This document shows positions 1 to 64,000 of a stretch of 64,000 nt of DNA, in pieces (positions within the stretch are counted from its first letter, which is position 1; each line of letters starts with the position of its first letter). The stretch lies in the NCBI RefSeq assembly GCF_002954445.1, contig NZ_MQWA01000001.1, forward strand, positions 442,221 through 506,220, written 5' to 3'. Source of the DNA: Rubritalea profundi. GTDB taxonomy: Bacteria; Verrucomicrobiota; Verrucomicrobiia; Verrucomicrobiales; Akkermansiaceae. Made by a program: the position numbers and the translations under genes. The notes beneath the pieces are model-generated. The model searched no databases. It worked only from the letters and a program-made list of their open reading frames with translations, and was not told the origin of the DNA.

Positions 1-2371
1 GGGTTAATACCATCATTTCTATCGCGATTGGGTTGTCAACGCGATGAATAACAACATGCCTTATGATGAGTTTGTCATCAAACAGATCGCTGGGGATTTG
101 CTGCCAAATGCCACTCAGAGCGACCGCATAGCCACGGGGTTCCTGCGAAACTCGATGACCAATGAAGAAGGTGGAGCCAAGCCCGAGCAGTTCCGTATCG
201 AGGGAGTGTTCGACCGTATCGACGCGATTGGAAAGTCCATGCTGGGTCTCACCGCGCAGTGCGCGCAATGTCACACACACAAGTATGATCCTCTGACCCA
301 TGATGAATACTACGGGATGTTTGCCTTTCTGAATGGCATTGAGGAAACCTCAATTGCTGCACTCACTCTAGAACAACAACGAGCTACAGATAAACTGTTT
401 GCTGAGATTTCTGCGATCGATCGAGAAATCACGAAGAAATCCTCCAAAGTCGATACAGCCTACAAAAAATGGCAAGAAGAAATGCTCTCGCTACCACGCA
501 CAAAGTGGCAGGCACTAGAGCTTTATCAACTAGGCGACTCCGGCCAGAAGTACTTCCCACTGCCAGATAAATCCATCATCAATATGGGCTATGCTGCCAC
601 TAAGGGCACCGAATCATTTACCTCCTCGCTGGAAATCCCAGTCGTCCGTTCGGTGCGCTTTGAGGCGATGAATGATCCTTATTTACCGATGCTAGGGCCA
701 GGACGCTCAACCAAGGGCACTGCTGCGCTCGGTGAGTTCATCCTGCTCGCGGGAACCGACCCAGCTAAATTAGAGGATCTTAAGTTCACCAATCCGGTGG
801 CCAGTGTGAACCCACCAGTTACCACGCTCGATCCTCTACGCTTCCCGAAAAATGCCAAACGGGATCCAGATGACCGCAAGACTGGCCCAGCAAGCTTTGC
901 GCTAGACGGTGACAGAAAGACAGCATGGACCAACGAGCGTGACCCGGCCCGGAATAACGAGCCTGCAGTGCTCACGCTTGAGCTTGCCGAGCCACTCAAG
1001 GCGGATGCTAAACTCCATTTCAAATATCGCCTCGTTCAGCCGCACGGCGGATTCAACTCTGACGACAACCAGACATACAACTTCGGACGCGTGCGCATCT
1101 CGGTGGCTCCCACCTTGCCCAACACTCTGGATCAGATGCCGCCATTGGTGCTGGAAGCGTTGCTGACAGACCCGAAGAAACGCACCACCGAGCAGTCAGC
1201 CCGGATGTTCGCTCATTGGCGCGAAAACAACCCCAAGTTTGCTGCCGAAACAAAACAGATCGAGAGTATTTACAGCAAGGTCCCCGAGCCTACCTGGGCG
1301 CTGGTAGCTGCGGAAACTGCCAAATCTCGCGAGACCCGACTGTTCGACCGTGGCGAGCAGACGCACCCCAAGCATTTGGTGAAGCCGCACGTCCCCGGAT
1401 TTTTACATCCACTGCCGGAGGGAGATCCAGAGTCCCGCCTAACCTTTGCAAAATGGATCGTAGACCCCGCGTCTCCGGTTGCCGCCCGCGTTATGGTTAA
1501 CCGTATATGGCAGGCCTACTTTGGGATCGGACTTCTGGAAACTTCAGAGGACTTTGGCCATCAGGCTGCTGCAACCTCGCACCCTAAGTTGCTAGACTGG
1601 CTTGCCGTCGAGTTCATGGAGAGCGGCTGGGACATGAAGCGTATCCATTACCTCATCACCACCAGTGCGACCTACCGCCAGAGCTCGCTCGTCAGCCCGG
1701 CCTTGCAGGATCGCGATCCCAAAAACCGCTTACTGGCACGTGCCTCGCGCTTCCGAGTCCCTGCGGAAACCGTGCGTGACATCCAACTCGTTAGCTCCGG
1801 CCTGCTCAATCCCCAGCTTGGCGGACGCAGTGTCTTCCCCCCGGCTCCTAGATACCTTTTCGAGCGACCTGTCTCCTACGGCCCTAAGACCTGGCTTGTG
1901 GAAGAAGATTCGCAGAGATACCGCCGCGCGCTCTACACCTTCCGCTTCCGTTCTGTCCCCTACCCAATGCTGACGACCTTTGACGCACCGAGCGGTGCGA
2001 TTTCCTGTGTCCGCAGGACGCTTTCCACGACTCCACTGCAGGCGCTAGTGACACTCAACGAGCAAGTCTCGCTAGAAGCCGCGCTTGGTCTCGCCCATAG
2101 GATGCTCACCGACGAAGGAAGCTTGGAGCAAAAGCTCAGCCGCGCCTTCGAGCGCTGCACATCGAGGACACCTGATGCCGAAGAAGTCGCAGCCTTGGTT
2201 TCTGTCTATAAGGCAAACCTCACTCCCGATTCCGAGCAGGCGAAGTTATTCAAGAAGACCTACAACCCGGTCACACTAGATCTCTCAGCGCATCCTATAG
2301 AGAAACTTTTCGCCGCAGCCACCGTTGCACGGACCCTTCTCAATTTAGACGAAACCATCACCAAGAACTAA
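1..2371 (+). CDS. PSCyt2/PSD1 (DUF1549-DUF1553) protein, 5' end missing or broken
   Basis: Large secreted-type protein of a family expanded in Planctomycetes and Verrucomicrobia, usually paired with a DUF1501 protein and thought to act in breakdown of complex glycans; the biochemical role is not established. The visible part starts inside the DUF1549 domain (YRDWV, then PYDEFVIKQIAGDLLP), followed by a c-type haem motif CAQCH near residue 75 of the ORF-track protein, a variable middle, and the DUF1553 domain from about residue 450 (FAKWIVDPASPVAARVMVNR) to the C-terminus. The ATG at 44 cannot be the true start, because conserved YHHFYRDWV is encoded before it. Reading further left in frame meets TAA at 5-7, so either a frameshift or nonsense lies at the window edge, or sequence there is wrong. 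The next gene starts 3 bases after the stop, so the two are one operon. Confidence 0.85.
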
Positions 2372-2374
2372 TCT

Positions 2375-3805
2375 ATGTTTCCCAATTCTACACTCAACGA
2401 CACCCAGCGCTCCTTTTCTCGCCGATGGTTCATGAAGGACTGCGGTCTCAGCCTTGGTTCCGTCGCGCTTACAACCATGTTAGGAAAAGGTGCCGCCTCT
2501 GCATCCCAGGTAATAGCAAACCCGCAGGCTCCTAAAGCTCCTCATTTTCCCGCCAAAGCGAAGAACGTCATCTTTCTCTATATGGGTGGTGCGCCGAGCC
2601 ATCTCGATCTGTTCGACAACAAACCGGAACTGCGTCGCATGGATGGCACAGTCCCCCCTCCCGAGCTTCTTAAGGGCTACCAATCTGCGTTCATCCGACC
2701 AAACAACAAGTTGCTCGGCTCGAAATTTGAATTCAAGCGCTACGGCAATTGCGGTATGGAAATGGCCGACATCCTGCCCCACATCGGCTCCTGCGCAGAT
2801 GACATCTCGCTGATCCGCTCAATGCAGACCGATGCGTTCAACCACGCCCCAGCGCAGATCCTCATGTCCACCGGTTCACAGCAGTTCGGGCGTCCGTCAC
2901 TCGGCTCGTGGGTTTCCTATGGTCTAGGCTCGGAAAACCAGAACCTTCCTAGCTTCGTCGTCATGTCATCAGGTACTAAGGGCCCCTCCGCCGGTAACTC
3001 TAACTGGTCCTCGGGTTTCCTACCCAGCGTGCATGATGGTGTCACATTTAACTCCACCGGTGAGCCAGTCCTCTACCTTTCTAACCCAAAAGGCATTACC
3101 AGAAAGCAGCAACGTGACACGATTGATGCAGTCAACTTCTTCAACGACAAACGATTAAAGTCGGTAGGTGACCCTGAAATTAATTCCCGCTTGGCCGCCT
3201 TTGAAATGGCATTCCGCATGCAGGACGTCGCTCCAGAAGTGACCGACATCTCGCTAGAATCAGAGAAAACAATAGAAATGTACGGGGCGGAACCCGGCAA
3301 AGCATCCTTTGCAAATAATTGCCTGCTCGCCCGTCGCCTGGTCGAGCGCGGGGTGCGTTTCGTCGAGCTTTTCCATGAATCATGGGACCAGCACGGAAAC
3401 CTCGAGAAAGACCTCAAGAAAAACTGCAAGGATGTCGACAAAGCCTGCGCTGCACTAGTCAAAGACCTGAAACAACGAGGACTGTTAGATGAAACCCTGA
3501 TCGTCTGGGGTGGCGAGTTCGGCCGTACTCCTATGGTCCAAGGCGGCAACGATGGTCGCGACCACCACCCTAACGCCTTCAGTATGTGGATGGCTGGCGG
3601 CGGAGTCAAAGGCGGTATGGAACTCGGCAAGACCGATGACCTCGGCTTCAACGCAGTCGAAGACAAAGTGCACGTCCACGACCTCAACGCCACGATTCTC
3701 CATCTTCTTGGTTTCGATCACACCAAACTAACCACCCGATCTCAAGGCCGAGACTTCCGCCTCACCGATGTACACGGCAATGTGGTGAACAAGATTCTAG
3801 TGTGA
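2375..3805 (+). CDS. DUF1501 family protein (sulfatase-like fold), Tat-exported
   Basis: A 476-residue DUF1501 protein. The family has an alkaline phosphatase/sulfatase-like fold and is almost always encoded beside a PSCyt2/PSD1 gene, as here (3-base gap). The N-terminus has a twin-arginine type signal (SRRWFMKDCG, then a hydrophobic stretch ending near residue 45). Typical family motifs are seen: KNVIFLYMGGAPSHLDLFDN near residue 63, GVRFVELFHESWDQHGN near residue 325, and WGGEFGRTPMVQGGNDGRDH near residue 375, which supplies likely metal ligands. Length is normal. Substrate is unknown; periplasmic location is inferred from the signal. Confidence 0.9.
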   Translation: MFPNSTLNDTQRSFSRRWFMKDCGLSLGSVALTTMLGKGAASASQVIANPQAPKAPHFPAKAKNVIFLYMGGAPSHLDLFDNKPELRRMDGTVPPPELLKGYQSAFIRPNNKLLGSKFEFKRYGNCGMEMADILPHIGSCADDISLIRSMQTDAFNHAPAQILMSTGSQQFGRPSLGSWVSYGLGSENQNLPSFVVMSSGTKGPSAGNSNWSSGFLPSVHDGVTFNSTGEPVLYLSNPKGITRKQQRDTIDAVNFFNDKRLKSVGDPEINSRLAAFEMAFRMQDVAPEVTDISLESEKTIEMYGAEPGKASFANNCLLARRLVERGVRFVELFHESWDQHGNLEKDLKKNCKDVDKACAALVKDLKQRGLLDETLIVWGGEFGRTPMVQGGNDGRDHHPNAFSMWMAGGGVKGGMELGKTDDLGFNAVEDKVHVHDLNATILHLLGFDHTKLTTRSQGRDFRLTDVHGNVVNKILV

Positions 3806-3825
3806 TTAATTAAGTGGTTGAACGT

Positions 3826-3936
3826 AGTGCGACCGCCTAGGTCGCCCCAAACCATTCCGGCGAAGCCGCTAGAATCCGTTATTAGGTTTTAGCTTCGCCT
3901 CGATAATTAAAGCGACCGAGACGGTCGCGCTAGTGG
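3826..3936. repeat. MITE-like pair of inverted GCGACCG palindromes
   Basis: Two short palindromes, TAGTGCGACCG...GGTCGC at the left and GCGACCG...CGGTCGCGCTA at the right, face each other across about 70 bases that also hold inverted GGCGAAGCC/GCTTCGCC. Together they form a terminally inverted structure of about 110 bases between two convergent genes. The same palindrome occurs near 14523. It could serve as a bidirectional terminator; mobility is only inferred. Confidence 0.5.
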
Positions 3937-4033
3937 AAGTCATCCGCTAAACCACGGTATCAATCAAAAGCGGATACGGCCGCAGAATAAACTCATCTCT
4001 CTTGGCTGATGTTGGGGGGGGATAGGGAGTTGG

Positions 4034-5545
4034 TCATCTCAAGAGTTTGTATGCCTGTGCCGATGTCATTGCTGGCGGTAGGGTTTCGGGGGTGAGCTTG
4101 GCGCGTTCGGCCTCGGCTTCTTTCGCGTTATATTGTGGATTGGCTGGTAGTGATTTGACGGCGCCAAAGCGCTCGTAGCTGGCATCAAGTTCTTTACGCA
4201 TCATCTCGTAAACCTTAGGCCGGGTCTTCGATAGGTCTTTGGATTCACCGATATCCTCCTTGAGATTGTAGAGTTCATAGCCGTTGTCCTCATAGCGATG
4301 GTGGATTTTCCAGTCACCACGGCGCAGGACTGTGCGCGGGCATCTGGCTGGGTTTTTAGGGCTATTGTAGGAAGGGAAGTTCCAAAATAGGTTGCGCTCT
4401 CCTAATGCTTTACCAGCAAAGAATACTTCGCTTAAATCCTCACCATCGACCTTGTCTGCATCGCTCGGCTTCACTCCCATGAACGAGCAAATCGTCGGGT
4501 AAAAATCGATACCGGAAATGGGCTCGTCCGAGCGCTTACCTTCCGCCACCTTGCCTGGCATTGAGGCAATCATCGGCACCCGAATACCGCCCTCGTAGAG
4601 CTCACACTTTTCTCCCCGCAGTGGTTTTTGACTGGTGTATTGGCTGACGCCTCCATTGTCTGAAATAAACAGAACGAGGGTATTTTCGCGCAGTCCTAGA
4701 GATTCAAGCTTATTGATGATAGCGCCCACCGAACGATCGGTTTCTTCAATCATGGCGGCGTAGACTGGATTGCTGTGACCCTGCAGATCTTGACCCGCAT
4801 TTTTCATAGCGGCGATCTTGCGCTGGTACTTGGCAACCACCTCTTTTGGTGCAGTCAGTGTCGCTCCTTCTTTATTTTTGATTTGGTCATGTGGCAGGTA
4901 GGTCGAAAAGTAGAGAAAGAACCTTTCCTTCTGGTGGCGTTCGAGAAAGTCGACACCTGCTGCTCTAACATAGGGCGGTAAATAGGATCCAGCTGGAACA
5001 TTCTTCGGTAGGAACGGAAGCTTGAATGGAGCGAAATAATCGATCGGCAATCCAAGGTAGCCACCTAGGTAGCCTTCCTTAAAACCGTTCGAGGGAGATG
5101 CCCCCCCGACGTGCCATTTGCCAACGGCTCCGTTGGCTATGCCAGCTGCTGTCAGCACGGTCCCGAGCGTTGGGAAATCCTTTGGCATGAATTGGTTATT
5201 CTTTAGCGGAGTCACCTTCCAGTGCTCTTTTTTACCGCGATTTCTAACCACCGTATAAACTCCGTGCCGTGAGGGCTGTGAACCACTTAGCATGCAAGAT
5301 CTAGACGGCGTGCAGATATTAGCCGCCGCGTAGGCGCTGGTGTAGAGCGTGCCAGTTTTCGCGAGAGCATCAATATGCGGCGTCTCATAAACTGGGCTGC
5401 CCATGCATCCGAGATCGCGCCAACCCATGTCATCAACGTGGATAATCACCACGTTCGATGGTTTTGCGCTTGTGACGGCTGCGGAAATACTCTGAGCCAC
5501 CAACAGACACGCTGCACTGGCTATAATAAAAAATTCTCTTTTCAT
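4034..5545 (-). CDS. Secreted family S1 arylsulfatase
   Basis: A 503-residue sulfatase that would hydrolyse sulfate esters, probably from algal or animal glycans. Signal peptide at residues 1-22. Metal ligands HVDDMGWRDLGC near residue 36; the formylglycine signature CTPSR with the modified cysteine at residue 78, followed by GSQPSRHG; a later FISDNGG motif near residue 295 completes the calcium site. It needs a formylglycine-generating enzyme, not seen in the window. It lies convergent to the DUF1501 gene and about 220 bases downstream of a sugar isomerase-like gene in the same direction. Starting ATG is preceded by an AT-rich leader without a strong ribosome site. Sulfatase subfamily cannot be fixed by eye. 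Confidence 0.92.
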   Translation of the reverse strand: MKREFFIIASAACLLVAQSISAAVTSAKPSNVVIIHVDDMGWRDLGCMGSPVYETPHIDALAKTGTLYTSAYAAANICTPSRSCMLSGSQPSRHGVYTVVRNRGKKEHWKVTPLKNNQFMPKDFPTLGTVLTAAGIANGAVGKWHVGGASPSNGFKEGYLGGYLGLPIDYFAPFKLPFLPKNVPAGSYLPPYVRAAGVDFLERHQKERFFLYFSTYLPHDQIKNKEGATLTAPKEVVAKYQRKIAAMKNAGQDLQGHSNPVYAAMIEETDRSVGAIINKLESLGLRENTLVLFISDNGGVSQYTSQKPLRGEKCELYEGGIRVPMIASMPGKVAEGKRSDEPISGIDFYPTICSFMGVKPSDADKVDGEDLSEVFFAGKALGERNLFWNFPSYNSPKNPARCPRTVLRRGDWKIHHRYEDNGYELYNLKEDIGESKDLSKTRPKVYEMMRKELDASYERFGAVKSLPANPQYNAKEAEAERAKLTPETLPPAMTSAQAYKLLR

Positions 5546-5765
5546 AATTAATGTTTACCGCCTTTTAGCAGTAGGTTGTTCAACTCTATTTTTCACCAGC
5601 CTCTTCAGTTGCTTCAGAGCTGATGAAGTAAAATGCTGGGCGCCTCCTTGATTATTCTAGACTCACCCTCAGTCACGGTGCTCGCACCGCGGCTTCGTAG
5701 TGTCTTGGCTCATCAAGGAATCACTCCAGCATGTGTTTCTTTTCTAATTTCGAGTGGTATGAGCC

Positions 5766-6671
5766 TTATTCTGGACGGTGGCGCTCAAGCAACTTCTGAG
5801 TCGCTTTCACACCTTCCACTGGTGACATTTTCTCGCCCTCGTATTCGATCGAGATAATTTTCTTATATTCGACATCATTGATACTTCTGATGAGTCGGAA
5901 ATAACTAAGGCTCTTCTCGTCACCCTCTTCATTGAATCCCCAGCTCTTGGCTGAAACTGACTCTGAGTATGGCAGCATAGCCACCGTGCCACAGTATGGA
6001 TCGGATAGCTTACCGAAGTCCGGCATCAAGCGGCAAGCTGGATGTTTCATTGTCCGCGCGAGAGCCGCGAGGAAATGCCCGTTTCTAGCCCAAGTTGACG
6101 CACCAGGTTCGATAACCAGCATCACGCCTTTTTGCTTCGCGTAATCGGCAAGTGGAGTCAGGGCTTCGATCGAGTTAGTGATCGCCACCTTGCGCTTCCC
6201 ACCGTCGGGAGCCTTCAGGAAAACACGCACGAACTTGGAACCAAGGATCTCAGCATGGTCCACATACTGGCGAAATGCATCTCCACCCTTCTTGCGCTCC
6301 TCGGCTGTTTCACCCGTAGCATCCACCGCACCAGCCATCACAAGGAAAATGTTTGTTCCTGCTGCGTCTGAGCGCTTTTTCAGCTCTTTGTAAAAATTGA
6401 GATCGTTTCTCTTATCTACCGGGAACCCACCGTCCCAGATATCAATCTCGGTGATGCCAAATGTCTTTTTCGCAAATGCAGGATAGTCCAACGGCTTCAA
6501 ACTCCCGTCTTTAAACAAATGACGCAGCGAATACATCGACAAGCCAATCGTGTAGCTCTCCTGCTTTTGCTTTTTCTCCTCCGCCGCCAGAGCTGGGACA
6601 GATGCTCCTGTTATCATTACTCCTAACAATAGGCCGGTGAATGTCTGTCGAATGCGTGTTATCTTATTCAT
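5766..6671 (-). CDS. Sugar phosphate isomerase/epimerase-like TIM barrel, secreted
   Basis: 301-residue AP-endonuclease-2/xylose-isomerase-like TIM barrel protein with a signal peptide (residues about 10-30, ending ASVPALAA). Motifs of the family: ITEIDIWDGG near residue 77, FVRVFLKAP near residue 150, GVMLVIEPGAS near residue 187, MPDFGKLSD near residue 217, IISIEYEGE near the end. Such secreted members are common next to sulfatases and PSCyt genes in Verrucomicrobia. The substrate is unknown. The gap 5546-5765 to the sulfatase holds no other gene. Confidence 0.8.
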   Translation of the reverse strand: MNKITRIRQTFTGLLLGVMITGASVPALAAEEKKQKQESYTIGLSMYSLRHLFKDGSLKPLDYPAFAKKTFGITEIDIWDGGFPVDKRNDLNFYKELKKRSDAAGTNIFLVMAGAVDATGETAEERKKGGDAFRQYVDHAEILGSKFVRVFLKAPDGGKRKVAITNSIEALTPLADYAKQKGVMLVIEPGASTWARNGHFLAALARTMKHPACRLMPDFGKLSDPYCGTVAMLPYSESVSAKSWGFNEEGDEKSLSYFRLIRSINDVEYKKIISIEYEGEKMSPVEGVKATQKLLERHRPE

Positions 6672-7137
6672 TATTTTGTGATTCTTTGGTCAATAAAGTC
6701 GCTTGAAACTTTCTATACAAAGCCACAAACCGCAATAACATATTTTTTGAAATACGGGCCACCAGCATCCACGTTGCTTTACGAACTGATAATTTATCGG
6801 CCCCCGATGTTATACTCAGGTCTACTCAGGTTGTTTGGTGCGCAGAGATCTCATATTTGCTTAGGTTGGGACTTATCGGCACCTCCGGCAACTACCGACG
6901 ATGCTGTTTTGTATGTTTAGGTTGAAAATTTGTAAGTGAAGCTTAGATGATTAAAATAGAACCCTACGGGCAGGAAAGTAAACCTGCATCATCATCGCTA
7001 GTTGGCGGAGCTACCCTTATAAAACTTCGGGAACAGAGGTCAATTTTCAAAATCCTGTAGAGTTCTAACATTTATTCATGAAATAGAGTTTGCTGAGGGA
7101 CACAATTTACCCAAAGATACCAAGTAACTACAACGAG
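6672..7137. other. Intergenic region, nothing recognised
   Basis: AT-rich gap between divergent genes. The 80-codon ORF at 6678-6920 has no recognisable family and no ribosome site, so I do not call it. The promoters of both flanking genes must lie here, but no clear box stands out. Confidence 0.4.
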
Positions 7138-7845
7138 ATGAATCAACCTGAACCACATCCCAAAAGACGACGTCGCCGCCCGGCCTCGTCGTCACCGAAC
7201 TCCAGTGCCAATCCCGCGGAGGCTGGCCAGCAAAAAAAAACTCAGCTTATGGGGCCGACGAAAGCCGATACAGCTCTCTTACCCGCCTTCCTAGGACTTT
7301 CTCCAGACCAAATTTACGTGCCTGGGACCCGAGCTGAATGCAACAATGCCGTCGATGAAATTCTCGCCGCTGGGATTGGCGGGTTTGACACCGAAGCCAA
7401 GCCAATTTTCCGAAAAGGACAGAAATGTGACGGCCCCCACGTCGTGCAATTCGCACTCACCGACAAAGCCTTCATCTTCCAGCTTCATCGGAGTGAGTGT
7501 GAGAAAGCCGCCGCTGATCTCATCGCCTCAAAGCAGGTCCTCAAGGTGGGCTTCGGCTTGAAGAACGATCACGCACAGATCCGCAGGCGATTTGGAATCG
7601 CCCTCAACCACGTCCTCGACCTCGACCAAGTCTTCCGCGAGATGGGCTACCGCGGACAGATCGGCGTCCGTGGAGCCATGGGAGTTATACTCCAGCAATG
7701 CTTCAAGAAATCCAAATCAACCACCACCAGTAACTGGGCGCTTCGCGAACTCACCCCACGGCAATTACTCTACGCCGCCAACGACTCCTTCGCCGCCCTG
7801 AAGATCATGGAAGCACTGCAAGCTGAAGGCCAACTCGAGCAGTGA
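7138..7845 (+). CDS. 3'-5' exonuclease, DEDDy (RNase D/WRN-like) domain
   Basis: Single-domain 3'-5' exonuclease of 235 residues. Exo I is FDTEAKP with D84 and E86; Exo II lies in KVGFGLKNDHAQI; Exo III is YAANDSFAAL with the Tyr-x3-Asp spacing of the DEDDy class. The N-terminal 40 residues are a basic, low-complexity tail (KRRRRRPASSS), perhaps binding nucleic acid. I choose ATG 7138 rather than the track's TTG at 7090, because the family-like sequence begins later and the ATG is the first strong start. No HRDC domain follows, so it is shorter than RNase D and closer to stand-alone WRN-type exonucleases. Confidence 0.85.
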   Translation: MNQPEPHPKRRRRRPASSSPNSSANPAEAGQQKKTQLMGPTKADTALLPAFLGLSPDQIYVPGTRAECNNAVDEILAAGIGGFDTEAKPIFRKGQKCDGPHVVQFALTDKAFIFQLHRSECEKAAADLIASKQVLKVGFGLKNDHAQIRRRFGIALNHVLDLDQVFREMGYRGQIGVRGAMGVILQQCFKKSKSTTTSNWALRELTPRQLLYAANDSFAALKIMEALQAEGQLEQ

Positions 7846-7966
7846 ATCTGGATCAAGGGATTGGCTTCAAGTTCTGACCCGGATACAGCATAGCTCCTCA
7901 TAGAGAATTCTCTATTTTCAAGCCGATTATAAACAACGAGATTAGTCAATCTCCAGCTCAATCAGC

Positions 7967-9454
7967 TCAATTAGTCTTGGTGTTTTCGCGCAGCTCTTTA
8001 CCTATTTTGGGATTCTGACTCATCCACTTTCGGACGTCAAAGGCCATGTCCCCACCTTCTTCTTTTGAAATAAAGCGAGCCCCTACGTGGGCGAGTGCCT
8101 CGGCACGCAGAGTAGGGTCATCGATGGTCGCTGCCATATCCATGGCTCTTGCCGGTTCCTTTTCGGAAATTGTCGCCACACTGGTGGCAACGGCGATGTC
8201 CCTCTGATGCGAGGGCGGGAGAGTATTGGCCCATTCAGCCAACTTCTTCTGCTGCTCTGGCTTCCACGACCACGCGGAGACAATGCTGCGGATAGCGGCG
8301 TCACGCGCTTCGCCAGCAGGAAGTTTCTCCAGCCAAGCTGCTGCTTTCCCTATACCCTCATCCTTCTCGCCATCTTCAGTGAGCCACCCGGCGGTCCATC
8401 CCGCGGCATGAACGAGCAATACAGATTCAGCGGATGTTTTATCGTCGCTGTTCAAGCGCATAGCGACAAAATCCGCGACGGCTGGCAAGCCCTGTCCTCT
8501 CCACCCCTTCCATCCTCCTAACGCTGCTTTAAGGGCGGCAAGGCGTTGATCTGGAGCGGCAAGGCTGATCGCTTGATCGTATGCCTTCGCGCCTTTCAGT
8601 TCGCCGTAATTTTGAGCCAAAGTTTCCACCAGCTTGAGGCTATGGAAAGGAACGCTGGAATCACCGTCGAGTTGCGCGCGCTCCCACAATCGGATGGCAG
8701 CCGCTTGCGAGGCTTCTGGATCCCGGTATGGCCACTCAGTGAATAGCTCGTTCAAAGCTTGCTCACGCACCCTGCTAGATTTGAGGGCGATCATTACCTC
8801 GAAGGCTCCCGTTGGATCGTGTGGAATCCAGGTGTCGATCGACCTCTGGTAACTGCCCGACGGCTCGTAGGACGGATTCGATGGAAAGATACTAGGTTTA
8901 GGCTCCCAGCGTGTCAGGTCGGCTAGGGCGAAGCGGTCAGCGAATAGGAGGGCCTTCACCGGGTCCGCTTCGGCGATCCCAGCAAGAAGTGCCCGCGCCT
9001 CAGCATGGGAATTATCCGACAATTCTTTTTCCGAAGGACTAAAGCTCTCGGCGGCTCCGTCAGGATCTGTTCTGCCCCAACCAGTGAGCACCGGAGTTCG
9101 GTCACGGAGCAGAGACTCGGCGCCGAGATAGGCAAGTGCTTTTCGCGGTGCAAGCTCCCCCCAGCGGCTTAGAAATTCTTTACGAATGCTCATGTCCGGC
9201 CGGCGCTCGGCGAGTTGCATGACTGGGGCTGCCAGAGTTTTCATTTCAGCAGCTTTGGCGTCCGCAAAAGCCGCCCTCACCGCCCTCGACCTCTGCTCGG
9301 CGTCGATGATCTCACCCGCCTCTACAAGCTTGCTAAGAACCTGACTGGCAACTGGCTTGTCTGAGGAGACGGAAGTTTCTCCCGTCGGCATCGCGAACCA
9401 GCCGATGGTGACTCCCGCTATAAGAGCTAAGATTCCTGTCGCGATTTTATTCAT
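7967..9454 (-). CDS. Membrane-anchored protein with W..DP..A helical repeats
   Basis: 495-residue protein of a verrucomicrobial family without known function. One N-terminal hydrophobic anchor (IATGILALIAGVTIGWFA), then many short helical repeats containing W..[RH]DP..A (GWGRTDPDGAAESF, TWIPHDPTGAFEVM, EWPYRDPEASQAA). The start at 9454 is decided by a perfect AGGAGG seven bases upstream; the track's longer form lacks one. The 5' end overlaps by 8 bases the 3' end of a paralogous but broken gene, so the pair was once translationally coupled. Repeats suggest protein-protein contacts on the outer face of the membrane; function is not known. Confidence 0.75.
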   Translation of the reverse strand: MNKIATGILALIAGVTIGWFAMPTGETSVSSDKPVASQVLSKLVEAGEIIDAEQRSRAVRAAFADAKAAEMKTLAAPVMQLAERRPDMSIRKEFLSRWGELAPRKALAYLGAESLLRDRTPVLTGWGRTDPDGAAESFSPSEKELSDNSHAEARALLAGIAEADPVKALLFADRFALADLTRWEPKPSIFPSNPSYEPSGSYQRSIDTWIPHDPTGAFEVMIALKSSRVREQALNELFTEWPYRDPEASQAAAIRLWERAQLDGDSSVPFHSLKLVETLAQNYGELKGAKAYDQAISLAAPDQRLAALKAALGGWKGWRGQGLPAVADFVAMRLNSDDKTSAESVLLVHAAGWTAGWLTEDGEKDEGIGKAAAWLEKLPAGEARDAAIRSIVSAWSWKPEQQKKLAEWANTLPPSHQRDIAVATSVATISEKEPARAMDMAATIDDPTLRAEALAHVGARFISKEEGGDMAFDVRKWMSQNPKIGKELRENTKTN

Positions 9455-11356
9455 CGTCGCTTCCTCCTTTGTCGTTATTTTTTCGTATGAGTTCCAGCCG
9501 CAGTTCAGCAGCCAGCTCCGGGTGGCCGACCGACCAAGCGTCGAAATCAAAACTCACTGAATCACTTTGCTTTTTCTTAGGAAAAATATGTTTGGCGAGA
9601 GACTCGAAACAAAGGCGGCGCGAGCGAGGGTTGCCTATAGTAGCAGCCCACCTCAAGGCTCAGCTTGGATCATCATGATCTTCCAATTTGTGAACGAGCC
9701 AGTAAGTGGCATCGTCCCGACCCTTGGAGGGAGGCAGTGATGCGAGCCATTCCATCACAGGTGCGTACTCCCGCTTCTGGGCTTTTTGGAAAACCTTCTC
9801 ATTCACCCAGCCATCGGGCGAGGCTTCTTTCCGGGCAATCTGCAAAGCCTGATCGAGCCGAGTGTCCGCAGCAGTTTTGATACCCGCCTCCCGCAATCGA
9901 CCAGCGGGCAAAGCCTCTACCCAGGCGATCGCTTGTTTGAAATCGCGTTGTGCTAGGTTCTTGCTGACCAAGCGTGCGGCAAAGTTAGGGAAGTCGGGAC
10001 CGCCGGGATCTTCGAAGGAGTGATTGGCAATCCCCGCTGCGGCGAAGCTGGCCGCTTCCTCAAGATCGAAAATGAGCCAACCGGCGAGCGCTCCACCGAG
10101 CGCTGCGGAACGCTTGTTTTTATTCTTAATTGCGGCAGCTCTGTCCCAGGCAGCCTTTCCTTCTAATATAGCGAGTGAGGCGGCAGCTTCGCTGATCAGT
10201 TCCAATCTGTCGTGGGATCCTCCGCGGTCCGTATAGCAGAAACGATCAGGAAGAGGATAGTTACTATCCTCCTCGTCAACTTCGATTATTTCGGCTTCCT
10301 CGGAGGGGTCACTTTCCGCGAATGGGTCGGCATTAATAGAAGATCCATCTGAATACACATATGCTACGTATTTGGGTAATTCGATGATTCTCTCGAAGGC
10401 CTCTCGTGGGTGGCGAAGAAGGTAAGCCTGCATCGCCGTGTGGGTGGTGGACTCGCGCAGGCCGCGGTCGGTGATCTTAGCGAGCGCAAGTTGCGCGGCA
10501 TCCGGGTCTCGTATCATCCAGTTGGAAAAAAGGGCGTTTAGCGAGGCTTGCTGCAAGTAGTCGTATCGGAGTGTTAACATTCCCTTTAGCGCACCTTCCG
10601 GATCCCGGTGAATCCACGAGTAGAGAGCCAGCCCGAAGGTGTCGTATGGACGTTCGACCGGGACATATTCAAGCAGGTCCAAGCTGGCGGAATAGCGGGC
10701 ACGGATCTCGTCGCGGTTTTCAGGAGTGAAGTTATAATCACTGCCAATTTCCTGTGCATCGGCAAAACGGAGTGCTTGGTGGGATCCACCGCGCAGAGTC
10801 CATCAAGAATGGCGTCTTGCAGTTCGCGTGAATACTGACTTTCGAGTTTTGGATCGTAGGCTGCCACCGCGGCATCGGGATCGGTCCGCGCCCATCCGGT
10901 CCAGACGGCTCCATCTAGCCCAGCCCAGTATGACTTGTGGCTCTTGAGGGATTTCAGCGCCTCGAGCGGCGCGAGCTCGCCCCAACGACCGTAGAACTCG
11001 TCGCAGAGAATCCAGCCTCCGCGTCCGCCTTCTTTCTCGGAGAATTCTCCAGTAAACTTTTCGACCCGCGCCACAAGAGGCGTAAGCTCGGCCAATTCGA
11101 GATTCGCAAAAACGGCGCGTGCGGCCCACCTTTGTTGCTCTTCGTCGCTATGCTTCAGAGCAGTCGAGAACTGTTCCTCGTAAGTTCCGGCTGAGGGTTC
11201 AGCAATCGCAACTTCCACCAGGGCGTTTCCACGGTCAATGGTTCGCAGGGTGATTCCAATGCCGATTCCGCAGACAAGCAAGATAATCACATTTCTAGCA
11301 ATTCGTTTTTTGAGTGAGGTGGCTGAGTGCATCGTGCTGGCGGTGAAACGACCCAT
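9447..11356 (-). pseudogene. Broken tandem paralog of the W..DP..A repeat protein
   Basis: Three track ORFs (10586-11371, 9660-10682, 9447-9656) are parts of one gene homologous over its length to the 495-residue neighbour. Part 1 runs from the membrane anchor to AVDPTK; there the paralog has DPVKALLFAD, while here the matching KALRFAD is recovered only after restoring one base near 10775. Part 2 continues with RYSASLDLLEY and ends at an in-frame TGA (9660-9662). Part 3 follows in the same frame (RWAATIGN, FDFDAWSVGHPELAAELR) and matches the neighbour's C-terminus (MAATIDD, FDVRKWMSQNPKIGKELR). The TGA sits opposite an Arg, as a CGA-to-TGA change would give. The start at 11356 has GAAAGG upstream. 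Two lesions argue for a true pseudogene, although sequence error is possible. Confidence 0.85.
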
Positions 11357-11645
11357 TTTCGTGCCTTTCACTAATTTGGGATTTTAGTCCCCTTCCCCGC
11401 CGTGCCAAGGAGATTTTTCGCAGCAGTGTATTTTGAAATACGGAGGTAAATGGAGTATCTGTGGGATCGAGAACTAGAGTGCGCTTATCGCCGGTATCGT
11501 CGCCGTCAAACAGAACCTCACAGCGTTATTAGTCTGTCTAATAATTCGAACTGTTCAAATGGAATGTGTGAACACGAAGGCATGAACAGAGGGAGTTCAA
11601 GGCGAAAATCCTACATTTCTATGCCTGCCCGTTGTCCTCGTGGCT

Positions 11646-14174
11646 CTACTGGTCCAGCCATTCCTTGACGAATTGTTGCCAACTCTCCTGCGCTTCATCA
11701 TTCTTGCCAAATTGAGACCACAGCTTGGTCTCTTGATACGCACTCCCCGCTAGCGGCAAGCGACGGTTGGCTGGCTTGCGATTGACCAGCAAGGGGTCTT
11801 TATCTGGTGGACATGCTTCCTGTAGATTTTTGATAAGCTTGAGGATGTAGGGACCCACAAACCATGGCGTCTCATTCTCGCCCTTGTTTCGGTAATACCT
11901 TGGTGCCATGTATTCGATCACCGGTTTGTCATCCGTATTGATCGGATACTCAGCGAACAGCTCCTTCGAAGCCGTGATGTTTCCGCCATAATACAACAGC
12001 GCCGTTTGTCGATTGAGGGTGGTGTAAATGTCGTCTTGCCCATTGCTCTGGAGAAAACGCATCTTCGCCTCCGAATCGTCGATATCACATGCTGCCAGCG
12101 GTGCGTCACCATTGTGCCCCACATAGGCAATCACCTCATCAAATGGTGCAAAGTCACAGCGCCAGAGCGAAACCTGATCAAACACCTCCAGCATCGTTCG
12201 GCCAATCACGTGGAATTCGAAATCCGTCACCTGATAAGCAGGCAACCATTGGACGAAGATCCCGTCCGGATTGAGACGATTTTTCACACTTACAAAATGT
12301 TCTTTGGTATACAGGCTGCCGGCACTTGAACGGTGGGGAACGAATAGATCCGCGTCGATCACATCAAACTTCTCCTTGGTAGCCATCAGATAATGCCGAC
12401 CATCTTCTACCAGAACCGTGGAGCGCGGATCTGTAAAAAGGCCGTTGGTGAGATCCACCCCATCCACATCGGTCATGTACTCTTTGGAGGCGGTGATCAC
12501 ATGGGGTGACAGCTCGCAGGTGACCACCCGCTCCACCTGAGGAAAGCGATCAGACAGAGCTGCACCCGCACTGATTCCCGTTCCCATTCCCAGAAAAAAG
12601 ACCGACTTCGCATCGGGCTTGAGCATCAGCGGGATTTCAGCCTGACAAGCTTGCCTGATGCGACCCTTCGTCGACCCTAAACCGTAGTCGGAGTTAATTT
12701 TGATAGATAGCCCGTCGTTGCCTCGCACCACCGAAACCGTGCAATCGCTCCCCTCCCATGCTTTCAGGGTCACTTCATCCTCGCGCCCCTCGAGCCCACC
12801 AGTCACCGGCAGTTGGGACGGGTTGAGCGCCGTGAACAACAGAATCAGCCCGGCAACGCTGGCACTCTTTATCACAATGCCCGCGCGACCGCGAACCGCC
12901 GGCATCCCTACCGCCATCAGAAAGTAGATGCCACCGATGATCTGCATGGAACGCCACATGCCGAATAGCTCGAGAAACAGAAACGCACAGACCATCGAAC
13001 CGAGGACCGCTCCAATGGTGTTGATCGTCGCGAGCCGTCCCAAACTCCTGCCTGGCGAGATGGTGTATTGCTCCTCAGTCTTCAGCAGGTAAGGGAAAAC
13101 CGTACCCAGCAACAAGGCCGGTGGACCAATGGTCAGCACGCATATCTTGAATATGAATAACACAAAATCCACCCACGTCGCCTTCAGTGCTTGGAACTGG
13201 AATGAATCAGTCAACGCCATGAAAACAGTGGGCGTCAGAGCGATCGCCAGCCCGCTAAGGCTAAGCAAGACCGTGAGCACAAGGTTCGGCGACCACTTGC
13301 ATCGGGCAAGCACGGAACTGATCAATGATCCGCCGGCAAGGCAGGACAGCACCACAACAAGAATCGCAGCAAAGGTGTAGACCGAATTTTCTAACACTAG
13401 CGCAAACATCCGCGTCCAAAGCACCTCAAGTGACAGCACCCCAAACCCTGACATAAAGCAAATCGCCGTCAGCACGATCCGGTTCCGGTCGCGCTTCAGC
13501 ACCCCAGCCGGCTCCTTCCCGCTAGACGGAGCTTCGTCTTCATTACTATTAGCATCAACCACCTGCGATGCCGAAGACGAACGGGAAATCAGAATCGCCA
13601 GAACCGCGATGATCAACGTGATCCCGATGGCGGTGAAACAAGTCCCCCGAAACCCAAACCAGAGCGGCATGAAAAAACCGGCCAGCAATGCGCCAAGCGT
13701 CGCTCCCAGTGTATTGATTCCATAAAGCAATGCCGAGGTCGATCCGAACTGGGACTTGATCCGGATCGCGTGTTGCCCGATCACTGGTATGGTCCCGCCC
13801 ATGCAAAATGCAGGTGGAAAAATCAGCACCAGCGCCAGCAGGAATTTGACCAATAAAAGCCAAGCGCCCGAATGCACACTTTGATACAACTCAGGATAAA
13901 TAACGTGGTAGCCCTTCATCACCACAAAGTACAGCAGCGCTGTGGTGGCAATCCCCAGCTCCAGCCCAGCATAGATGCGCAGCGGCTTTCGGCTTTGAGC
14001 TGAGCGCTTTCCCCAGAACCAACTGCCGACAGCTAAACCCGCAAAGAATGCCGCCAATGTCACCCCAGCAGCATGCGATGTGTTACCAAACAACAAGCCC
14101 AGCTGCTTCATCCACAGAACCTGATAGATTAGGGCGCAAAAACCTGAGAGAAAAACGAGAAGATAAATGATCAT
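11646..14174 (-). CDS. Fused MFS transporter / spermidine synthase-like protein
   Basis: 842 residues. The first ~440 residues hold about 12-14 hydrophobic helices (starting YLLVFLSGFCALIYQVLWMK, the usual opening of this family), and the C-terminal part is a polyamine-synthase-like Rossmann domain: FFLGMGTGISAGAAL near residue 525, VVTCELSPHVI near 547, VEDGRHYLM near 590, and DVIDADLFVP near 601. The fusion is a known bacterial family, called fused MFS/spermidine synthase; whether it makes a polyamine or a related compound is not established. It stands alone between a pseudogene and a repeat-rich gap. Confidence 0.88.
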   Translation of the reverse strand: MIIYLLVFLSGFCALIYQVLWMKQLGLLFGNTSHAAGVTLAAFFAGLAVGSWFWGKRSAQSRKPLRIYAGLELGIATTALLYFVVMKGYHVIYPELYQSVHSGAWLLLVKFLLALVLIFPPAFCMGGTIPVIGQHAIRIKSQFGSTSALLYGINTLGATLGALLAGFFMPLWFGFRGTCFTAIGITLIIAVLAILISRSSSASQVVDANSNEDEAPSSGKEPAGVLKRDRNRIVLTAICFMSGFGVLSLEVLWTRMFALVLENSVYTFAAILVVVLSCLAGGSLISSVLARCKWSPNLVLTVLLSLSGLAIALTPTVFMALTDSFQFQALKATWVDFVLFIFKICVLTIGPPALLLGTVFPYLLKTEEQYTISPGRSLGRLATINTIGAVLGSMVCAFLFLELFGMWRSMQIIGGIYFLMAVGMPAVRGRAGIVIKSASVAGLILLFTALNPSQLPVTGGLEGREDEVTLKAWEGSDCTVSVVRGNDGLSIKINSDYGLGSTKGRIRQACQAEIPLMLKPDAKSVFFLGMGTGISAGAALSDRFPQVERVVTCELSPHVITASKEYMTDVDGVDLTNGLFTDPRSTVLVEDGRHYLMATKEKFDVIDADLFVPHRSSAGSLYTKEHFVSVKNRLNPDGIFVQWLPAYQVTDFEFHVIGRTMLEVFDQVSLWRCDFAPFDEVIAYVGHNGDAPLAACDIDDSEAKMRFLQSNGQDDIYTTLNRQTALLYYGGNITASKELFAEYPINTDDKPVIEYMAPRYYRNKGENETPWFVGPYILKLIKNLQEACPPDKDPLLVNRKPANRRLPLAGSAYQETKLWSQFGKNDEAQESWQQFVKEWLDQ

Positions 14175-14417
14175 TGAAATGGGTTCGGTCGCAGCATTCG
14201 CCGATGATTCAAACTAACTGCTAGAAATTTGCTATATAAGTGGCGTCCTTGAGGCTGCGGTTGAGATGGGCTTGATTATGTGGACACTGACCATTGATCT
14301 AAGCTCAAGCAAGGGGAAAATCCCCACAAGCACATGCACGCGAACGCAGTTTCTCCGAGCCGATTTATTGATGAAATCTCAGCCCTTTATCCGCAAAAAT
14401 TACGCGCCTATAATTTC

Positions 14418-14514
14418 ATCCATTCACCGCTCATGGAAAAGTGACCGTTGAGATATTTCCAAGTAAACCCAGGAATCAGCGCCCTCATCTCATCTATTGT
14501 CCGTTCCGTGGATT
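14418..14514 (+). repeat. Dispersed repeat, copy 1 (diverged)
   Basis: First of at least four related segments in 14400-19090. Shared blocks are GAAAAGTGAC, ATTTCC/ATTCCC, then GTAAAC, and TATTGTCCGTTCC (TATTGTCTGTTC in others). This copy is the most diverged and is followed directly by a GCGACCG palindrome at 14523-14545. Confidence 0.65.
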
Positions 14515-14522
14515 CTTTGCCA

Positions 14523-14547
14523 CGTAGCGCGACCGTCCCGGTCGCTC
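14523..14547. repeat. GCGACCG palindrome
   Basis: GTAGCGCGACCG followed by CGGTCGC forms a short perfect hairpin of the same type as the pair at 3826-3936. Confidence 0.6.
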
Positions 14548-14760
14548 AAAAAAACCCAGCAAAGCTGCTAACCCACAGCCCCCACCGCCAAACTCCAACT
14601 CCCCCAACAAGCCCTCTACTAGTGCTTGTCCCCCAAAACAGATCTGTCATTTTTCACATGCCGCGGTGTTCTGGAAAAGAGCAGGTAAACCTAGGCTGAA
14701 TTACAGGATTTCTAAAATTGGACAGAGTGAAGAGCTTTGGAAACTGAGCCATGCGTTTTG

Positions 14761-14860
14761 GATCACCCATCCATCATAGAAAAGTGACAGTGGAGGTATT
14801 CCCTGTAAACAAAAGGATCGGAGTCTTCAGGTCACATATTGTCTGTTCTCTCAGGTCGCA
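14761..14860 (+). repeat. Dispersed repeat, copy 2
   Basis: A full-length copy that starts GATCACCCATCCATC and runs through GAAAAGTGACAGTGGAGG, GGAGTCTTCAGGTCACA and TATTGTCTGTTC. It is nearly collinear with copy 4 at 18951. The rest of the 14175-14966 gap holds no gene that I can support. Confidence 0.75.
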
Positions 14861-14966
14861 CCTAGGACGCTCATTCAAAGTCGCCAGCAAAGGCAAACCC
14901 GTAAAGCAGCTCATCAGCTAGCTTGTCATTTAAAGTTGAGACAGTAGTAACTTGTTTCGATAGTTG

Positions 14967-15782
14967 TTAAGAATTGGCAGTTGAGGCAACTACAATATCC
15001 TGCTTAGATACCACCACACCACCGGGTTGCTCTAGAGTAATGACAAAAGCTTTGGGCGCTGTGACAATTAGAGGGTTATTGATGGGGATGACCATGGGTT
15101 CCCCACCGGATGGTATGTCGAAGACTCCCCCATCCACTGGCTTCTCATCACGGGTCGGGTCAACAATCCATAGTTGGTATTGATTTATCTTAGGATCATT
15201 TGACGCAAGGTTTGTAAAAGTCATATATCCTTCCTGGAGTTTATCACTCCATACCACCTTACCGGCCATTCCTTCATATTGCTTCCCCCCACTGAATTCT
15301 AGTTCAACTATGTCAGTTGCTTGGTTGATGAGTTTGTCCCTAGCTTCCATTGCTGGAATAGGGGATGCAGCAATAGCTGGGTCAGGAGTTTTTTGGGAAT
15401 TAGGTAAGACTGCATTTATGACTAATAGAATAGCGAGCGCTGCGGCTACTGCCCAAGCAGTCTGAGGTGCAGCAAATACTTTGTTCCAAATTGACGGCCT
15501 TATAATAGTATCTTCGGACTGGGTTTCTTCATTTGCCTCATTGATAAATTGAGCTTTTCCCAAGTGTAAGGCCGCTAGTAGGTTTTCAGGAACGACGGCG
15601 CCCTGATACTGGAGAAACTCGGTTTCTATGGCCGAAGCTGTGAGCTCTAGCGAGATGTCGTTCTCACTGCTAAATAGCTTGGAAAGATCTTTCCATTCCT
15701 TTATCTCAGCGGCAACTAAGTCACCGAGAATGTATCCAGCTTCGAGCTCTTCGTAGCGTTGATGATTATGTTGATCGCTCAT
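14967..15782 (-). CDS. Anti-sigma factor, RskA type
   Basis: 271-residue membrane anti-sigma factor. N-terminal cytoplasmic region of about 120 residues begins YEELEAGYILGDL, the usual opening of anti-sigma domains. A single membrane helix lies near residues 102-122 (WAVAAALAILLVINAVLP). The extracytoplasmic part carries the RskA-type C-terminal domain (QYQLWIVD, GGVFDIP, FVITLEQPGGV). It would hold the partner sigma factor inactive until proteolysis. The start overlaps the sigma factor stop by one base (TAATG), so translation is coupled. Confidence 0.88.
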   Translation of the reverse strand: MSDQHNHQRYEELEAGYILGDLVAAEIKEWKDLSKLFSSENDISLELTASAIETEFLQYQGAVVPENLLAALHLGKAQFINEANEETQSEDTIIRPSIWNKVFAAPQTAWAVAAALAILLVINAVLPNSQKTPDPAIAASPIPAMEARDKLINQATDIVELEFSGGKQYEGMAGKVVWSDKLQEGYMTFTNLASNDPKINQYQLWIVDPTRDEKPVDGGVFDIPSGGEPMVIPINNPLIVTAPKAFVITLEQPGGVVVSKQDIVVASTANS

Positions 15783-16294
15783 TAGTTGGCTGAGGTTAAG
15801 GGTTGAACTACGTCGAGATGGCGTAGTTTGTTTCGTACTTCGATTAGACCTCTTCTGAGTCGCGTCTTTACAGTTCCTAGAGGGAATCCGGATTTTTGGG
15901 CGATTTCGGAGTGTGTCATTCCTTCATCAAAGTATTGATAAAAAATGTTCTGAGTTTCTGGAGGGAGTTCTTTAATTGCTGATCGGATATCTTCACCTTC
16001 GCAGGAGATTGGGATTGAAGGAGTTTCTATTGCATGATCCATCGATTCAACTTCGGGAAGTGACTCAAATTGAGGTTGTCTGCTTTGTTTGCGAACAAAG
16101 TCAATAGATCTTCTCCGTGCAAGCATGCCGATAAAAGTGCACTCTGTAGAAATATCTGGGTCGAAGCGATCAGCGACTTTCCAGAGTTCTGTGAAAATTT
16201 CCTGAACGAGATCTTCAGCGGAAGATTGATTCTTCACATAACGTTTGGCAATAGTCCACACTAGGCCACTATATTTATCTATACAGTGATTCAT
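15782..16294 (-). CDS. ECF RNA polymerase sigma factor (SigK-like)
   Basis: 170-residue ECF sigma factor. Region 2: LVWTIAKRYVKNQSSAEDLV followed by FTELWK, then FIGMLARRRSIDFVRK. Region 4: LPPETQNIFYQYFDEGMTHS and FPLGTVKTRLRRGL. The downstream RskA-type anti-sigma gene is its partner by one-base overlap. A fasciclin gene follows upstream in position (16459-16983) in the same direction, matching the known SigK-RskA-fasciclin arrangement of Mycobacterium (mpt70/mpt83), so it is a likely target. Confidence 0.9.
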   Translation of the reverse strand: MNHCIDKYSGLVWTIAKRYVKNQSSAEDLVQEIFTELWKVADRFDPDISTECTFIGMLARRRSIDFVRKQSRQPQFESLPEVESMDHAIETPSIPISCEGEDIRSAIKELPPETQNIFYQYFDEGMTHSEIAQKSGFPLGTVKTRLRRGLIEVRNKLRHLDVVQPLTSAN

Positions 16295-16408
16295 AGCAAG
16301 TTCAATGCCTTGAGCTACGTCTTTGAGGACCTCACCGCCAGAGGCGTATGAATTTTTTTTCTATCACCTGAGTAGAGTACAAAGTGGTTAGAGTGGGTCA
16401 ATATTTAT

Positions 16409-16438
16409 CTCCGTCGCCACGAAAGTGTGGCAACGGAG
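16409..16438 (-). terminator. Hairpin after the fasciclin gene
   Basis: CTCCGTCGCCAC and GTGGCAACGGAG form a 12-pair stem (one wobble) with a 6-base loop, just past the fasciclin stop. No good T-run follows, so it may be a weak terminator or an mRNA 3' stabiliser. Confidence 0.55.
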
Positions 16439-16458
16439 AGACTGAGGTGGATGCTTTC

Positions 16459-16983
16459 TTACTTAGCTGGTGGTAGGATGACTGTGTCGATGACGTGGAT
16501 CACACCATTGGTACAATCGATATCAGCCTTGATAACTTTGGCGGTAGAATTAAGTGTTAGGGATTTACCTTTCACAGCTAGAGCGATATCTTTTTTGTTT
16601 AGGGCTGTAGCTTTATCTAGGGTTACAGCTGTTTTAGCCATGACCTTGCCCGAGACAACATGGTAAGTGAGAATTTCAACGAGCTTATCTTTATTCTCTT
16701 TTTTCAAGAGGTTTTCGACTGTTCCTTTTTCCAGTTTAGCAAATGCTTCGTCAGTGGGGGCAAAAACTGTAAACGGGCCATCACCTTTCAAGGCGTCAAT
16801 TAAACCCGCGGCCTGGAGTGCGGCAGCGAGAGTCTTAAATGAGCCAGCGGCTACTGCTGTATCTACGATGTCTTTCTTAGCGGTAGCTACGGCAGAATTG
16901 TTGGCAGATTTAGCATCATCCGCAAATACTGGTGTGGCGAGAGCGAAAAGACCGAGTGCGATTGTAGTAGTAATGTGTTTCAT
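16459..16983 (-). CDS. Secreted fasciclin-domain protein
   Basis: 174 residues: signal peptide ([18 protein letters not shown]) and one fasciclin (FAS1) domain with both conserved boxes, [17 protein letters not shown] and [12 protein letters not shown], ending in [16 protein letters not shown]1 domains mediate adhesion or binding to surfaces or ligands. The track's start at 17094 adds 37 residues of no signal character; ATG 16983 gives a clean signal peptide and is chosen. It lies directly upstream of the ECF sigma gene and is likely its regulon member. Confidence 0.88.
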
Positions 16984-17175
16984 AGTATTTCTATTTAATA
17001 TTTTGTGTTTTGTTAATCGACCCTCAGTTGGGGTCTTCATTGTAGTATTCGACGATTTTTCGAATTCGGATTCAAGAAATGCTAATTTTTTCAAAAAAGT
17101 GCATTTTCTGTAAATGACGCTCCAGTATACGGCACTATTTAAGCATTATTTAATAATGCCATATTTGTAGTCAGT

Positions 17176-17303
17176 AAAATACCAATCGATGGCGTTTGGA
17201 CGTCGTCCGCCAGGCAGGCGCCGCACCGTGACGGCAAAGAAGTCACGTTCACCAAGAATTTCATCGGGACCAGACTTGCTGAAAAACAACAACTCGCGAA
17301 GAT
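17176..17303 (+). pseudogene. Decayed fragment of the YciH/SUI1 gene
   Basis: About 125 bases closely match the intact SUI1-like gene at 18641-18765 (AAAATACCAATCGA at the left, CTTGCTGAAAAACAACAACT at the right). The reading frame is destroyed by small indels. The match stops abruptly and the sequence continues straight into the end of the dispersed repeat, the element that also follows the intact gene. This looks like an old duplication of gene plus repeat, followed by an internal deletion. Confidence 0.85.
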
Positions 17304-17342
17304 GAGTCTTCAGGTCACATATTGTCTGTTCCCTAGGTCGCT
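17303..17342 (+). repeat. Dispersed repeat, copy 3 (3' part only)
   Basis: GAGTCTTCAGGTCACATATT then GTCTGTTCCCTAGGTCGC, almost identical to the 3' part of copy 2. The 5' part is missing because of the deletion that joins it to the SUI1 fragment. Confidence 0.75.
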
Positions 17343-17573
17343 AGGTCGAAATACCGCGATGGCACAATCTACTTGAAAATTGGATATTCCTTGTTGGCTG
17401 TTGGATATTCTATTGGATAGTAAAACCCACGCCCATTGATAGGGAGAGGGGTTGAGAGATAGTTGGTTTTCCGAAAAAGGCGAATATCCCTCGCTCGCTA
17501 GACCAAATAATCAGTTACCATCTCAAGGATTCTATGTCTCATAGGTTAACGGGCAATCAGCAGCAAAAGAGGA

Positions 17574-17855
17574 TCAAAGATAGACATCGCGCCGGTGTCC
17601 CGCCTTGACGACAAGAACAATGAGAGAGTCATCCTTGATCTCGCAGAGAATGCGATAATCCTCAATGCGATAATCCTCGATGCGGTAACGCCAATATTCG
17701 CCGAGGTCGCCTCCTAGAGCCTTGCCAAATTCACGAGAGTTATCACCACCTTGAATACGTTCATCAAGAAACTGAATTATCTTGCGTGCTGGCTCGTGCC
17801 CGAGCTTTTTGAGTTCTTTACGAGCTTTGGCAGTGAAACTATAATCCCAACTCAC
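17574..17855 (-). CDS. RelE/ParE-family toxin with internal tandem duplication
   Basis: 93-residue RelE-like mRNA interferase or ParE-like toxin: YSFTAKARKELKKLGHEPAR at the N-terminus, then DYRILCEIKDDSLIVLVVKAGHRRDVY, the usual C-terminal strand pattern. Within it a 15-base unit is repeated, giving IEDYRIEDYR where family members have one copy. This adds five residues in the central sheet and may impair the toxin. The gene overlaps its antitoxin by 17 bases. Homologues are normally close to 85-90 residues. Confidence 0.85.
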   Translation of the reverse strand: MSWDYSFTAKARKELKKLGHEPARKIIQFLDERIQGGDNSREFGKALGGDLGEYWRYRIEDYRIEDYRILCEIKDDSLIVLVVKAGHRRDVYL

Positions 17856-18054
17856 GCTTCATCTCCTTCGAGCTATAAATACGGCCGGGGTTCTTGGCGG
17901 CTTCAGCGGCTAGGTAATAGTCCTCCAAGTCCTCCAAGTCCTCAAGATGCTGCTCGATGGCCTCGCGGGCATAGAAAGTCTTCGTCCTACCCGTCTTCTT
18001 TGCAAGAGAGGCAAGCCGTTCCTCGAGTTCGGGCTTTAGTCGGATAGCTAGCAT
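17839..18054 (-). CDS. RelB/ParD-like ribbon-helix-helix antitoxin
   Basis: 71 residues, first gene of the toxin-antitoxin pair. The N-terminal MLAIRLKPELEERLASLAKK is a ribbon-helix-helix DNA-binding fold; the C-terminal part (AAKNPGRIYSSKEMKRELGL) would bind the toxin. A nine-base unit coding ED-L is repeated (EDLEDLEDYY), lengthening the linker. Autoregulation of the operon is expected from the family. Confidence 0.85.
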   Translation of the reverse strand: MLAIRLKPELEERLASLAKKTGRTKTFYAREAIEQHLEDLEDLEDYYLAAEAAKNPGRIYSSKEMKRELGL

Positions 18055-18292
18055 GGGTGAAGAATTCTCGTGCTATACATGTAAAGCAAATGGTTTTTAT
18101 CTTTTTGCCTTGCTACAATACTACTAGTCAATTCGTGCTTCATAGAGCCTTATAGGAGGGACATCGTTTTGCATATTCCTCATAAAATAGAGGATTGGAG
18201 CAATTTAGTCGATATTAGTCTGTCTGTTTATTTGTGCGTGCCGAGCTCTATTTTAGAGTATCAGTTTTTTTGATTGGCTGAGTGATACTTGG

Positions 18293-18374
18293 GAGTGTGA
18301 CGGCGGTTTCCAACCGCCTCGTCCGTATTTGATACTCTTGGGCTTGGCGGTTGGAAACCACCGCCACTACACTC
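18293..18374. repeat. Palindromic element with ~26-base inverted ends
   Basis: The ends GAGTGT..GGCGGTTTCCAACCGCC and GGCGGTTGGAAACCACCGCC..ACACTC are inverted copies around about 30 bases. Flanked by GATACTTGGG and GATACTCTTGGG. It lies in the gene-free stretch 18055-18492, which holds nothing else I can name. It may be a REP/MITE-type element. Confidence 0.6.
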
Positions 18375-18492
18375 AGAGTTAACAAATCTGAGCTTGAAAT
18401 CATGCCATTTAGATCAGTCCTTTGATTCCCATTTTAACCGTTCATATCGAATAAGCGTGAATTCTTTTAAGATTCGCCATTGAATCCACTCC

Positions 18493-18894
18493 ATGAGTCG
18501 GAAGAAAAGAAAGTCTGATAGTTCTGCAGAAGATCAGCAAATCCCCAATGCGTTTGGAGCCCTAGACGCGCTCGGAGACTTGCCGGCAGGGCCGGAAGGA
18601 TCTCTGCCTGTTGTCAGCACTGAGAAAACCCGCGGTCAGAAAAATACCAATCGAGGGCGTGTCGACATCGTCCGCCAGACGGCGCACCGCGGTGGTAAAG
18701 CGGTCACGGTCGCCAAGGATTTCATCGGAATCGGACTTGCTGAAAAACAACAACTCGCGAAGAAGATCCAGAAAGCCTGCGGTGTAGGCGGCACCGTCAA
18801 GGATGGCTGCATCGAAATCCAAGGCGACAAACGAGACGAGATGAAGCGCATCCTAACTGAAGCCGGCTTCAAACCAGTTTTAGCCGGTGGCTAG
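18493..18894 (+). CDS. YciH/SUI1-type translation initiation factor-like protein
   Basis: 133 residues. The C-terminal 80 residues form the SUI1/eIF1-like domain (RGRVDIVRQTAHRGGKAVTV, GGTVKDGCIEIQGDKRDEMKR), as in bacterial YciH. The N-terminus is a polar tail starting SRKKRKSD. In enteric bacteria YciH affects initiation fidelity and stress translation; here function is inferred from family. ATG 18493 starts a complete frame. A decayed partial copy lies 1.3 kb upstream, and a dispersed repeat follows at 18951. Confidence 0.88.
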   Translation: MSRKKRKSDSSAEDQQIPNAFGALDALGDLPAGPEGSLPVVSTEKTRGQKNTNRGRVDIVRQTAHRGGKAVTVAKDFIGIGLAEKQQLAKKIQKACGVGGTVKDGCIEIQGDKRDEMKRILTEAGFKPVLAGG

Positions 18895-18950
18895 GGTATA
18901 TCTTTCGCCAGTGGCAGTTTGGGTAGATCAGAGGCATCTAGATCTTATTA

Positions 18951-19085
18951 GATCACCCATGCATCGTTCACAGAAAAGTGAATCTGAAGAAATTCCCTTT
19001 AAACACAGCGATTGGTGTCTTCAGATCACCTATTGTCTGTTCCGTAGATTACCCTAGATTATTTATTGTTTGCTCCGTAGATTGC
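18951..19085 (+). repeat. Dispersed repeat, copy 4 with partial tandem end
   Basis: Starts GATCACCCATGCATC like copy 2, then GAAAAGTGAA, ATTCCCTTTAAACA, GTGTCTTCAGATCACC and TATTGTCTGTTCCGTAGATT. The last 35 bases are repeated once in diverged form (TTATTGTTTGCTCCGTAGATT). Confidence 0.75.
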
Positions 19086-19114
19086 TCACCGAAGCAGAAA
19101 GTAAGGCCAATATG

Positions 19115-19935
19115 CTAGCCTCGCCGAATATGCCTTAGTAGCCTGTTCGCACTTCTATAGTAGGAGACGATTTTTTCATCGCTGTTATAAAAATGTCTGT
19201 CTCCACCTGAGTAATGAGAGGATCCTGCGCAGGATGGGATGGGATGATTAGACTTTTCAGGTTCTTCAGCTCTAATCGATGACCAACTCAGATGCCAATA
19301 ACGCAACTTCTTTAGCTGTGCCAAGCTTTTCATTCCTTGAAGGCTACTTCGGGCATTAAATATCATTGGGGCATAGATCCTCTCTAAATTTTTCAATTTC
19401 GATAATGGGCTAAAGTCTGAAAACCCGATATTGTATAATACTAATTCCTTCAACTTCTTCAATCCAGCCAAATGCTCTAGACCCGGGCCCGTTATTTTCA
19501 TTGTTTTTGAAAAAAAATAGCGACCAATTTTTGCAGCTTAGCCACATGCTTTAAGCCCGCGTCGGTTACCGTGGAGCGCTCTAAATTAAGAAGTCGAGCA
19601 TCTGGATTTTTAAGAACAAACTCCTTTAAATCTTTATCATTTCTGATGGCCGATGGCCCGTAGCTTGCCGCCTCTTTGCTGGCAAGTTCATGGAATAAAC
19701 TAGCATCTCCGATTTAATGTCTGTAGGCCGAGTCCATCGTACCTGCGGGCATCGCCTCGGAAGATTCAAAGGTAGAAATGATTAAGCCAAGCAACAGCAT
19801 GACTCTGAATAACGGGCCACCAAAGAGGTATCTTGACAAGGTCGGGAAGTTAGAAGTTTCCATGTTTCTCACTGACTGACTGCTAGAAATTTTCTTTTGG
19901 GGGGAGATGTTCGGAGGGGCTTTCATAGGGCACAA
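19115..19935 (-). pseudogene. Broken leucine-rich-repeat protein gene
   Basis: Three pieces read as one exported LRR protein. Piece 1 (19714-19935) has an N-terminal hydrophobic segment (FRVMLLLGLIISTF) and ends in an in-frame TAA after MDSAYRH. The same frame goes on as IGDASLFHELASKEAA and NPDARLLNLERSTVTDAGLK. It runs into a stop after a T8/A5 homopolymer near 19505-19513, where a one-base shift joins it to piece 3 (19115-19501): MKITGPGLEHLAGLKKLKEL and later LRR units. One nonsense and one frameshift make it a pseudogene unless the read is wrong. Confidence 0.75.
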
Positions 19936-20103
19936 TTGCGAAGACAGACAATATTAGTCCTTAATCGACTATTGTTTTACTCTATAAGCACCGTTGCCAC
20001 AGCGAGAAAGTGCTTGATGAGCTAAAGACTTAACTCGAAGAGCTGCCGCTCATGAGCGAGCTCAAAGGAGGCTAAAATTGCGCACGCACTCTTCCTGTGT
20101 TTT

Positions 20104-20239
20104 ATACCATTTTCCCAGATATATTTACGGAATGACGAGTTTGTGGGTTTTCTTCTAGCAACAGAGCTGAGTCGTTGAGGGACTCTGAGGCTTTCAAATT
20201 CTCTGAGTCATTCCGACAACCTAACTGCTCAAATGGTAT
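20104..20239. repeat. MITE-like element, 33-base imperfect terminal inverted repeats
   Basis: Starts ATACCATTTT and ends AAATGGTAT; the inner ends GGAATGAC and GTCATTCC are also inverted at equal spacing, giving 33-base termini with 9-base perfect blocks at each side. Total 136 bases, without coding capacity. No clear target duplication is visible (perhaps TA or TTA). Confidence 0.55.
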
Positions 20240-20509
20240 TAGTGACATCTAAAATCACACTCGTTACACGTAAATAGGTAATCAATATACCTTAACCATC
20301 AGCAAAGTGAGATTAAAAAAATTAGCCTCTAATTTATGGATATAGAGAAATAAATGAAGCCCCATAAGGGGGTTTTAGAGGTGATTGATCAGGTAAGGAT
20401 CAAACAAAAAGACCCTCTAATTTTAAAATTTAAAGCACTAATAAGAGATCCCCTATAAAACTATTTTTACAGCTTTCCAGAGCGGGGACTATTTATAGAA
20501 TTCTGGGCT
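20240..20509. other. AT-rich leader of the Jet/Mks operon
   Basis: No gene seen. The stretch is strongly AT-rich and must contain the promoter of the condensin-like operon. The short GGGGATCTCTTA-like inverted bits near 20440 are not convincing as a regulator site. Confidence 0.35.
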
Positions 20510-21940
20510 GTGAGCCTGAGCCAACAAATATTTCGAGACACACCCAGCCGATTTTTCGCCGTACTAACATGGCGTTATGGTCGACTCTATATTGATGCGC
20601 TTGATAAGATTGAAAGCATCCAGCGCCACCGTCACGGTGTAGGCCTCACACGCCCAGAGCTGATCCAAGTCTGTGACGACATCATCGTTGGAGGCATCGA
20701 GAACATCGACCTCCCTGAAGACCTAGACGAAGAGCTGAGCCGCATCACGGCAGCTGAAATGCTGCGCCAGATGCTTCAGTCCGAGTGGTTAGAGGAGCCC
20801 AAGCGCTCAGATTACCAACGCGTTTACTATCTCGATAGCCGTGCTGAACTTCTGCTAGAGTGCCTACGCAGGATGGCGTACCCTGAGCAAGTCACCTTTA
20901 CTGACAAGCTCCACCTCGTGTGTTCCCGAATCATGGACAAGGATGCTTTCGATAAGCACCCACTTTCCGACCTTGAAGCCTGCACCGACAACTTGCGCTA
21001 CGGCTTACAGGAATTGCGCTCCATGCAGCAAGGAATGGCCCGACTCACTCAGCGCCAACTTAAATCCGACTCGATCAAAGAAAACCTCCGAGTTCTCTAC
21101 GACGACTTCTCAGAGAACATCGGCCAGCGCGCCTACAAGTCATTAATTGACCTCGACATTCCAGTGCGTATTCCACTAGCTCGAGAACAACTCAACGTGA
21201 TCCACAGCAACCCGACAGTCATTGCTAAGATGGAGTTGGAGCTACAGAAGCGTCACCCAGAGCTGACTGACAAAGAGGTCGCCTCCCGCGTACAAACATC
21301 CCTCGCTGACACGGCTAGCATGCTCGATAGCGTGGAGCCACAGGCTGAGGCTGTCGACCGCCGTGCCGCCGATTTCGCCCGCCGTTCTTTTGCCCGCTTC
21401 CGCTACCTCCAAGAGGTTTCCAGTGGCCGACGATCCGAGGTTCGTGAACTCTTTGAACGTGTCAATGAGCGTTATGCTGAATGTAAGCTCAATGCTCTTC
21501 CGGAAGAGCTAGAACTACCAAGCCTTAAAATCCCAGCAGTGAGTCTGCTCGCTGGTATCGACTCGTTATTCAAACCTCGAACGACAAGAGCCAAAGGGGA
21601 ACCTTTGCCTCTCAATGATTTCTACGACGACGATGATTCATTCTACGCTCTCGAAGAAATGAGTAAAAACATAAACTCCTCACTCACCACCTTACGAGCC
21701 AATCGCTTCTTCCAAAATCTCAACGTGGGCTCTGAGGGGCTAGCTTCGAAAGACATCCCCACTGACGTAGATCAATGGTTACTCAACACAGTAGGTCTCC
21801 TACTCCATAGCGACACACTAGCAAGCGAGTACGAAATCAACACACCGCGTGATGAAACCACGCACGCCCCCCTTCCGCAGCCAGATCTAGTCGACGAAAT
21901 GCTCCTCGATCAATTCACCATCCACCCTAAAGCACGATGA
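20510..21940 (+). CDS. JetA/MksF-like kleisin-type subunit of an SMC-like complex
   Basis: 476 residues, first gene of a three-gene condensin-like operon. The opening FRDTPSRFFAVLTWRYGRLY is typical of JetA-family (Wadjet) proteins; the rest is helical and acidic, as in kleisin subunits such as MukF/MksF. In the family it bridges the SMC heads and recruits the JetB dimer. GTG 20510 is the only suitable start, since the family homology begins within ten residues of it. The stop overlaps the next start (ATGA), so expression is coupled. Confidence 0.8.
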   Translation: MSLSQQIFRDTPSRFFAVLTWRYGRLYIDALDKIESIQRHRHGVGLTRPELIQVCDDIIVGGIENIDLPEDLDEELSRITAAEMLRQMLQSEWLEEPKRSDYQRVYYLDSRAELLLECLRRMAYPEQVTFTDKLHLVCSRIMDKDAFDKHPLSDLEACTDNLRYGLQELRSMQQGMARLTQRQLKSDSIKENLRVLYDDFSENIGQRAYKSLIDLDIPVRIPLAREQLNVIHSNPTVIAKMELELQKRHPELTDKEVASRVQTSLADTASMLDSVEPQAEAVDRRAADFARRSFARFRYLQEVSSGRRSEVRELFERVNERYAECKLNALPEELELPSLKIPAVSLLAGIDSLFKPRTTRAKGEPLPLNDFYDDDDSFYALEEMSKNINSSLTTLRANRFFQNLNVGSEGLASKDIPTDVDQWLLNTVGLLLHSDTLASEYEINTPRDETTHAPLPQPDLVDEMLLDQFTIHPKAR

Positions 21941-22740
21941 ACCCAACAGCTATAGTAACTGATACAGATCAGTCATTGTTCAACAACACCCTGCGCGATC
22001 GAGATCGCCAGATGCTACAAGATGTAGCGCATCGTCTCCTAGCACATGGATCTCTCCTTCGTGCACGTGGCGCCGAGCGTCCTCTCTACGATTGGTCGGT
22101 CGAACACCAACCATGGTTAGAAGAATGGGCGGTGCTGTTAGGGCTAAAAATCATTATCCAACGAGACGAGAGGCTCATCATGGCGATCCCTGAGGTCCCG
22201 TCCCTCACCCGTAAACTCAAACGAGACGAAACCCTCGTGGCCCTCGCGCTCTGGTACGACTTCGACGTCGAAGTCCGAGAAAATGGAGCGCACGATGTTT
22301 ATTTCAACCTCCGAGAATTTAACGAGCAGTTCCAAAATAAATTTCCTAGCATGCAGTCCCTCTCGCAGTCACGCATGAAGGAAATCCTCCGCCGCTTCAC
22401 GCGCTTCAACCTGATCGAAATGGATTGGGAAGAGCAATTCACCGACTCAGTTATCCAGATTCTACCGACACTTCGCTTCGCTATCCCGTTTCCTGGCGTC
22501 GAACAATGGGTCAAAGCTGCTAGTATATTCCAGGCCGAGCCGGAGTCCACCGACCCGACACTCGATGATGACGACAACGTCGATGATGACGACACCGAGT
22601 CAGATGAAACCCCTATCATCACAAGCGATGAAACCGACAAAGCAGAGGGAGCATCCAAGCCCAAATCAGCACAGGCTAAGGATAAAGACGATGATAACGA
22701 AGAAAAGGCGCTCCTCGATTTCGATGAAGACGAGGAATAA
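21937..22740 (+). CDS. JetB/MksE-like accessory subunit
   Basis: 267 residues, winged-helix-type KITE protein of the Jet/Mks complex: PLYDWSVEHQPWLEEWAVLL near residue 48, DETLVALALWYDFDVEV near residue 92, then MKEILRRFTRFNLIEMDWE near residue 147. The last 70 residues are a highly acidic, low-complexity tail (DDDDNVDDDDTESDE) that is unusual and may be a flexible DNA mimic or linker. It overlaps the JetA-like gene by four bases. Confidence 0.78.
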   Translation: MNPTAIVTDTDQSLFNNTLRDRDRQMLQDVAHRLLAHGSLLRARGAERPLYDWSVEHQPWLEEWAVLLGLKIIIQRDERLIMAIPEVPSLTRKLKRDETLVALALWYDFDVEVRENGAHDVYFNLREFNEQFQNKFPSMQSLSQSRMKEILRRFTRFNLIEMDWEEQFTDSVIQILPTLRFAIPFPGVEQWVKAASIFQAEPESTDPTLDDDDNVDDDDTESDETPIITSDETDKAEGASKPKSAQAKDKDDDNEEKALLDFDEDEE

Positions 22741-22775
22741 CACACACCACATAACTCTTAACAAACTTTCTACGC

Positions 22776-25700
22776 ATGAGCCGAAAAATCGAACTCACAC
22801 GCATCCACGCTATCAACTGGTTTGGTTACCAAGATGTTTTTGACATCCATGGAAACCTTCTTATTGCTGGTGTCACGGGCTCTGGTAAATCCATCTTGAT
22901 GGACTTGATCCAGCTTGTCCTGATTGGTGACCAGAAGTCCAAATATAACCAATCTGCAACTGGTAAAGCTTCATCACGTACGCTAAAATCCTATTGTCTC
23001 GGTGACACCAAAGATGAAATCGATGGTCTCCCCCAGTACATGCGTAATGATGGAGCTACCACCTACGTCGCACTAGAATTCACTTGGCCTAACAGTGAGA
23101 AGGTGGAAACTTGGGGGCTGCGTATCGAATTCGATAGCGCAGCTCAAAACCAAGCATCACGCCGTCATGGATTCATGATCCCGCGCCGATTGGATAAGAC
23201 TGACTGGATTGACCAATTCGACTTCCCGCTCGATTGGTCGAGCTTCCGCGACTACGTCAGTGAATGCGAAGGCAAGGTCTTCGACACCATGGAGTCGTAC
23301 CGCCGCGAAATGGCTCTACCAAGCCACCTCAACTACGATCGCCAGACTCTCGACTATTTGCTTCCGGCGGCAATGTCCTTCACCTTCCTCGATAATTTCA
23401 ACAAATTTTGCCGTAATTACGTTCTTCCACCTGATGAAGTACGCATTCAAGAAGTGCGCGATTCCTACCACGCATTCCTGTCCCTTCGGCGAGAACTCAC
23501 AGCCCTTCGCAAGCAACTAGATTTACTAGAGTCGATTGGTAAAGACTTCAAAACGAATAAACAGTCGATCATCGACAAGGACCTCTACGCCGATATTTCC
23601 CGCGATCTCCAGTGCGAGGAACTGCGTGAAATGGTCGAAGAGTTAGAAGAGGAAATCAACGAACTCGAGAAACAAGCCAAGTCAGAAAACTCACGTGAGA
23701 CAGAGCTTGAAAGTCTCCTCAAAGGTGGTCGTGAACGCCGTGATATTTTACGTGACGCGCTGAACGAGACCGAAGACGGTCGCTTGTTCCTTCACATCCG
23801 TGAAGACAACCGCAAGCTTGTAGCTCAGATCAACCAACTCCGTGAAGCTGGAAAAACTATCAGCGAGGCACGTGTGCTACGCTGCCGCATGATCCGCAAC
23901 TGGGTGCAGTCACTCCAAAAAACTGGGATCAAACTCCCCCACGGCATGGTCAAGTCTGTAGAGAAATCCCTCACAGCCACGGAGAACTGCGAACTTCACG
24001 AACTCACCGAAAATTTAGAAGAACTCGCCGACAATGTCCGTAACCTTCACTACGCATCGAAAGATGCTGAGAAGCCATTGCGTGATGATGTGGAGAAAAA
24101 GGTCAACAAACTGCGCGGGCTCTCAGCCCGACTAGAAACTCTGGATCGCGGCAAAGTCAGCCAGCGCTCAGTATTGTTAGACGCCGTCAACACCACTCTA
24201 CCTCGCCGTAGGAATGGCGACCCAGCAGCCTTCGCCCTGCGTGAGCTCTGTGAGGTCAAAGACGAACGCTGGCGTCCAGCCATCGAGATTGCCTTTAGCC
24301 GAAAGTTCGCCGTAGTCGTAGAACCCGAGAACTACCGTTTCGCTGAAACAATCTACCGTGAAATGAAAGGTGGAGCACCTGGTGAGTCATTGATCAATCC
24401 AGATCAAGCGCTCGATCTCAACTCACGCTGTGAGCCTAACTGTTTAGCTGACCATCTAGAATGTCACGACCCAGTAGCACAGTCGATTGTCGATCACCTC
24501 TTTGGGCGCTTAATTTGCGTGGAAGACGCTAAAGACCTCACCAAGTACAATTCATCGATCCTCCCGGATGGTTTCACCTACCGTAAGCCATTCGCTGAGC
24601 GCCGAGCGCATTACGACAATATTCCGTACATTGGTAGCCGTGGACTCGAGCAGCAAAAAATCACTCTCGAAAAAGAGCGTGAGCGAATCCGTAAAGAACT
24701 AGAGCGTCTCCAGCCACTCGCTGAGTTGTTAGCTGAATGTGAAAACAACTACCGCAAACAACGTCTCGATAGCCCAAGCCTCGGCGCCCAACTCGCCGAC
24801 CTCCAACAGCTCAAAAGCTCTGAAGACAGACTTCAGGATAATATCAATCGTCTCAAGACCATCGAAGGTGGTGGATTCGAAGAAAAGGAAGCGGAGCTCG
24901 GCAACCTCGATTACACACTTGGCGGCTACGATCGCGAACTCAAGAGCCTCAGAAAATCTGAACTCAAGCTCGAACTTGGACGCCGACAAGGCAGCCTAGA
25001 AGATTACCAAGAACAACTCGATAAAGCAGATGCTGAACTCGCTCGATTCCGCGCTGAATGCATCGGTCTCGGTGAGCACGACGAGCGACGTGAACAACTC
25101 TATCAAAATCTAATGACTGAGTTCCCGGCGCTAGATCTCGCAGTCTCACAGTCTGCTAGACTCGAGCGTGCCTGTATCGACAGAGCACACATCTCGTGGG
25201 CATCTGTCGTAGAAACGCGTAAAGAGCTCGCTAGGGATTTTCCAATCTACAATGAATTCTCTCCTGAGGATGAAGGCAATACTCCCTGGAATGAGAGACT
25301 TGAGCGCATTGCGCAAAGTGATATTCCAGCCTACGAAGGCAAAGCCGAGCGCGAGGAACGCAACTGGCAAGAAATCTTCCGCAAGCAAGTTCTCGTCAAG
25401 TTGCGCAGCGCACTGATGCGAGTCGACCTCACTCTCAAGCTCCTCAACAAAGAGCTCAACAAACCGATCGGCGTTCATCTCTACCAGATCCGTAAGAAGC
25501 GTAATCCAGACTACGCAATCTATCAGAAATTGGTTGATAACAGCGCACTCGCCGATGAAGATTCTCTCTTCTTTGAATCCATCGATTCGGAAGCGAAGGA
25601 AGAAGTCGAACGAATCTTCGACACTCTTGTTGAAGACCCTAACAATGCTGAAGCTCTCAACTTCCTCGACTACCGAAACTACTACGACTACGACATGTCC

Positions 25701-26117
25701 GTACTCGACACCCGCGACCCAGATGGCCGTGAAACATCAGTAGACAAGCATTCAGGCAAGTTCTCAGGTGGTGAGAACCAGTCACCCTACTTCATCGCTA
25801 TCCTCGCCTGTTACCTCCGTGCATACCATCGCTATGAGCGCCGCGGCAAGGAGCCTAGCATTGGTCTAGTCCCTATTGACGAGGCATTTTCGAAGCTTTC
25901 AGGTGAACGTATCCGCGACTGTATTGACGCGCTTACCCAGCTTGGTCTTCAGGGAGCTTTCTCGATGTCTTCAGGAAACATCCCTTACGCAATCGACCTT
26001 TGTGACCAGACGATGGTTATTTCTAAGAAGGAGACAAAGGTAGGCCGCGTCAATCACATCCGCAACATTGCAGTCTCACTCACCCGTAAGGAAGCGACTG
26101 AAAATCTAATGAAATAA
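22776..26117 (+). CDS. JetC/MksB-like SMC-family ATPase
   Basis: 1113-residue SMC-like ATPase. N-terminal Walker A GVTGSGKS near residue 33; a long coiled coil (about 240-460 and 620-760) around a hinge-like region; C-terminal signature FSGGENQSPY near residue 996 and Walker B LVPIDEAFSKL near 1030. With the two preceding subunits it would form a loop-extruding complex. Related Wadjet systems cleave plasmid DNA through a fourth protein, JetD; no JetD/DUF2220-type gene is present on either side. The next gene is unrelated, after a terminator. Confidence 0.85.
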   Translation: MSRKIELTRIHAINWFGYQDVFDIHGNLLIAGVTGSGKSILMDLIQLVLIGDQKSKYNQSATGKASSRTLKSYCLGDTKDEIDGLPQYMRNDGATTYVALEFTWPNSEKVETWGLRIEFDSAAQNQASRRHGFMIPRRLDKTDWIDQFDFPLDWSSFRDYVSECEGKVFDTMESYRREMALPSHLNYDRQTLDYLLPAAMSFTFLDNFNKFCRNYVLPPDEVRIQEVRDSYHAFLSLRRELTALRKQLDLLESIGKDFKTNKQSIIDKDLYADISRDLQCEELREMVEELEEEINELEKQAKSENSRETELESLLKGGRERRDILRDALNETEDGRLFLHIREDNRKLVAQINQLREAGKTISEARVLRCRMIRNWVQSLQKTGIKLPHGMVKSVEKSLTATENCELHELTENLEELADNVRNLHYASKDAEKPLRDDVEKKVNKLRGLSARLETLDRGKVSQRSVLLDAVNTTLPRRRNGDPAAFALRELCEVKDERWRPAIEIAFSRKFAVVVEPENYRFAETIYREMKGGAPGESLINPDQALDLNSRCEPNCLADHLECHDPVAQSIVDHLFGRLICVEDAKDLTKYNSSILPDGFTYRKPFAERRAHYDNIPYIGSRGLEQQKITLEKERERIRKELERLQPLAELLAECENNYRKQRLDSPSLGAQLADLQQLKSSEDRLQDNINRLKTIEGGGFEEKEAELGNLDYTLGGYDRELKSLRKSELKLELGRRQGSLEDYQEQLDKADAELARFRAECIGLGEHDERREQLYQNLMTEFPALDLAVSQSARLERACIDRAHISWASVVETRKELARDFPIYNEFSPEDEGNTPWNERLERIAQSDIPAYEGKAEREERNWQEIFRKQVLVKLRSALMRVDLTLKLLNKELNKPIGVHLYQIRKKRNPDYAIYQKLVDNSALADEDSLFFESIDSEAKEEVERIFDTLVEDPNNAEALNFLDYRNYYDYDMSVLDTRDPDGRETSVDKHSGKFSGGENQSPYFIAILACYLRAYHRYERRGKEPSIGLVPIDEAFSKLSGERIRDCIDALTQLGLQGAFSMSSGNIPYAIDLCDQTMVISKKETKVGRVNHIRNIAVSLTRKEATENLMK

Positions 26118-26158
26118 GGCGCATCACAGATCTAAGCTTCTGCATAAGAAGCCAACTA

Positions 26159-26195
26159 AAAGTGAGGGGCTTTCGTAGAACCTCTCACTTTTTGG
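26159..26195 (+). terminator. Rho-independent terminator of the Jet/Mks operon
   Basis: AAAAGTGAGGGG and CCTCTCACTTTTT form a stem around an 11-base loop, ending in five T. Confidence 0.8.
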
Positions 26196-26276
26196 TGCGT
26201 CTAGGCCGACGCCACTAACAAAGAACTTCCATTTAAAGTTAGGAGCCGTTATAACTTAGATACCGTTCACACAACT

Positions 26277-28142
26277 ATGAAAGAAGCTACACCTCCACCC
26301 AGCGCCCTGCTAGAAGCGAAACAAGCATTGAAGACTCTACGCGAGGGAAGCTGGAAAGACCTCTTGGTGATCTATATCGCCTTCTCATTGGTCTCAGCAC
26401 TCATACTAGCTCCAATGGTAGGCATCACTATTCAAGCCATTGTTTCTCTCTCTGGCCAAGCTGCTTTGAGTGACACGGAGATTGCCACATTTCTACTTAG
26501 CCCAATTGGAGCTGTCGCAGGCATCCTGATTGCCACACTAGTGCTCACGATTGCTTTCATCACCTATGCCGCCCTGTTAGTCGGCAGCCACGCGTATTAC
26601 CACCACTCACACGCCCACCTGACAGGAATTTTTAGAGCGATCACTCGTAGGGGCCCGCAACTCGTCAAACTTTGCCTACGCTTCACCTTTGCCATTCTGC
26701 TTGTAGCACTACCCTTTGTTGCATTGATTGCAGCTGACTATCTCTACTTTATCAGTGAGAATGACATCAACTATTACCTAGCAGAGAAGCCTCCTGAGTT
26801 TATCAAAGCTGTTATTATCGCAGCCGTATTGCTCATCGTCATGGCCATACTCTTGATCAAGCTTGCAGTCAGCTGGTTCTATGCCCCCCCGCTGGTTTTA
26901 TTTGCCTCGATCTCTGCAAAATCTGCAAAGAAACGCAGTACAGTGATCAGCAAAGGCCAGAAGAAACACATCACTCTTTGGCTCGCATTATGGCTCTTCG
27001 GCACACCTTTGGTGATCTCTCTGTTCAACTCTCCATTCAATCTAGCAGCCGGCTGGCTCATTCCTCAACTATCAGACCGTCTTCCATTGCTGGCTCTCAC
27101 TCTTGGGGGCTCTCTCGCTATCACTTCCGCGATCTCCTTCATCATAGGCTTCATCTCTATCTGCATGCTAGCCCACCAGAACCTCCAGATGTTTGAGAAG
27201 TGTGGACTAGACACTACTGTCCCCGTCCACTTTGGGGCTGACGAAAAATTTCACCTGCCGCTTAAAGAAAAATATGCCTTCTTCGCTGCACTCACGGCAC
27301 TCGCGGTCTGCGGCGTATTTTGCTACTACTGGATCGGCAACCTTCATCAGGAGGACGACGTCCTCATCATTGCACACCGTGGCTCCTCAATGGATGCCCC
27401 AGAAAACACCCTCGCTGCGATTCAAATGGCTGTCGATGCTGGCTCTGACTTTGTCGAAATCGACGTGCAGGAAACAGCCGATGGTGTCGTTGTCGTATTC
27501 CACGACTCGGACTACAAGCGGCTAGCTCGCAAGAAACTCAACATCTGGGACGCTAAGTCACGCGATCTACCCGGCATTGAGATCGGCTCGTGGTTCGACC
27601 CGAAATTCTCTGACCAGACAACCCCGACACTCAAGCAAGTCTTCGACATTTGCCGAGGAAAGTCGGGAGTATTGATCGAACTCAAATACTACGGACACGA
27701 TGTAGAGTTAGAACAAAAAGTCATCGACATCGTGGAAGCTGAGAAAATGACCGAGGAAGTCATGATCATGTCACTCAACTACAAAGGCATCCAGAAAGTG
27801 CGCAAGATGCGCCCCGATTGGAAAATTGGTCTACTCTCGACAGTAGCGTTAGGCGATATAACCAAGCTTGACGTCGATTTCTTAGGGCTCAACAGCCGTG
27901 CTGCAACTCCAAAATTAGTCAAACGAGCACACGACAATGCCATCCAAGTATTTGTCTGGACCGTCAACACCCCACTCGACATTTCAGCCATGGCAAGTCG
28001 CGGAGTCGACGGTCTCATCACTGACACCCCGACCACCGCGCAGGAGGTTCTCCAACAGCGAGCTGAGCTAGAGCCTAACCAACGGCTTCTTTTGGAACTA
28101 GCTCACACATTTGGCCGTGAGACCAACGACCTCATTCAGTAG
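26277..28142 (+). CDS. Membrane glycerophosphodiester phosphodiesterase
   Basis: 621 residues. Residues 1-355 contain about seven or eight hydrophobic helices (a glycerophosphoryl diester phosphodiesterase membrane domain). From residue 365 follows a GDPD catalytic domain: AHRGSSMDAPENTLAA, EIDVQETADGVVVVFHDSDY with the catalytic His and acidic metal ligands, and VFVWTVNTPLD near the end. It would hydrolyse glycerophosphodiesters to glycerol-3-phosphate and alcohol, with the active domain on one face of the membrane. The same domain order is known in YqiK/YhdW-like family members of Gram-positives. Own promoter region after the terminator at 26195. Confidence 0.9.
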   Translation: MKEATPPPSALLEAKQALKTLREGSWKDLLVIYIAFSLVSALILAPMVGITIQAIVSLSGQAALSDTEIATFLLSPIGAVAGILIATLVLTIAFITYAALLVGSHAYYHHSHAHLTGIFRAITRRGPQLVKLCLRFTFAILLVALPFVALIAADYLYFISENDINYYLAEKPPEFIKAVIIAAVLLIVMAILLIKLAVSWFYAPPLVLFASISAKSAKKRSTVISKGQKKHITLWLALWLFGTPLVISLFNSPFNLAAGWLIPQLSDRLPLLALTLGGSLAITSAISFIIGFISICMLAHQNLQMFEKCGLDTTVPVHFGADEKFHLPLKEKYAFFAALTALAVCGVFCYYWIGNLHQEDDVLIIAHRGSSMDAPENTLAAIQMAVDAGSDFVEIDVQETADGVVVVFHDSDYKRLARKKLNIWDAKSRDLPGIEIGSWFDPKFSDQTTPTLKQVFDICRGKSGVLIELKYYGHDVELEQKVIDIVEAEKMTEEVMIMSLNYKGIQKVRKMRPDWKIGLLSTVALGDITKLDVDFLGLNSRAATPKLVKRAHDNAIQVFVWTVNTPLDISAMASRGVDGLITDTPTTAQEVLQQRAELEPNQRLLLELAHTFGRETNDLIQ

Positions 28143-28238
28143 CCTCAGTCCTGCTTGACCTAGGCCTGACCTCCCTCTAGCGTGTACCGATCTGAGGCGC
28201 ACTCGCTCCTCGCAATTTTCATTACAATATTCTAAATC

Positions 28239-29438
28239 ATGATCGTTAAACCAAAAATTCGCGGATTCATCTGCACCACCTCACACCCAGATGGCTGTGC
28301 AGCACACGTGCAGGAGCAAATCGACTACGTAAAGTCCAAGCCAAAGAGCGAGAACGGCCCTAAGAATGTGCTGGTGATTGGTTCATCCACTGGCTACGGT
28401 CTGGCTTCACGTATTGTCCCAGCATTCGGAGCAGGTGCAAACACCCTCGGCCTGTTCTTTGAGAAGCCAGGATCAGAAAAGCGCACAGGATCCGCCGGCT
28501 GGTACAACACTGCTGCTTTCGAAAAGGCAGCAACTGCTGAAGGCATCTTTGCAAAATCACTCAATGGCGATGCCTTCTCTAACGAGCTCAAGCAACAAGC
28601 GATCGACATCATCAAGAACGACATGGATGGCAAGATCGACCTGATCGTTTACTCACTCGCATCGCCACGACGCACCGACCCTAACACTGGCGAAGTGTAC
28701 AAGTCTGTGCTCAAAACCACTGGCGGCGAGTACACTAACAAAACCCTCAATACCGATAAAGGCGAAGTAGACGAAGTCACTATCGGCGCTGCCACTGCAG
28801 AAGAAATCGACAACACAGTGAAAGTAATGGGCGGCGAAGACTGGGAATTCTGGGTCAACGCATTGGCTGACGCTAACGTGCTTGCCGAAGGCGTCAAAAC
28901 TGTTGCTTATTCCTACATCGGACCTGAGCTCACTTGGCCGATCTACACCGATGGCACCATCGGTCGGGCGAAGAAAGACGTGGAGAAATCCTGCGCTAAG
29001 CTCGATGCTAAGCTCAAGGCATCACTCGGCGGCGAAGCATTCGTTTCCGTCAACAAAGCTCTCGTCACTCAGGCATCCTCCGCGATCCCCGTCGTGCCAC
29101 TCTACATTTCGATTCTCTACAAAGAGATGAAAGCGAAAGGTCTCCACGAAGGATGTATCGAACAAATCGAACGACTCTTCTCCGACCGCCTCTACGCAGC
29201 CGACCGCAAACTTGACGAAGCTGGCCGCATCCGTATCGACGACTTGGAAATGCGTGATGACATCCAGGCTGCTGTCGCAAATATCTGGAGCTCAGTTTCC
29301 AACGAGAACTTCGCAGACGTAGCAGACTTCAAAGGCTACAAAGACGAATTCCTCAAACTCTTCGGTTTCGGAATCGACGGTGTTGATTACGACGCTGAGA
29401 TTGACCCAGCTACGGGTGTCCCATCACTCGCTGAGTAA
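28239..29438 (+). CDS. fabV: Trans-2-enoyl-ACP/CoA reductase FabV
   Basis: 399 residues, full length. Opens MIVKPKIRGFICTTSHPDGC, the characteristic FabV start; NAD-binding VLVIGSSTGYGLASR near residue 46; active-site Tyr-x8-Lys in YTDGTIGRAK near residue 238. It catalyses NADH-dependent reduction of enoyl-ACP in fatty acid elongation and is naturally triclosan-insensitive. A terminator follows at 29477. Confidence 0.95.
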   Translation: MIVKPKIRGFICTTSHPDGCAAHVQEQIDYVKSKPKSENGPKNVLVIGSSTGYGLASRIVPAFGAGANTLGLFFEKPGSEKRTGSAGWYNTAAFEKAATAEGIFAKSLNGDAFSNELKQQAIDIIKNDMDGKIDLIVYSLASPRRTDPNTGEVYKSVLKTTGGEYTNKTLNTDKGEVDEVTIGAATAEEIDNTVKVMGGEDWEFWVNALADANVLAEGVKTVAYSYIGPELTWPIYTDGTIGRAKKDVEKSCAKLDAKLKASLGGEAFVSVNKALVTQASSAIPVVPLYISILYKEMKAKGLHEGCIEQIERLFSDRLYAADRKLDEAGRIRIDDLEMRDDIQAAVANIWSSVSNENFADVADFKGYKDEFLKLFGFGIDGVDYDAEIDPATGVPSLAE

Positions 29439-29476
29439 TCGTAAAAGAGGCGTCTCGCCTCTGACCCAAATTTCCA

Positions 29477-29514
29477 AAACGCCTCGTCCGAACTCACCGG
29501 CTTGGCGTTTTTTT
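29477..29514 (+). terminator. Terminator after fabV
   Basis: AAACGCC and GGCGTTTTTTT, loop of about 20 bases, with a clear T-run. Confidence 0.7.
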
Positions 29515-29669
29515 ATAGCAGTCCCAAAGATAGCCATGAAACTAGAATACACGATTACTCCTGAAGCCAAGATTGAAAAAAAGTCTAACGCAGCACCTAC
29601 TTGTTTCATCGTCCCAGACGTAACACGTAACAACCTAACAACTAACACCTAACACCTAAAAACAAGACA

Positions 29670-30857
29670 ATGAAATTGTCCTCCAACATCCACCTATCCT
29701 ACTGCACCAACATCCACCCAGCTGAAACATGGGAGGAGACATTTACGGCGCTTAAAGAGCACACGATAGTCGTGCGTGACAAGGTGGTAGCAGCCCAGAA
29801 GCTCGACTCAGACACTCCCTTTGCCATCGGCCTTAGGCTTTCAGCTAAGGCTGTTAGTGAGTTCACTGATGGCGCAAAACTCGATGAATTCATCGCTTGG
29901 TTAGAAAAGGAAAACACCTATGTCTACACGATCAATGGGTTCCCCTACGGCGCATTCCACGGCACACGGGTGAAAGAAAAAGTCTACCAGCCAGACTGGA
30001 CCACGCCAGAGCGCCTCAGCTACACGCTTGAGCTTTTCAACATCATTGCCGAACTCGCACCTGCAGACGCTGGAGGTTCGGTCTCTACTCTGCCAGGTTC
30101 CTTCAAGGAATTTGATGCCGACGAGGAAAAAATGTTTGAGAACCTCTACGCCTGCGCGATGCACATTGATTTACTCTCTGAGCAATACGAAAAAGATCTC
30201 CACCTCGGGCTCGAACCGGAGCCGCTAGGGCACTTTGAAAACACCCAGGAGACGATCGAATTCTTCATCCGCTTCCACCAATGGGCGGAGAATAACGAAC
30301 TTCGCGCTGACGTTCTCTCGAAGCGGATCGGCGTCAACTACGACACCTGCCACTTCGCCCTCGAATATGAAGACTGCCACGACTCGCTCACCCGCTTCGA
30401 AAACGCAGGCATCCGCATTTCTAAAATCCACCTGTCAAATGCACTCTCGATCGACCCGCACAACAGTGAGGCGCAAAAGGCAATCCGTCCATTCGACGAA
30501 CCCACCTACCTCCACCAAGTATTGATCAAGAAGTCTGATGGCTCGATCCTACGCTTCCGTGACCTGCCAGAATACTTTGCAGCAGCCGAGCAATCTGACT
30601 ACCCACACGATGGAGCCACCGAAGCCCGCATCCACTTCCATATCCCGCTCTATGACGATCCCGAGTCGCCGCTGGGATCAACCCGCGACCACGCCGAAGC
30701 AGCTCTCGCCTATCTCAAAGAAAAGCCAGAAACCTGTCCGCATTTAGAAATGGAGACGTATACTTGGGGAGTTCTGCCAGACACTCTTCAAGTTCCGATC
30801 GAAGACCAGCTTACCAAGGAGTATCTGTGGACGCTCGAACAAGTAGCGAGTAGGTAG
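29670..30857 (+). CDS. eboE: EboE-like TIM-barrel protein
   Basis: 395 residues of the xylose-isomerase-like TIM-barrel type, matching the metabolite traffic protein EboE: SSNIHLSYCTNIHPAETWEE at the start, INGFPYGAFHGTRVKEKVY near residue 88, GLEPEPLGHFE near residue 180, GVNYDTCHFA near residue 220, METhYTWG-like METYTWGVLP near the end. Ebo proteins are implicated in moving precursors across the membrane in several bacteria. Next gene is an EboC-like prenyltransferase 94 bases downstream, which supports the call. Confidence 0.82.
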   Translation: MKLSSNIHLSYCTNIHPAETWEETFTALKEHTIVVRDKVVAAQKLDSDTPFAIGLRLSAKAVSEFTDGAKLDEFIAWLEKENTYVYTINGFPYGAFHGTRVKEKVYQPDWTTPERLSYTLELFNIIAELAPADAGGSVSTLPGSFKEFDADEEKMFENLYACAMHIDLLSEQYEKDLHLGLEPEPLGHFENTQETIEFFIRFHQWAENNELRADVLSKRIGVNYDTCHFALEYEDCHDSLTRFENAGIRISKIHLSNALSIDPHNSEAQKAIRPFDEPTYLHQVLIKKSDGSILRFRDLPEYFAAAEQSDYPHDGATEARIHFHIPLYDDPESPLGSTRDHAEAALAYLKEKPETCPHLEMETYTWGVLPDTLQVPIEDQLTKEYLWTLEQVASR

Positions 30858-30951
30858 TAGCGAGCATCCTGTACGATGAAACTCGTAATTCCGAGATTCA
30901 TCGTCCTAGCAATCTCCAATTTCAAATCACAAATTTCAAATCACATTATTC

Positions 30952-31959
30952 ATGACCAAATTCTCTGCCATCCTAGCGACTGGCCGCATCTCTAACTTGC
31001 CGACTGTCTGGTGTAATGTCTTGGTGGCCTTTTTGCTGGTTCAGCTAGCACCTGTGATGTTTGGAGACTTTCCTAGCTCCATTTTTTCCGTCCCTTTGTT
31101 TCTTGTCACTTGTATAGCGGCATCATGCCTTTATGTTGGTGGTTGCTTTCTTGGCGATGCTGTCGATGTGGAATTTGATAAATCGAATAAGCCCGACCGG
31201 CCGATTCCGATGGGTGTTCTTGATAGAAATAGTATTTACGGGTATGCCGCCTTTTTATTGACGACTGGCATCGTTCTCCCATTCGCCTATATTAAATTCT
31301 CAACTGGGAGTTTCGCTCCCTCAGCTCTCGTTGCTAGCCTTTTGCTAGCTGGTGCCATTATCATTTACTCTCTATGGCATAAACGCTCGCCGTGGATTGG
31401 CCTTCCCTTCATCGGTGCTTGCAGATTCTTTCTTGTGCTCTTTGGTGCATATATAGCGATCACGACAGTTCCAAGTTTACAGGAAGTTTTCGACTCCCAC
31501 CCAAAAGCTCCCAATGACACTTCAATTACAGTTGTTTGTGGAGACGAAGGCGTGCGTCCAATTCCCTTTCTCTACGCCCTCTGCGTCGGACTCTACACCA
31601 TCTGTTTCGCCAGTGTCGCGCGCAGTGAATCTTCACCGAAGCCCATTACTTGGAGGAAATCGCTCATGTTAACTATGCTGCTACTGCCTCTTCTAGCATT
31701 ACCACTGAACCTCAATATTCTATTCAAAGCTAACTTCGACTTACCTAGTCTTTCAGCCCTGCTGCTCTACTGGCTCTGGATGGTCAGTGCTTTCCGCCAG
31801 ATCAACAGCAACAAAGACAAGTTCGTTTCGATGTCTTTAGCTGGCTTCTGCTTGCTGGATGCCACCTTCGCGGCGCAATTTGGCTGGCCATGGATCTTAG
31901 TCTGTCTCGTGCTCTTTGGCCTGTCACTCATGCTCCAGAAATGGGCTCCCGCCACCTAA
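30952..31959 (+). CDS. eboC: UbiA-like prenyltransferase, EboC type
   Basis: 335-residue integral membrane protein with about eight or nine helices. First aspartate-rich motif: GDAVDVEFDKSNKPDRPIP near residue 65; second region is less clear. Starts FSAILATGRISNLPTVWCNV, as is usual for UbiA/EboC. It would transfer or handle an isoprenoid-linked substrate. The neighbour EboE makes EboC more likely than a quinone-pathway UbiA. Only eboE and eboC of the ebo set are seen here. Confidence 0.8.
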   Translation: MTKFSAILATGRISNLPTVWCNVLVAFLLVQLAPVMFGDFPSSIFSVPLFLVTCIAASCLYVGGCFLGDAVDVEFDKSNKPDRPIPMGVLDRNSIYGYAAFLLTTGIVLPFAYIKFSTGSFAPSALVASLLLAGAIIIYSLWHKRSPWIGLPFIGACRFFLVLFGAYIAITTVPSLQEVFDSHPKAPNDTSITVVCGDEGVRPIPFLYALCVGLYTICFASVARSESSPKPITWRKSLMLTMLLLPLLALPLNLNILFKANFDLPSLSALLLYWLWMVSAFRQINSNKDKFVSMSLAGFCLLDATFAAQFGWPWILVCLVLFGLSLMLQKWAPAT

Positions 31960-31976
31960 GCTCAACAAACCCATTC

Positions 31977-32356
31977 ATGTCATCACCCACAGTCAAGTAG
32001 GTCTAGGTTAAAGCCAAGTTCAGAGCTCTCTACAAAGAAGTTTCCAGAGAAGTCCCCACCGGTGAGACGAAAACTGGCATCTTCAATAAAGCGGAATGGG
32101 TGACAGAAATCGTCACTGAACTCGAATACGATCGCGATTCGGATTGTGAAATCAATGGCTAACAACTCACAAAGGATGCCGCAGCGGCTGTGGAGGCACT
32201 CATCACAGACGGCTATGAAATCCTATCCATCATCCGGTCACCTCTGGATAATGGAAACATAATATCCAAAAAATGACTGAGGCCGGGTAGGGTTACGGCT
32301 ATGGATACAGCATCACCGGTGGCACTAGCATTATCGCTAAAAAGCTCGCCAACTAA
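31977..32356 (+). pseudogene. Decayed small ORF of unknown family
   Basis: The ATG at 31977 opens MSSPTVK, then TAG and TAG, after which the same frame reads AKFRALYKEVSREVPTGETK and TEIVTELEYDRDSD to a TAA at 32160, then DAAAAVEALITDGYEILSII, further stops and a shift to GYGYSITGGTSI and a final TAA. Protein-like composition across about 120 codons with three or more stops marks a dead gene. I do not recognise the family. Confidence 0.6.
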
Positions 32357-32477
32357 GGCCGTTCTGCGTTATTTTGTTTGGTTCCCCAGCAAATCTGTGA
32401 AAAATGTGAATTTCCAGTTGCAAATCCCAAAACTTCCTCCTAGCTTGCGCCCTCACACCCAAGTACAATTTTTTATT

Positions 32478-32633
32478 ATGTCTAAGCATTCAAGTCTCAA
32501 AGCAAAAGGAAGCGCAGCAGGTAAGCGTTCAGTAATGAAGCGTTTCGAGCGCGTAAAAGCCCTTCAGGAATCCGGTAGGTGGGAAGAGGGCAAGTCCCCA
32601 ATCGGTCTTCCTAAGACAAAGGTTACTTCGTAA
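32478..32633 (+). CDS. Small basic protein of the Verrucomicrobia/Chlamydiae signature family
   Basis: 51 residues, strongly basic: MSKHSSLKAKGSAAGKRSVM, then KRFERVKALQESGRWEEG. This matches the short PVC signature family annotated as small basic protein, proposed to associate with the ribosome. The track extends it upstream, but ATG 32478 gives the family's exact N-terminus. It has its own hairpin terminator at 32656. A good taxonomic marker for the host. Confidence 0.85.
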   Translation: MSKHSSLKAKGSAAGKRSVMKRFERVKALQESGRWEEGKSPIGLPKTKVTS

Positions 32634-32655
32634 TCTTCTTTTGCTAGAACCTTTA

Positions 32656-32692
32656 AATACCCGCTCGGTGTTCATTTCACCCTGCGGGTATT
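32656..32692 (+). terminator. Hairpin after the small basic protein
   Basis: AATACCCGC and GCGGGTATT pair perfectly over nine bases; the following T-run is short. Confidence 0.65.
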
Positions 32693-32746
32693 CTTGTCCA
32701 TAGCCTTTGTGCTAGCATTAGCACAAAAACATTAAGGAAAGTAACC

Positions 32747-33595
32747 ATGTCAGACCAAGAACTAGGCATTCGCCTCAACAAGTACCTCGCATCCTGCGCG
32801 GTTGGCTCACGCCGCAAATGCGATGAGCTCATCAAGAAGGGCAGCGTAGTCGTCAACGGCAAAGTCTGCTCTGACCTTTCCACCACTGTCACCGAAGACG
32901 ACTTTGTCAAAATCGGTAACTCCCGTGTGCTCCCACGTGACACGACGACTATCCTGCTCTGTAAGCCAAAAGGTCTTATTTGCACAAAGGACGACGAACT
33001 AAAGCGCGAGACTATCTACGAGCTGCTCCCGCCCAATATGCGCCACCTCAACCACGTTGGCCGCCTTGACCAGGATTCCGAAGGTCTGCTAATCATGACC
33101 AATGATGGCGACCTCGCTCAGGAACTTTCGCATCCGAAAAAGAAGATCGAGAAAGAATACCTCGTCACCGTCAACCAAGCCTTCAGCAATGAAGTGCTCG
33201 ATCAATTTCTCAAAGGCATCTGGACTGGCGATACTAAGGCTCACGCCAAGGCGGTCAAACGCCTCTCACCACGCCGCTTCCTCATCATCCTAGAAACTGG
33301 CCTCAAGCGCCAAATCCGCATGATGTGTAAGGCCGCCCACCTCAATGTCGTAAAGCTCGTCCGCATCCGTATCGGCCACGTCACTGGCGGCGGTCTAGCA
33401 CCTGGTAGATACTCCGAGCTCGACGCTCACGACATCGAGCTCCTCCAGCGCAATCCAAAGACCGACAAGGCCTACCGCACTAAAGCGACCCTCAAGGCTA
33501 GACCAATTGCAGCGACAAAGAAGAAGACAGCGAGAAGACGCGCACCCGACAGGACTGCTCTCCCCACAAAAAAGACCTTTAGAAAGCGCCGCTAA
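32747..33595 (+). CDS. RsuA/RluB-family pseudouridine synthase
   Basis: 282 residues. N-terminal S4 domain (IRLNKYLASCAVGSRRKCDE), then the catalytic domain with NHVGRLDQDSEGLLIMTNDG, which holds the catalytic Asp, and RFLIILETGLKRQIRMMCK. It isomerises uridine in rRNA; RluB, RluE/F or RsuA class cannot be settled by eye. The C-terminus is a basic lysine-rich tail of about 40 residues. Ribosome site AGGAAAG precedes the ATG. Confidence 0.88.
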   Translation: MSDQELGIRLNKYLASCAVGSRRKCDELIKKGSVVVNGKVCSDLSTTVTEDDFVKIGNSRVLPRDTTTILLCKPKGLICTKDDELKRETIYELLPPNMRHLNHVGRLDQDSEGLLIMTNDGDLAQELSHPKKKIEKEYLVTVNQAFSNEVLDQFLKGIWTGDTKAHAKAVKRLSPRRFLIILETGLKRQIRMMCKAAHLNVVKLVRIRIGHVTGGGLAPGRYSELDAHDIELLQRNPKTDKAYRTKATLKARPIAATKKKTARRRAPDRTALPTKKTFRKRR

Positions 33596-33620
33596 AGAAT
33601 TTATTTTTACTCACCATTTC

Positions 33621-33655
33621 AAAAAAGCCCATTCGAATACGAATGGGCTTTTTCG
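33621..33655 (+). terminator. Terminator after the pseudouridine synthase gene
   Basis: AAAAAAGCCCATTCG and CGAATGGGCTTTTT; strong stem with T-run, active in either direction. Confidence 0.88.
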
Positions 33656-33809
33656 TTTTCACGCCACAAAGCCGTGATCGCAGTCGCAATCGTTACATTT
33701 ATCATACATCTGTATAATATTCACAGAATTCATCATTGTCATGAGCGGATCTTCGCTGCTAAATTCCGCTCAGAAATCACTCTTATTCACCCAGTGACCC
33801 AATTATTTC

Positions 33810-35759
33810 ATGAGTACCAATAACACACTCGTAATCGACGAAAACACCGTCATTCACCCTTCCAAGGAATTTTCAGCAAAAGCACGCGTATCCAGCATGG
33901 AGCAATACGAGAGCATGCACAAACAGTCCATCGAAGATCCAGACACATTCTGGGCTAACGAAGCTAGCGACCTCAAGTGGCAGAAGAAGTGGGACAAAGT
34001 CCTCGACTGGAAAGCACCCTACGCCGAGTGGTTCCAGGGAGCTAAGCTCAACGTCTGCGAAAATGCTGTCGACCGCCACGTCGAAGCCGGCCGTGGCAAC
34101 AAGGCTGCTATCATCTGGGAAGGCGAGCCCGGCGACAAGCGCACTGTCACCTACCAGCAACTTCAGCATGAAGTTTGCCGCATGGCCAACGTACTGATCG
34201 CGAAAGGCGTCAAGTCTGAAGACCGCGTACTCATCTACATGCCAATGGTTCCTGAAGCAACCATCGCGATGCTAGCCTGCGCACGTCTCGGAGCAGTTCA
34301 CTCTATCGTCTTCGGCGGTTTCTCCTCAGAGTCTATCAAAGACCGTCTCGAGGACTCCAAGGCTGTTGCCGTAATCACCTCTGATGGCTCATGGCGCCGC
34401 GCTGGCGTTGTCCCTCTCAAAGACAACATGGACGAAGCCCTCCAAAACAACGACACCGTCAAATCCGTCATCGTTCTCAAGCGTTGTGAGAATCAGATCA
34501 ACATGACTGAAGGCCGCGATTTCTGGTGGCACGAAGAAACGGCCAAAGTTACAGCAACGCACAAGCCTGAAGGGTTCTCATCCGAGCACCCACTCTTCAT
34601 CCTCTACACATCCGGTTCTACAGGTAAGCCAAAAGGCATCCTCCACACATCGGGTGGCTACATGGTCGGCACTTACACCACCTGCAAGTACATCTTCGAC
34701 ATGAAAGAAGACGACGTCTACTGGTGCACTGCCGATGTAGGCTGGATCACTGGTCATTCCTACATCACTTACGGACCACTCTTCGCTGGCGTGACTCAGG
34801 TCATGTACGAAGGTGGACCAAACTTCCCAGATTGGGGACGCTTCTGGAGCATCATCGAAGAATACGGCGTGACTATTTTCTACACAGCACCGACAGCTAT
34901 CCGGGCCTTCATCAAGGCCGGTGACGAGTTCGTCGACAAGTACGATCTCTCCTCACTTCGCCTCCTCGGCACAGTCGGTGAGCCTATCAACCCAGCTGCT
35001 TGGGAATGGTACTATAACAAGATCGGTGGTGGACGCTGCCCGATCGTTGACACATGGTGGCAGACTGAAACTGGCGCAGCGATGATTTCACCGCTGCCAG
35101 GTTGCACACCCATCAAGCCAGGCACAGCCACTCGCCCATTCTTCGGTGTCGATGCTGCGATCCTCGATGAAGACGGCAAGGAATGCGAAGTCGACCAACC
35201 AGGTCGCCTCGTTATCCGCAAGCCATGGCCATCCATGCTCCGCAGCGTCTACGGTGACAAGCAGCGCTACGAGGACACTTACTGGAGTGACTACGACGGT
35301 ATTTACACAGCTGGTGATGGTGCCCGTAAGGACAAAGATGGCAACATCTACATCATTGGCCGACTCGACGACGTACTCAACGTCTCAGGCCACCGCCTCG
35401 GTACTGCCGAGATCGAGTCCGCTCTCGTTGCCCACAACTCAGTAGCCGAAGCCGCTGTTGTTGGTAAGCCTCACGAAATCAAGGGCCAGGCAGTCGTCTG
35501 CTTCGTCACCCTCAAAACTGGCATCACAGAAACTGACGAGCTCAAAGTCGAGCTCCGCAACCACGTCGGAAAAGTCATCGGTGCGATTGCAAAACCAGAC
35601 GCGATTCACTTCGCACCCGGCCTGCCAAAGACCCGTTCAGGCAAGATCATGCGTCGTCTCCTCAAGGAACTTGTCGCCACCGGCAAAGTCACAGGAAACA
35701 TCACAACGCTTGAGGACAGCACAGTCATCGCAGCTATCCAAAAGTCCATCACTGGTTAG
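33810..35759 (+). CDS. acs: Acetyl-coenzyme A synthetase
   Basis: 649 residues, the family's usual length. Phosphate-binding loop LYTSGSTGKPKG near residue 267; ADVGWITGHSYITYGPL; DTWWQTETGAAM; GRLDDVLNVSGHRLGTAEIE; and PKTRSGKIMRRLL near residue 610 with the lysine that is acetylated in regulation. It makes acetyl-CoA from acetate with ATP through acetyl-AMP. Single-gene unit with its own terminator. Confidence 0.97.
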   Translation: MSTNNTLVIDENTVIHPSKEFSAKARVSSMEQYESMHKQSIEDPDTFWANEASDLKWQKKWDKVLDWKAPYAEWFQGAKLNVCENAVDRHVEAGRGNKAAIIWEGEPGDKRTVTYQQLQHEVCRMANVLIAKGVKSEDRVLIYMPMVPEATIAMLACARLGAVHSIVFGGFSSESIKDRLEDSKAVAVITSDGSWRRAGVVPLKDNMDEALQNNDTVKSVIVLKRCENQINMTEGRDFWWHEETAKVTATHKPEGFSSEHPLFILYTSGSTGKPKGILHTSGGYMVGTYTTCKYIFDMKEDDVYWCTADVGWITGHSYITYGPLFAGVTQVMYEGGPNFPDWGRFWSIIEEYGVTIFYTAPTAIRAFIKAGDEFVDKYDLSSLRLLGTVGEPINPAAWEWYYNKIGGGRCPIVDTWWQTETGAAMISPLPGCTPIKPGTATRPFFGVDAAILDEDGKECEVDQPGRLVIRKPWPSMLRSVYGDKQRYEDTYWSDYDGIYTAGDGARKDKDGNIYIIGRLDDVLNVSGHRLGTAEIESALVAHNSVAEAAVVGKPHEIKGQAVVCFVTLKTGITETDELKVELRNHVGKVIGAIAKPDAIHFAPGLPKTRSGKIMRRLLKELVATGKVTGNITTLEDSTVIAAIQKSITG

Positions 35760-35781
35760 CCCCTTAACAAATCTCAATTTC

Positions 35782-35815
35782 AAAAGCGATGGTCAGCAAT
35801 GCCCATCGCTTTTTT
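35782..35815 (+). terminator. Terminator after acs
   Basis: AAAAGCGATGG and CCATCGCTTTTTT with a 10-base loop and T-run. Confidence 0.88.
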
Positions 35816-35895
35816 GTGCGCTACACAGCTCTCTAATTAGGAAGCTCTATGCTTCGAGTTCGGGCTTTGGGATAGGCTAACCCATCTTTAACATG

Positions 35896-36096
35896 CTAGT
35901 GATGGGCTAACTTTGAGCTACCGTCTTCGATGTTGGTTTCGTAGATTCCCTGCCAGAGGGAGTGACCTACAGCCCTCCCAGCTTTGAGATAATGCTCACG
36001 GTTGAGAGCTTGTCGAAGTAGATTGACTTCAGCTTCTTCAGTCGCAGTTCTGAGTTTTAGCCTCGCAGTGGGAATAGGCAATTGGGTTAACTTCAC
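35896..36096 (-). pseudogene. Truncated DUF4338-type fragment
   Basis: 66 codons. The motif LRQALNREHYLKAGRAVGHS followed by LWQGIYE resembles the N-terminal part of DUF4338 proteins, which accompany transposable elements. The frame stops soon after (SSKLAHH) and the remaining family sequence is absent. Probably a remnant of a mobile element. Confidence 0.55.
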
Positions 36097-36253
36097 CGCT
36101 TACTATTGAAAAAATGAGGCTCACTGTTTAGCAAAATGAGTTCTAGTCCGCGTAAGACTGAGTAACTGTCTAGCCAATCGCCCAGTCACCCTCTAAAAAA
36201 GCACAAACCTACGCTCGACACCTGCCAAGCTTATGCTGATTATGACGTGACCA

Positions 36254-37354
36254 ATGCTAACAGCAGATCGCTACATCGGAAAACAAATCATAAGCACCAC
36301 AATCTTTGCCGTGCTCATCCTCAGTGGAGTCTTCTTACTGGGTAACATCTTCAAGGAGGCTCGCCCACTCTTTGTAGGGAAGCATCCATCGGCCTATCTG
36401 ATTTTAGAGTTCATATTCAGCGTTTTGCCGTTTTCACTTATGTTCACCATCCCATTCAGTTTCTTGGCTGCTGTGATGTTGGTATTTGGACGTCTCTCTG
36501 CAGACAACGAACTAGTCGGCATGCGTATGGCGGGCCGTAGTCTTCCCCGCATTGCTCTGCCTGTATTTGCCTCGGCCATCCTACTCTCTGGTTTTTGTTA
36601 TTGGCTCAACGTCAAAATTGCTCCTGAGGCAAAGGGCAATGTGAAGGACCTGTTGATCCAAGCTGTCAAAGAAGACCCCAATAAATTCCTCGACCCTGGC
36701 GTTGTTCAGACCCAACTCGACGACAAGCGCATCTACGTTCAAGCCCGCGAGGGTGACATCCTTTACGGAGTGCACATCCACGATATTGGCGACGAGAGCA
36801 CAGCATACGGCGAAAAGCTCTACACCTACGCTGAAAGTGCGCACCTAGATATCGACATCACCAAAGGGCAACTCCAGCTCAAACTTCAGGACGCAACGAT
36901 TGAGACCGTGAGCAAAGACGGCATTCACACACCCATCACAGTCTCAGCAATCAACCCCGTGATCTTCGACTTCAGCCTAGAAAAGAAAAAACGCATCAAG
37001 GCGTCCTGGATGACGAATACTGAGATCACGCAACACCTGCAGGACCATCCCAATCTTAAGCCTGAGAAAGTCACCGAGTTTAAGAACCAAATCACCCACC
37101 GCCAATCGTACTCGCTCGCATGCATCGCCTTCGCTCTCGTTGGCGTACCGCTCGGGATGTCATCTCGACGCAAGGAATCCTCCAGCGGCTTCGCGCTCTC
37201 GATCGCCATCGGCTTAGGCTACTTCCTGTTCCACATTTTTGCCAATCAGGTCGATGCTGACTCAGAAGATCTGGCGACAATTCTCTACTGGATGCCCAAT
37301 TTCCTCGCACTACTCCTAGGCATTTACCTGTTCCGACGCGCGAGCAGAAAATAA
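36254..37354 (+). CDS. LptF/LptG-family permease
   Basis: 366-residue YjgP/YjgQ family membrane protein. Three N-terminal helices (residues 12-32, 55-75, 95-120), a periplasmic beta-rich domain of about 150 residues, and three C-terminal helices from about residue 285. In Gram-negatives LptF and LptG form the inner-membrane part of the LPS exporter with LptB. Which of the two it is cannot be decided here, and no lptB or partner is adjacent. A SulP gene follows 12 bases after the stop. Confidence 0.85.
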   Translation: MLTADRYIGKQIISTTIFAVLILSGVFLLGNIFKEARPLFVGKHPSAYLILEFIFSVLPFSLMFTIPFSFLAAVMLVFGRLSADNELVGMRMAGRSLPRIALPVFASAILLSGFCYWLNVKIAPEAKGNVKDLLIQAVKEDPNKFLDPGVVQTQLDDKRIYVQAREGDILYGVHIHDIGDESTAYGEKLYTYAESAHLDIDITKGQLQLKLQDATIETVSKDGIHTPITVSAINPVIFDFSLEKKKRIKASWMTNTEITQHLQDHPNLKPEKVTEFKNQITHRQSYSLACIAFALVGVPLGMSSRRKESSSGFALSIAIGLGYFLFHIFANQVDADSEDLATILYWMPNFLALLLGIYLFRRASRK

Positions 37355-37366
37355 CTCACAGTCCTC

Positions 37367-39220
37367 ATGGCTAAGCACAGTCACCCCTACAGAAACCTTT
37401 GGCGAAACGTCTGCACATTTTTTCGGGAAAATGCGCTGGACCCCTTTCCTATTCGCCATTCCTTGTCGGAACTGACTCCGCGCAACATAGGAGCCGACAG
37501 CAAAGCGGCACTCAATGTTGCTTTGCTGACCCTCCCTCAAGGGATGGCCTATGCAGCGATTGCGGAACTGCCTATATACTACGGCATTATTTGCGCGATC
37601 ATTGCTGGCGTTCTAGCACCTATTTTTGCGGGCTCACGCTTCACTATTCTAGGCCCCACCAATGCTACGGCATTCATGGTCTTTAGTTTCTTCGTATCCC
37701 ACCCGGAGGTCGACATGCAGAGCAAGATGCTAATGATGCCGCTCTTAGTATTTATGGTCGGAGCTCTCTCGGTCGCTGGAGCGTATTTTAAAGTAGCGGA
37801 CCTTTTGCAGTACGTCAGCCGCAGTGTGCTGGTCGGCTACATTACTGGTGCAGCCATCCTGATTATGACCAATCAGATGAAGCACATCCTAGGGGTAGCC
37901 GAACCCATGGCTGAGGCTGGCGCTAAAACCTTTTTTTCTATCCTCCATGCGATGGGGTCTTTCTGGCAATCCTACCAATGGCAACCCTTCCTTCTTGGTG
38001 GCTGCACCTTAGCCCTCTACCTTTACATGCAAAAACGGCTTGCAGCCCTCCCCAATTTTGCAATCTGCCTCACTGTCACCACACTGATTACTTACCTACT
38101 AAAAATGTTTGTGCCAGCATTCTCAGAAATTGCCACCTTCACTCCCTTCAATGATTTTTCCTTCTCCCCCAGCCTACCCACCCTCGATTTTGATACTATT
38201 TCTGTACTTTTCGGAGTCGCTTTTGCCATCTCTTTTCTAGCGTCGTTAGAAAACACAGTGATGGGCAAATCACTCGGCTCGCGCAGTGGCGAACGACCTG
38301 ATGTAAACCAAGATATGTTTGCCGTCGGCATGGCCAACCTAGGAGCGTCACTACTCTCACCCATGCCAGCCTCTGGCTCACTCACTCGCTCAGCCCTCAA
38401 TTACGATTCTGGAGCTAAAACCCGCTTCGCCTCAATCTATTGCTCGCTACTCTGCTTGCTCGGTTTTTGGGCACTCGTTGAGCTTCCCATTGTAGAACAT
38501 ATCCCCAAGGCCTCACTCTCAGGCCTCGTCATAGGCATCGCCATCACTCTCATCAAATGGCACCAAATCCGTATCTGCCTCCGTGCCACCCATGATGACG
38601 CCCTCGTCATCATCAGCACCTTTAGCGCCACACTCATCACTCGGCTCGACTACGCTATCTTCGCGGGTGTAGCCCTCTCTATCACACTCTTCTTACGTAA
38701 GGCCTCTAAACCACACCTCATCGAATACGAAGTAAGTGATGAAGGCGACCTGCGAGAACTTGACAAAAAGAAAAATCGCCAAAACCCTGCGATCTCCATC
38801 GTGCACGTCGAAGGCGACCTCTTCTTCGGCGCTGCTGACCTATTCCACACTCAAGTCCAAATCACAGCTTCTGACCCCAACCTCAAAGTCATTATCCTGC
38901 GCCTCAAGAACGCACGCCACCTTGACGCCACCAGCGTCATGGCCCTAGAGAGTCTGGTGAAACACATGCGAGAACAGGGACGCTTCGTGCTCATCTCAGG
39001 AGCGACCAGGGAAGTCTACAAAGTTCTCAAGCTCTCTGGCGCGCTAGAAACTATCCAAGGCGACTGTGACCGTTCTCAAGGCGAAACAAACGTCTTCATT
39101 TATGCACCAAGTAACCCCAATTTATCGACACGTGACGCTCTATTACGTGCTCAGGAGCTACTTGGCACCAAGACTGCGGATATTAAGATCTTTTACGACC
39201 CGTCTCATAAGAAATCGTAA
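37367..39220 (+). CDS. SulP-family inorganic anion transporter
   Basis: 617 residues. Ten to twelve membrane helices beginning with the signature LTLPQGMAYAAIAELPIYYG near residue 52, then a C-terminal STAS domain from about residue 470 (NPAISIVHVEGDLFFGAAD, VMALESLVKHMREQGRFVLI). Members carry sulfate, bicarbonate or related anions; the substrate here is unknown. Lies 12 bases after the LptF/G-type gene and is likely co-transcribed. Confidence 0.92.
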   Translation: MAKHSHPYRNLWRNVCTFFRENALDPFPIRHSLSELTPRNIGADSKAALNVALLTLPQGMAYAAIAELPIYYGIICAIIAGVLAPIFAGSRFTILGPTNATAFMVFSFFVSHPEVDMQSKMLMMPLLVFMVGALSVAGAYFKVADLLQYVSRSVLVGYITGAAILIMTNQMKHILGVAEPMAEAGAKTFFSILHAMGSFWQSYQWQPFLLGGCTLALYLYMQKRLAALPNFAICLTVTTLITYLLKMFVPAFSEIATFTPFNDFSFSPSLPTLDFDTISVLFGVAFAISFLASLENTVMGKSLGSRSGERPDVNQDMFAVGMANLGASLLSPMPASGSLTRSALNYDSGAKTRFASIYCSLLCLLGFWALVELPIVEHIPKASLSGLVIGIAITLIKWHQIRICLRATHDDALVIISTFSATLITRLDYAIFAGVALSITLFLRKASKPHLIEYEVSDEGDLRELDKKKNRQNPAISIVHVEGDLFFGAADLFHTQVQITASDPNLKVIILRLKNARHLDATSVMALESLVKHMREQGRFVLISGATREVYKVLKLSGALETIQGDCDRSQGETNVFIYAPSNPNLSTRDALLRAQELLGTKTADIKIFYDPSHKKS

Positions 39221-39274
39221 TCCTCTCCGCAACTGGGGTATTGCCATCACCACAGCTCCACTTTATAAGTCTTT

Positions 39275-39979
39275 GTGATGTTTCGCCACCCACTGCTTCA
39301 GTCCCTCATATTTAGCTCCCTACTCATTGGCGCTAAAATCCAAGCTGAGGGCGGCAAAATATATCCTCTACTGAAGACCCATTCTGGCCAACAATTCTCA
39401 GAGGTCAAAGTCCTCCAAGTCGAGCCCGACAGCATCACCATCATGCACAAAGACGGCGGTTGCCGACTCAAGGTCGAAGATCTTCCAACTGCTCTCCAGC
39501 AGGAACTTGGCATTAGCTACAACGACTCAGCAATAACCTACCGGGAAAAACGCAACAGCGAGCGCTCAGTCGCTCAGAAATCCGCCCAGATAGCCCATGA
39601 TATCGCAGCCAGAAAACGCCAACGAGCGATGATCTCGCGCATTGTCGAGCAACAGGAGCAAGAACTCTCACAAGTGACCAAAGTCAAAGTTGTTAAAAAA
39701 CATGCTGATGGCTACCTGTGCAAAGTTGTCTCCCCAATCACCATTGATGTAACCCAACAAATCACTACCACACTCGGAGGCAGAAAAACCATCGTCGTGG
39801 GTAAAAAGACCGTTTAACCAAAAGAATTTGAAGCTGAACTCATTTACCTCATTTCAGAAAAGCCCCTTGGGCGCGGAAGAGAGTACGTATTGAGAATTCT
39901 TCACGAAGAACCCTATAGCTACACCCCTGATACAGGGTACACTGCATACATCCAGAGATACAAAGTCATCAAGCAGTGA
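39275..39979 (+). pseudogene. Secreted protein of unknown function with in-frame TAA
   Basis: The track ends this ORF at 39817 (180 codons), but the same frame continues after TAA for another 53 codons without any other stop: EFEAELIYLISEKPLGRG and later DTGYTAYIQRYKVIKQ, to TGA at 39977. The protein has a signal peptide (LIFSSLLIGAKIQA), a short beta-like domain (HSGQQFSEVKVLQVEPDSIT) and a basic helical middle. I do not recognise a named family. Either the full protein is about 234 residues and truncated by one base change, or the tail is dispensable. Confidence 0.6.
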
Positions 39980-40045
39980 GCACAATTCTCCTATTCTTAA
40001 GGAAATTTGGTTGAAAATCGCTCGATCCACATCCAATAGTTTCTC

Positions 40046-40540
40046 ATGAAGTCATCATTAGTCATTGAACTCATCCATCTACCCGAGGAAGGGAAATCCT
40101 TCGAGGGCCAGATTGATCCCGCAATTTACAACCTGCCAAAACACGACGCCCAACCCGTCGGACCACTCCACTATGAACTCCATGCCCAGCGATTTGAAGA
40201 CGAACTTCTAGTCCGTGGATTCATTTCCAGCGCATTTAAATTTAGATGCAACCGAGATAACCAAGAGTTTATCCAAACAATTTCTTTAGACGAATTTGGT
40301 CAATCGTTTGAGATTGAAGAAGGCAACGTAGACCTCACTGAAGCCTTACGGGAAGAGGTTTTGATGAACTTCCCTAGCTACCCAAGATGCGATGAAGCCG
40401 ACGAGCCGCACGTCTGTGAAATAGAAGAACAATATTTAGCAGTAGACAAAGACCCCGATGATGGTGTAGACGAAGCGCCCGAGAGTAACAGTGACGACCA
40501 ATGGGCCGCACTCGATGATTTCAAAAAATTTAAAGACTAA
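40046..40540 (+). CDS. YceD/DUF177 family protein
   Basis: 164 residues, first gene of the widely conserved yceD-rpmF-plsX run. Family pattern: YELHAQRFEDELLVRGFIS, FKFRCNRDNQEF and an acidic NVDLTEALREEVLMNFPSY segment. In plants a homologue is needed for 23S rRNA processing, and in bacteria the role is not settled. The usual pair of cysteines is only partly kept (C in FRCNRD and PRCDEAD). rpmF starts 23 bases downstream. Confidence 0.85.
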   Translation: MKSSLVIELIHLPEEGKSFEGQIDPAIYNLPKHDAQPVGPLHYELHAQRFEDELLVRGFISSAFKFRCNRDNQEFIQTISLDEFGQSFEIEEGNVDLTEALREEVLMNFPSYPRCDEADEPHVCEIEEQYLAVDKDPDDGVDEAPESNSDDQWAALDDFKKFKD

Positions 40541-40563
40541 CCGTCCAATAGAGACCTAAGATT

Positions 40564-40746
40564 ATGGCAGTACCAAAGCGTAGAACATCCAAAAGTAAGC
40601 AAAGAATGCGCCGCGGCGCGAACCGTTGGCATGCGCCTAAACTCCAGACCTGCTCCGAGTGTGGTAGCCGCGTTCCTGGTCACATCGCTTGCCCATCATG
40701 TGGCAACTACGGTGGCCGTCAGGTTCTCGAAGTTGACTCTCTTTAA
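40564..40746 (+). CDS. rpmF: 50S ribosomal protein L32
   Basis: 60 residues, standard length. AVPKRRTSKSKQRMRRG opens the protein; the zinc ribbon has CSECG and CPSCGNYG with all four cysteines, so this is the zinc-binding form. Confidence 0.96.
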   Translation: MAVPKRRTSKSKQRMRRGANRWHAPKLQTCSECGSRVPGHIACPSCGNYGGRQVLEVDSL

Positions 40747-40790
40747 TTAGGCCTCGTGCAATAATCGCACGACCACCTGAAACTTTTCAA

Positions 40791-40826
40791 AAACGTGCTG
40801 TAGTATCATTTACCGCACGTTTTTTT
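40791..40826 (+). terminator. Terminator between rpmF and plsX
   Basis: AAACGTGC and GCACGTTTTTTT, loop about 19 bases. A second short GTGC/GCAC hairpin lies at 40754. It would separate the ribosomal gene from plsX or act as a partial attenuator. Confidence 0.75.
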
Positions 40827-40861
40827 CGTGTCCAAACCAAACTAATACATACAGAATAGTC

Positions 40862-41881
40862 ATGAAGATTGCATTGGATGCCATGGGCGGAGATAAAGCC
40901 CCGCTCGTCAACATTATCGGCGCTAAAGACGCCCTCGCACTCTATCCAAAGATTGAAAAAATATTTCTCGTCGGTGACGAGGAAACCCTCAAGGCTGAAT
41001 GCGCTAAACATCAATTCAAGGACACACGAGTCGAGATTATCCATGCACCTGACGTTGTTGAAATGCATGAGTCCGGAGCTAAAACGCTCCGTTCAAAGAA
41101 AAAGTCCTCTATAGCCGTCGCTACAGAACTAGTGAAACAAGGTGAAGCCGATGCTGTCGTGAGTGCCGGAAACACCGGTGCAGCTGTCGCGACTGCCACC
41201 CTAAAGCTCAGAACTCTCAAAGGAGTCGAGCGAGCCGGCATAGCATCTCCAATGCCCAACGAACACGGCGTCTGCAACCTGCTCGATGCTGGAGCCAATC
41301 CTGAAGCCACAGCCAAACACCTCGTCGCCTACGCTTTTATGGGAGCCATTTATTCTAAGCACGTGATGGGCGTAAAAAGCCCCGTTGTAGGTCTTATGTG
41401 CAATGGCGAAGAAAACGAAAAAGGTAACAGTCTGACAAAAGAAACCTTTGCTCTACTCAAAGAATTAGAAGCAAGCGGCAAATGCCCATTCACTTTCAAA
41501 GGAAACGTTGAAGGTCATGATCTGTTTGAAACCAAACTCGATGTCGCGCTCTGCGATGGCTTCACAGGAAACATCATTCTAAAGTCATGCGAAGCTACAG
41601 CTAAAGCCATGTCCAAATGGCTCAAACTCGAATTCAAGCGTAACCCATTCCGAGTCCTCGGAGCGGCAATGTCACGTGGGGTTTTCAAGGCTGTAAAACA
41701 ACGTTCATCCTATGAATCCTATGGCGGCAGCCCACTCTTAGGAGTGAACGGAGTCTGTATCATCGCTCATGGCGGCTCCTCAGCACTCGCTATGCAGAAC
41801 GCGATTCGAGTGGCCATGGAAACTGTGGAACAAAGCGTCAACCCACACATCGAAGAAGCTCTCGCAGCATTAAGCGAGTAA
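40862..41881 (+). CDS. plsX: Phosphate acyltransferase PlsX
   Basis: 339 residues. Starts MKIALDAMGGDKAP, the hallmark of PlsX; AVVSAGNTGAAVATATLKL near residue 95; DALCDGFTGN-like VALCDGFTGNIILKS near residue 230; and GGSPLLGVNGVCIIAHG near residue 280. It makes acyl-phosphate from acyl-ACP for phospholipid synthesis. Confidence 0.96.
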   Translation: MKIALDAMGGDKAPLVNIIGAKDALALYPKIEKIFLVGDEETLKAECAKHQFKDTRVEIIHAPDVVEMHESGAKTLRSKKKSSIAVATELVKQGEADAVVSAGNTGAAVATATLKLRTLKGVERAGIASPMPNEHGVCNLLDAGANPEATAKHLVAYAFMGAIYSKHVMGVKSPVVGLMCNGEENEKGNSLTKETFALLKELEASGKCPFTFKGNVEGHDLFETKLDVALCDGFTGNIILKSCEATAKAMSKWLKLEFKRNPFRVLGAAMSRGVFKAVKQRSSYESYGGSPLLGVNGVCIIAHGGSSALAMQNAIRVAMETVEQSVNPHIEEALAALSE

Positions 41882-42004
41882 ACCTCTTCAAGATCCTTTT
41901 CACTAAAACTAAGTGAACTACCTGTTCACTTGGAGTTTTCATAAGGAATAATGACTCGCATTGTAATATACGCGGCCCAATTTAGCCACTAACATCTAAA
42001 AACT

Positions 42005-42961
42005 ATGTCAAATAAACTAAGCAGCCTCAAAGGCTATACCACCATCGTTGCCGACACTGGTGATTTCCAGTCCATCAATGAATACCAACCTCAAGATGCC
42101 ACCACAAACCCTTCACTCATCCTCAAGGCTAGTCAGCAGGACGAGTACCAATACATTCTTGATCAGGCGATCAAGGAGCACACGGACTCACCACTCAAGG
42201 GTCCTGCACTCACGGAATCCATCATCGATCGACTCCTCATTCTCTTTGGCTTAGAAATCCTTAAAGTAGTTCCAGGTCGCGTCTCAACAGAAGTTGATGC
42301 CCGCCTCTCCTTCGACACCGCTAGCACTGTAGCCAAAGCAAAACAACTCATAGCAAGCTACGAAGCAGCAGGTATCAGCCGAGAGCGCATCTTGATCAAA
42401 ATCGCTTCTACTTGGGAAGGCATCAAGGCTGCTGAAGAGCTCGAGAAAGAAGGCATTCGTTGCAATCTCACTCTGCTATTCTCAATGGCGCAAGCCGTTG
42501 CCTGCGCCGAGGCAAACGTCCAACTCATCTCACCTTTCGTTGGCCGCATTTACGATTGGTACAAGGCAAAAAATGGCATCGACTACACTGGGGCTGAAGA
42601 CCCTGGAGTGATCTCTGTCACTCAGATCTTCCATTACTACAAACAGTTTGGCTACAAAACTGAGATCATGGGTGCCTCGTTCCGAAATGTTAGCCAAATC
42701 ATCGAACTCTCCGGTTGTGATTTACTCACAATTAGTCCCGGCCTCCTCCAGCAACTCCAAGACACAACTGGTGAGGTTGAGCTCAAACTCAGCAAAGCAA
42801 ACGCAGATGCTAACCAAATCGAAAGAATCTCTCTCGATGAAAAGGGCTTCCGCTTCATGCTCAACGAAGACGCTATGGCTACAGAAAAAACAGCAGAAGG
42901 CATCCGCCAATTCTCCGCTGACATTGTTAAACTAGAAGACTTGATCTCAGCTCGCATCTAG
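42005..42961 (+). CDS. tal: Transaldolase (TalA/TalB type)
   Basis: 318 residues, the length of subfamily 1. [12 protein letters not shown] near residue 31; [20 protein letters not shown] with the Schiff-base lysine near residue 132; [31 protein letters not shown]. It transfers dihydroxyacetone units in the non-oxidative pentose phosphate pathway. Confidence 0.96.
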
Positions 42962-42984
42962 GCGACCTATTTGGGCATAAAACA

Positions 42985-43752
42985 ATGGCTTTCTACTGTA
43001 TCGGCGACATTCACGGGAAATTCCCCGAACTAGCTCAAGTTCTCTCTGAACTCCCAATCGGAGCTCAAATGGTCTGTGTTGGAGACATTGGATTAGGATT
43101 CAGTGACTCTCAATCACCTGAATGCCTAGTCGAAGTCGATACTGTAGCATCGTTACGCGGCCAGAAAGTCTGGCTTATTCGAGGCAACCACGACGACCCA
43201 GACATTTGGCTTCGCCGTCGCTCAGAGTGGAATGCAGCACTCCAGAGCGTCCGCATTCCTGCAGATATCCACCGCATGAAGGTAGACAACATCCACGTCA
43301 TGATGGTCGGTGGAGGCACCTCACTAGACCGCAGTCACCCAGATCGCGTGGAAGGCCAAACTTGGTGGAAGAATGAAGGAGTCTCAACTGCGGCACCAAA
43401 ACAAGTAGAGCTCATGGTCGAGGCCTATGGCAGAGCTGACATCTTGATCACCCACGCTGGAGCGAGTGAAGCCATGCCATCGCTCGAGCGCGACAAGGAA
43501 ACTTTCGACCATTACGCTGATGTAGACCCGACACTCGCCGCCGAAGTCAAAGCTGAGCGCGAACTACTCTCACAGATAGTCCAAGCCAGCCAAACGAGCA
43601 CTACCGCCTTTGGCCACTACCACGTCAGCCTAGAGAGCAATAATGGCCCCATCCGCTATCGATGCTGTGCCGAACTCGAAGCCTGGCAGTACGCCAAACG
43701 CAGCGTCTTACCCCAGCTTCCTAGTTTAGGCGAATCGGCTACTTTTTCTTAA
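42985..43752 (+). CDS. Metallophosphoesterase
   Basis: 255-residue calcineurin-like phosphoesterase. Motifs in order: GDIHG near residue 9, VGDIGLG near 36, GNHDD near 66, ITHAGAS near 151, and FGHYHVS near 212, all metal ligands present. Substrate not determined. Its 3' end overlaps the convergent RND pump gene by 14 bases. Confidence 0.85.
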   Translation: MAFYCIGDIHGKFPELAQVLSELPIGAQMVCVGDIGLGFSDSQSPECLVEVDTVASLRGQKVWLIRGNHDDPDIWLRRRSEWNAALQSVRIPADIHRMKVDNIHVMMVGGGTSLDRSHPDRVEGQTWWKNEGVSTAAPKQVELMVEAYGRADILITHAGASEAMPSLERDKETFDHYADVDPTLAAEVKAERELLSQIVQASQTSTTAFGHYHVSLESNNGPIRYRCCAELEAWQYAKRSVLPQLPSLGESATFS

Positions 43753-46700
43753 AGAGTACCCACGAGCCAAATTTCTTCATATCCTCGAGCATCAAGTAAA
43801 CGCTCGGTACTAGGATGAGTGTGATCGCCGTGGCAAAGAGAATACCAAAGCCTAAGGACACGGCCATTGGAATTAGGAACTTCGCCTGCATATCTGTCTC
43901 GGTAAGCATTGGCATCAAACCGGCAAAAGTAGTCAAAGAGGTCAGCAAGATAGGCCTAAAGCGGCGCGCTCCAGCATTCCATACAGCGTCCATCACCCCA
44001 CCATCATCTTTTCGATGACGGTTGGTGTATTCCACCAACACGAGTGAGTCATTCACAACCACTCCTGAAAGCGCCACAATCCCGCACAGAGACATGATGC
44101 TCAGTTCCATTCCTAGCAGCACGTGACCGCCGACAGCCCCCACTATTCCAAACGGAATGACTGACATCACGATCAAGGGCTGGCTGTAGCTCTTGAGCGG
44201 TATTGCCAACAAGATGTAGATCATCAAAATTGCAAAGATGAATTTTTGCCCCATCTCCTTGATACTGGTATTCTGATCCTCTTGCTCGCCTCGGTACCCC
44301 CAGGTTACTCCAGGGAATTTCGCTTGCAGCGACCCGAGGACACTTTCATTGAAAGTCGCAACCACGGTATTGGCATTAGCTCCAGAAGTCTTATCAATAT
44401 CTGCAGCAATCGTCAGCGATCGTTGACCGTCGACTCGGTTGATCGAGGACAAGCCACGGTAGGGCTCACCAGCGATCACCTGCTTGATCGGCACTTCATC
44501 TCCAGCGGGAGAAATCAGACGAATTTCTTCGAGAGTTTCCAGCGATTTGCGTTCATGCTCAGGATAGCGCACCATCACCTTGACCTCATCACGGCCCCGC
44601 TGAATCCTCTGCACTTCATCCCCAAAAAACGAAGAACGTAGCTGCTGTGAGACATTGGCGACGGTAAACCCCAGAGCCTTTCCAGAATCCGTTAGGTCAT
44701 CACGATGATAAACCATCTCAGCCTTACCCATCCGCCAGTTAGTACTGATATCGGTGACCCCACTCATATTCGCCAGTCCATCGGTGATATAGTCAGACGC
44801 TTGTTTGAGCTCGGCGAGATTTTTACCAGTGATTTCAATGTCTATCGCATTGCCGCCACTATTGGTTTCTTGCTTAAAGGAAAGCTCTACAACTCCTGGA
44901 ATTCGCCCAATCTCTTTACGCCAAGCTGAGATCACTTCACCGCCATTCCACTCGCGCTCAGATGCAGGAATGAGCTCCAGCGTAATTTCTCCCAAATGGC
45001 TATTTACCGAGTCGCTGTTAGGAGTAAATCCTGACTGGAAAGGCTGCGTCCCAGCACTTGCTAGATAGTGAGAAATCACACTTTTTCCATCGTAGCCTTT
45101 AAACTCTTCACCCACTTTTCGAGCCGCAGCTTCTATTCTTTCAATCGCATCGTCAGTAGTCTCAAAGTTCACTCCCACAGGCATGATCAACTTCGCGGAG
45201 ATCACATCGCCCTCGACTTTAGGCATGAACTCGAACGGCACACGGCCACTCCCCACCATCCCCACAGTAACTAACAACACCGCTACGAAGCAGGACCACA
45301 CCACCCAACGTGAGTGCAGCACCACGCGTAGAGCTGGACGATAGCAACGCTCTATAAACCATTCTAGACCATCGGCAATCCAGTGCTGGAGCCGAGTGAT
45401 CGGTCCATGGCTCTTATTGGCATCCCGCGACTTCAGCATCGCCAAATGCGCTGGCAGAACAAACTTCGACTGGATCAACGAAAAGAACAATACCGGGATA
45501 ACCACCATTGGTATGTTCGGCCAAATTTTTCCACTGACACCACTCAGCCCAAGCATCGGCGTGAAAGCGGCCATAGTCGTTAGCACCCCGAATGTCACCA
45601 CCACTCCCACCTCGTGGGTACCCTTCCAAGAAGCTTCTCGTGGATCTTCTCCACTACGAATGCGACTATACACATTCTCGCCGACCACAATGGCGTCATC
45701 CACCACAATACCTAACACTAATATAAAGGCAAAGAGTGAGATCATATTCACACTCACACCGAGTTCAGGCATCAGCCAAATTCCACCAGCAAATGAAACG
45801 GGAATACCTATCGCCACCAAGGCCGCCAACGAAGGCCTCAGGAAGAGAGCCAACACTATGAAAACTAGCAGTAGCCCCCAGCCACCATTGCGGCCTAACA
45901 AGGACAAGCGACCACCCAGCATTTTACTCTGATCATTCCACAACTCCAAGCTCACACCTGGTGGCAACTCGGACGGCGCGACATTCTCAATATAGTCGCG
46001 CACCCCTTTTGCCAAAAGCATCGTATCCTGCTCACCGGTACGGAATACATTTACCAAAGCTGCATTGCGCCCATCAAATCGGGCCTTTAGATCTACATCC
46101 TCAAAGCCGTCAATCACAGTGGCGATTTCACCCAACTTGAGCTGTTCGCCGGTACTATTATTGACGATGACTATCTCTTTAAAATCCTCAGCGTTGGAGA
46201 CCTTGCCCATTACTCTAACAACGACTTCACCACCACGCTCCCGCACACTACCAGCTGGCAGGTCGATTGAGGCATCTCGTAGGGCATCCGCTATCCCGGA
46301 AAGGCTTAGACCATGGCGACGCAGCACCTCGTCTGGAACCTCTATTGAAATCTCATACGGTCGCACATTAGCCAATGACGCTTTCGTGATTTTCGGCTTA
46401 CCTCTGAAGGTTTGATCTAACCGCTCAAAAATATCATCAGGCTCTCCAGCCTGATAATTAAGCAATCCATCAAGGACTGTCTGAGCAATTTCTCGCAGAG
46501 TCTTTTCATCGACATCTGCGCTCACCGCCACGCTCATCACCTGATAGGACAACAGTAATTCTTCAACGATCGGCTTTTCCGCCTCCTCGGGAAAATTGCT
46601 TATAGCATCGACACGACTTTTCACATCGTCCATCACATTGCGCACATCATAGCCAGTCTCAACCTCCACTGTAAGACCACCGCGTCCCTCAGTCGCAGTC

Positions 46701-46948
46701 GAGGTGTAACGCTTGATCCCATCCACATCGGCAATGGCATCCTCCAGTGGCAACAAAATACCATCCTCCACTTCTTCTGGTGTAGCATTTGGAAACGGAA
46801 CAGAGATGGTGACAGCATCCAAGCTAGTCTCGGGGAAAACCTCCTTCTTCAACTTAAACCAAGTTGAAATTCCGGCCACCAACACCACCAGCATCAGAAA
46901 GTTACCGGCCACGTGATTGCGGCTAAACCATTTGATCATTCCACCCAT
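43739..46948 (-). CDS. RND efflux pump, HAE/AcrB-like
   Basis: 1069 residues, usual RND length, about 12 membrane helices in the 1+5+1+5 order with two large periplasmic loops. Helix 1 is in NFLMLVVLVAGIST; the RND core motif VDDAIVVGENVYSR (helix 4 region) near residue 417 carries the Asp-Asp pair of proton relay. It exports drugs or other compounds with the adaptor and outer-membrane factor in the same operon. Start may be the Met at 46939, three codons in. Overlaps adaptor stop by one base (TGATG). Confidence 0.93.
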   Translation of the reverse strand: MGGMIKWFSRNHVAGNFLMLVVLVAGISTWFKLKKEVFPETSLDAVTISVPFPNATPEEVEDGILLPLEDAIADVDGIKRYTSTATEGRGGLTVEVETGYDVRNVMDDVKSRVDAISNFPEEAEKPIVEELLLSYQVMSVAVSADVDEKTLREIAQTVLDGLLNYQAGEPDDIFERLDQTFRGKPKITKASLANVRPYEISIEVPDEVLRRHGLSLSGIADALRDASIDLPAGSVRERGGEVVVRVMGKVSNAEDFKEIVIVNNSTGEQLKLGEIATVIDGFEDVDLKARFDGRNAALVNVFRTGEQDTMLLAKGVRDYIENVAPSELPPGVSLELWNDQSKMLGGRLSLLGRNGGWGLLLVFIVLALFLRPSLAALVAIGIPVSFAGGIWLMPELGVSVNMISLFAFILVLGIVVDDAIVVGENVYSRIRSGEDPREASWKGTHEVGVVVTFGVLTTMAAFTPMLGLSGVSGKIWPNIPMVVIPVLFFSLIQSKFVLPAHLAMLKSRDANKSHGPITRLQHWIADGLEWFIERCYRPALRVVLHSRWVVWSCFVAVLLVTVGMVGSGRVPFEFMPKVEGDVISAKLIMPVGVNFETTDDAIERIEAAARKVGEEFKGYDGKSVISHYLASAGTQPFQSGFTPNSDSVNSHLGEITLELIPASEREWNGGEVISAWRKEIGRIPGVVELSFKQETNSGGNAIDIEITGKNLAELKQASDYITDGLANMSGVTDISTNWRMGKAEMVYHRDDLTDSGKALGFTVANVSQQLRSSFFGDEVQRIQRGRDEVKVMVRYPEHERKSLETLEEIRLISPAGDEVPIKQVIAGEPYRGLSSINRVDGQRSLTIAADIDKTSGANANTVVATFNESVLGSLQAKFPGVTWGYRGEQEDQNTSIKEMGQKFIFAILMIYILLAIPLKSYSQPLIVMSVIPFGIVGAVGGHVLLGMELSIMSLCGIVALSGVVVNDSLVLVEYTNRHRKDDGGVMDAVWNAGARRFRPILLTSLTTFAGLMPMLTETDMQAKFLIPMAVSLGFGILFATAITLILVPSVYLMLEDMKKFGSWVLFKKK

Positions 46949-48117
46949 CAGTTCAATTGGTTAGTCTGCTTGCTCACCGGCTCCACCTTCATCCCATTCA
47001 CTGGGAGCTCTATCGGACTTGTGATCACCCTCTCACCATCATTGAGCCCATCGGTAACGACTACATAATCGCGCTCGCTTCGCTCCACGTGCACCTTTCT
47101 GACCACCAACTTGTCAGTGGAATCAAGCACCCAAACAACATCGCCGCTCCGTAGAGCTTCTCGCGGTACCTTCACCGCTCTTTCAAAAATTTCACCTTCA
47201 AATATCCCCTTCACAAACAGCCCGGCCGGTGGAACTTTAAACCTTCCATCTCCATCGGCTTCATTGATTTCTACCACTATCATCATCGTGTGAGTTGCCC
47301 TATCGATTTTTCCTTCACTACGTACGATCGAGCCAGTCCACACCTTAGGCTCTCGACCCACCTCAGCTCTAACAATAACATTCGCACCCACTAGCGTCTT
47401 CGGCAAATAACTCACATCTTCTAAACTTAAGGGCAAACGCACCTGCATCTTACCCGCAGTGTACACTTCAGCCACCCTTCCACCTCTCGATAAATAACTG
47501 CCAGTATCAACCGAAGCTGAACCCACCATGCAATCATAGGGCGCCTTGATTTCAGTTTTGATTAACTCACGTTGAGCCTGCACCGTATTTGCTTGGGCAG
47601 CTGCGAGCTTTGCTCTCGCACTCTTGAGTTGTGGTTCACGCGTCACCAACTTTCCTGGCTCACCGCCACGGCCCATTTTTTTCCAGTCGCGCATCGCTTG
47701 CACCGCTCGCGCTTGCTCTTGAATAATCTGAAATTCGGCATCAGCCACACTCGATTTTGCCTGAGCCAACTGGGCTTGGTAATCAGCAAAACTCACCTTC
47801 AGCATACTCTCACCTTTTCCAAATTGCCCACCTGTCTTCAATTTGGGAGAAATAAACTCGATAGCCCCCGCCACCTCACTTATTATTGTTGTTTGCGTAA
47901 CTGGCACCACTTGGCCTTGAGCACTCAGCTCCACCTTATACTCATCAGCCACAAGATCGAAAAACTCCACCCGTGGCTCGAAAACTTCCTTATCCTGCTT
48001 TGTCGCCTCCACAGGATTCCCCATAAAGAAGCCCATCACCGCCACCCCCACGCCTAACACTAAGATTACTGCGATTAGCTTCACCAATGGTCTCGTTACT
48101 TTCTGCTGCTCAATCAT
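46948..48117 (-). CDS. RND periplasmic adaptor (MFP/HlyD family)
   Basis: 389 residues. One N-terminal membrane anchor (LIAVILVLGVGVAVMGFF), then lipoyl half (VELSAQGQVVPVTQT), a coiled-coil hairpin (about residues 110-175, ADAEFQIIQEQARAVQAMRD), second lipoyl half (IKAPYDCMVGSASVDTGSY) and beta-barrel. It couples the pump to the outer-membrane factor. Two bases before it lies the TolC-like gene stop. Confidence 0.9.
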   Translation of the reverse strand: MIEQQKVTRPLVKLIAVILVLGVGVAVMGFFMGNPVEATKQDKEVFEPRVEFFDLVADEYKVELSAQGQVVPVTQTTIISEVAGAIEFISPKLKTGGQFGKGESMLKVSFADYQAQLAQAKSSVADAEFQIIQEQARAVQAMRDWKKMGRGGEPGKLVTREPQLKSARAKLAAAQANTVQAQRELIKTEIKAPYDCMVGSASVDTGSYLSRGGRVAEVYTAGKMQVRLPLSLEDVSYLPKTLVGANVIVRAEVGREPKVWTGSIVRSEGKIDRATHTMMIVVEINEADGDGRFKVPPAGLFVKGIFEGEIFERAVKVPREALRSGDVVWVLDSTDKLVVRKVHVERSERDYVVVTDGLNDGERVITSPIELPVNGMKVEPVSKQTNQLN

Positions 48118-48119
48118 GG

Positions 48120-49682
48120 CTATTTTCCTTCTAATCTAAATTCTCCACCAAGGGCCAGATGCAAATCCACCCTATTCTCTAACTGGATCCTACGTAAAAC
48201 TAACAACTGTGAGCCTAACTCGACAGCTCGGCTCTGGCCCGTCAACAAGGTCAATATATCTCCTGTACCTTCTAAATAGTCATCACTGGCAGCCTTCGCT
48301 GCTTCATTTGCCAGTGCTGAAGCCTTTCCCATATCTTGGACGCGACGCTTAAGCCAGCCTTCTAACATTAGGGCGTTTTCAACCTCTCCGAAAGCCCCCA
48401 AAACAACGCCCTCTAAATTAGCTAACTCTTCACGCTCCTTTGAAGTCCGAATTGCCTGCTCCCCCTTAACTAGCCCACCTGTCAAAAGGTTTTGGGTGAT
48501 TGTGGCTCCAATCGACCAAGCACTAAAATTATTATTCACGATTTGCTCAAGCGCATCACTGGCTGTGCCGCCCGATCCCGTAAGACTTAAAATTGGGAAT
48601 ATCGCACGCTTCGCCTCTTTTAGCCTTGCTACCGATGCGACATACCGACGCTCCGCGGCAATCACATCCGGCCTTCTCTGCAAAAGAGCGGATGGCACCC
48701 CGCTAGGAGGGCGCGCTGGCATCTTAGTGAGGGACGAACTCCCCTTCATTTTCCCTGCAGGATATCGACCACAGAGCAACTCCAAACGTCGTTGAGCCAT
48801 TCTCACTTCACTCTCCCTCTGCGAGATCACAGCCTTGGAAGTGGCTTGATCAGTTTGAGCCAATCGGAACTGACTCGCTGATCCACCATCATTACCCAAA
48901 TTTTGTGCAAATCTCTCACCTATCGTCTCAACAGAATCATCGCGAATCTGAGCCACACGCTTCGCTAAAGTGAGTTGTTCATTTGCCTCACCTAAAGAAA
49001 ACCAAGCCTTACAAACCTCGGCAGCAAGCGCAGCCTCAGCCGCCTTCGCATCGAGCTCCGCTGCCTGAGCGTCAGAAATGGCAGCCATTTGGCCCATACG
49101 GATTCGGCCCCAGAGATCAATTTCCCAATTCACCCGAAGATCCGCGTAACTTCCATTCTCCACAGATGAACCACCAAAGGGCATCCCAACAAATTGCCTC
49201 TTACTCCTGTCTCCCTTAAATTCAGCAGCCAATGCTGGGCGAGCCGCTGCCCCAGCAACATAGGCCGCCTTCTGCGCCTGCACCACACGCTCTGCAGCCG
49301 CGCGCATATCTGGATTTCGGGCGACCGCCTCGGCCACTAATTTATTCAAACTAGAATCACCAAAGCTCTGCACCCACTCCCTGTCCACACCAGATTTCCC
49401 TTCCTGGCTAGCAGTCCAACTATCAGGTGCCATTTGCTCTACCTTGAGCATCTGAGACTCAGGAGGCTTCGTCGCGCAGCCAACTAGAAAAACACTCAGT
49501 GACACCAAGCTAATCAGCTTCAGAGATCTACAAAAACGTTTGTTCAAAAAAGCACACCATTGAATGATGGTTGGAGAGCCAACTGAAGCGACGTAACAAG
49601 TCTTTATGATCTTAACCATTTGAACAACACAGCTTCTCATCATTGTGTGCTCGAAACCTAACTTGGCACCAAGATCCTGCAA
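48120..49682 (-). CDS. TolC/NodT-family outer-membrane efflux lipoprotein
   Basis: Up to 520 residues, first gene of the efflux operon. A lipoprotein signal (LISLVSLSVFLVGCATKPPE) puts the acylated cysteine near residue 68 of the track ORF; the first 50 residues are probably not translated. True start is uncertain (Met 14, 15 or 22, or a TTG just before NKRFCRS). Two outer-membrane-efflux repeats follow (DSWTASQEGK, LVAEAVARNPDMRAAAERVV; LLQRRPDVIAAERRYVASVA). Confidence 0.88.
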   Translation of the reverse strand: MQDLGAKLGFEHTMMRSCVVQMVKIIKTCYVASVGSPTIIQWCAFLNKRFCRSLKLISLVSLSVFLVGCATKPPESQMLKVEQMAPDSWTASQEGKSGVDREWVQSFGDSSLNKLVAEAVARNPDMRAAAERVVQAQKAAYVAGAAARPALAAEFKGDRSKRQFVGMPFGGSSVENGSYADLRVNWEIDLWGRIRMGQMAAISDAQAAELDAKAAEAALAAEVCKAWFSLGEANEQLTLAKRVAQIRDDSVETIGERFAQNLGNDGGSASQFRLAQTDQATSKAVISQRESEVRMAQRRLELLCGRYPAGKMKGSSSLTKMPARPPSGVPSALLQRRPDVIAAERRYVASVARLKEAKRAIFPILSLTGSGGTASDALEQIVNNNFSAWSIGATITQNLLTGGLVKGEQAIRTSKEREELANLEGVVLGAFGEVENALMLEGWLKRRVQDMGKASALANEAAKAASDDYLEGTGDILTLLTGQSRAVELGSQLLVLRRIQLENRVDLHLALGGEFRLEGK

Positions 49683-50249
49683 CTCTAAAAACAGTCATGC
49701 TAGACATCCTTCGTGAACAGCCTAAATCGCTAGGCTAAGTTCACAGCTATGTGCAGAAAAATCTCCCCCAAAGGAACACATCCATAAATCCTCAAAATCA
49801 GCAACGGATTTCAAACATTTTTCCAGTTCATCGTCGTTCCGGACTGTTGATTAGAGATACGGGTATGACCCACCAGCCGTCACCATCTCTTTCTAATCGA
49901 ATAGGTTAAGGATTACAGTAGGACCTTCACCTACCTGTTGATAACGTTCGCAGGCTTACTGTCTCATAGATTGCGCTTATCGGTGCCAGTGATAGTCACA
50001 CTCAATAACTGCGTGATGACGCAGATTTCAACCTCTGTCTATCAGCTCTCACTCTGATGCACGAAATAGCCTTAGTCGTGCTGCTAGAGAAAATTTATAG
50101 AGCCGCCATTATCAAACAATGGGGAGCCCTACTGTAGAGATTAAAGACTCTAAATAATCACCTCAGAAAATCCGAGTCAACATCGGTATGCTTCTTTCCT
50201 TAAATCTCGGAGACTGTATATCTCTGTGCTCGTAAAGTGCCGCTGCTCG
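49683..50249. other. Intergenic stretch, probably decayed
   Basis: No ORF I can support. It lies between the efflux operon and a transposase remnant and may hold the rest of that dead insertion sequence, but no recognisable protein motif or inverted ends were seen. Confidence 0.35.
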
Positions 50250-50624
50250 AACGCCTCTCTAGCTCGACAGGGTTTGAAAACATCGAAACATCTCCTCCGA
50301 CAAAGGTTTTAGCAGCAAGGCTAACAAGGAGATGGGGAAAATGTGATACCTCTCGTTGTCATGCCCAAGAAGGGGAAGTTGAGTAAGGTAGAAGTTACCG
50401 AACAGGCTAACAAAAAATGGAAACAACTTCGGCTCGCCCACAGTGCGATGGAATGCGACATCAACTGCCTCGAACACCACGGGCGGGACAGTTGTCCAGA
50501 CAAAGGCTACCCTAGATACAAGTGTTATGTCGGCTCAGGAGTATTGGCCTACAACCAGCACAAAATCGGCAACGAGTTACAAGCCGAAGTCCGGGGAAAG
50601 GCGAAGAGGAAACGGGCGACTTAA
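50250..50624 (+). pseudogene. C-terminal remnant of an ISNCY-type transposase
   Basis: In one frame, SSDKGFSSKANKEMGKM, then after a one-base shift near 50342, IPLVVMPKKGKLSKVE and HSAMECDINCLEHHG, RDSCPDKG, YVGSGVLAYNQHKIGNELQ. This is the conserved C-terminal third of an IS transposase (DKGFSS...VVMPKKGK...HSAVES..EHHG). The N-terminal part is missing, so it is a dead fragment. Confidence 0.8.
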
Positions 50625-50898
50625 CCCGATCAAAAATCTAATACAGTGGGAGACCTGCGCCCATGTAAGAAGCATAGACCACCTAACACTACTCAGAATG
50701 ATGGATATTTAACGAAATCACGGAAAAAATTCATATACCAGTCAAATGCTGTTTCTAAAACAAACTGTTTAGCCAAAATTGGCTATTTCCGACTGGGTAC
50801 TAAATGCCACTATAGTACCGTTTCTGGTTGCATTTGGCTGTATATCAAAGGTATTTCGGCAACTTTTCGCATTTTCAACACACTCCTCATCAAACAAG

Positions 50899-50932
50899 AA
50901 AAGCCAGTAACCTATTACAGTTACTGGCTTTT
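50899..50932 (-). terminator. Terminator of the tRNA transcript
   Basis: AAAAGCCAGTAAC and GTTACTGGCTTTT, perfect 13-pair stem, placed just past the tRNA 3' end on the minus strand, with a T-rich tail in that direction. Confidence 0.8.
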
Positions 50933-50936
50933 AAAT

Positions 50937-50990
50937 TGGTAGGGGTGGAGAGAATCGAACTCTCGGCCAAGGGATTATGAGTCCCCTGCT
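50937..50990 (-). tRNA. 3' half of a CAT-anticodon tRNA (att site)
   Basis: On the minus strand: GCAGGGGACTCATAATCCCT holds the anticodon arm with CAT, then variable loop, T arm GAGAGTTCGATTCTCTC, acceptor strand and encoded CCA. Sequence before it (to the right) has no D arm or 5' acceptor strand. The form GGACTCATAATCC suggests tRNA-Ile2 (lysidine) or tRNA-Met. A half tRNA with its terminator on the 3' side is what an integrated element leaves at its distal end; the element would then lie to the right. Confidence 0.8.
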
Positions 50991-51223
50991 TTTATTTTTA
51001 ACCCATATACAAGCGATACAGCCAACTTAAGAACAAACTTAAGAAAATCTTTCTGAGGTAGTAGTTAGTTTATAGGTACAACGCGCAGTTTATCTTCAAT
51101 CCATACTCGTAATACAAAACAAGGTCCCACTGCTGTGCAATTCTTCTACCTTGTCCGGCCATACAGGATTCGAATCTTTAGTTACGCTATCACGCTAGTA
51201 ATAACCACTACTCCGAGCCGGTT

Positions 51224-51310
51224 AGCTGTCGGATGCAGCGAATTTTTTTCAACAACCTATAACTCTCATGCTCCGCTATCGCTCCGATAAGAAGCTATCT
51301 CTGGAATTAG
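51224..51310. repeat. 90-bp direct repeat, copy A
   Basis: CCGGTTAGCTGTCGGATGCA, GAATTTTTTTCAACAACC, ATAACTCTCATGC, GCTATCGCTCCGAT, GAAGCTATCT. Placed directly downstream of the 3' end of the NERD gene. The second copy is at 52081. Confidence 0.9.
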
Positions 51311-51343
51311 ACCTGTACGATTTCATGGAGTTTAGATGGTGTA

Positions 51344-51991
51344 CTAATCGTGAGTTTCACCAAACTTACGCTCCAAATATGCTTGATGCTCCACGTCAGT
51401 CTGAGAGGTCAGCTCGAGCCTTTTGCACTCTAATCTACCAACACAAAACTGAACTCTGTTTAAAGACAGTGATCCACATCTAAAATCATCTACATAAGAG
51501 CTAAGATCTTCAATGTGTATGACATTCCTTGGAATCTCAGTCTTGAACTGTGCGTCACCTGAAAATACAACTAAGCCTTGGATTTCATCTGATGGAAGAA
51601 AGTCCAACAGGTGCCGTACAGCTTTTAGATGCTTTTGGTTCTGGAGAATTGGATTAAGAAATTTATACTTAAGTTTGTATATAACCTGGGTCCATTGAGG
51701 TTGTCTTTCGTGAGCAAATAGCCAGCCAGTGTAATGCTTAGTTTCGATTACTAGGATGCCGTTTTCTGTTATGAGTATATGGTCTATTTGGGTTGTGCCG
51801 TCCTTATAATCTAAGGTGACATTGTTGAGAAAGTGTGATGTTGAAGCTTCGCAGTATTCTGTCAGTAACTGTCTTACTGCACCCTCTCCTTGGTTTTCAT
51901 GCCAAGACTTTCTGCGATTCCCATAATAAAATCCAGTCCCAAAGATGATTAGAGGAATTAGAATTATTAGTGCCAGTATCAGATAAGCCAT
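51344..51991 (-). CDS. Membrane-anchored NERD-domain (nuclease-related) protein
   Basis: 215 residues. N-terminal helix LILALIILIPLIIFGTGFYY, then a NERD domain: EGAVRQLLTEYC, TTQIDHILITENGILVIETK (the D and E-x-K of a PD-(D/E)XK-like core), HYTGWLFAHERQPQWTQV. NERD proteins are predicted nucleases seen in mobile elements and defence loci. Function here not known. Confidence 0.8.
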   Translation of the reverse strand: MAYLILALIILIPLIIFGTGFYYGNRRKSWHENQGEGAVRQLLTEYCEASTSHFLNNVTLDYKDGTTQIDHILITENGILVIETKHYTGWLFAHERQPQWTQVIYKLKYKFLNPILQNQKHLKAVRHLLDFLPSDEIQGLVVFSGDAQFKTEIPRNVIHIEDLSSYVDDFRCGSLSLNRVQFCVGRLECKRLELTSQTDVEHQAYLERKFGETHD

Positions 51992-52080
51992 GTGAATTTA
52001 GTCTAACTTAAAGAACAACCGCAGCCTAGGCAACAATCGAAAATCTAAAATGGTGTTTCGTGAGTGACCTCTGCGTTCCG

Positions 52081-52165
52081 AGTACGGTTAGCTGTCGGAT
52101 GCAGCGAATTTTTTTCAACAACCGATAACTCTCATGCCCCGCTATCGCTCCGATGAGAAGCTATC
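52081..52165. repeat. 90-bp direct repeat, copy B
   Basis: Nearly identical to copy A (GTTAGCTGTCGGATGCAGCG shared exactly). It lies directly downstream of the 3' end of the DUF2726 gene, in the same relation as copy A to the NERD gene. Confidence 0.9.
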
Positions 52166-52181
52166 TTTGGGGTTAGGTTGT

Positions 52182-52943
52182 TTAGATATCTACGGTATGG
52201 CGGCACTTGGGGTAGTTGATGCACCCCCAGAATGTATTGCCAGCATGTTTACCCTTGGTTGCGGTGCGACTGATCATCTCAGAGTGACACTTAGGGCATA
52301 CGGGGGTGGAGTCATCATCTTTGCCCACATCGGAGATTGGCATGAGAGGCGGCTCATCCTTGGTCGCTGCGGTTTCATTTTGCATTAGCGTCTGTTCTAT
52401 CCTCTGGGTGGAAGGATTTGAGCTTGGGCCATTTCCTTCGTGAGGTGGCGAGGGAAAATGAATATGTTCACTCAACTGAGCCTGAATGTCATGAGTCACA
52501 TACCCCTTGGCGGCTGGGATGTGGAGGATAGGTAGCCCTGCGGCTGCGAAGACTCTATCCACAAGCTCATCACGCTGCTTCCTGTCCTCTCTCTCATGAG
52601 ATCTATCATCCAGCTCTACGGCGAGCACTGGCTCCATTGTGCTAGTGTCACAGATTACGAAGTCTACATGCTTCTGGCTGATCCTTCCTCTGGCTCCTTT
52701 ATTCTCATGGGGCCGTCGCACAAAAAACAGATCTCCCAGATTGACCTTGGTAAGCAGGTAATGCTCATCGGTCAGGATTGTTTGCAGCACATGGAAAAAC
52801 GAGATCTCAGCAGCCGAAAGAAAATCATCTCGTTTGCCATAGGGTAATCGATCCTTGCTGAGTTCATAGGTAGGAGGTGTGGTCTTCTTGAAAAAGGGGG
52901 CTAACAGCATGCCGAGGCAGCCAGTTGGTGGTGAAGTGGACAT
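52182..52943 (-). CDS. DUF2726 nuclease-like protein with topoisomerase zinc finger
   Basis: 253 residues. DUF2726 region (residues 40-165): ISFFHVLQTIL, KHVDFVICDTSTMEPVLAVE, LDDRSHE, typical of a restriction-endonuclease-like fold. C-terminal topoisomerase-type C4 zinc finger: CPKCHSEMISR, WGCINYPKCRHT. Predicted DNA-binding nuclease. Same strand and same downstream repeat as the NERD gene. Confidence 0.82.
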   Translation of the reverse strand: MSTSPPTGCLGMLLAPFFKKTTPPTYELSKDRLPYGKRDDFLSAAEISFFHVLQTILTDEHYLLTKVNLGDLFFVRRPHENKGARGRISQKHVDFVICDTSTMEPVLAVELDDRSHEREDRKQRDELVDRVFAAAGLPILHIPAAKGYVTHDIQAQLSEHIHFPSPPHEGNGPSSNPSTQRIEQTLMQNETAATKDEPPLMPISDVGKDDDSTPVCPKCHSEMISRTATKGKHAGNTFWGCINYPKCRHTVDI

Positions 52944-53035
52944 GATATGGAGAACTCTCTACATAGAGTGATGTTAGAAGTTAGCCCCACCCTTTAGGCT
53001 GGCAAGCCTAAGTTCTTAATGCCTCTCCGCATCTA

Positions 53036-53869
53036 TTAAAGGACCTTCATCAAACTTGCGCACTGAACTAACATTTGCTTCGTTATTCCACGTGCTTCCA
53101 TTTGTCTTTTATTGGCCGCTAGAACCCACTCACGTCGATAATGCTTTATTTCCGGAAATGGCTGTTTCGTGACCCAATCCATTCGTTTGTATCCAGCCTC
53201 GGCAATGTCAGGTAGAATTGAGCACGCCTGGTCAGACGCGACCAAGCTCGCCATCTGCAGTAGAGACTCACAATGGATCCGATCTGGGTATTGATCCCCT
53301 ACTGCCTCAATCACTGTTTGAGCGAATTGACCGCCTCCCGTCGGAACAGCCAGCGGGAGCTTTGTATTTGTTGCTCCAAATAAAGAATACCCACATCCCC
53401 CGATAGGCAGGATCATCAATTTATCCTTACTCCCTGAGATTGCATCATTCCGGACCACAGCAAGATCAATCTCACCAGTCCTGAGTAACCCTTCAGCAGC
53501 GCGACTCCTCATTTGGACCATTTCTAGCTCAGCACTCAACAAATTAGCTAGTCCCACCGTGTGAGGAGTAATCACCCATTGCATTGTGCTGAACCCTGCT
53601 CCCACTCTCAACACCGGCCTCTCTCCAGACTTCCTTAGCTTGTAGTCTTCTAGTTGACTGAAGCAGCGCCTTGCGACTATTGCTAACTCTTTACCTTCAT
53701 CAGTCACCTCAATCGTTTTCCCCTTACGCCGGGTGAGTTCGACTTCGAAGAACGCTTCAAGCTCTCGAATTTGACGACTCATAAGACTCTGCCGGGACGG
53801 CTCTCTATCAGCCGCTTCAGCTATACTTCCCTTCTCTACGACGAGCAGAAAATTCCTTAATCGATCCAT
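53036..53869 (-). CDS. LysR-family transcriptional regulator
   Basis: 277 residues. N-terminal winged HTH: MDRLRNFLLVVEKGSIAEAA, PSRQSLMSRQIRELEAFFEV, then a substrate-binding domain of two alpha/beta lobes. The HTH loop is slightly unusual (ADREPSRQSLMSRQ). Start at 53869 is chosen for AAGGA nine bases upstream; the track start adds 25 unlikely residues. Divergent from a phosphoesterase with palindromes between. Confidence 0.85.
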   Translation of the reverse strand: MDRLRNFLLVVEKGSIAEAADREPSRQSLMSRQIRELEAFFEVELTRRKGKTIEVTDEGKELAIVARRCFSQLEDYKLRKSGERPVLRVGAGFSTMQWVITPHTVGLANLLSAELEMVQMRSRAAEGLLRTGEIDLAVVRNDAISGSKDKLMILPIGGCGYSLFGATNTKLPLAVPTGGGQFAQTVIEAVGDQYPDRIHCESLLQMASLVASDQACSILPDIAEAGYKRMDWVTKQPFPEIKHYRREWVLAANKRQMEARGITKQMLVQCASLMKVL

Positions 53870-53915
53870 TGACAATCCTTGCTTCGAGAAGAGCGCTTCA
53901 AACATGGCTATAAAG

Positions 53916-53930
53916 TTACATATAATGTAA
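53916..53930. promoter_or_regulatory. Palindromic operator candidate 1
   Basis: TTACATATAATGTAA, a perfect palindrome between the LysR gene and the phosphoesterase; a LysR-type box by position and symmetry. Confidence 0.55.
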
Positions 53931-53959
53931 TTTAAGCGATACAAAAGTAACTATCTCAT

Positions 53960-53973
53960 GTTACATTAGTAAC
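53960..53973. promoter_or_regulatory. Palindromic operator candidate 2
   Basis: GTTACATTAGTAAC, related to candidate 1 (TTACAT core), three bases before the phosphoesterase ATG. It would block the ribosome site or promoter if bound. Confidence 0.5.
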
Positions 53974-53976
53974 GTA

Positions 53977-54924
53977 ATGGAAAAGCAAAAATACGACATA
54001 ATCGGCGACATCCACGGGTGTCATGACAAACTACTCCTCATACTAACCGTTCTAGACTACAAGCTGGTCGATGGGTGTTACCGTCATCCTCTCGGGCGCA
54101 AAGTTGCCTTCTTAGGTGACTTCATTGACCCCAAAGGCGACATCCCCCACGACGTTCCTGCCGTACTAGAAATAGTTAAAACTATGGTAGATAAAAAAGA
54201 AGCTGTGGCGGTAATGGGTAACCACGAGTTCAATGCTGTTGCCCACGCCACACCAGATGGGAACGGTGGCTACCTTCGTCCTCATCTCCCCAATAAAGAC
54301 AAAGGTCTGAAAATCACACTTGAGGCATTTAAAGACGGCTTCGATGGCCAAGAATGGAAAGGCTGGATCGACTGGTTCAAGACCCTCCCCTTCTACCTTG
54401 AATTGGACGGGTTTCGCCTGGTGCACGCCTACTGGCACGAAGAGGCAATAGCAGAGCTTGCAGGCAAAACGCTCCATGATGACGGCTTCCTTAAACTCGC
54501 TGCCACAAAAGGCACCAAGGAGTACGGGTGGATAGAAAATGTCCTAAAAGGATATGAAATCCCAATGCCTGGTGAGCACAAATATAAAGACCACACTGGT
54601 GAGTGGCGTGACAAATTCCGTGCGCGTTGGTTCGACCAAGCCCCAAAAGGAAAGTTGGCGTGCGATCTAGTCTTCCCAGCCGGCAACTTCGATATTCCAG
54701 CGGAACTAGTTCCAGATGAAACTGCGGCTCTCATCCCTGGCTATGCTCAAGCTGAACCACCTGTGTTCTTTGGTCACTACTTCAAGCCCGAGGACTGCCC
54801 GCTCGAGCCAGAGCTCACTAACCTAGCCTGCCTCGACTACAGCGTCGCCAAAGGAGGACCAATGGTCGCCTACCGTTGGGATGGAGAAGCAAAACTAACC
54901 CCCGAAAAATACCTCGCAGTATGA
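53977..54924 (+). CDS. PP2A-like metallophosphoesterase
   Basis: 315-residue phosphoesterase: DIIGDIHGCHDKL near residue 6, VAFLGDFIDPKG near 42, VMGNHEFNAVAHA near 77, RLVHAYWHEEA near 148, and FGHYFKP near 266. All metal ligands seem present. Similar to ApaH/PrpE-type phosphatases, substrate unknown. No ribosome site precedes the ATG. The next small gene overlaps its stop by ATGA. Confidence 0.85.
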   Translation: MEKQKYDIIGDIHGCHDKLLLILTVLDYKLVDGCYRHPLGRKVAFLGDFIDPKGDIPHDVPAVLEIVKTMVDKKEAVAVMGNHEFNAVAHATPDGNGGYLRPHLPNKDKGLKITLEAFKDGFDGQEWKGWIDWFKTLPFYLELDGFRLVHAYWHEEAIAELAGKTLHDDGFLKLAATKGTKEYGWIENVLKGYEIPMPGEHKYKDHTGEWRDKFRARWFDQAPKGKLACDLVFPAGNFDIPAELVPDETAALIPGYAQAEPPVFFGHYFKPEDCPLEPELTNLACLDYSVAKGGPMVAYRWDGEAKLTPEKYLAV

Positions 54925-55286
54925 ACGAAATAATAGACCAACTCTTTGAAAAAATCACAGAGAGAACACATGATCTTGACCCCATCTATTATCAAAAAAC
55001 CGACAACTTCCACACCGAACTAGGTATCGTCTATCAGTACGGGCTGCCGCAGCTAGAGAGAAATCGATTTGTCCGAAGGCTCCATGACATCGCCTCTGAT
55101 GTTCTCGAGGAACTCAGTTTCGGAGAGCTCCATGAGATAGCCTCTGTTCGGAACCTCAAACGTATTTGGGAAATGCCGGCAGCACTCAATGATAATCCTC
55201 GCAACCGAAGACGTCTCCATGCTCACGCAATGCACCATCTCGTTAGCAACTACGCTCTCAGCACATACCCTCAACTTTTGAGGTGA
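54921..55286 (+). CDS. Small helical protein of unknown function
   Basis: 121 residues from ATG 54921, which overlaps the phosphoesterase stop (ATGA). Mostly helical, with LPQLERNRFVRRLHDIASDV and a His-rich end (HAHAMHHLVSNYALS). No family recognised. Translational coupling suggests work with the phosphoesterase, maybe as inhibitor or partner; that is inference only. Confidence 0.65.
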   Translation: MNEIIDQLFEKITERTHDLDPIYYQKTDNFHTELGIVYQYGLPQLERNRFVRRLHDIASDVLEELSFGELHEIASVRNLKRIWEMPAALNDNPRNRRRLHAHAMHHLVSNYALSTYPQLLR

Positions 55287-55463
55287 ATTAAAGAAACTAC
55301 TCCACTTCCTCCCCCACTACATCATCGCATATAGCTCTGAGCAGGAAGTAAGTCACCTTAGGGAATGTTGCTCAATTCGATCAATTGTAGTTAAAATCAC
55401 AGGATCTTGCGCGCGCGTGCGTGAAAAATGCCAAAAATGGCTCATAAAGTAACTACAAAAATC

Positions 55464-55856
55464 ATGTCAACGACTTCTAACACATCCCCTACAGGTATCA
55501 CAAAAAAGGAATGGAATAAGGCCTCTCATGGCACAGACCTCATTCAGGTTATGCGTGACGCTGTTTCAGCTAATCAAATTTCTGAAATCCTCCAGGATAT
55601 GCTCCATGCTGACATTGTCACCAAGGGCGGAAACACTCGGCCAGATTACAGAACAAGAGAGCGGGCTCTGACACTCGTGATGAGCTACACCCTTGGCACC
55701 CCGGTCCAACGCCAAGAGCAGGTGAACTACAACATGGATATGAATGACCTGAACCCGGCGGAGTTAGTCGAGAAGCTGTCTGAGTCTCCGGCTATGATTC
55801 GCAAACTAGAAGAAATGCTCGCCGAAGCGAAAACTAAGGCAGCTCTCGATATATAG
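55464..55856 (+). CDS. Phage-type protein, terminase-small-subunit-like
   Basis: 130 residues from ATG 55464; the track's start at 55428 adds 12. The pattern PDYRTRERALTLVMSYTLGT then PVQRQEQVN resembles terminase-small-like phage proteins, but the match is partial. C-terminal acidic helix NPAELVEKLSESPAMIRKLE. A broken inverted paralog sits at 56816-57069. Function not established. Confidence 0.5.
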   Translation: MSTTSNTSPTGITKKEWNKASHGTDLIQVMRDAVSANQISEILQDMLHADIVTKGGNTRPDYRTRERALTLVMSYTLGTPVQRQEQVNYNMDMNDLNPAELVEKLSESPAMIRKLEEMLAEAKTKAALDI

Positions 55857-56023
55857 TCCCCCCTCTTGTCAAAACCGACAAAAACCCCGCAGCATCCCTC
55901 CTTGAAATGTATTAAAAAAGAAGTCACGCGATAAGACTCTATAATAGCAGTCTGCGAATATTATATTTGTGAACAGTGTTAGGCCTGTCCAGGCAAAGGA
56001 GCTTGAAGCCGTGACTCAATGAA

Positions 56024-56047
56024 ACGGGGCTGCATAAGCAGCCCCGT
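56024..56047. terminator. Perfect 10-bp hairpin
   Basis: ACGGGGCTGC and GCAGCCCCGT around ATAA. No T-run. Lies between convergent genes; could end transcription from both sides. Confidence 0.6.
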
Positions 56048-56109
56048 GACATTCTGCATCGCTAGTTGATTTCAAGCGACTGCAAATGCACCTAGTGGAG
56101 GTCCCGGCG

Positions 56110-56604
56110 TCACGTGAACATCCGACCGTTGTACCTCCACTGATTATCAATATCCTGTATGATCACCTTGTTACGATCAGCTCTCTGCCACAACAACGAT
56201 GCGCTCCTGTAGTCAGCTAGTGGGATCTTTCCATCTACAATCTCGGCTCCGGAAATGAAGGATAAAACTTCGACAAACGAACCTGGCTGCATACTAGAGA
56301 ACTTAGCATGAAGTTCTGACCTACGTTCATCCGTAGTTGATAGCGTGGACTTGTAGGACCTGGAATATTGAGGCTTACCTTCCTTGTAGAAATCCGGGTT
56401 AAGTTCAAATTCTGAACTATTATCTTCCATCTTTATTATGACATGAGCAGCACGAGCCTGACTGTATACCATTTTAGCTGTGAGTGATGATTGATTAGTT
56501 GAGAGCGAGCCCCCTATAATCCAACGAAGCGTTTGCCTGTATGTTGAACGTTTAGGGAAATTTTCAAAGACTTCTAGTAATTTGTTATCTGGCTTCTTGG
56601 GCAT
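56110..56604 (-). CDS. Hypothetical protein
   Basis: 164 residues, not recognised. Basic N-terminus (MPKKPDNKLLEVFENFPKR), mixed alpha/beta, no membrane or signal segment. ATG start is followed at once by a lysine-rich stretch. The gene stands alone between a hairpin and an AT-rich gap. Confidence 0.55.
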   Translation of the reverse strand: MPKKPDNKLLEVFENFPKRSTYRQTLRWIIGGSLSTNQSSLTAKMVYSQARAAHVIIKMEDNSSEFELNPDFYKEGKPQYSRSYKSTLSTTDERRSELHAKFSSMQPGSFVEVLSFISGAEIVDGKIPLADYRSASLLWQRADRNKVIIQDIDNQWRYNGRMFT

Positions 56605-56815
56605 GTTTACTATTTAGCGACATGACAACATGCTGTCAACAAACATAATTTATGTACAAAAAAAACAGGCCAAAACACGCCGCATTAGACCTGTTGTATT
56701 AAGTTACCGGTCTCAATAAGACGCATTCACATACGTTCCACGGAGTTTTCACACCCTCGAAAATTGTCCTTATTCGTCAGTCTCAACAAGCAATACGTGC
56801 TTTTAGTGTTCCACG

Positions 56816-57069
56816 CTACACATCGATCGCAGCTTTCTTGTCAGCATCGCTCAACATCTCACGGAGCTTTTCACGCATGGCCGGAGATTCTGACAACTTA
56901 TCGATCAGTTCAGCAGGATTGAGATCATTCATGTCCAAGTTGACGTTCACCTGCTCTTGTCGCGGGACTGGAGTCACCTCTCGGTAGGCTAGATAAAGCC
57001 GAGCAGCATCGAGTTGGATGCCGTGTGCTATTCTGATTAGGCTCCTTTTTTCTCAACCTCGGTCGTCAT
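56816..57069 (-). pseudogene. Inverted, frameshifted paralog of the gene at 55464
   Basis: ATG at 57069 starts MTTEVEKK; after the A6 run a one-base shift is needed to continue SLIRIAHGIQLDAARLYLAY, REVTPVPRQEQVNVNLDMND, LNPAELIDKLSESPAM, MLSDADKKAAIDV. The C-terminal half aligns closely with the gene at 55464. The ATG overlaps the stop of another ORF piece upstream (NEFIRAELQKSHLNL), a former operon. Confidence 0.75.
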
Positions 57070-58027
57070 AGGTTCAAATGCGACTTTTGCAACTCAGCTC
57101 GGATGAACTCATTGGCCAGTGCCTTCATCAAACTCGTGCCCAGCAATGTGCACAACACTTACGGGCTGAAGAGTGGGTTCTCGCGTGAGCTACCCTCATG
57201 AGCACATTCAACAATATGCATGGCTGGACCTACGAGATAAAAACGAAGGGGCTGAAGCGATCCATAGCTAAGAAAAACGGACATTAATGGAGTCAAACCA
57301 CAGTGGGTTAGTTAGTTAGGTGTCACCCATGGAGCGATTTTAACAAAAAATTAGAAATGTAACTCGAAAACAACTCTACTAGTCACTCTATTTAGGCTAG
57401 TTACGACGCAAATTGTTCATTTTAAATTTTAAGCTTGAGAGCATTCAGTTGGTATGAAAAAATACATATAGCCACTGCGTAATGAGCCCTTAAAGGCTCA
57501 GTCTACGTGGAGCGTCTATGTATTGTTCCGTACCGATGCGGGGTACTGTTGTTGTTTAGGAAGTAGTTAGAGTTCGGAGCTTCCAAATTCCTTTATCTAT
57601 ATAAAGTAGATGAGTATCGACCTGATTTATTTTTTATCATTGCTTACCCAAAATTCACATGGTAAAAGGATTTTGCATTACCATTATAATGGGGTTTGCT
57701 TCTTATCCTTTTAGTTAAACCTAACAATCCCAGTTAGATTTCTCACAGTTCTACACCTCCCTCTGTATAACGCGATCTTATGTTTCGGTACGACTCTAAC
57801 GTACTCAGAACTCATGTTCGTCGATCTATTCGAACCACATATTATTTAGATGCAGTAGATATTTACTCTAAAGTGTTTGACGATTCGGGTTACGGCAGGT
57901 AATTTTTTCCCATGTTGACTATTTAGGAACAAACCAAAGGAAAAACCAATAGCTTAGAGCGTTATGAGCTCAAGCAACAAAAAAGCAACATGCCAACTCA
58001 CTTGAATAACGCACAACAAACACTATA
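57070..58027. other. Gene-poor gap within the element
   Basis: Only a short C-terminal piece on the minus strand (about 57066-57145: LLGTSLMKALANEFIRAE) can be read, which ends at the start of the broken paralog. The rest, 57200-58027, is AT-rich without recognisable genes or repeats. Confidence 0.4.
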
Positions 58028-58597
58028 ATGAATACTGAATTAACTGCAAAATTTGAAGGCCACAAGGTCCGTGTTCTAGGAACAGCAATGGAGCCAATGT
58101 TCGTAGCGAAGGATGTCTGCGATGTCCTGGAGATTAAGAACAGCCGCCAAGCACTCGCTAGATTAGACGATAATGAAAAGGGTGTCACGATAGCTGACAC
58201 CCTTGGTGGCTCCCAAGAAATGACCTACGTCACAGAGTCCGGTCTTTACCACCTCATGTTCAAATCCAGGAAACCAGCAGCAAAGAGATTCCGCCGATGG
58301 GTTACTGATGAAGTCATCCCCTCAATCCGAAAGACTGGCTCCTACGTAGTCAGCTCCCCAACATTTGAAGAACTCGATAACCAATTAACCAAAACGCTGG
58401 ATAAGTGGATCAGCCGCGGAGTCTCCCCCGATAAAGCATCGGCATGTGTCAGCAACATCTTCAAAGAATCTGGCAAGGGTTGCGTCAACATAGATCGATC
58501 GAACAAAACCACACCTAACCTCTTACCTAAAGCACGTTACGACTCAGAAACCACTACAACTGATGAATTTGATTTCGACGCGACACCAACTCTATAA
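58028..58597 (+). CDS. BRO-N domain protein (phage antirepressor type)
   Basis: 189 residues. BRO-N domain in residues 5-105: VRVLGTAMEPMFVAKDVCDV, LDDNEKGV, YVTESGLYHLMFKSRKPAAK, FRRWVTDEVIPSIRKTGSY. C-terminal half is polar without the usual KilA-C/ANT domain. Such proteins act as phage antirepressors or DNA-binding regulators. Marks the region as phage-derived. Confidence 0.88.
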   Translation: MNTELTAKFEGHKVRVLGTAMEPMFVAKDVCDVLEIKNSRQALARLDDNEKGVTIADTLGGSQEMTYVTESGLYHLMFKSRKPAAKRFRRWVTDEVIPSIRKTGSYVVSSPTFEELDNQLTKTLDKWISRGVSPDKASACVSNIFKESGKGCVNIDRSNKTTPNLLPKARYDSETTTTDEFDFDATPTL

Positions 58598-58671
58598 ATA
58601 CCTATATCACTAGACCTTCTCAATAAATTATGAAATCAAAGTTAACCATAAACAATGGAGACCTCTAGATA

Positions 58672-58905
58672 ATGGATTTTAGGAAAACCAGCCAACGAAT
58701 GAATGATCTAAACGAAGCCTCCGACATCAACGACTACCGATACTATCGCAAGTTAGTAGGCACACAAAAGGAAGTCGCCAAGATGCTCGGGTTCAACCGT
58801 AAAACTCTATCCTTCCGGGAAAATGGTAGGGCAGAAATCTCGGTAGAGTCCGGCCTAGCGATGCGTGAACTCGCTCGCCAAGTCGGCTACATGGTAGATG
58901 ATTAA
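58672..58905 (+). CDS. Small XRE-like helix-turn-helix protein
   Basis: 77 residues. DINDYRYYRKLVGTQKEVAK then MLGFNRKTLSFRENG reads as a HTH (Q-E-V-A..L-G...T-L..-E-N-G). Convergent with the next gene, with a 4-base overlap of stops. Probably a regulator of the element. Confidence 0.7.
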   Translation: MDFRKTSQRMNDLNEASDINDYRYYRKLVGTQKEVAKMLGFNRKTLSFRENGRAEISVESGLAMRELARQVGYMVDD

Positions 58906-59333
58906 TCACCCAGCTTCACTAATCCAGGAATCAGCTTAATGATCTTCTTGTTGGCCAATGCTTTTAGAAAATCCTCTTCCATCTCGAAGGGGATATTCTG
59001 AAGCAGTGGGGCCACCTTCTTCATCAGCTCCTCCATGCGTTTATTCACGGCCACATTCGCCAACTCCTCACTCAGCTCCAGGTTAAATGTATTGCCACTC
59101 CCCCGCATCTCTATCCAGAGAGCCTGGAGCTCCTTGTACACTTTAGTCTTAACGCCATACCCTAAACCCTCTATCAGAATGCGCTCAAACGTCTCATACG
59201 ACACTGGCTTGTCATGCTCGACCTTGAATACGGTCGCTACATTACAGTCGGCTGCGGTCGCGACTGCGCGCATTGAGAGTTTCTTGACGTTCATCCTGTA
59301 GTGCTTGAATTGTTGAGCTAAGTGAGAAGGCAT
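58902..59333 (-). CDS. HTH-type regulator-like protein
   Basis: 143 residues. N-terminal helical segment LSMRAVATAADCNVATVFKV followed by EHDKPVSYETFERILIEGLG looks like an XRE-type HTH. C-terminal half helical, NVAVNKRMEELMKKVAPLLQ. Not recognised beyond that. Divergent from 59473. Confidence 0.55.
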   Translation of the reverse strand: MPSHLAQQFKHYRMNVKKLSMRAVATAADCNVATVFKVEHDKPVSYETFERILIEGLGYGVKTKVYKELQALWIEMRGSGNTFNLELSEELANVAVNKRMEELMKKVAPLLQNIPFEMEEDFLKALANKKIIKLIPGLVKLGD

Positions 59334-59432
59334 AAATCAATCAATAGGGAATGTTTACAGTATGGCAACATCCAAGTCATAACCATAGGTTATGAACGAC
59401 CAACTTTAAGAGTTCCTGGATAGTTTCGATAA

Positions 59433-59454
59433 TACCCCCATAAATGTCCCACCC
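59433..59454. promoter_or_regulatory. Shared 22-base upstream box, copy 1
   Basis: The 22 bases include CCCCATAAATGTCCCACCC and are repeated exactly at 59925. It lies 19 bases before the ATG of the gene at 59473. Confidence 0.6.
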
Positions 59455-59472
59455 TCCCTTTAGCGTGGGAAC

Positions 59473-59841
59473 ATGACTCGCTCAGAACTCGATAAAGTAA
59501 GCGCAGGTGTCGGTGGCATGATCCACCTTGTCGACATGCTCACGCAGATCACTCGTGCTCTGCATTGCCCGCTGGTACGATCCTTAGCTGAGCGTACTAA
59601 AGGCCCTGACTCACTCTACGACTTCTTCGCTGATGGCCCGGGAGATCCCCCTGCCGGCTATTATCTGTATATCGACGAGGACACGGACCCTGCACTCGCA
59701 GCCTACGACACTCTCAACCTTGTCTACGGCTACTGCGCTGAGGTCCAGGCTGGCGAAGGCTACACCTTCCCCTTCATCAAATGCGCCGACAGACGCTACG
59801 CCCTTATCAAACTGGAAGAGTACACAGGGAACATTCACTAA
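59473..59841 (+). CDS. Hypothetical protein
   Basis: 122 residues: MTRSELDKVSAGVGGMIHLV, then acidic DFFADGPGDPPAGYYLYIDE. Family not recognised. A truncated paralog of its first ~30 codons lies at 61013. Both have a related upstream region, and the same 22-base box precedes the VWA gene, hinting at shared control. Confidence 0.6.
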   Translation: MTRSELDKVSAGVGGMIHLVDMLTQITRALHCPLVRSLAERTKGPDSLYDFFADGPGDPPAGYYLYIDEDTDPALAAYDTLNLVYGYCAEVQAGEGYTFPFIKCADRRYALIKLEEYTGNIH

Positions 59842-59883
59842 CATCAGACTCCTCACTCCCATATCCCCAGGCGTAAGCACCCC

Positions 59884-59916
59884 AATTCATAATTCATAAT
59901 TCATAATTCATAATTC
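59884..59916. repeat. AATTCAT heptamer tandem repeat
   Basis: Four perfect AATTCAT units and one partial unit. A slippage-prone array between two genes. Confidence 0.9.
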
Positions 59917-59924
59917 CTCCACCC

Positions 59925-59946
59925 TACCCCCATAAATGTCCCACCC
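59925..59946. promoter_or_regulatory. Shared 22-base upstream box, copy 2
   Basis: Exact repeat of the box at 59433, here 78 bases before the VWA gene. Confidence 0.6.
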
Positions 59947-60023
59947 CACCCTCTATATTCTTTCCAGTAGGTTACCCCTTGGTCGTGTCGACCATGCTTA
60001 ATCCCTAACTAGAAAGAATACCC

Positions 60024-60707
60024 ATGAATAACGAACTAACTGAAATTGCATTTATTCTCGACCGCTCTGGCTCCATGCAGTCACTCACCGATGCGGCTAT
60101 CACAGGATTCAACTCCTTCCTCGACGATCAGCTCGATGCGCCTGGCGAGGCTCGTCTCACTCTCGTCCTGTTCGATAACGAATACATCCTGCACGCCAAT
60201 CGTGCTCCGCTCAAGGAAGTCCAAAAGCTCGACACACTGAGCTACGTTCCGCGTGGTACAACTGCCTTGCTAGATGCCATTGGGCGCACCATCGAATCCA
60301 TCGGGGCAAAGCTATCCTGCGCCCCGGAAAAGGACCGTCCAGGATCTGTCACCATCGCCATCTACACCGATGGCTACGAGAACGCCTCGACCGATTACTC
60401 CGCCACTCGGATTCGCGAGATGATCAAACATCAGACCAAACAATACAACTGGCAGTTTCTGTTCCTAGCAGCCAACGAAGACGCCATCGCCACGGCGGCG
60501 CACTACGGTATCGACAAAAACAATGCCGCCCAGGTCCTTTTCAGCCAAACAGGAATGCACTCCAGCACTCAAAGTATCTCCCGCAAAGTCAAAGCGTCAC
60601 GTATCCGGTGCAGCGAAGTTTGGAATGATGATGAACTCGCCAAAGACGCCGACGTCGACCTCTCCGAAATTGTCGCAGAAGAAACTAAGAAGCAAGCAGA
60701 CGCCTAA
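60024..60707 (+). CDS. VWA-domain protein
   Basis: 227 residues, almost wholly a von Willebrand A domain: FILDRSGSMQSLTDA gives the MIDAS D-x-S-x-S; YVPRGTTALLDAIGRTI gives the MIDAS Thr; VTIAIYTDGYENAS gives the last Asp. No signal peptide, so it is cytoplasmic. Homologues accompany tellurite/stress, chaperone-like and tubulin-like gene sets. A hairpin follows at 60729. Confidence 0.88.
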   Translation: MNNELTEIAFILDRSGSMQSLTDAAITGFNSFLDDQLDAPGEARLTLVLFDNEYILHANRAPLKEVQKLDTLSYVPRGTTALLDAIGRTIESIGAKLSCAPEKDRPGSVTIAIYTDGYENASTDYSATRIREMIKHQTKQYNWQFLFLAANEDAIATAAHYGIDKNNAAQVLFSQTGMHSSTQSISRKVKASRIRCSEVWNDDELAKDADVDLSEIVAEETKKQADA

Positions 60708-60728
60708 GGCGAAAGACTCTCCCAACCC

Positions 60729-60777
60729 GCTCAAGTCATCGGGCTTGCATCCCCTCAGTTATCCCGATGCCTTGAGC
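60729..60777 (+). terminator. Hairpin after the VWA gene
   Basis: GCTCAAGTCATCGGG and CCCGATGCCTTGAGC pair at 14 of 15 positions with a 19-base loop; no T-run. Confidence 0.55.
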
Positions 60778-61012
60778 AACACCTCCCCCACTCAAACAAC
60801 GTTTAAAATAAAACCCTAACTCACACAACTTAAGACACCTCTAACACAGTCAAAACTGGCCACCGACTTTCCCCTTGCTAGAGCCATTGACTAATTGCTA
60901 CACCACTCCATTCGTTTGCTTACTTAGCTTACGCCTCCTCCCTATGTTTACTTTCCTCCACACCGCCGACATCCACCTGTATTTGTCCCTCCCTACATTC
61001 TAACGTTGAATC

Positions 61013-61110
61013 ATGACTCGGACTGAACTCGATAAGGTAAGCACACGTGTCGGTGGGATGATCCATCTAACCGACATGCTCACGCAGATCACTCGCGCCC
61101 AAATTTTTAT
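61013..61110 (+). pseudogene. Truncated paralog of the gene at 59473
   Basis: MTRTELDKVS, VGGMIHLTDMLTQITRA match the first 29 residues of the 122-residue protein, after which the sequence diverges and stops. The upstream region (TTGTCCCTCCC) is also related. Confidence 0.85.
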
Positions 61111-61280
61111 CAACAAGTGTACTCTATCCCTTTTGATTATTAACATTTTCTAACTTTCAGCTCGTAACGTATTTCAAGCCCTGTTATCTCATCTGCTAAG
61201 ATGATTATTGTCATTCACAAGCACCTCTTCATAGATTTCACTCCCAGCTCCATGTGACTTAAGTTGCACGCCCTCCCTAG

Positions 61281-62189
61281 ATGACCACCCCGACACCTCG
61301 TAGACTAATCAGTAAAATTACGAATTTTACAATTTGCAGAATACTACTGCTTATTTTTTTCGTGTCTTTATCCGTCAATGCATATGGCGCAGACCTCAAA
61401 ATGATCGAAGGCTGCAGAGCTATTGATGCTGACTGGTCAGACGGAGACAGTTTCCCTGTAGAGACTCCTAACAAGGAAAAATTTACTGTCCGCCTCTATG
61501 GAGCTGACACCTTGGAGTCCACTGTAACTAACACAACTGACGCTCGCCGCCTGAGAGCTCAGAGGAGGTATTTTGGTATTACCAAAGCCGATGGTTCATC
61601 CCAAGCTTCTATCAAACTTTCTAAGCAGCTCGGTGATGAGGCAACCATACTTAGAAAACAACTCTTAGCGCAGCCCTTCACTGTCTACACTGGCTTTGCT
61701 GACGCCCGAGGAGACCGTCGCTACAAACGCTACTATGCATTCATCAAGCTCAGTGACGGCCGAGACTTAGCAAGTGTCCTTGTCGAGAAAGGCTTAGCCA
61801 GAGCCTTCGGTGTTTACAGAAAGACGTGGGACAACCGCGATGCGAAGACTTATCAGGCCTCGCTAAAAGACTTAGAAATGCTCGCGGCTAAAAAAGAGAG
61901 AGGCATATGGGCTCACACTGACTGGGACGACTTCATCTCTGCGAGAGAAAGTCAACGGGAGGAAGATCGCTTAGTATCCATGGCTCTCGACTCTAATAAA
62001 GTCATTACCGAAAGCATCAGTATCAACACGTCTTCAAGAGACGAACTGATGCAACTCCCAGGCATTGGGGAAACTACCGCGAATGCGATCATCGAAGGTC
62101 GTCCATTTAAACTGGTCACCGACATCACCAAAGTACGCGGCATCGGTCCTAAAACTCTCGAAAAACTCAAACCCTATATAACCCTCTAG
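61281..62189 (+). CDS. Secreted thermonuclease-like protein with HhH domain
   Basis: 302 residues. Hydrophobic export segment RILLLIFFVSLSVNAYGA at residues 19-37. SNase-like domain: VRLYGADTLES near residue 70, YKRYYAFIKLSDGRDLA, LVEKGLARAFG near 170. C-terminal helix-hairpin-helix pair: INTSSRDELMQLPGIGETTA, VRGIGPKTLEKLKPYI, as in ComEA. It would bind and cut DNA outside the cytoplasm. Next gene 17 bases downstream. Confidence 0.87.
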   Translation: MTTPTPRRLISKITNFTICRILLLIFFVSLSVNAYGADLKMIEGCRAIDADWSDGDSFPVETPNKEKFTVRLYGADTLESTVTNTTDARRLRAQRRYFGITKADGSSQASIKLSKQLGDEATILRKQLLAQPFTVYTGFADARGDRRYKRYYAFIKLSDGRDLASVLVEKGLARAFGVYRKTWDNRDAKTYQASLKDLEMLAAKKERGIWAHTDWDDFISARESQREEDRLVSMALDSNKVITESISINTSSRDELMQLPGIGETTANAIIEGRPFKLVTDITKVRGIGPKTLEKLKPYITL

Positions 62190-62206
62190 CTCTAACATAC
62201 ATTCAC

Positions 62207-62992
62207 ATGAACCTACTAGAAAAACTACAATTTGGTTTCACCTACTCCACCTCGGCCGGAACCACTGCAGCTTGGATTTGGGCTATACTCATCACCCTCG
62301 TCTTTTTCTTTGGATTTGGCATGGTTTGGGGCAAACTATGGAATAAAAGCTGGAGTCTCACTGATTCGGGTATGCGCGTCACCCTCGTAGCCGTAGCTTC
62401 CATTCTTGCTGGGTACGCCACCCTCAACCTCGCCAATGTCCAAAAATTTGATCAATGGCTAGAGAATGAAAGAGCCCAACTCGTACGCTCTGTCACATCC
62501 TCCGGAAAATTCAACCGAGACGTATTTGTCGACGCTTGGGAGATCATCTCTGCCAATAGTGATCAGAAAGGACTAACCCACCCTGACGAAGGCGGCGAAG
62601 AGCTCCGACTCAACGAAAAAACAGATGCCAGCCACCTTGCTTCAGCATCAGCGAGTGAAGCCTCAGCAGTCCTCCGGAAAAAAGCCCCATTCATCTGGGG
62701 TGTCCCATTCTCACCAATGCTTCCTGAAGTCGCGGCTGCATCCACAATCGAAGCTGTAGGCCTGCCTGACAGCGAGTATCCAGCAATCGTCCTAGCAAAC
62801 AACGACTGGACTCGCACAGCGGCAACTATCCAAGCAAACCATTCCCTCGAAGCCTTTAGAAAGATCGTCGGACCTGAAATCGAATCCCTCAGAATGGGCT
62901 GCACGGGACTTATTGGCTTACTGGCCGCCCTCCTCATTTTCTTCATACCCTCCATTGCTCTTGGAGAAATTCAAGTAAATCCAAAAGCTTAA
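62207..62992 (+). CDS. Membrane protein of unknown function
   Basis: 261 residues. Helices near residues 20-45 (WIWAILITLVFFFGFGMVWG), 62-80 (VTLVAVASILAGYATLNLA) and 228-250 (GLIGLLAALLIFFIPSIAL), with a 145-residue soluble loop between. No family recognised. Only 17-18 bases separate it from both neighbours (thermonuclease-like and tubulin-like), so it is probably part of one unit with them. Confidence 0.75.
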   Translation: MNLLEKLQFGFTYSTSAGTTAAWIWAILITLVFFFGFGMVWGKLWNKSWSLTDSGMRVTLVAVASILAGYATLNLANVQKFDQWLENERAQLVRSVTSSGKFNRDVFVDAWEIISANSDQKGLTHPDEGGEELRLNEKTDASHLASASASEASAVLRKKAPFIWGVPFSPMLPEVAAASTIEAVGLPDSEYPAIVLANNDWTRTAATIQANHSLEAFRKIVGPEIESLRMGCTGLIGLLAALLIFFIPSIALGEIQVNPKA

Positions 62993-63010
62993 CATCACTT
63001 TATCCCTAAC

Positions 63011-64000
63011 ATGAAAAATCACTTATTTATCGGTCTTGGTGGCCAAGGTGGCAGCACTCTTGCTGAACTCAAAAAAGTAATTGAGACACGGAAAAAGGAT
63101 GTCCTCCATCTTCAAAACCTCAAGAATCCAGTAGCTCACGACTTTCTGTACATAGACTCCAGCAGGAGTGAACTAAATTCTAAAAAGCTCTGGAATTATT
63201 TCGGCAAAGACTTGAGTCTTAAAACCGCAGATCTAGTACCGCTCAAGAGTTCAAGTCAGAGTTTCGATATTGATAACTTAGCACAAAGAAGAGACATAGC
63301 CCCTTGGATTGGAGACCTATCCTACATTCGGAAAATTAGCCAGGGTAAAGAAACTGGGCAGGGTGCCAATCAACAGCGCCGCTTTGGACGAATCTTATTC
63401 GCCCAAAATTCGGCTAAAATAATGAAAGGTGTCACCAATAAGGTAGACTCCATGCTCAGTAACAGTAACAGCTGCGCATTTCATATTTTCGCGTCACTCG
63501 CTGGGGGTACAGGTAGTGGCGGCATTGTAGATTTGGTAACCATGCTTCGAAATAAATATGAAAATTCGGATATCGAGGACGGATTCCCTATTTTTCTATA
63601 CCTCTTTGTCACAAGCAAAGACAGCCAACAAAAAGTTGAGTACTTTCACTTGAACCAAAACGCGGCTCTCCACGATTTAAATGCTCTGATGTGCGAGAGA
63701 ATCAATCCAACTATATTAAACACTATAGACGGTAAGGAATTTGTGGGGAAAACACCCATCAACCTAATCACACTCAGCTCCCAAGTATCTGAACACAACA
63801 AAGATGTTAGCCTTGAGAAGCAGCGTCAAATCATTGCTGAAGGAGCCTTTGAAAGAATCTACGCATACTGTAATGGAAGCCTAGACCCCAATGACCAGCG
63901 TTTTCTTACAGGTGAAGATTTACTTAAGTTGATTCCCGCTGAACCCAGAATTGCGCCATTAAGAAGCTACCGGTACTCTAGCTTCGGTATGCAACGCTGG
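63011..64000 (+). CDS. Tubulin/FtsZ-superfamily protein, cut by window end
   Basis: Not in the ORF track because it runs off the window: 330 codons open from ATG 63011. N-terminal FIGLGGQGGSTLAELKKVI is the first GTP-binding loop, and ASLAGGTGSGGIVDLVTML near residue 160 is the tubulin signature G-G-T-G-S-G. It matches the bacterial tubulin-like family (Tubulin_2 type), not FtsZ itself. It is expected to bind GTP and perhaps form filaments. The membrane protein 18 bases upstream is a likely partner. Confidence 0.85.
   Translation, partial: MKNHLFIGLGGQGGSTLAELKKVIETRKKDVLHLQNLKNPVAHDFLYIDSSRSELNSKKLWNYFGKDLSLKTADLVPLKSSSQSFDIDNLAQRRDIAPWIGDLSYIRKISQGKETGQGANQQRRFGRILFAQNSAKIMKGVTNKVDSMLSNSNSCAFHIFASLAGGTGSGGIVDLVTMLRNKYENSDIEDGFPIFLYLFVTSKDSQQKVEYFHLNQNAALHDLNALMCERINPTILNTIDGKEFVGKTPINLITLSSQVSEHNKDVSLEKQRQIIAEGAFERIYAYCNGSLDPNDQRFLTGEDLLKLIPAEPRIAPLRSYRYSSFGMQRW

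Follow-up and report, generated by a model that had tools for sequence, protein, structure and literature searches.

A tRNA gene reduced to its 3' half, with a strong terminator behind it, raises the question of where the missing part lies and what separated the two. Such a fragment is found on the minus strand of the window (the whole 64,000-nucleotide stretch analysed here, C1:442221-506220, C1 being the contig that carries it in a 4.17-Mb genome of four contigs). The original prediction held that this half tRNA, with a CAT anticodon, is the displaced 3' end left by an integrase that uses a tRNA, and that an element should extend to the right of position 50990. Direct reading, ARAGORN and Rfam all bear out the description of the fragment. 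It comprises the anticodon arm, variable loop, T arm, 3' acceptor strand and CCA, beginning just 5' of the anticodon stem, with CTCATAA as the anticodon loop. The T arm is followed by CACCCCTA and then by CCA at the 3' end; read on the minus strand up to 50937, the sequence is GCAGGGGACTCATAATCCCTTGGCCGAGAGTTCGATTCTCTCCACCCCTACCA, preceded by one extra A, with A as the discriminator before CCA. Both the D arm and the 5' acceptor strand are absent from the half at 50937-50990 (the sequence 5' of it is AAAATAAA, which is not a D arm), and ARAGORN found no complete tRNA in the window. The Rfam tRNA model matched 50948-51003 on the minus strand with 32.5 bits, above the gathering score, over model positions 9-63 of 71; the portion of this match to the right of 50990 is not tRNA-derived.

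A genome search with the fragment led to an intact tRNA(CAT) gene at C1:545573-545648, on the same strand of the same contig. The two loci share a perfect 63-bp direct repeat, whose left copy ends exactly at 50990 and whose right copy lies at window-equivalent 103344-103406, 52,416 bp away; the same search returned neither a third copy nor any further tRNA piece between the ends. The fragment (493 kb) sits downstream of the intact gene (545.6 kb) in the same orientation. Because a 63-nt exact copy of it is part of an intact tRNA, the half is not a chance likeness, and, as predicted, a tRNA with the same 3' end does lie to the right, in the same orientation. Only three CAT tRNAs, all different, are present in the genome: the initiator, one resembling elongator Met, and the one at C1:545573-545648, which is a single-copy gene. 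ARAGORN labels the latter Met; by elimination, and from its CTCATAA loop, it is probably tRNA-Ile2.

The perfect terminator described 3' of the half tRNA was confirmed: its inverted repeat is perfect over 13 bp, encloses an 8-nt loop and folds at -20.2 kcal/mol (z = -5.6; 0 of 200 shuffles were equally stable). Its TGTAAT loop and part of its stem are common to the terminators of other host tRNA genes, namely tRNA-Met (C1:2449.9 kb) and tRNA-Ser GCT. Since loop and stem resemble those of other host tRNA terminators, and since the hairpin that follows the regenerated tRNA is unrelated, the sequence data fit a native terminator left with the 3' half and a hairpin at the regenerated tRNA that was supplied by the island. 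As a separate observation, the tRNA 3' flanks at C1:493.1, 682.8 and 2449.9 kb have a similar stem and the common TGTAAT loop, as if copied between loci.

An integrase was also expected to adjoin the intact tRNA. A tyrosine recombinase gene is located there (C1:544254-545210, minus strand), 0.36 kb inside this end of the island, its product carrying the Pfam domains Phage_int_SAM_5 and Phage_integrase and matching a PHROG integrase (2.1e-32). At E<=1e-10, the genome has no other match to the integrase family. A sequence search of solved structures gave no match to the integrase, and named relatives were not confirmed for it among genome contigs and viral contigs, nor among genome contigs for the FtsZl1 protein described below. 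A homologue in a genome of the same genus (G007), 45% identical and encoded by one 396-aa ORF, keeps the R/K/HxxR/H/Y residues and adjoins a tRNA-Asn gene; therefore, this integrase family has used another tRNA. No displaced tRNA-Asn half was found in that assembly. At its N terminus, the G007 protein carries a segment that ORF C1:544254-545210 lacks, and an arm-binding-like N-terminal segment lies just upstream in another frame (C1:545216-545434; 36% over 58 aa against the G007 protein, with an E-value of 2e-7 for that one comparison). As assembled, the frame is broken between the N-terminal/arm-binding and catalytic parts, by either real decay or a sequencing indel, and because of this break the present mobility of the island is uncertain.

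Arm-type sites of tyrosine integrases are paired repeats that flank the core. One pair of AACTTAAGAA copies, 2 nt apart, lies within the island at 34 bp from the left repeat, and a second such pair at 108 bp from the right repeat (C1:545434-545455). These are the only two pairs in the 4.17-Mb genome, even with 2 mismatches allowed, base composition predicting about 1e-5 occurrences of the double motif. Three 11-bp CTACCTAAAAA-type repeats adjoin the right pair. From their sequence and position, the AACTTAAGAA pairs look like integrase arm sites.

The repeat, the intact tRNA, the recombinase and the paired motifs support the prediction of a tRNA-using integrase and of an element extending right of 50990, and we put at roughly 95% the probability that the half tRNA was displaced from a tRNA gene when a 52,416-bp genomic island split it. 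The island would have integrated into the single-copy tRNA(CAT) gene, the tyrosine recombinase exchanging strands somewhere in the 63 bp that the two copies share, with the anticodon loop as the most likely crossover point. At the right end, the 3' half that the island brought with it would have completed the tRNA again and given it a new terminator; the original 3' half would have been displaced to the left end together with the native terminator, where both would now be a non-functional remnant. Because the split gene is the genome's only copy, the island had to rebuild the tRNA at once, a need that is the textbook explanation for the presence of the target's 3' end on elements of this kind. 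The features of the window are collected in the table.

Features of the window at the left end of the island and in its first genes (window positions)
Feature	Position	Strand	Evidence
Terminator, probably native to the split tRNA gene and displaced with it: perfect hairpin with a 13-bp stem, followed by CTTGTTTG	50899..50932	-	folding, inverted-repeat search
attL, left copy of the 63-bp direct repeat	50928..50990	.	63/63 identical to C1:545564-545626, spacing 52,416
tRNA(CAT) 3' half, anticodon arm to CCA, very probably displaced	50937..50990	-	Rfam match, no complete tRNA, identity to intact gene
Putative left integrase arm site, AACTTAAGAA-CA-AACTTAAGAA	51024..51045	+	genome-wide motif search; function inferred
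NERD nuclease-related protein	51344..51991	-	Pfam NERD 2.2e-27
DUF2726 + topoisomerase zinc ribbon	52182..52943	-	domain match
LysR-type regulator	53036..53944	-	domain match
Calcineurin-like phosphoesterase, diadenosine-tetraphosphatase-like	53977..54924	+	domain match
BRO-N / anti-repressor-like protein	58028..58597	+	Pfam Bro-N 1.8e-23; PHROG anti-repressor 2.1e-48
HTH_3 regulator	58672..58905	+	domain match
VWA-domain protein	60024..60707	+	58% identity to a VWA protein encoded next to the FtsZl1 operon of G040
SNase/helix-hairpin-helix nuclease	61281..62189	+	domain match
First gene of the FtsZl1 operon, membrane protein	62207..62992	+	gene order also in G040, G063, G181
Start of the tubulin/FtsZ-like FtsZl1 gene (whole gene C1:505231-508188, 985 aa)	63011..64000	+	Pfam Tubulin_2 6.9e-36

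Integration of this kind is well documented, the Islander database (PMC4383910) holding 3,919 tRNA-type islands, of which 2,083 are of the anticodon-centred class. Like those islands, the present one has a displaced 3' fragment and a regenerated tRNA as precise ends and a tyrosine integrase inside; its fragment lies downstream in the same orientation, and the anticodon loop falls within the 63-bp repeat, which is also the arrangement of the anticodon-centred class. Nothing essential sets it apart, the integrase frame being broken as assembled here. The principle is thus already catalogued in thousands, and this island is a further example of it. The ends of a 52.4-kb, horizontally acquired segment are known to the base, which allows its genes to be handled as a single unit of acquisition. 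In addition, an enigmatic operon of FtsZ-like/OmpA type is found on the island in the company of defence genes, and this points to a function for the operon that can be tested.

We considered whether the fragment could instead be a tRNA pseudogene, produced by decay or by local duplication and having nothing to do with the recombinase that lies 52 kb from it. Pseudogenes of tRNAs and duplicated tRNA ends exist, and no empty site was seen in searches of 58 genomes with the tRNA and with the NUDIX gene of the right flank, and of 12 genomes with the TolC gene of the left flank; at none of the loci examined were the two flanks joined through this tRNA. The tRNA(CAT) is kept in 57/58 relatives, the NUDIX gene in 56/58, and the left-flank RND operon within the same genus; the three are not neighbours at any relative locus examined, and the empty site could not be shown because relatives are rearranged around the tRNA. 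However, the 63-bp identity is perfect and stops abruptly on both sides, order and orientation are as for integration, the recombinase adjoins the intact copy, and the paired motifs are unique and present at both ends. A pseudogene origin is therefore very hard to credit. The cargo is also rare in relatives, as expected of mobile genes: the integrase was detected at E<=1e-25 in 2/145 genomes and FtsZl1 in 6/143, the island's own genome being counted in both. Mean GC is 0.46 in the island, 0.50 to its left and 0.48 to its right, and the contrast in GC and tetranucleotides is modest and variable along the island. This uneven composition, together with the variety of the cargo, which ranges from a restriction system and an IS transposase to several nuclease clusters, is what at least two elements stacked at one tRNA, rather than a single island, might produce; with one integrase-family match (E<=1e-10) in the genome and no further copy of the repeat or tRNA piece between the ends in the search with the fragment, we consider stacking improbable.

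A related possibility, compatible with the island model and concerning present mobility only, is that the island is a fossil, fixed by the loss of its integrase. The integrase segments lie in different frames, whereas the G007 homologue is a single ORF, and the cargo gene for a ProA-type helicase is frame-broken too, changing frame at L040:7880-8140 (C1:517.9-518.1 kb), with its C-terminal part in the other frame at L040:8132-8947. The ProA frame change may reflect either decay or a sequencing indel, but its position at a run of A is where sequencing indels would be expected in a 4-contig assembly, and the att repeats and arm motifs are unmutated. We give the fossil reading somewhat less than an even chance.

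Within the single island that we favour, the cargo reads from left to right NERD, DUF2726, LysR, phosphoesterase, BRO-N, HTH genes, VWA and SNase, then a membrane protein, FtsZl1 (Tubulin_2), an OmpA/binding protein, MotA-like and MotB-like proteins and the anti-phage ProA-type helicase (NCBIfam NF058533, 1894.8 bits against a cut-off of 1500). These are followed by Sel1 repeats, Band 7, HsdM, HsdS, an AAA ATPase and HsdR, and finally by an IS transposase, DUF6998, HNH and the integrase. The gene content had been thought to agree with an integrated element; BRO-N, the small HTH genes and the nucleases do so, but the term phage-like held up weakly, the cargo being defence-like. In common with prophages, the island has an integrase, a BRO-N/anti-repressor-like gene and small HTH genes. 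It appears to differ from them in that no structural genes (capsid or tail) and no terminase, packaging or lysis genes turned up when its proteins were compared with Pfam and PHROGs, a set that comprised the ORFs other than some small or unmatched ones and in which PHROGs covered part of the ORFs; the phage-family (PHROG) matches in this set were only the BRO-N anti-repressor type and the integrase, and no relaxase, type IV secretion or conjugation genes were found in it. The type I restriction operon HsdM-HsdS-AAA ATPase-HsdR spans L040:16256-20000 and L041:1-4070. By its position between HsdS and HsdR, the ATPase recalls prr-type loci, which carry an anticodon nuclease, but its C-terminal half has only a weak, sub-threshold AAA_13 match.

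The five genes for the membrane protein, FtsZl1, the OmpA/binding protein and the MotA-like and MotB-like proteins form an operon core at C1:504427-512937 (window-equivalent 62207-70717), and the operon runs past the window to about C1:518.9 kb. The five-gene order is kept in G040, G063 and G181, which belong to other genera and families; in G063, the operon has no nuclease gene next to it. The MotA-like protein (C1:510142-511827) has a long helical tail, and its structure model, of low confidence (mean pLDDT 56), points to an ExbB/TolQ/ZorA-like fold, the best E-value being 0.016. The MotB-like protein (C1:511849-512937) has an Asp in its membrane helix that is invariant in four sequences, and its model, of low confidence, matches the OmpA C-terminal domain with E ~1e-3. 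PADLOC matches to ZorA and ZorB were weak (1.1e-8 and 1.6e-6), a profile search of the MotB-like protein against solved ZorB gave no match, and ZorC, ZorD and ZorE were not recognised beside the operon, its neighbour being the ProA/PDC-S37-type helicase.

The operon resembles Zorya (ZorAB; PMC11890865) in that two of its products look like a MotA/ExbB/TolQ-fold protein and a MotB/OmpA-type protein, and differs in adding an FtsZ-like GTPase and an OmpA/binding-protein gene. With the FtsZl1 operons for which Makarova and Koonin (2010; PMC2875224) proposed membrane remodelling, it shares a Tubulin_2 protein accompanied by OmpA-family and VWA proteins; unlike them, it is carried on a tRNA island and has a MotAB-like pair, followed by an anti-phage-type helicase. 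The neighbouring genes hint at a defence role for the operon. A bolder proposal, which we regard as rather doubtful, is that the five-gene core is an undescribed motor-driven defence module, Zorya-like with a cytoskeletal GTPase, accompanied by varied nucleases and borne on islands; if true, it would give FtsZl1 operons a defence role. In G040, which is from another family, a homologous operon lies 9-19 kb downstream of a homologous tRNA-CAT (G040 C1:1857183-1876460; L117, L118), with a VWA gene and an HNH gene whose product is 55% identical to that of the island. This tRNA-CAT locus has neither an integrase nor a displaced tRNA fragment, and it is possibly a shared defence hotspot or a decayed island.

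Repeats of several kinds were noticed within the island. A 92-bp repeat, 93% identical between 51219-51310 and 52085-52176, lies just 3' of the minus-strand NERD and DUF2726 genes, and the two copies look like gene-plus-repeat units; a third, partial copy is found at C1:3008000. Integron attC sites were considered for these repeats and rejected, as their folding was no better than that of shuffles (z = +1.2) and the genome holds only three copies. Farther to the right, a 98-bp segment at 59461-59558, the start of a 122-aa ORF, has a second copy 1.5 kb on (61001-61098, 84% identical), and an exact 22-bp repeat at 59433 and 59925 flanks the same ORF. From their sequence, these 98-bp and 22-bp repeats appear to be traces of duplication in the island.
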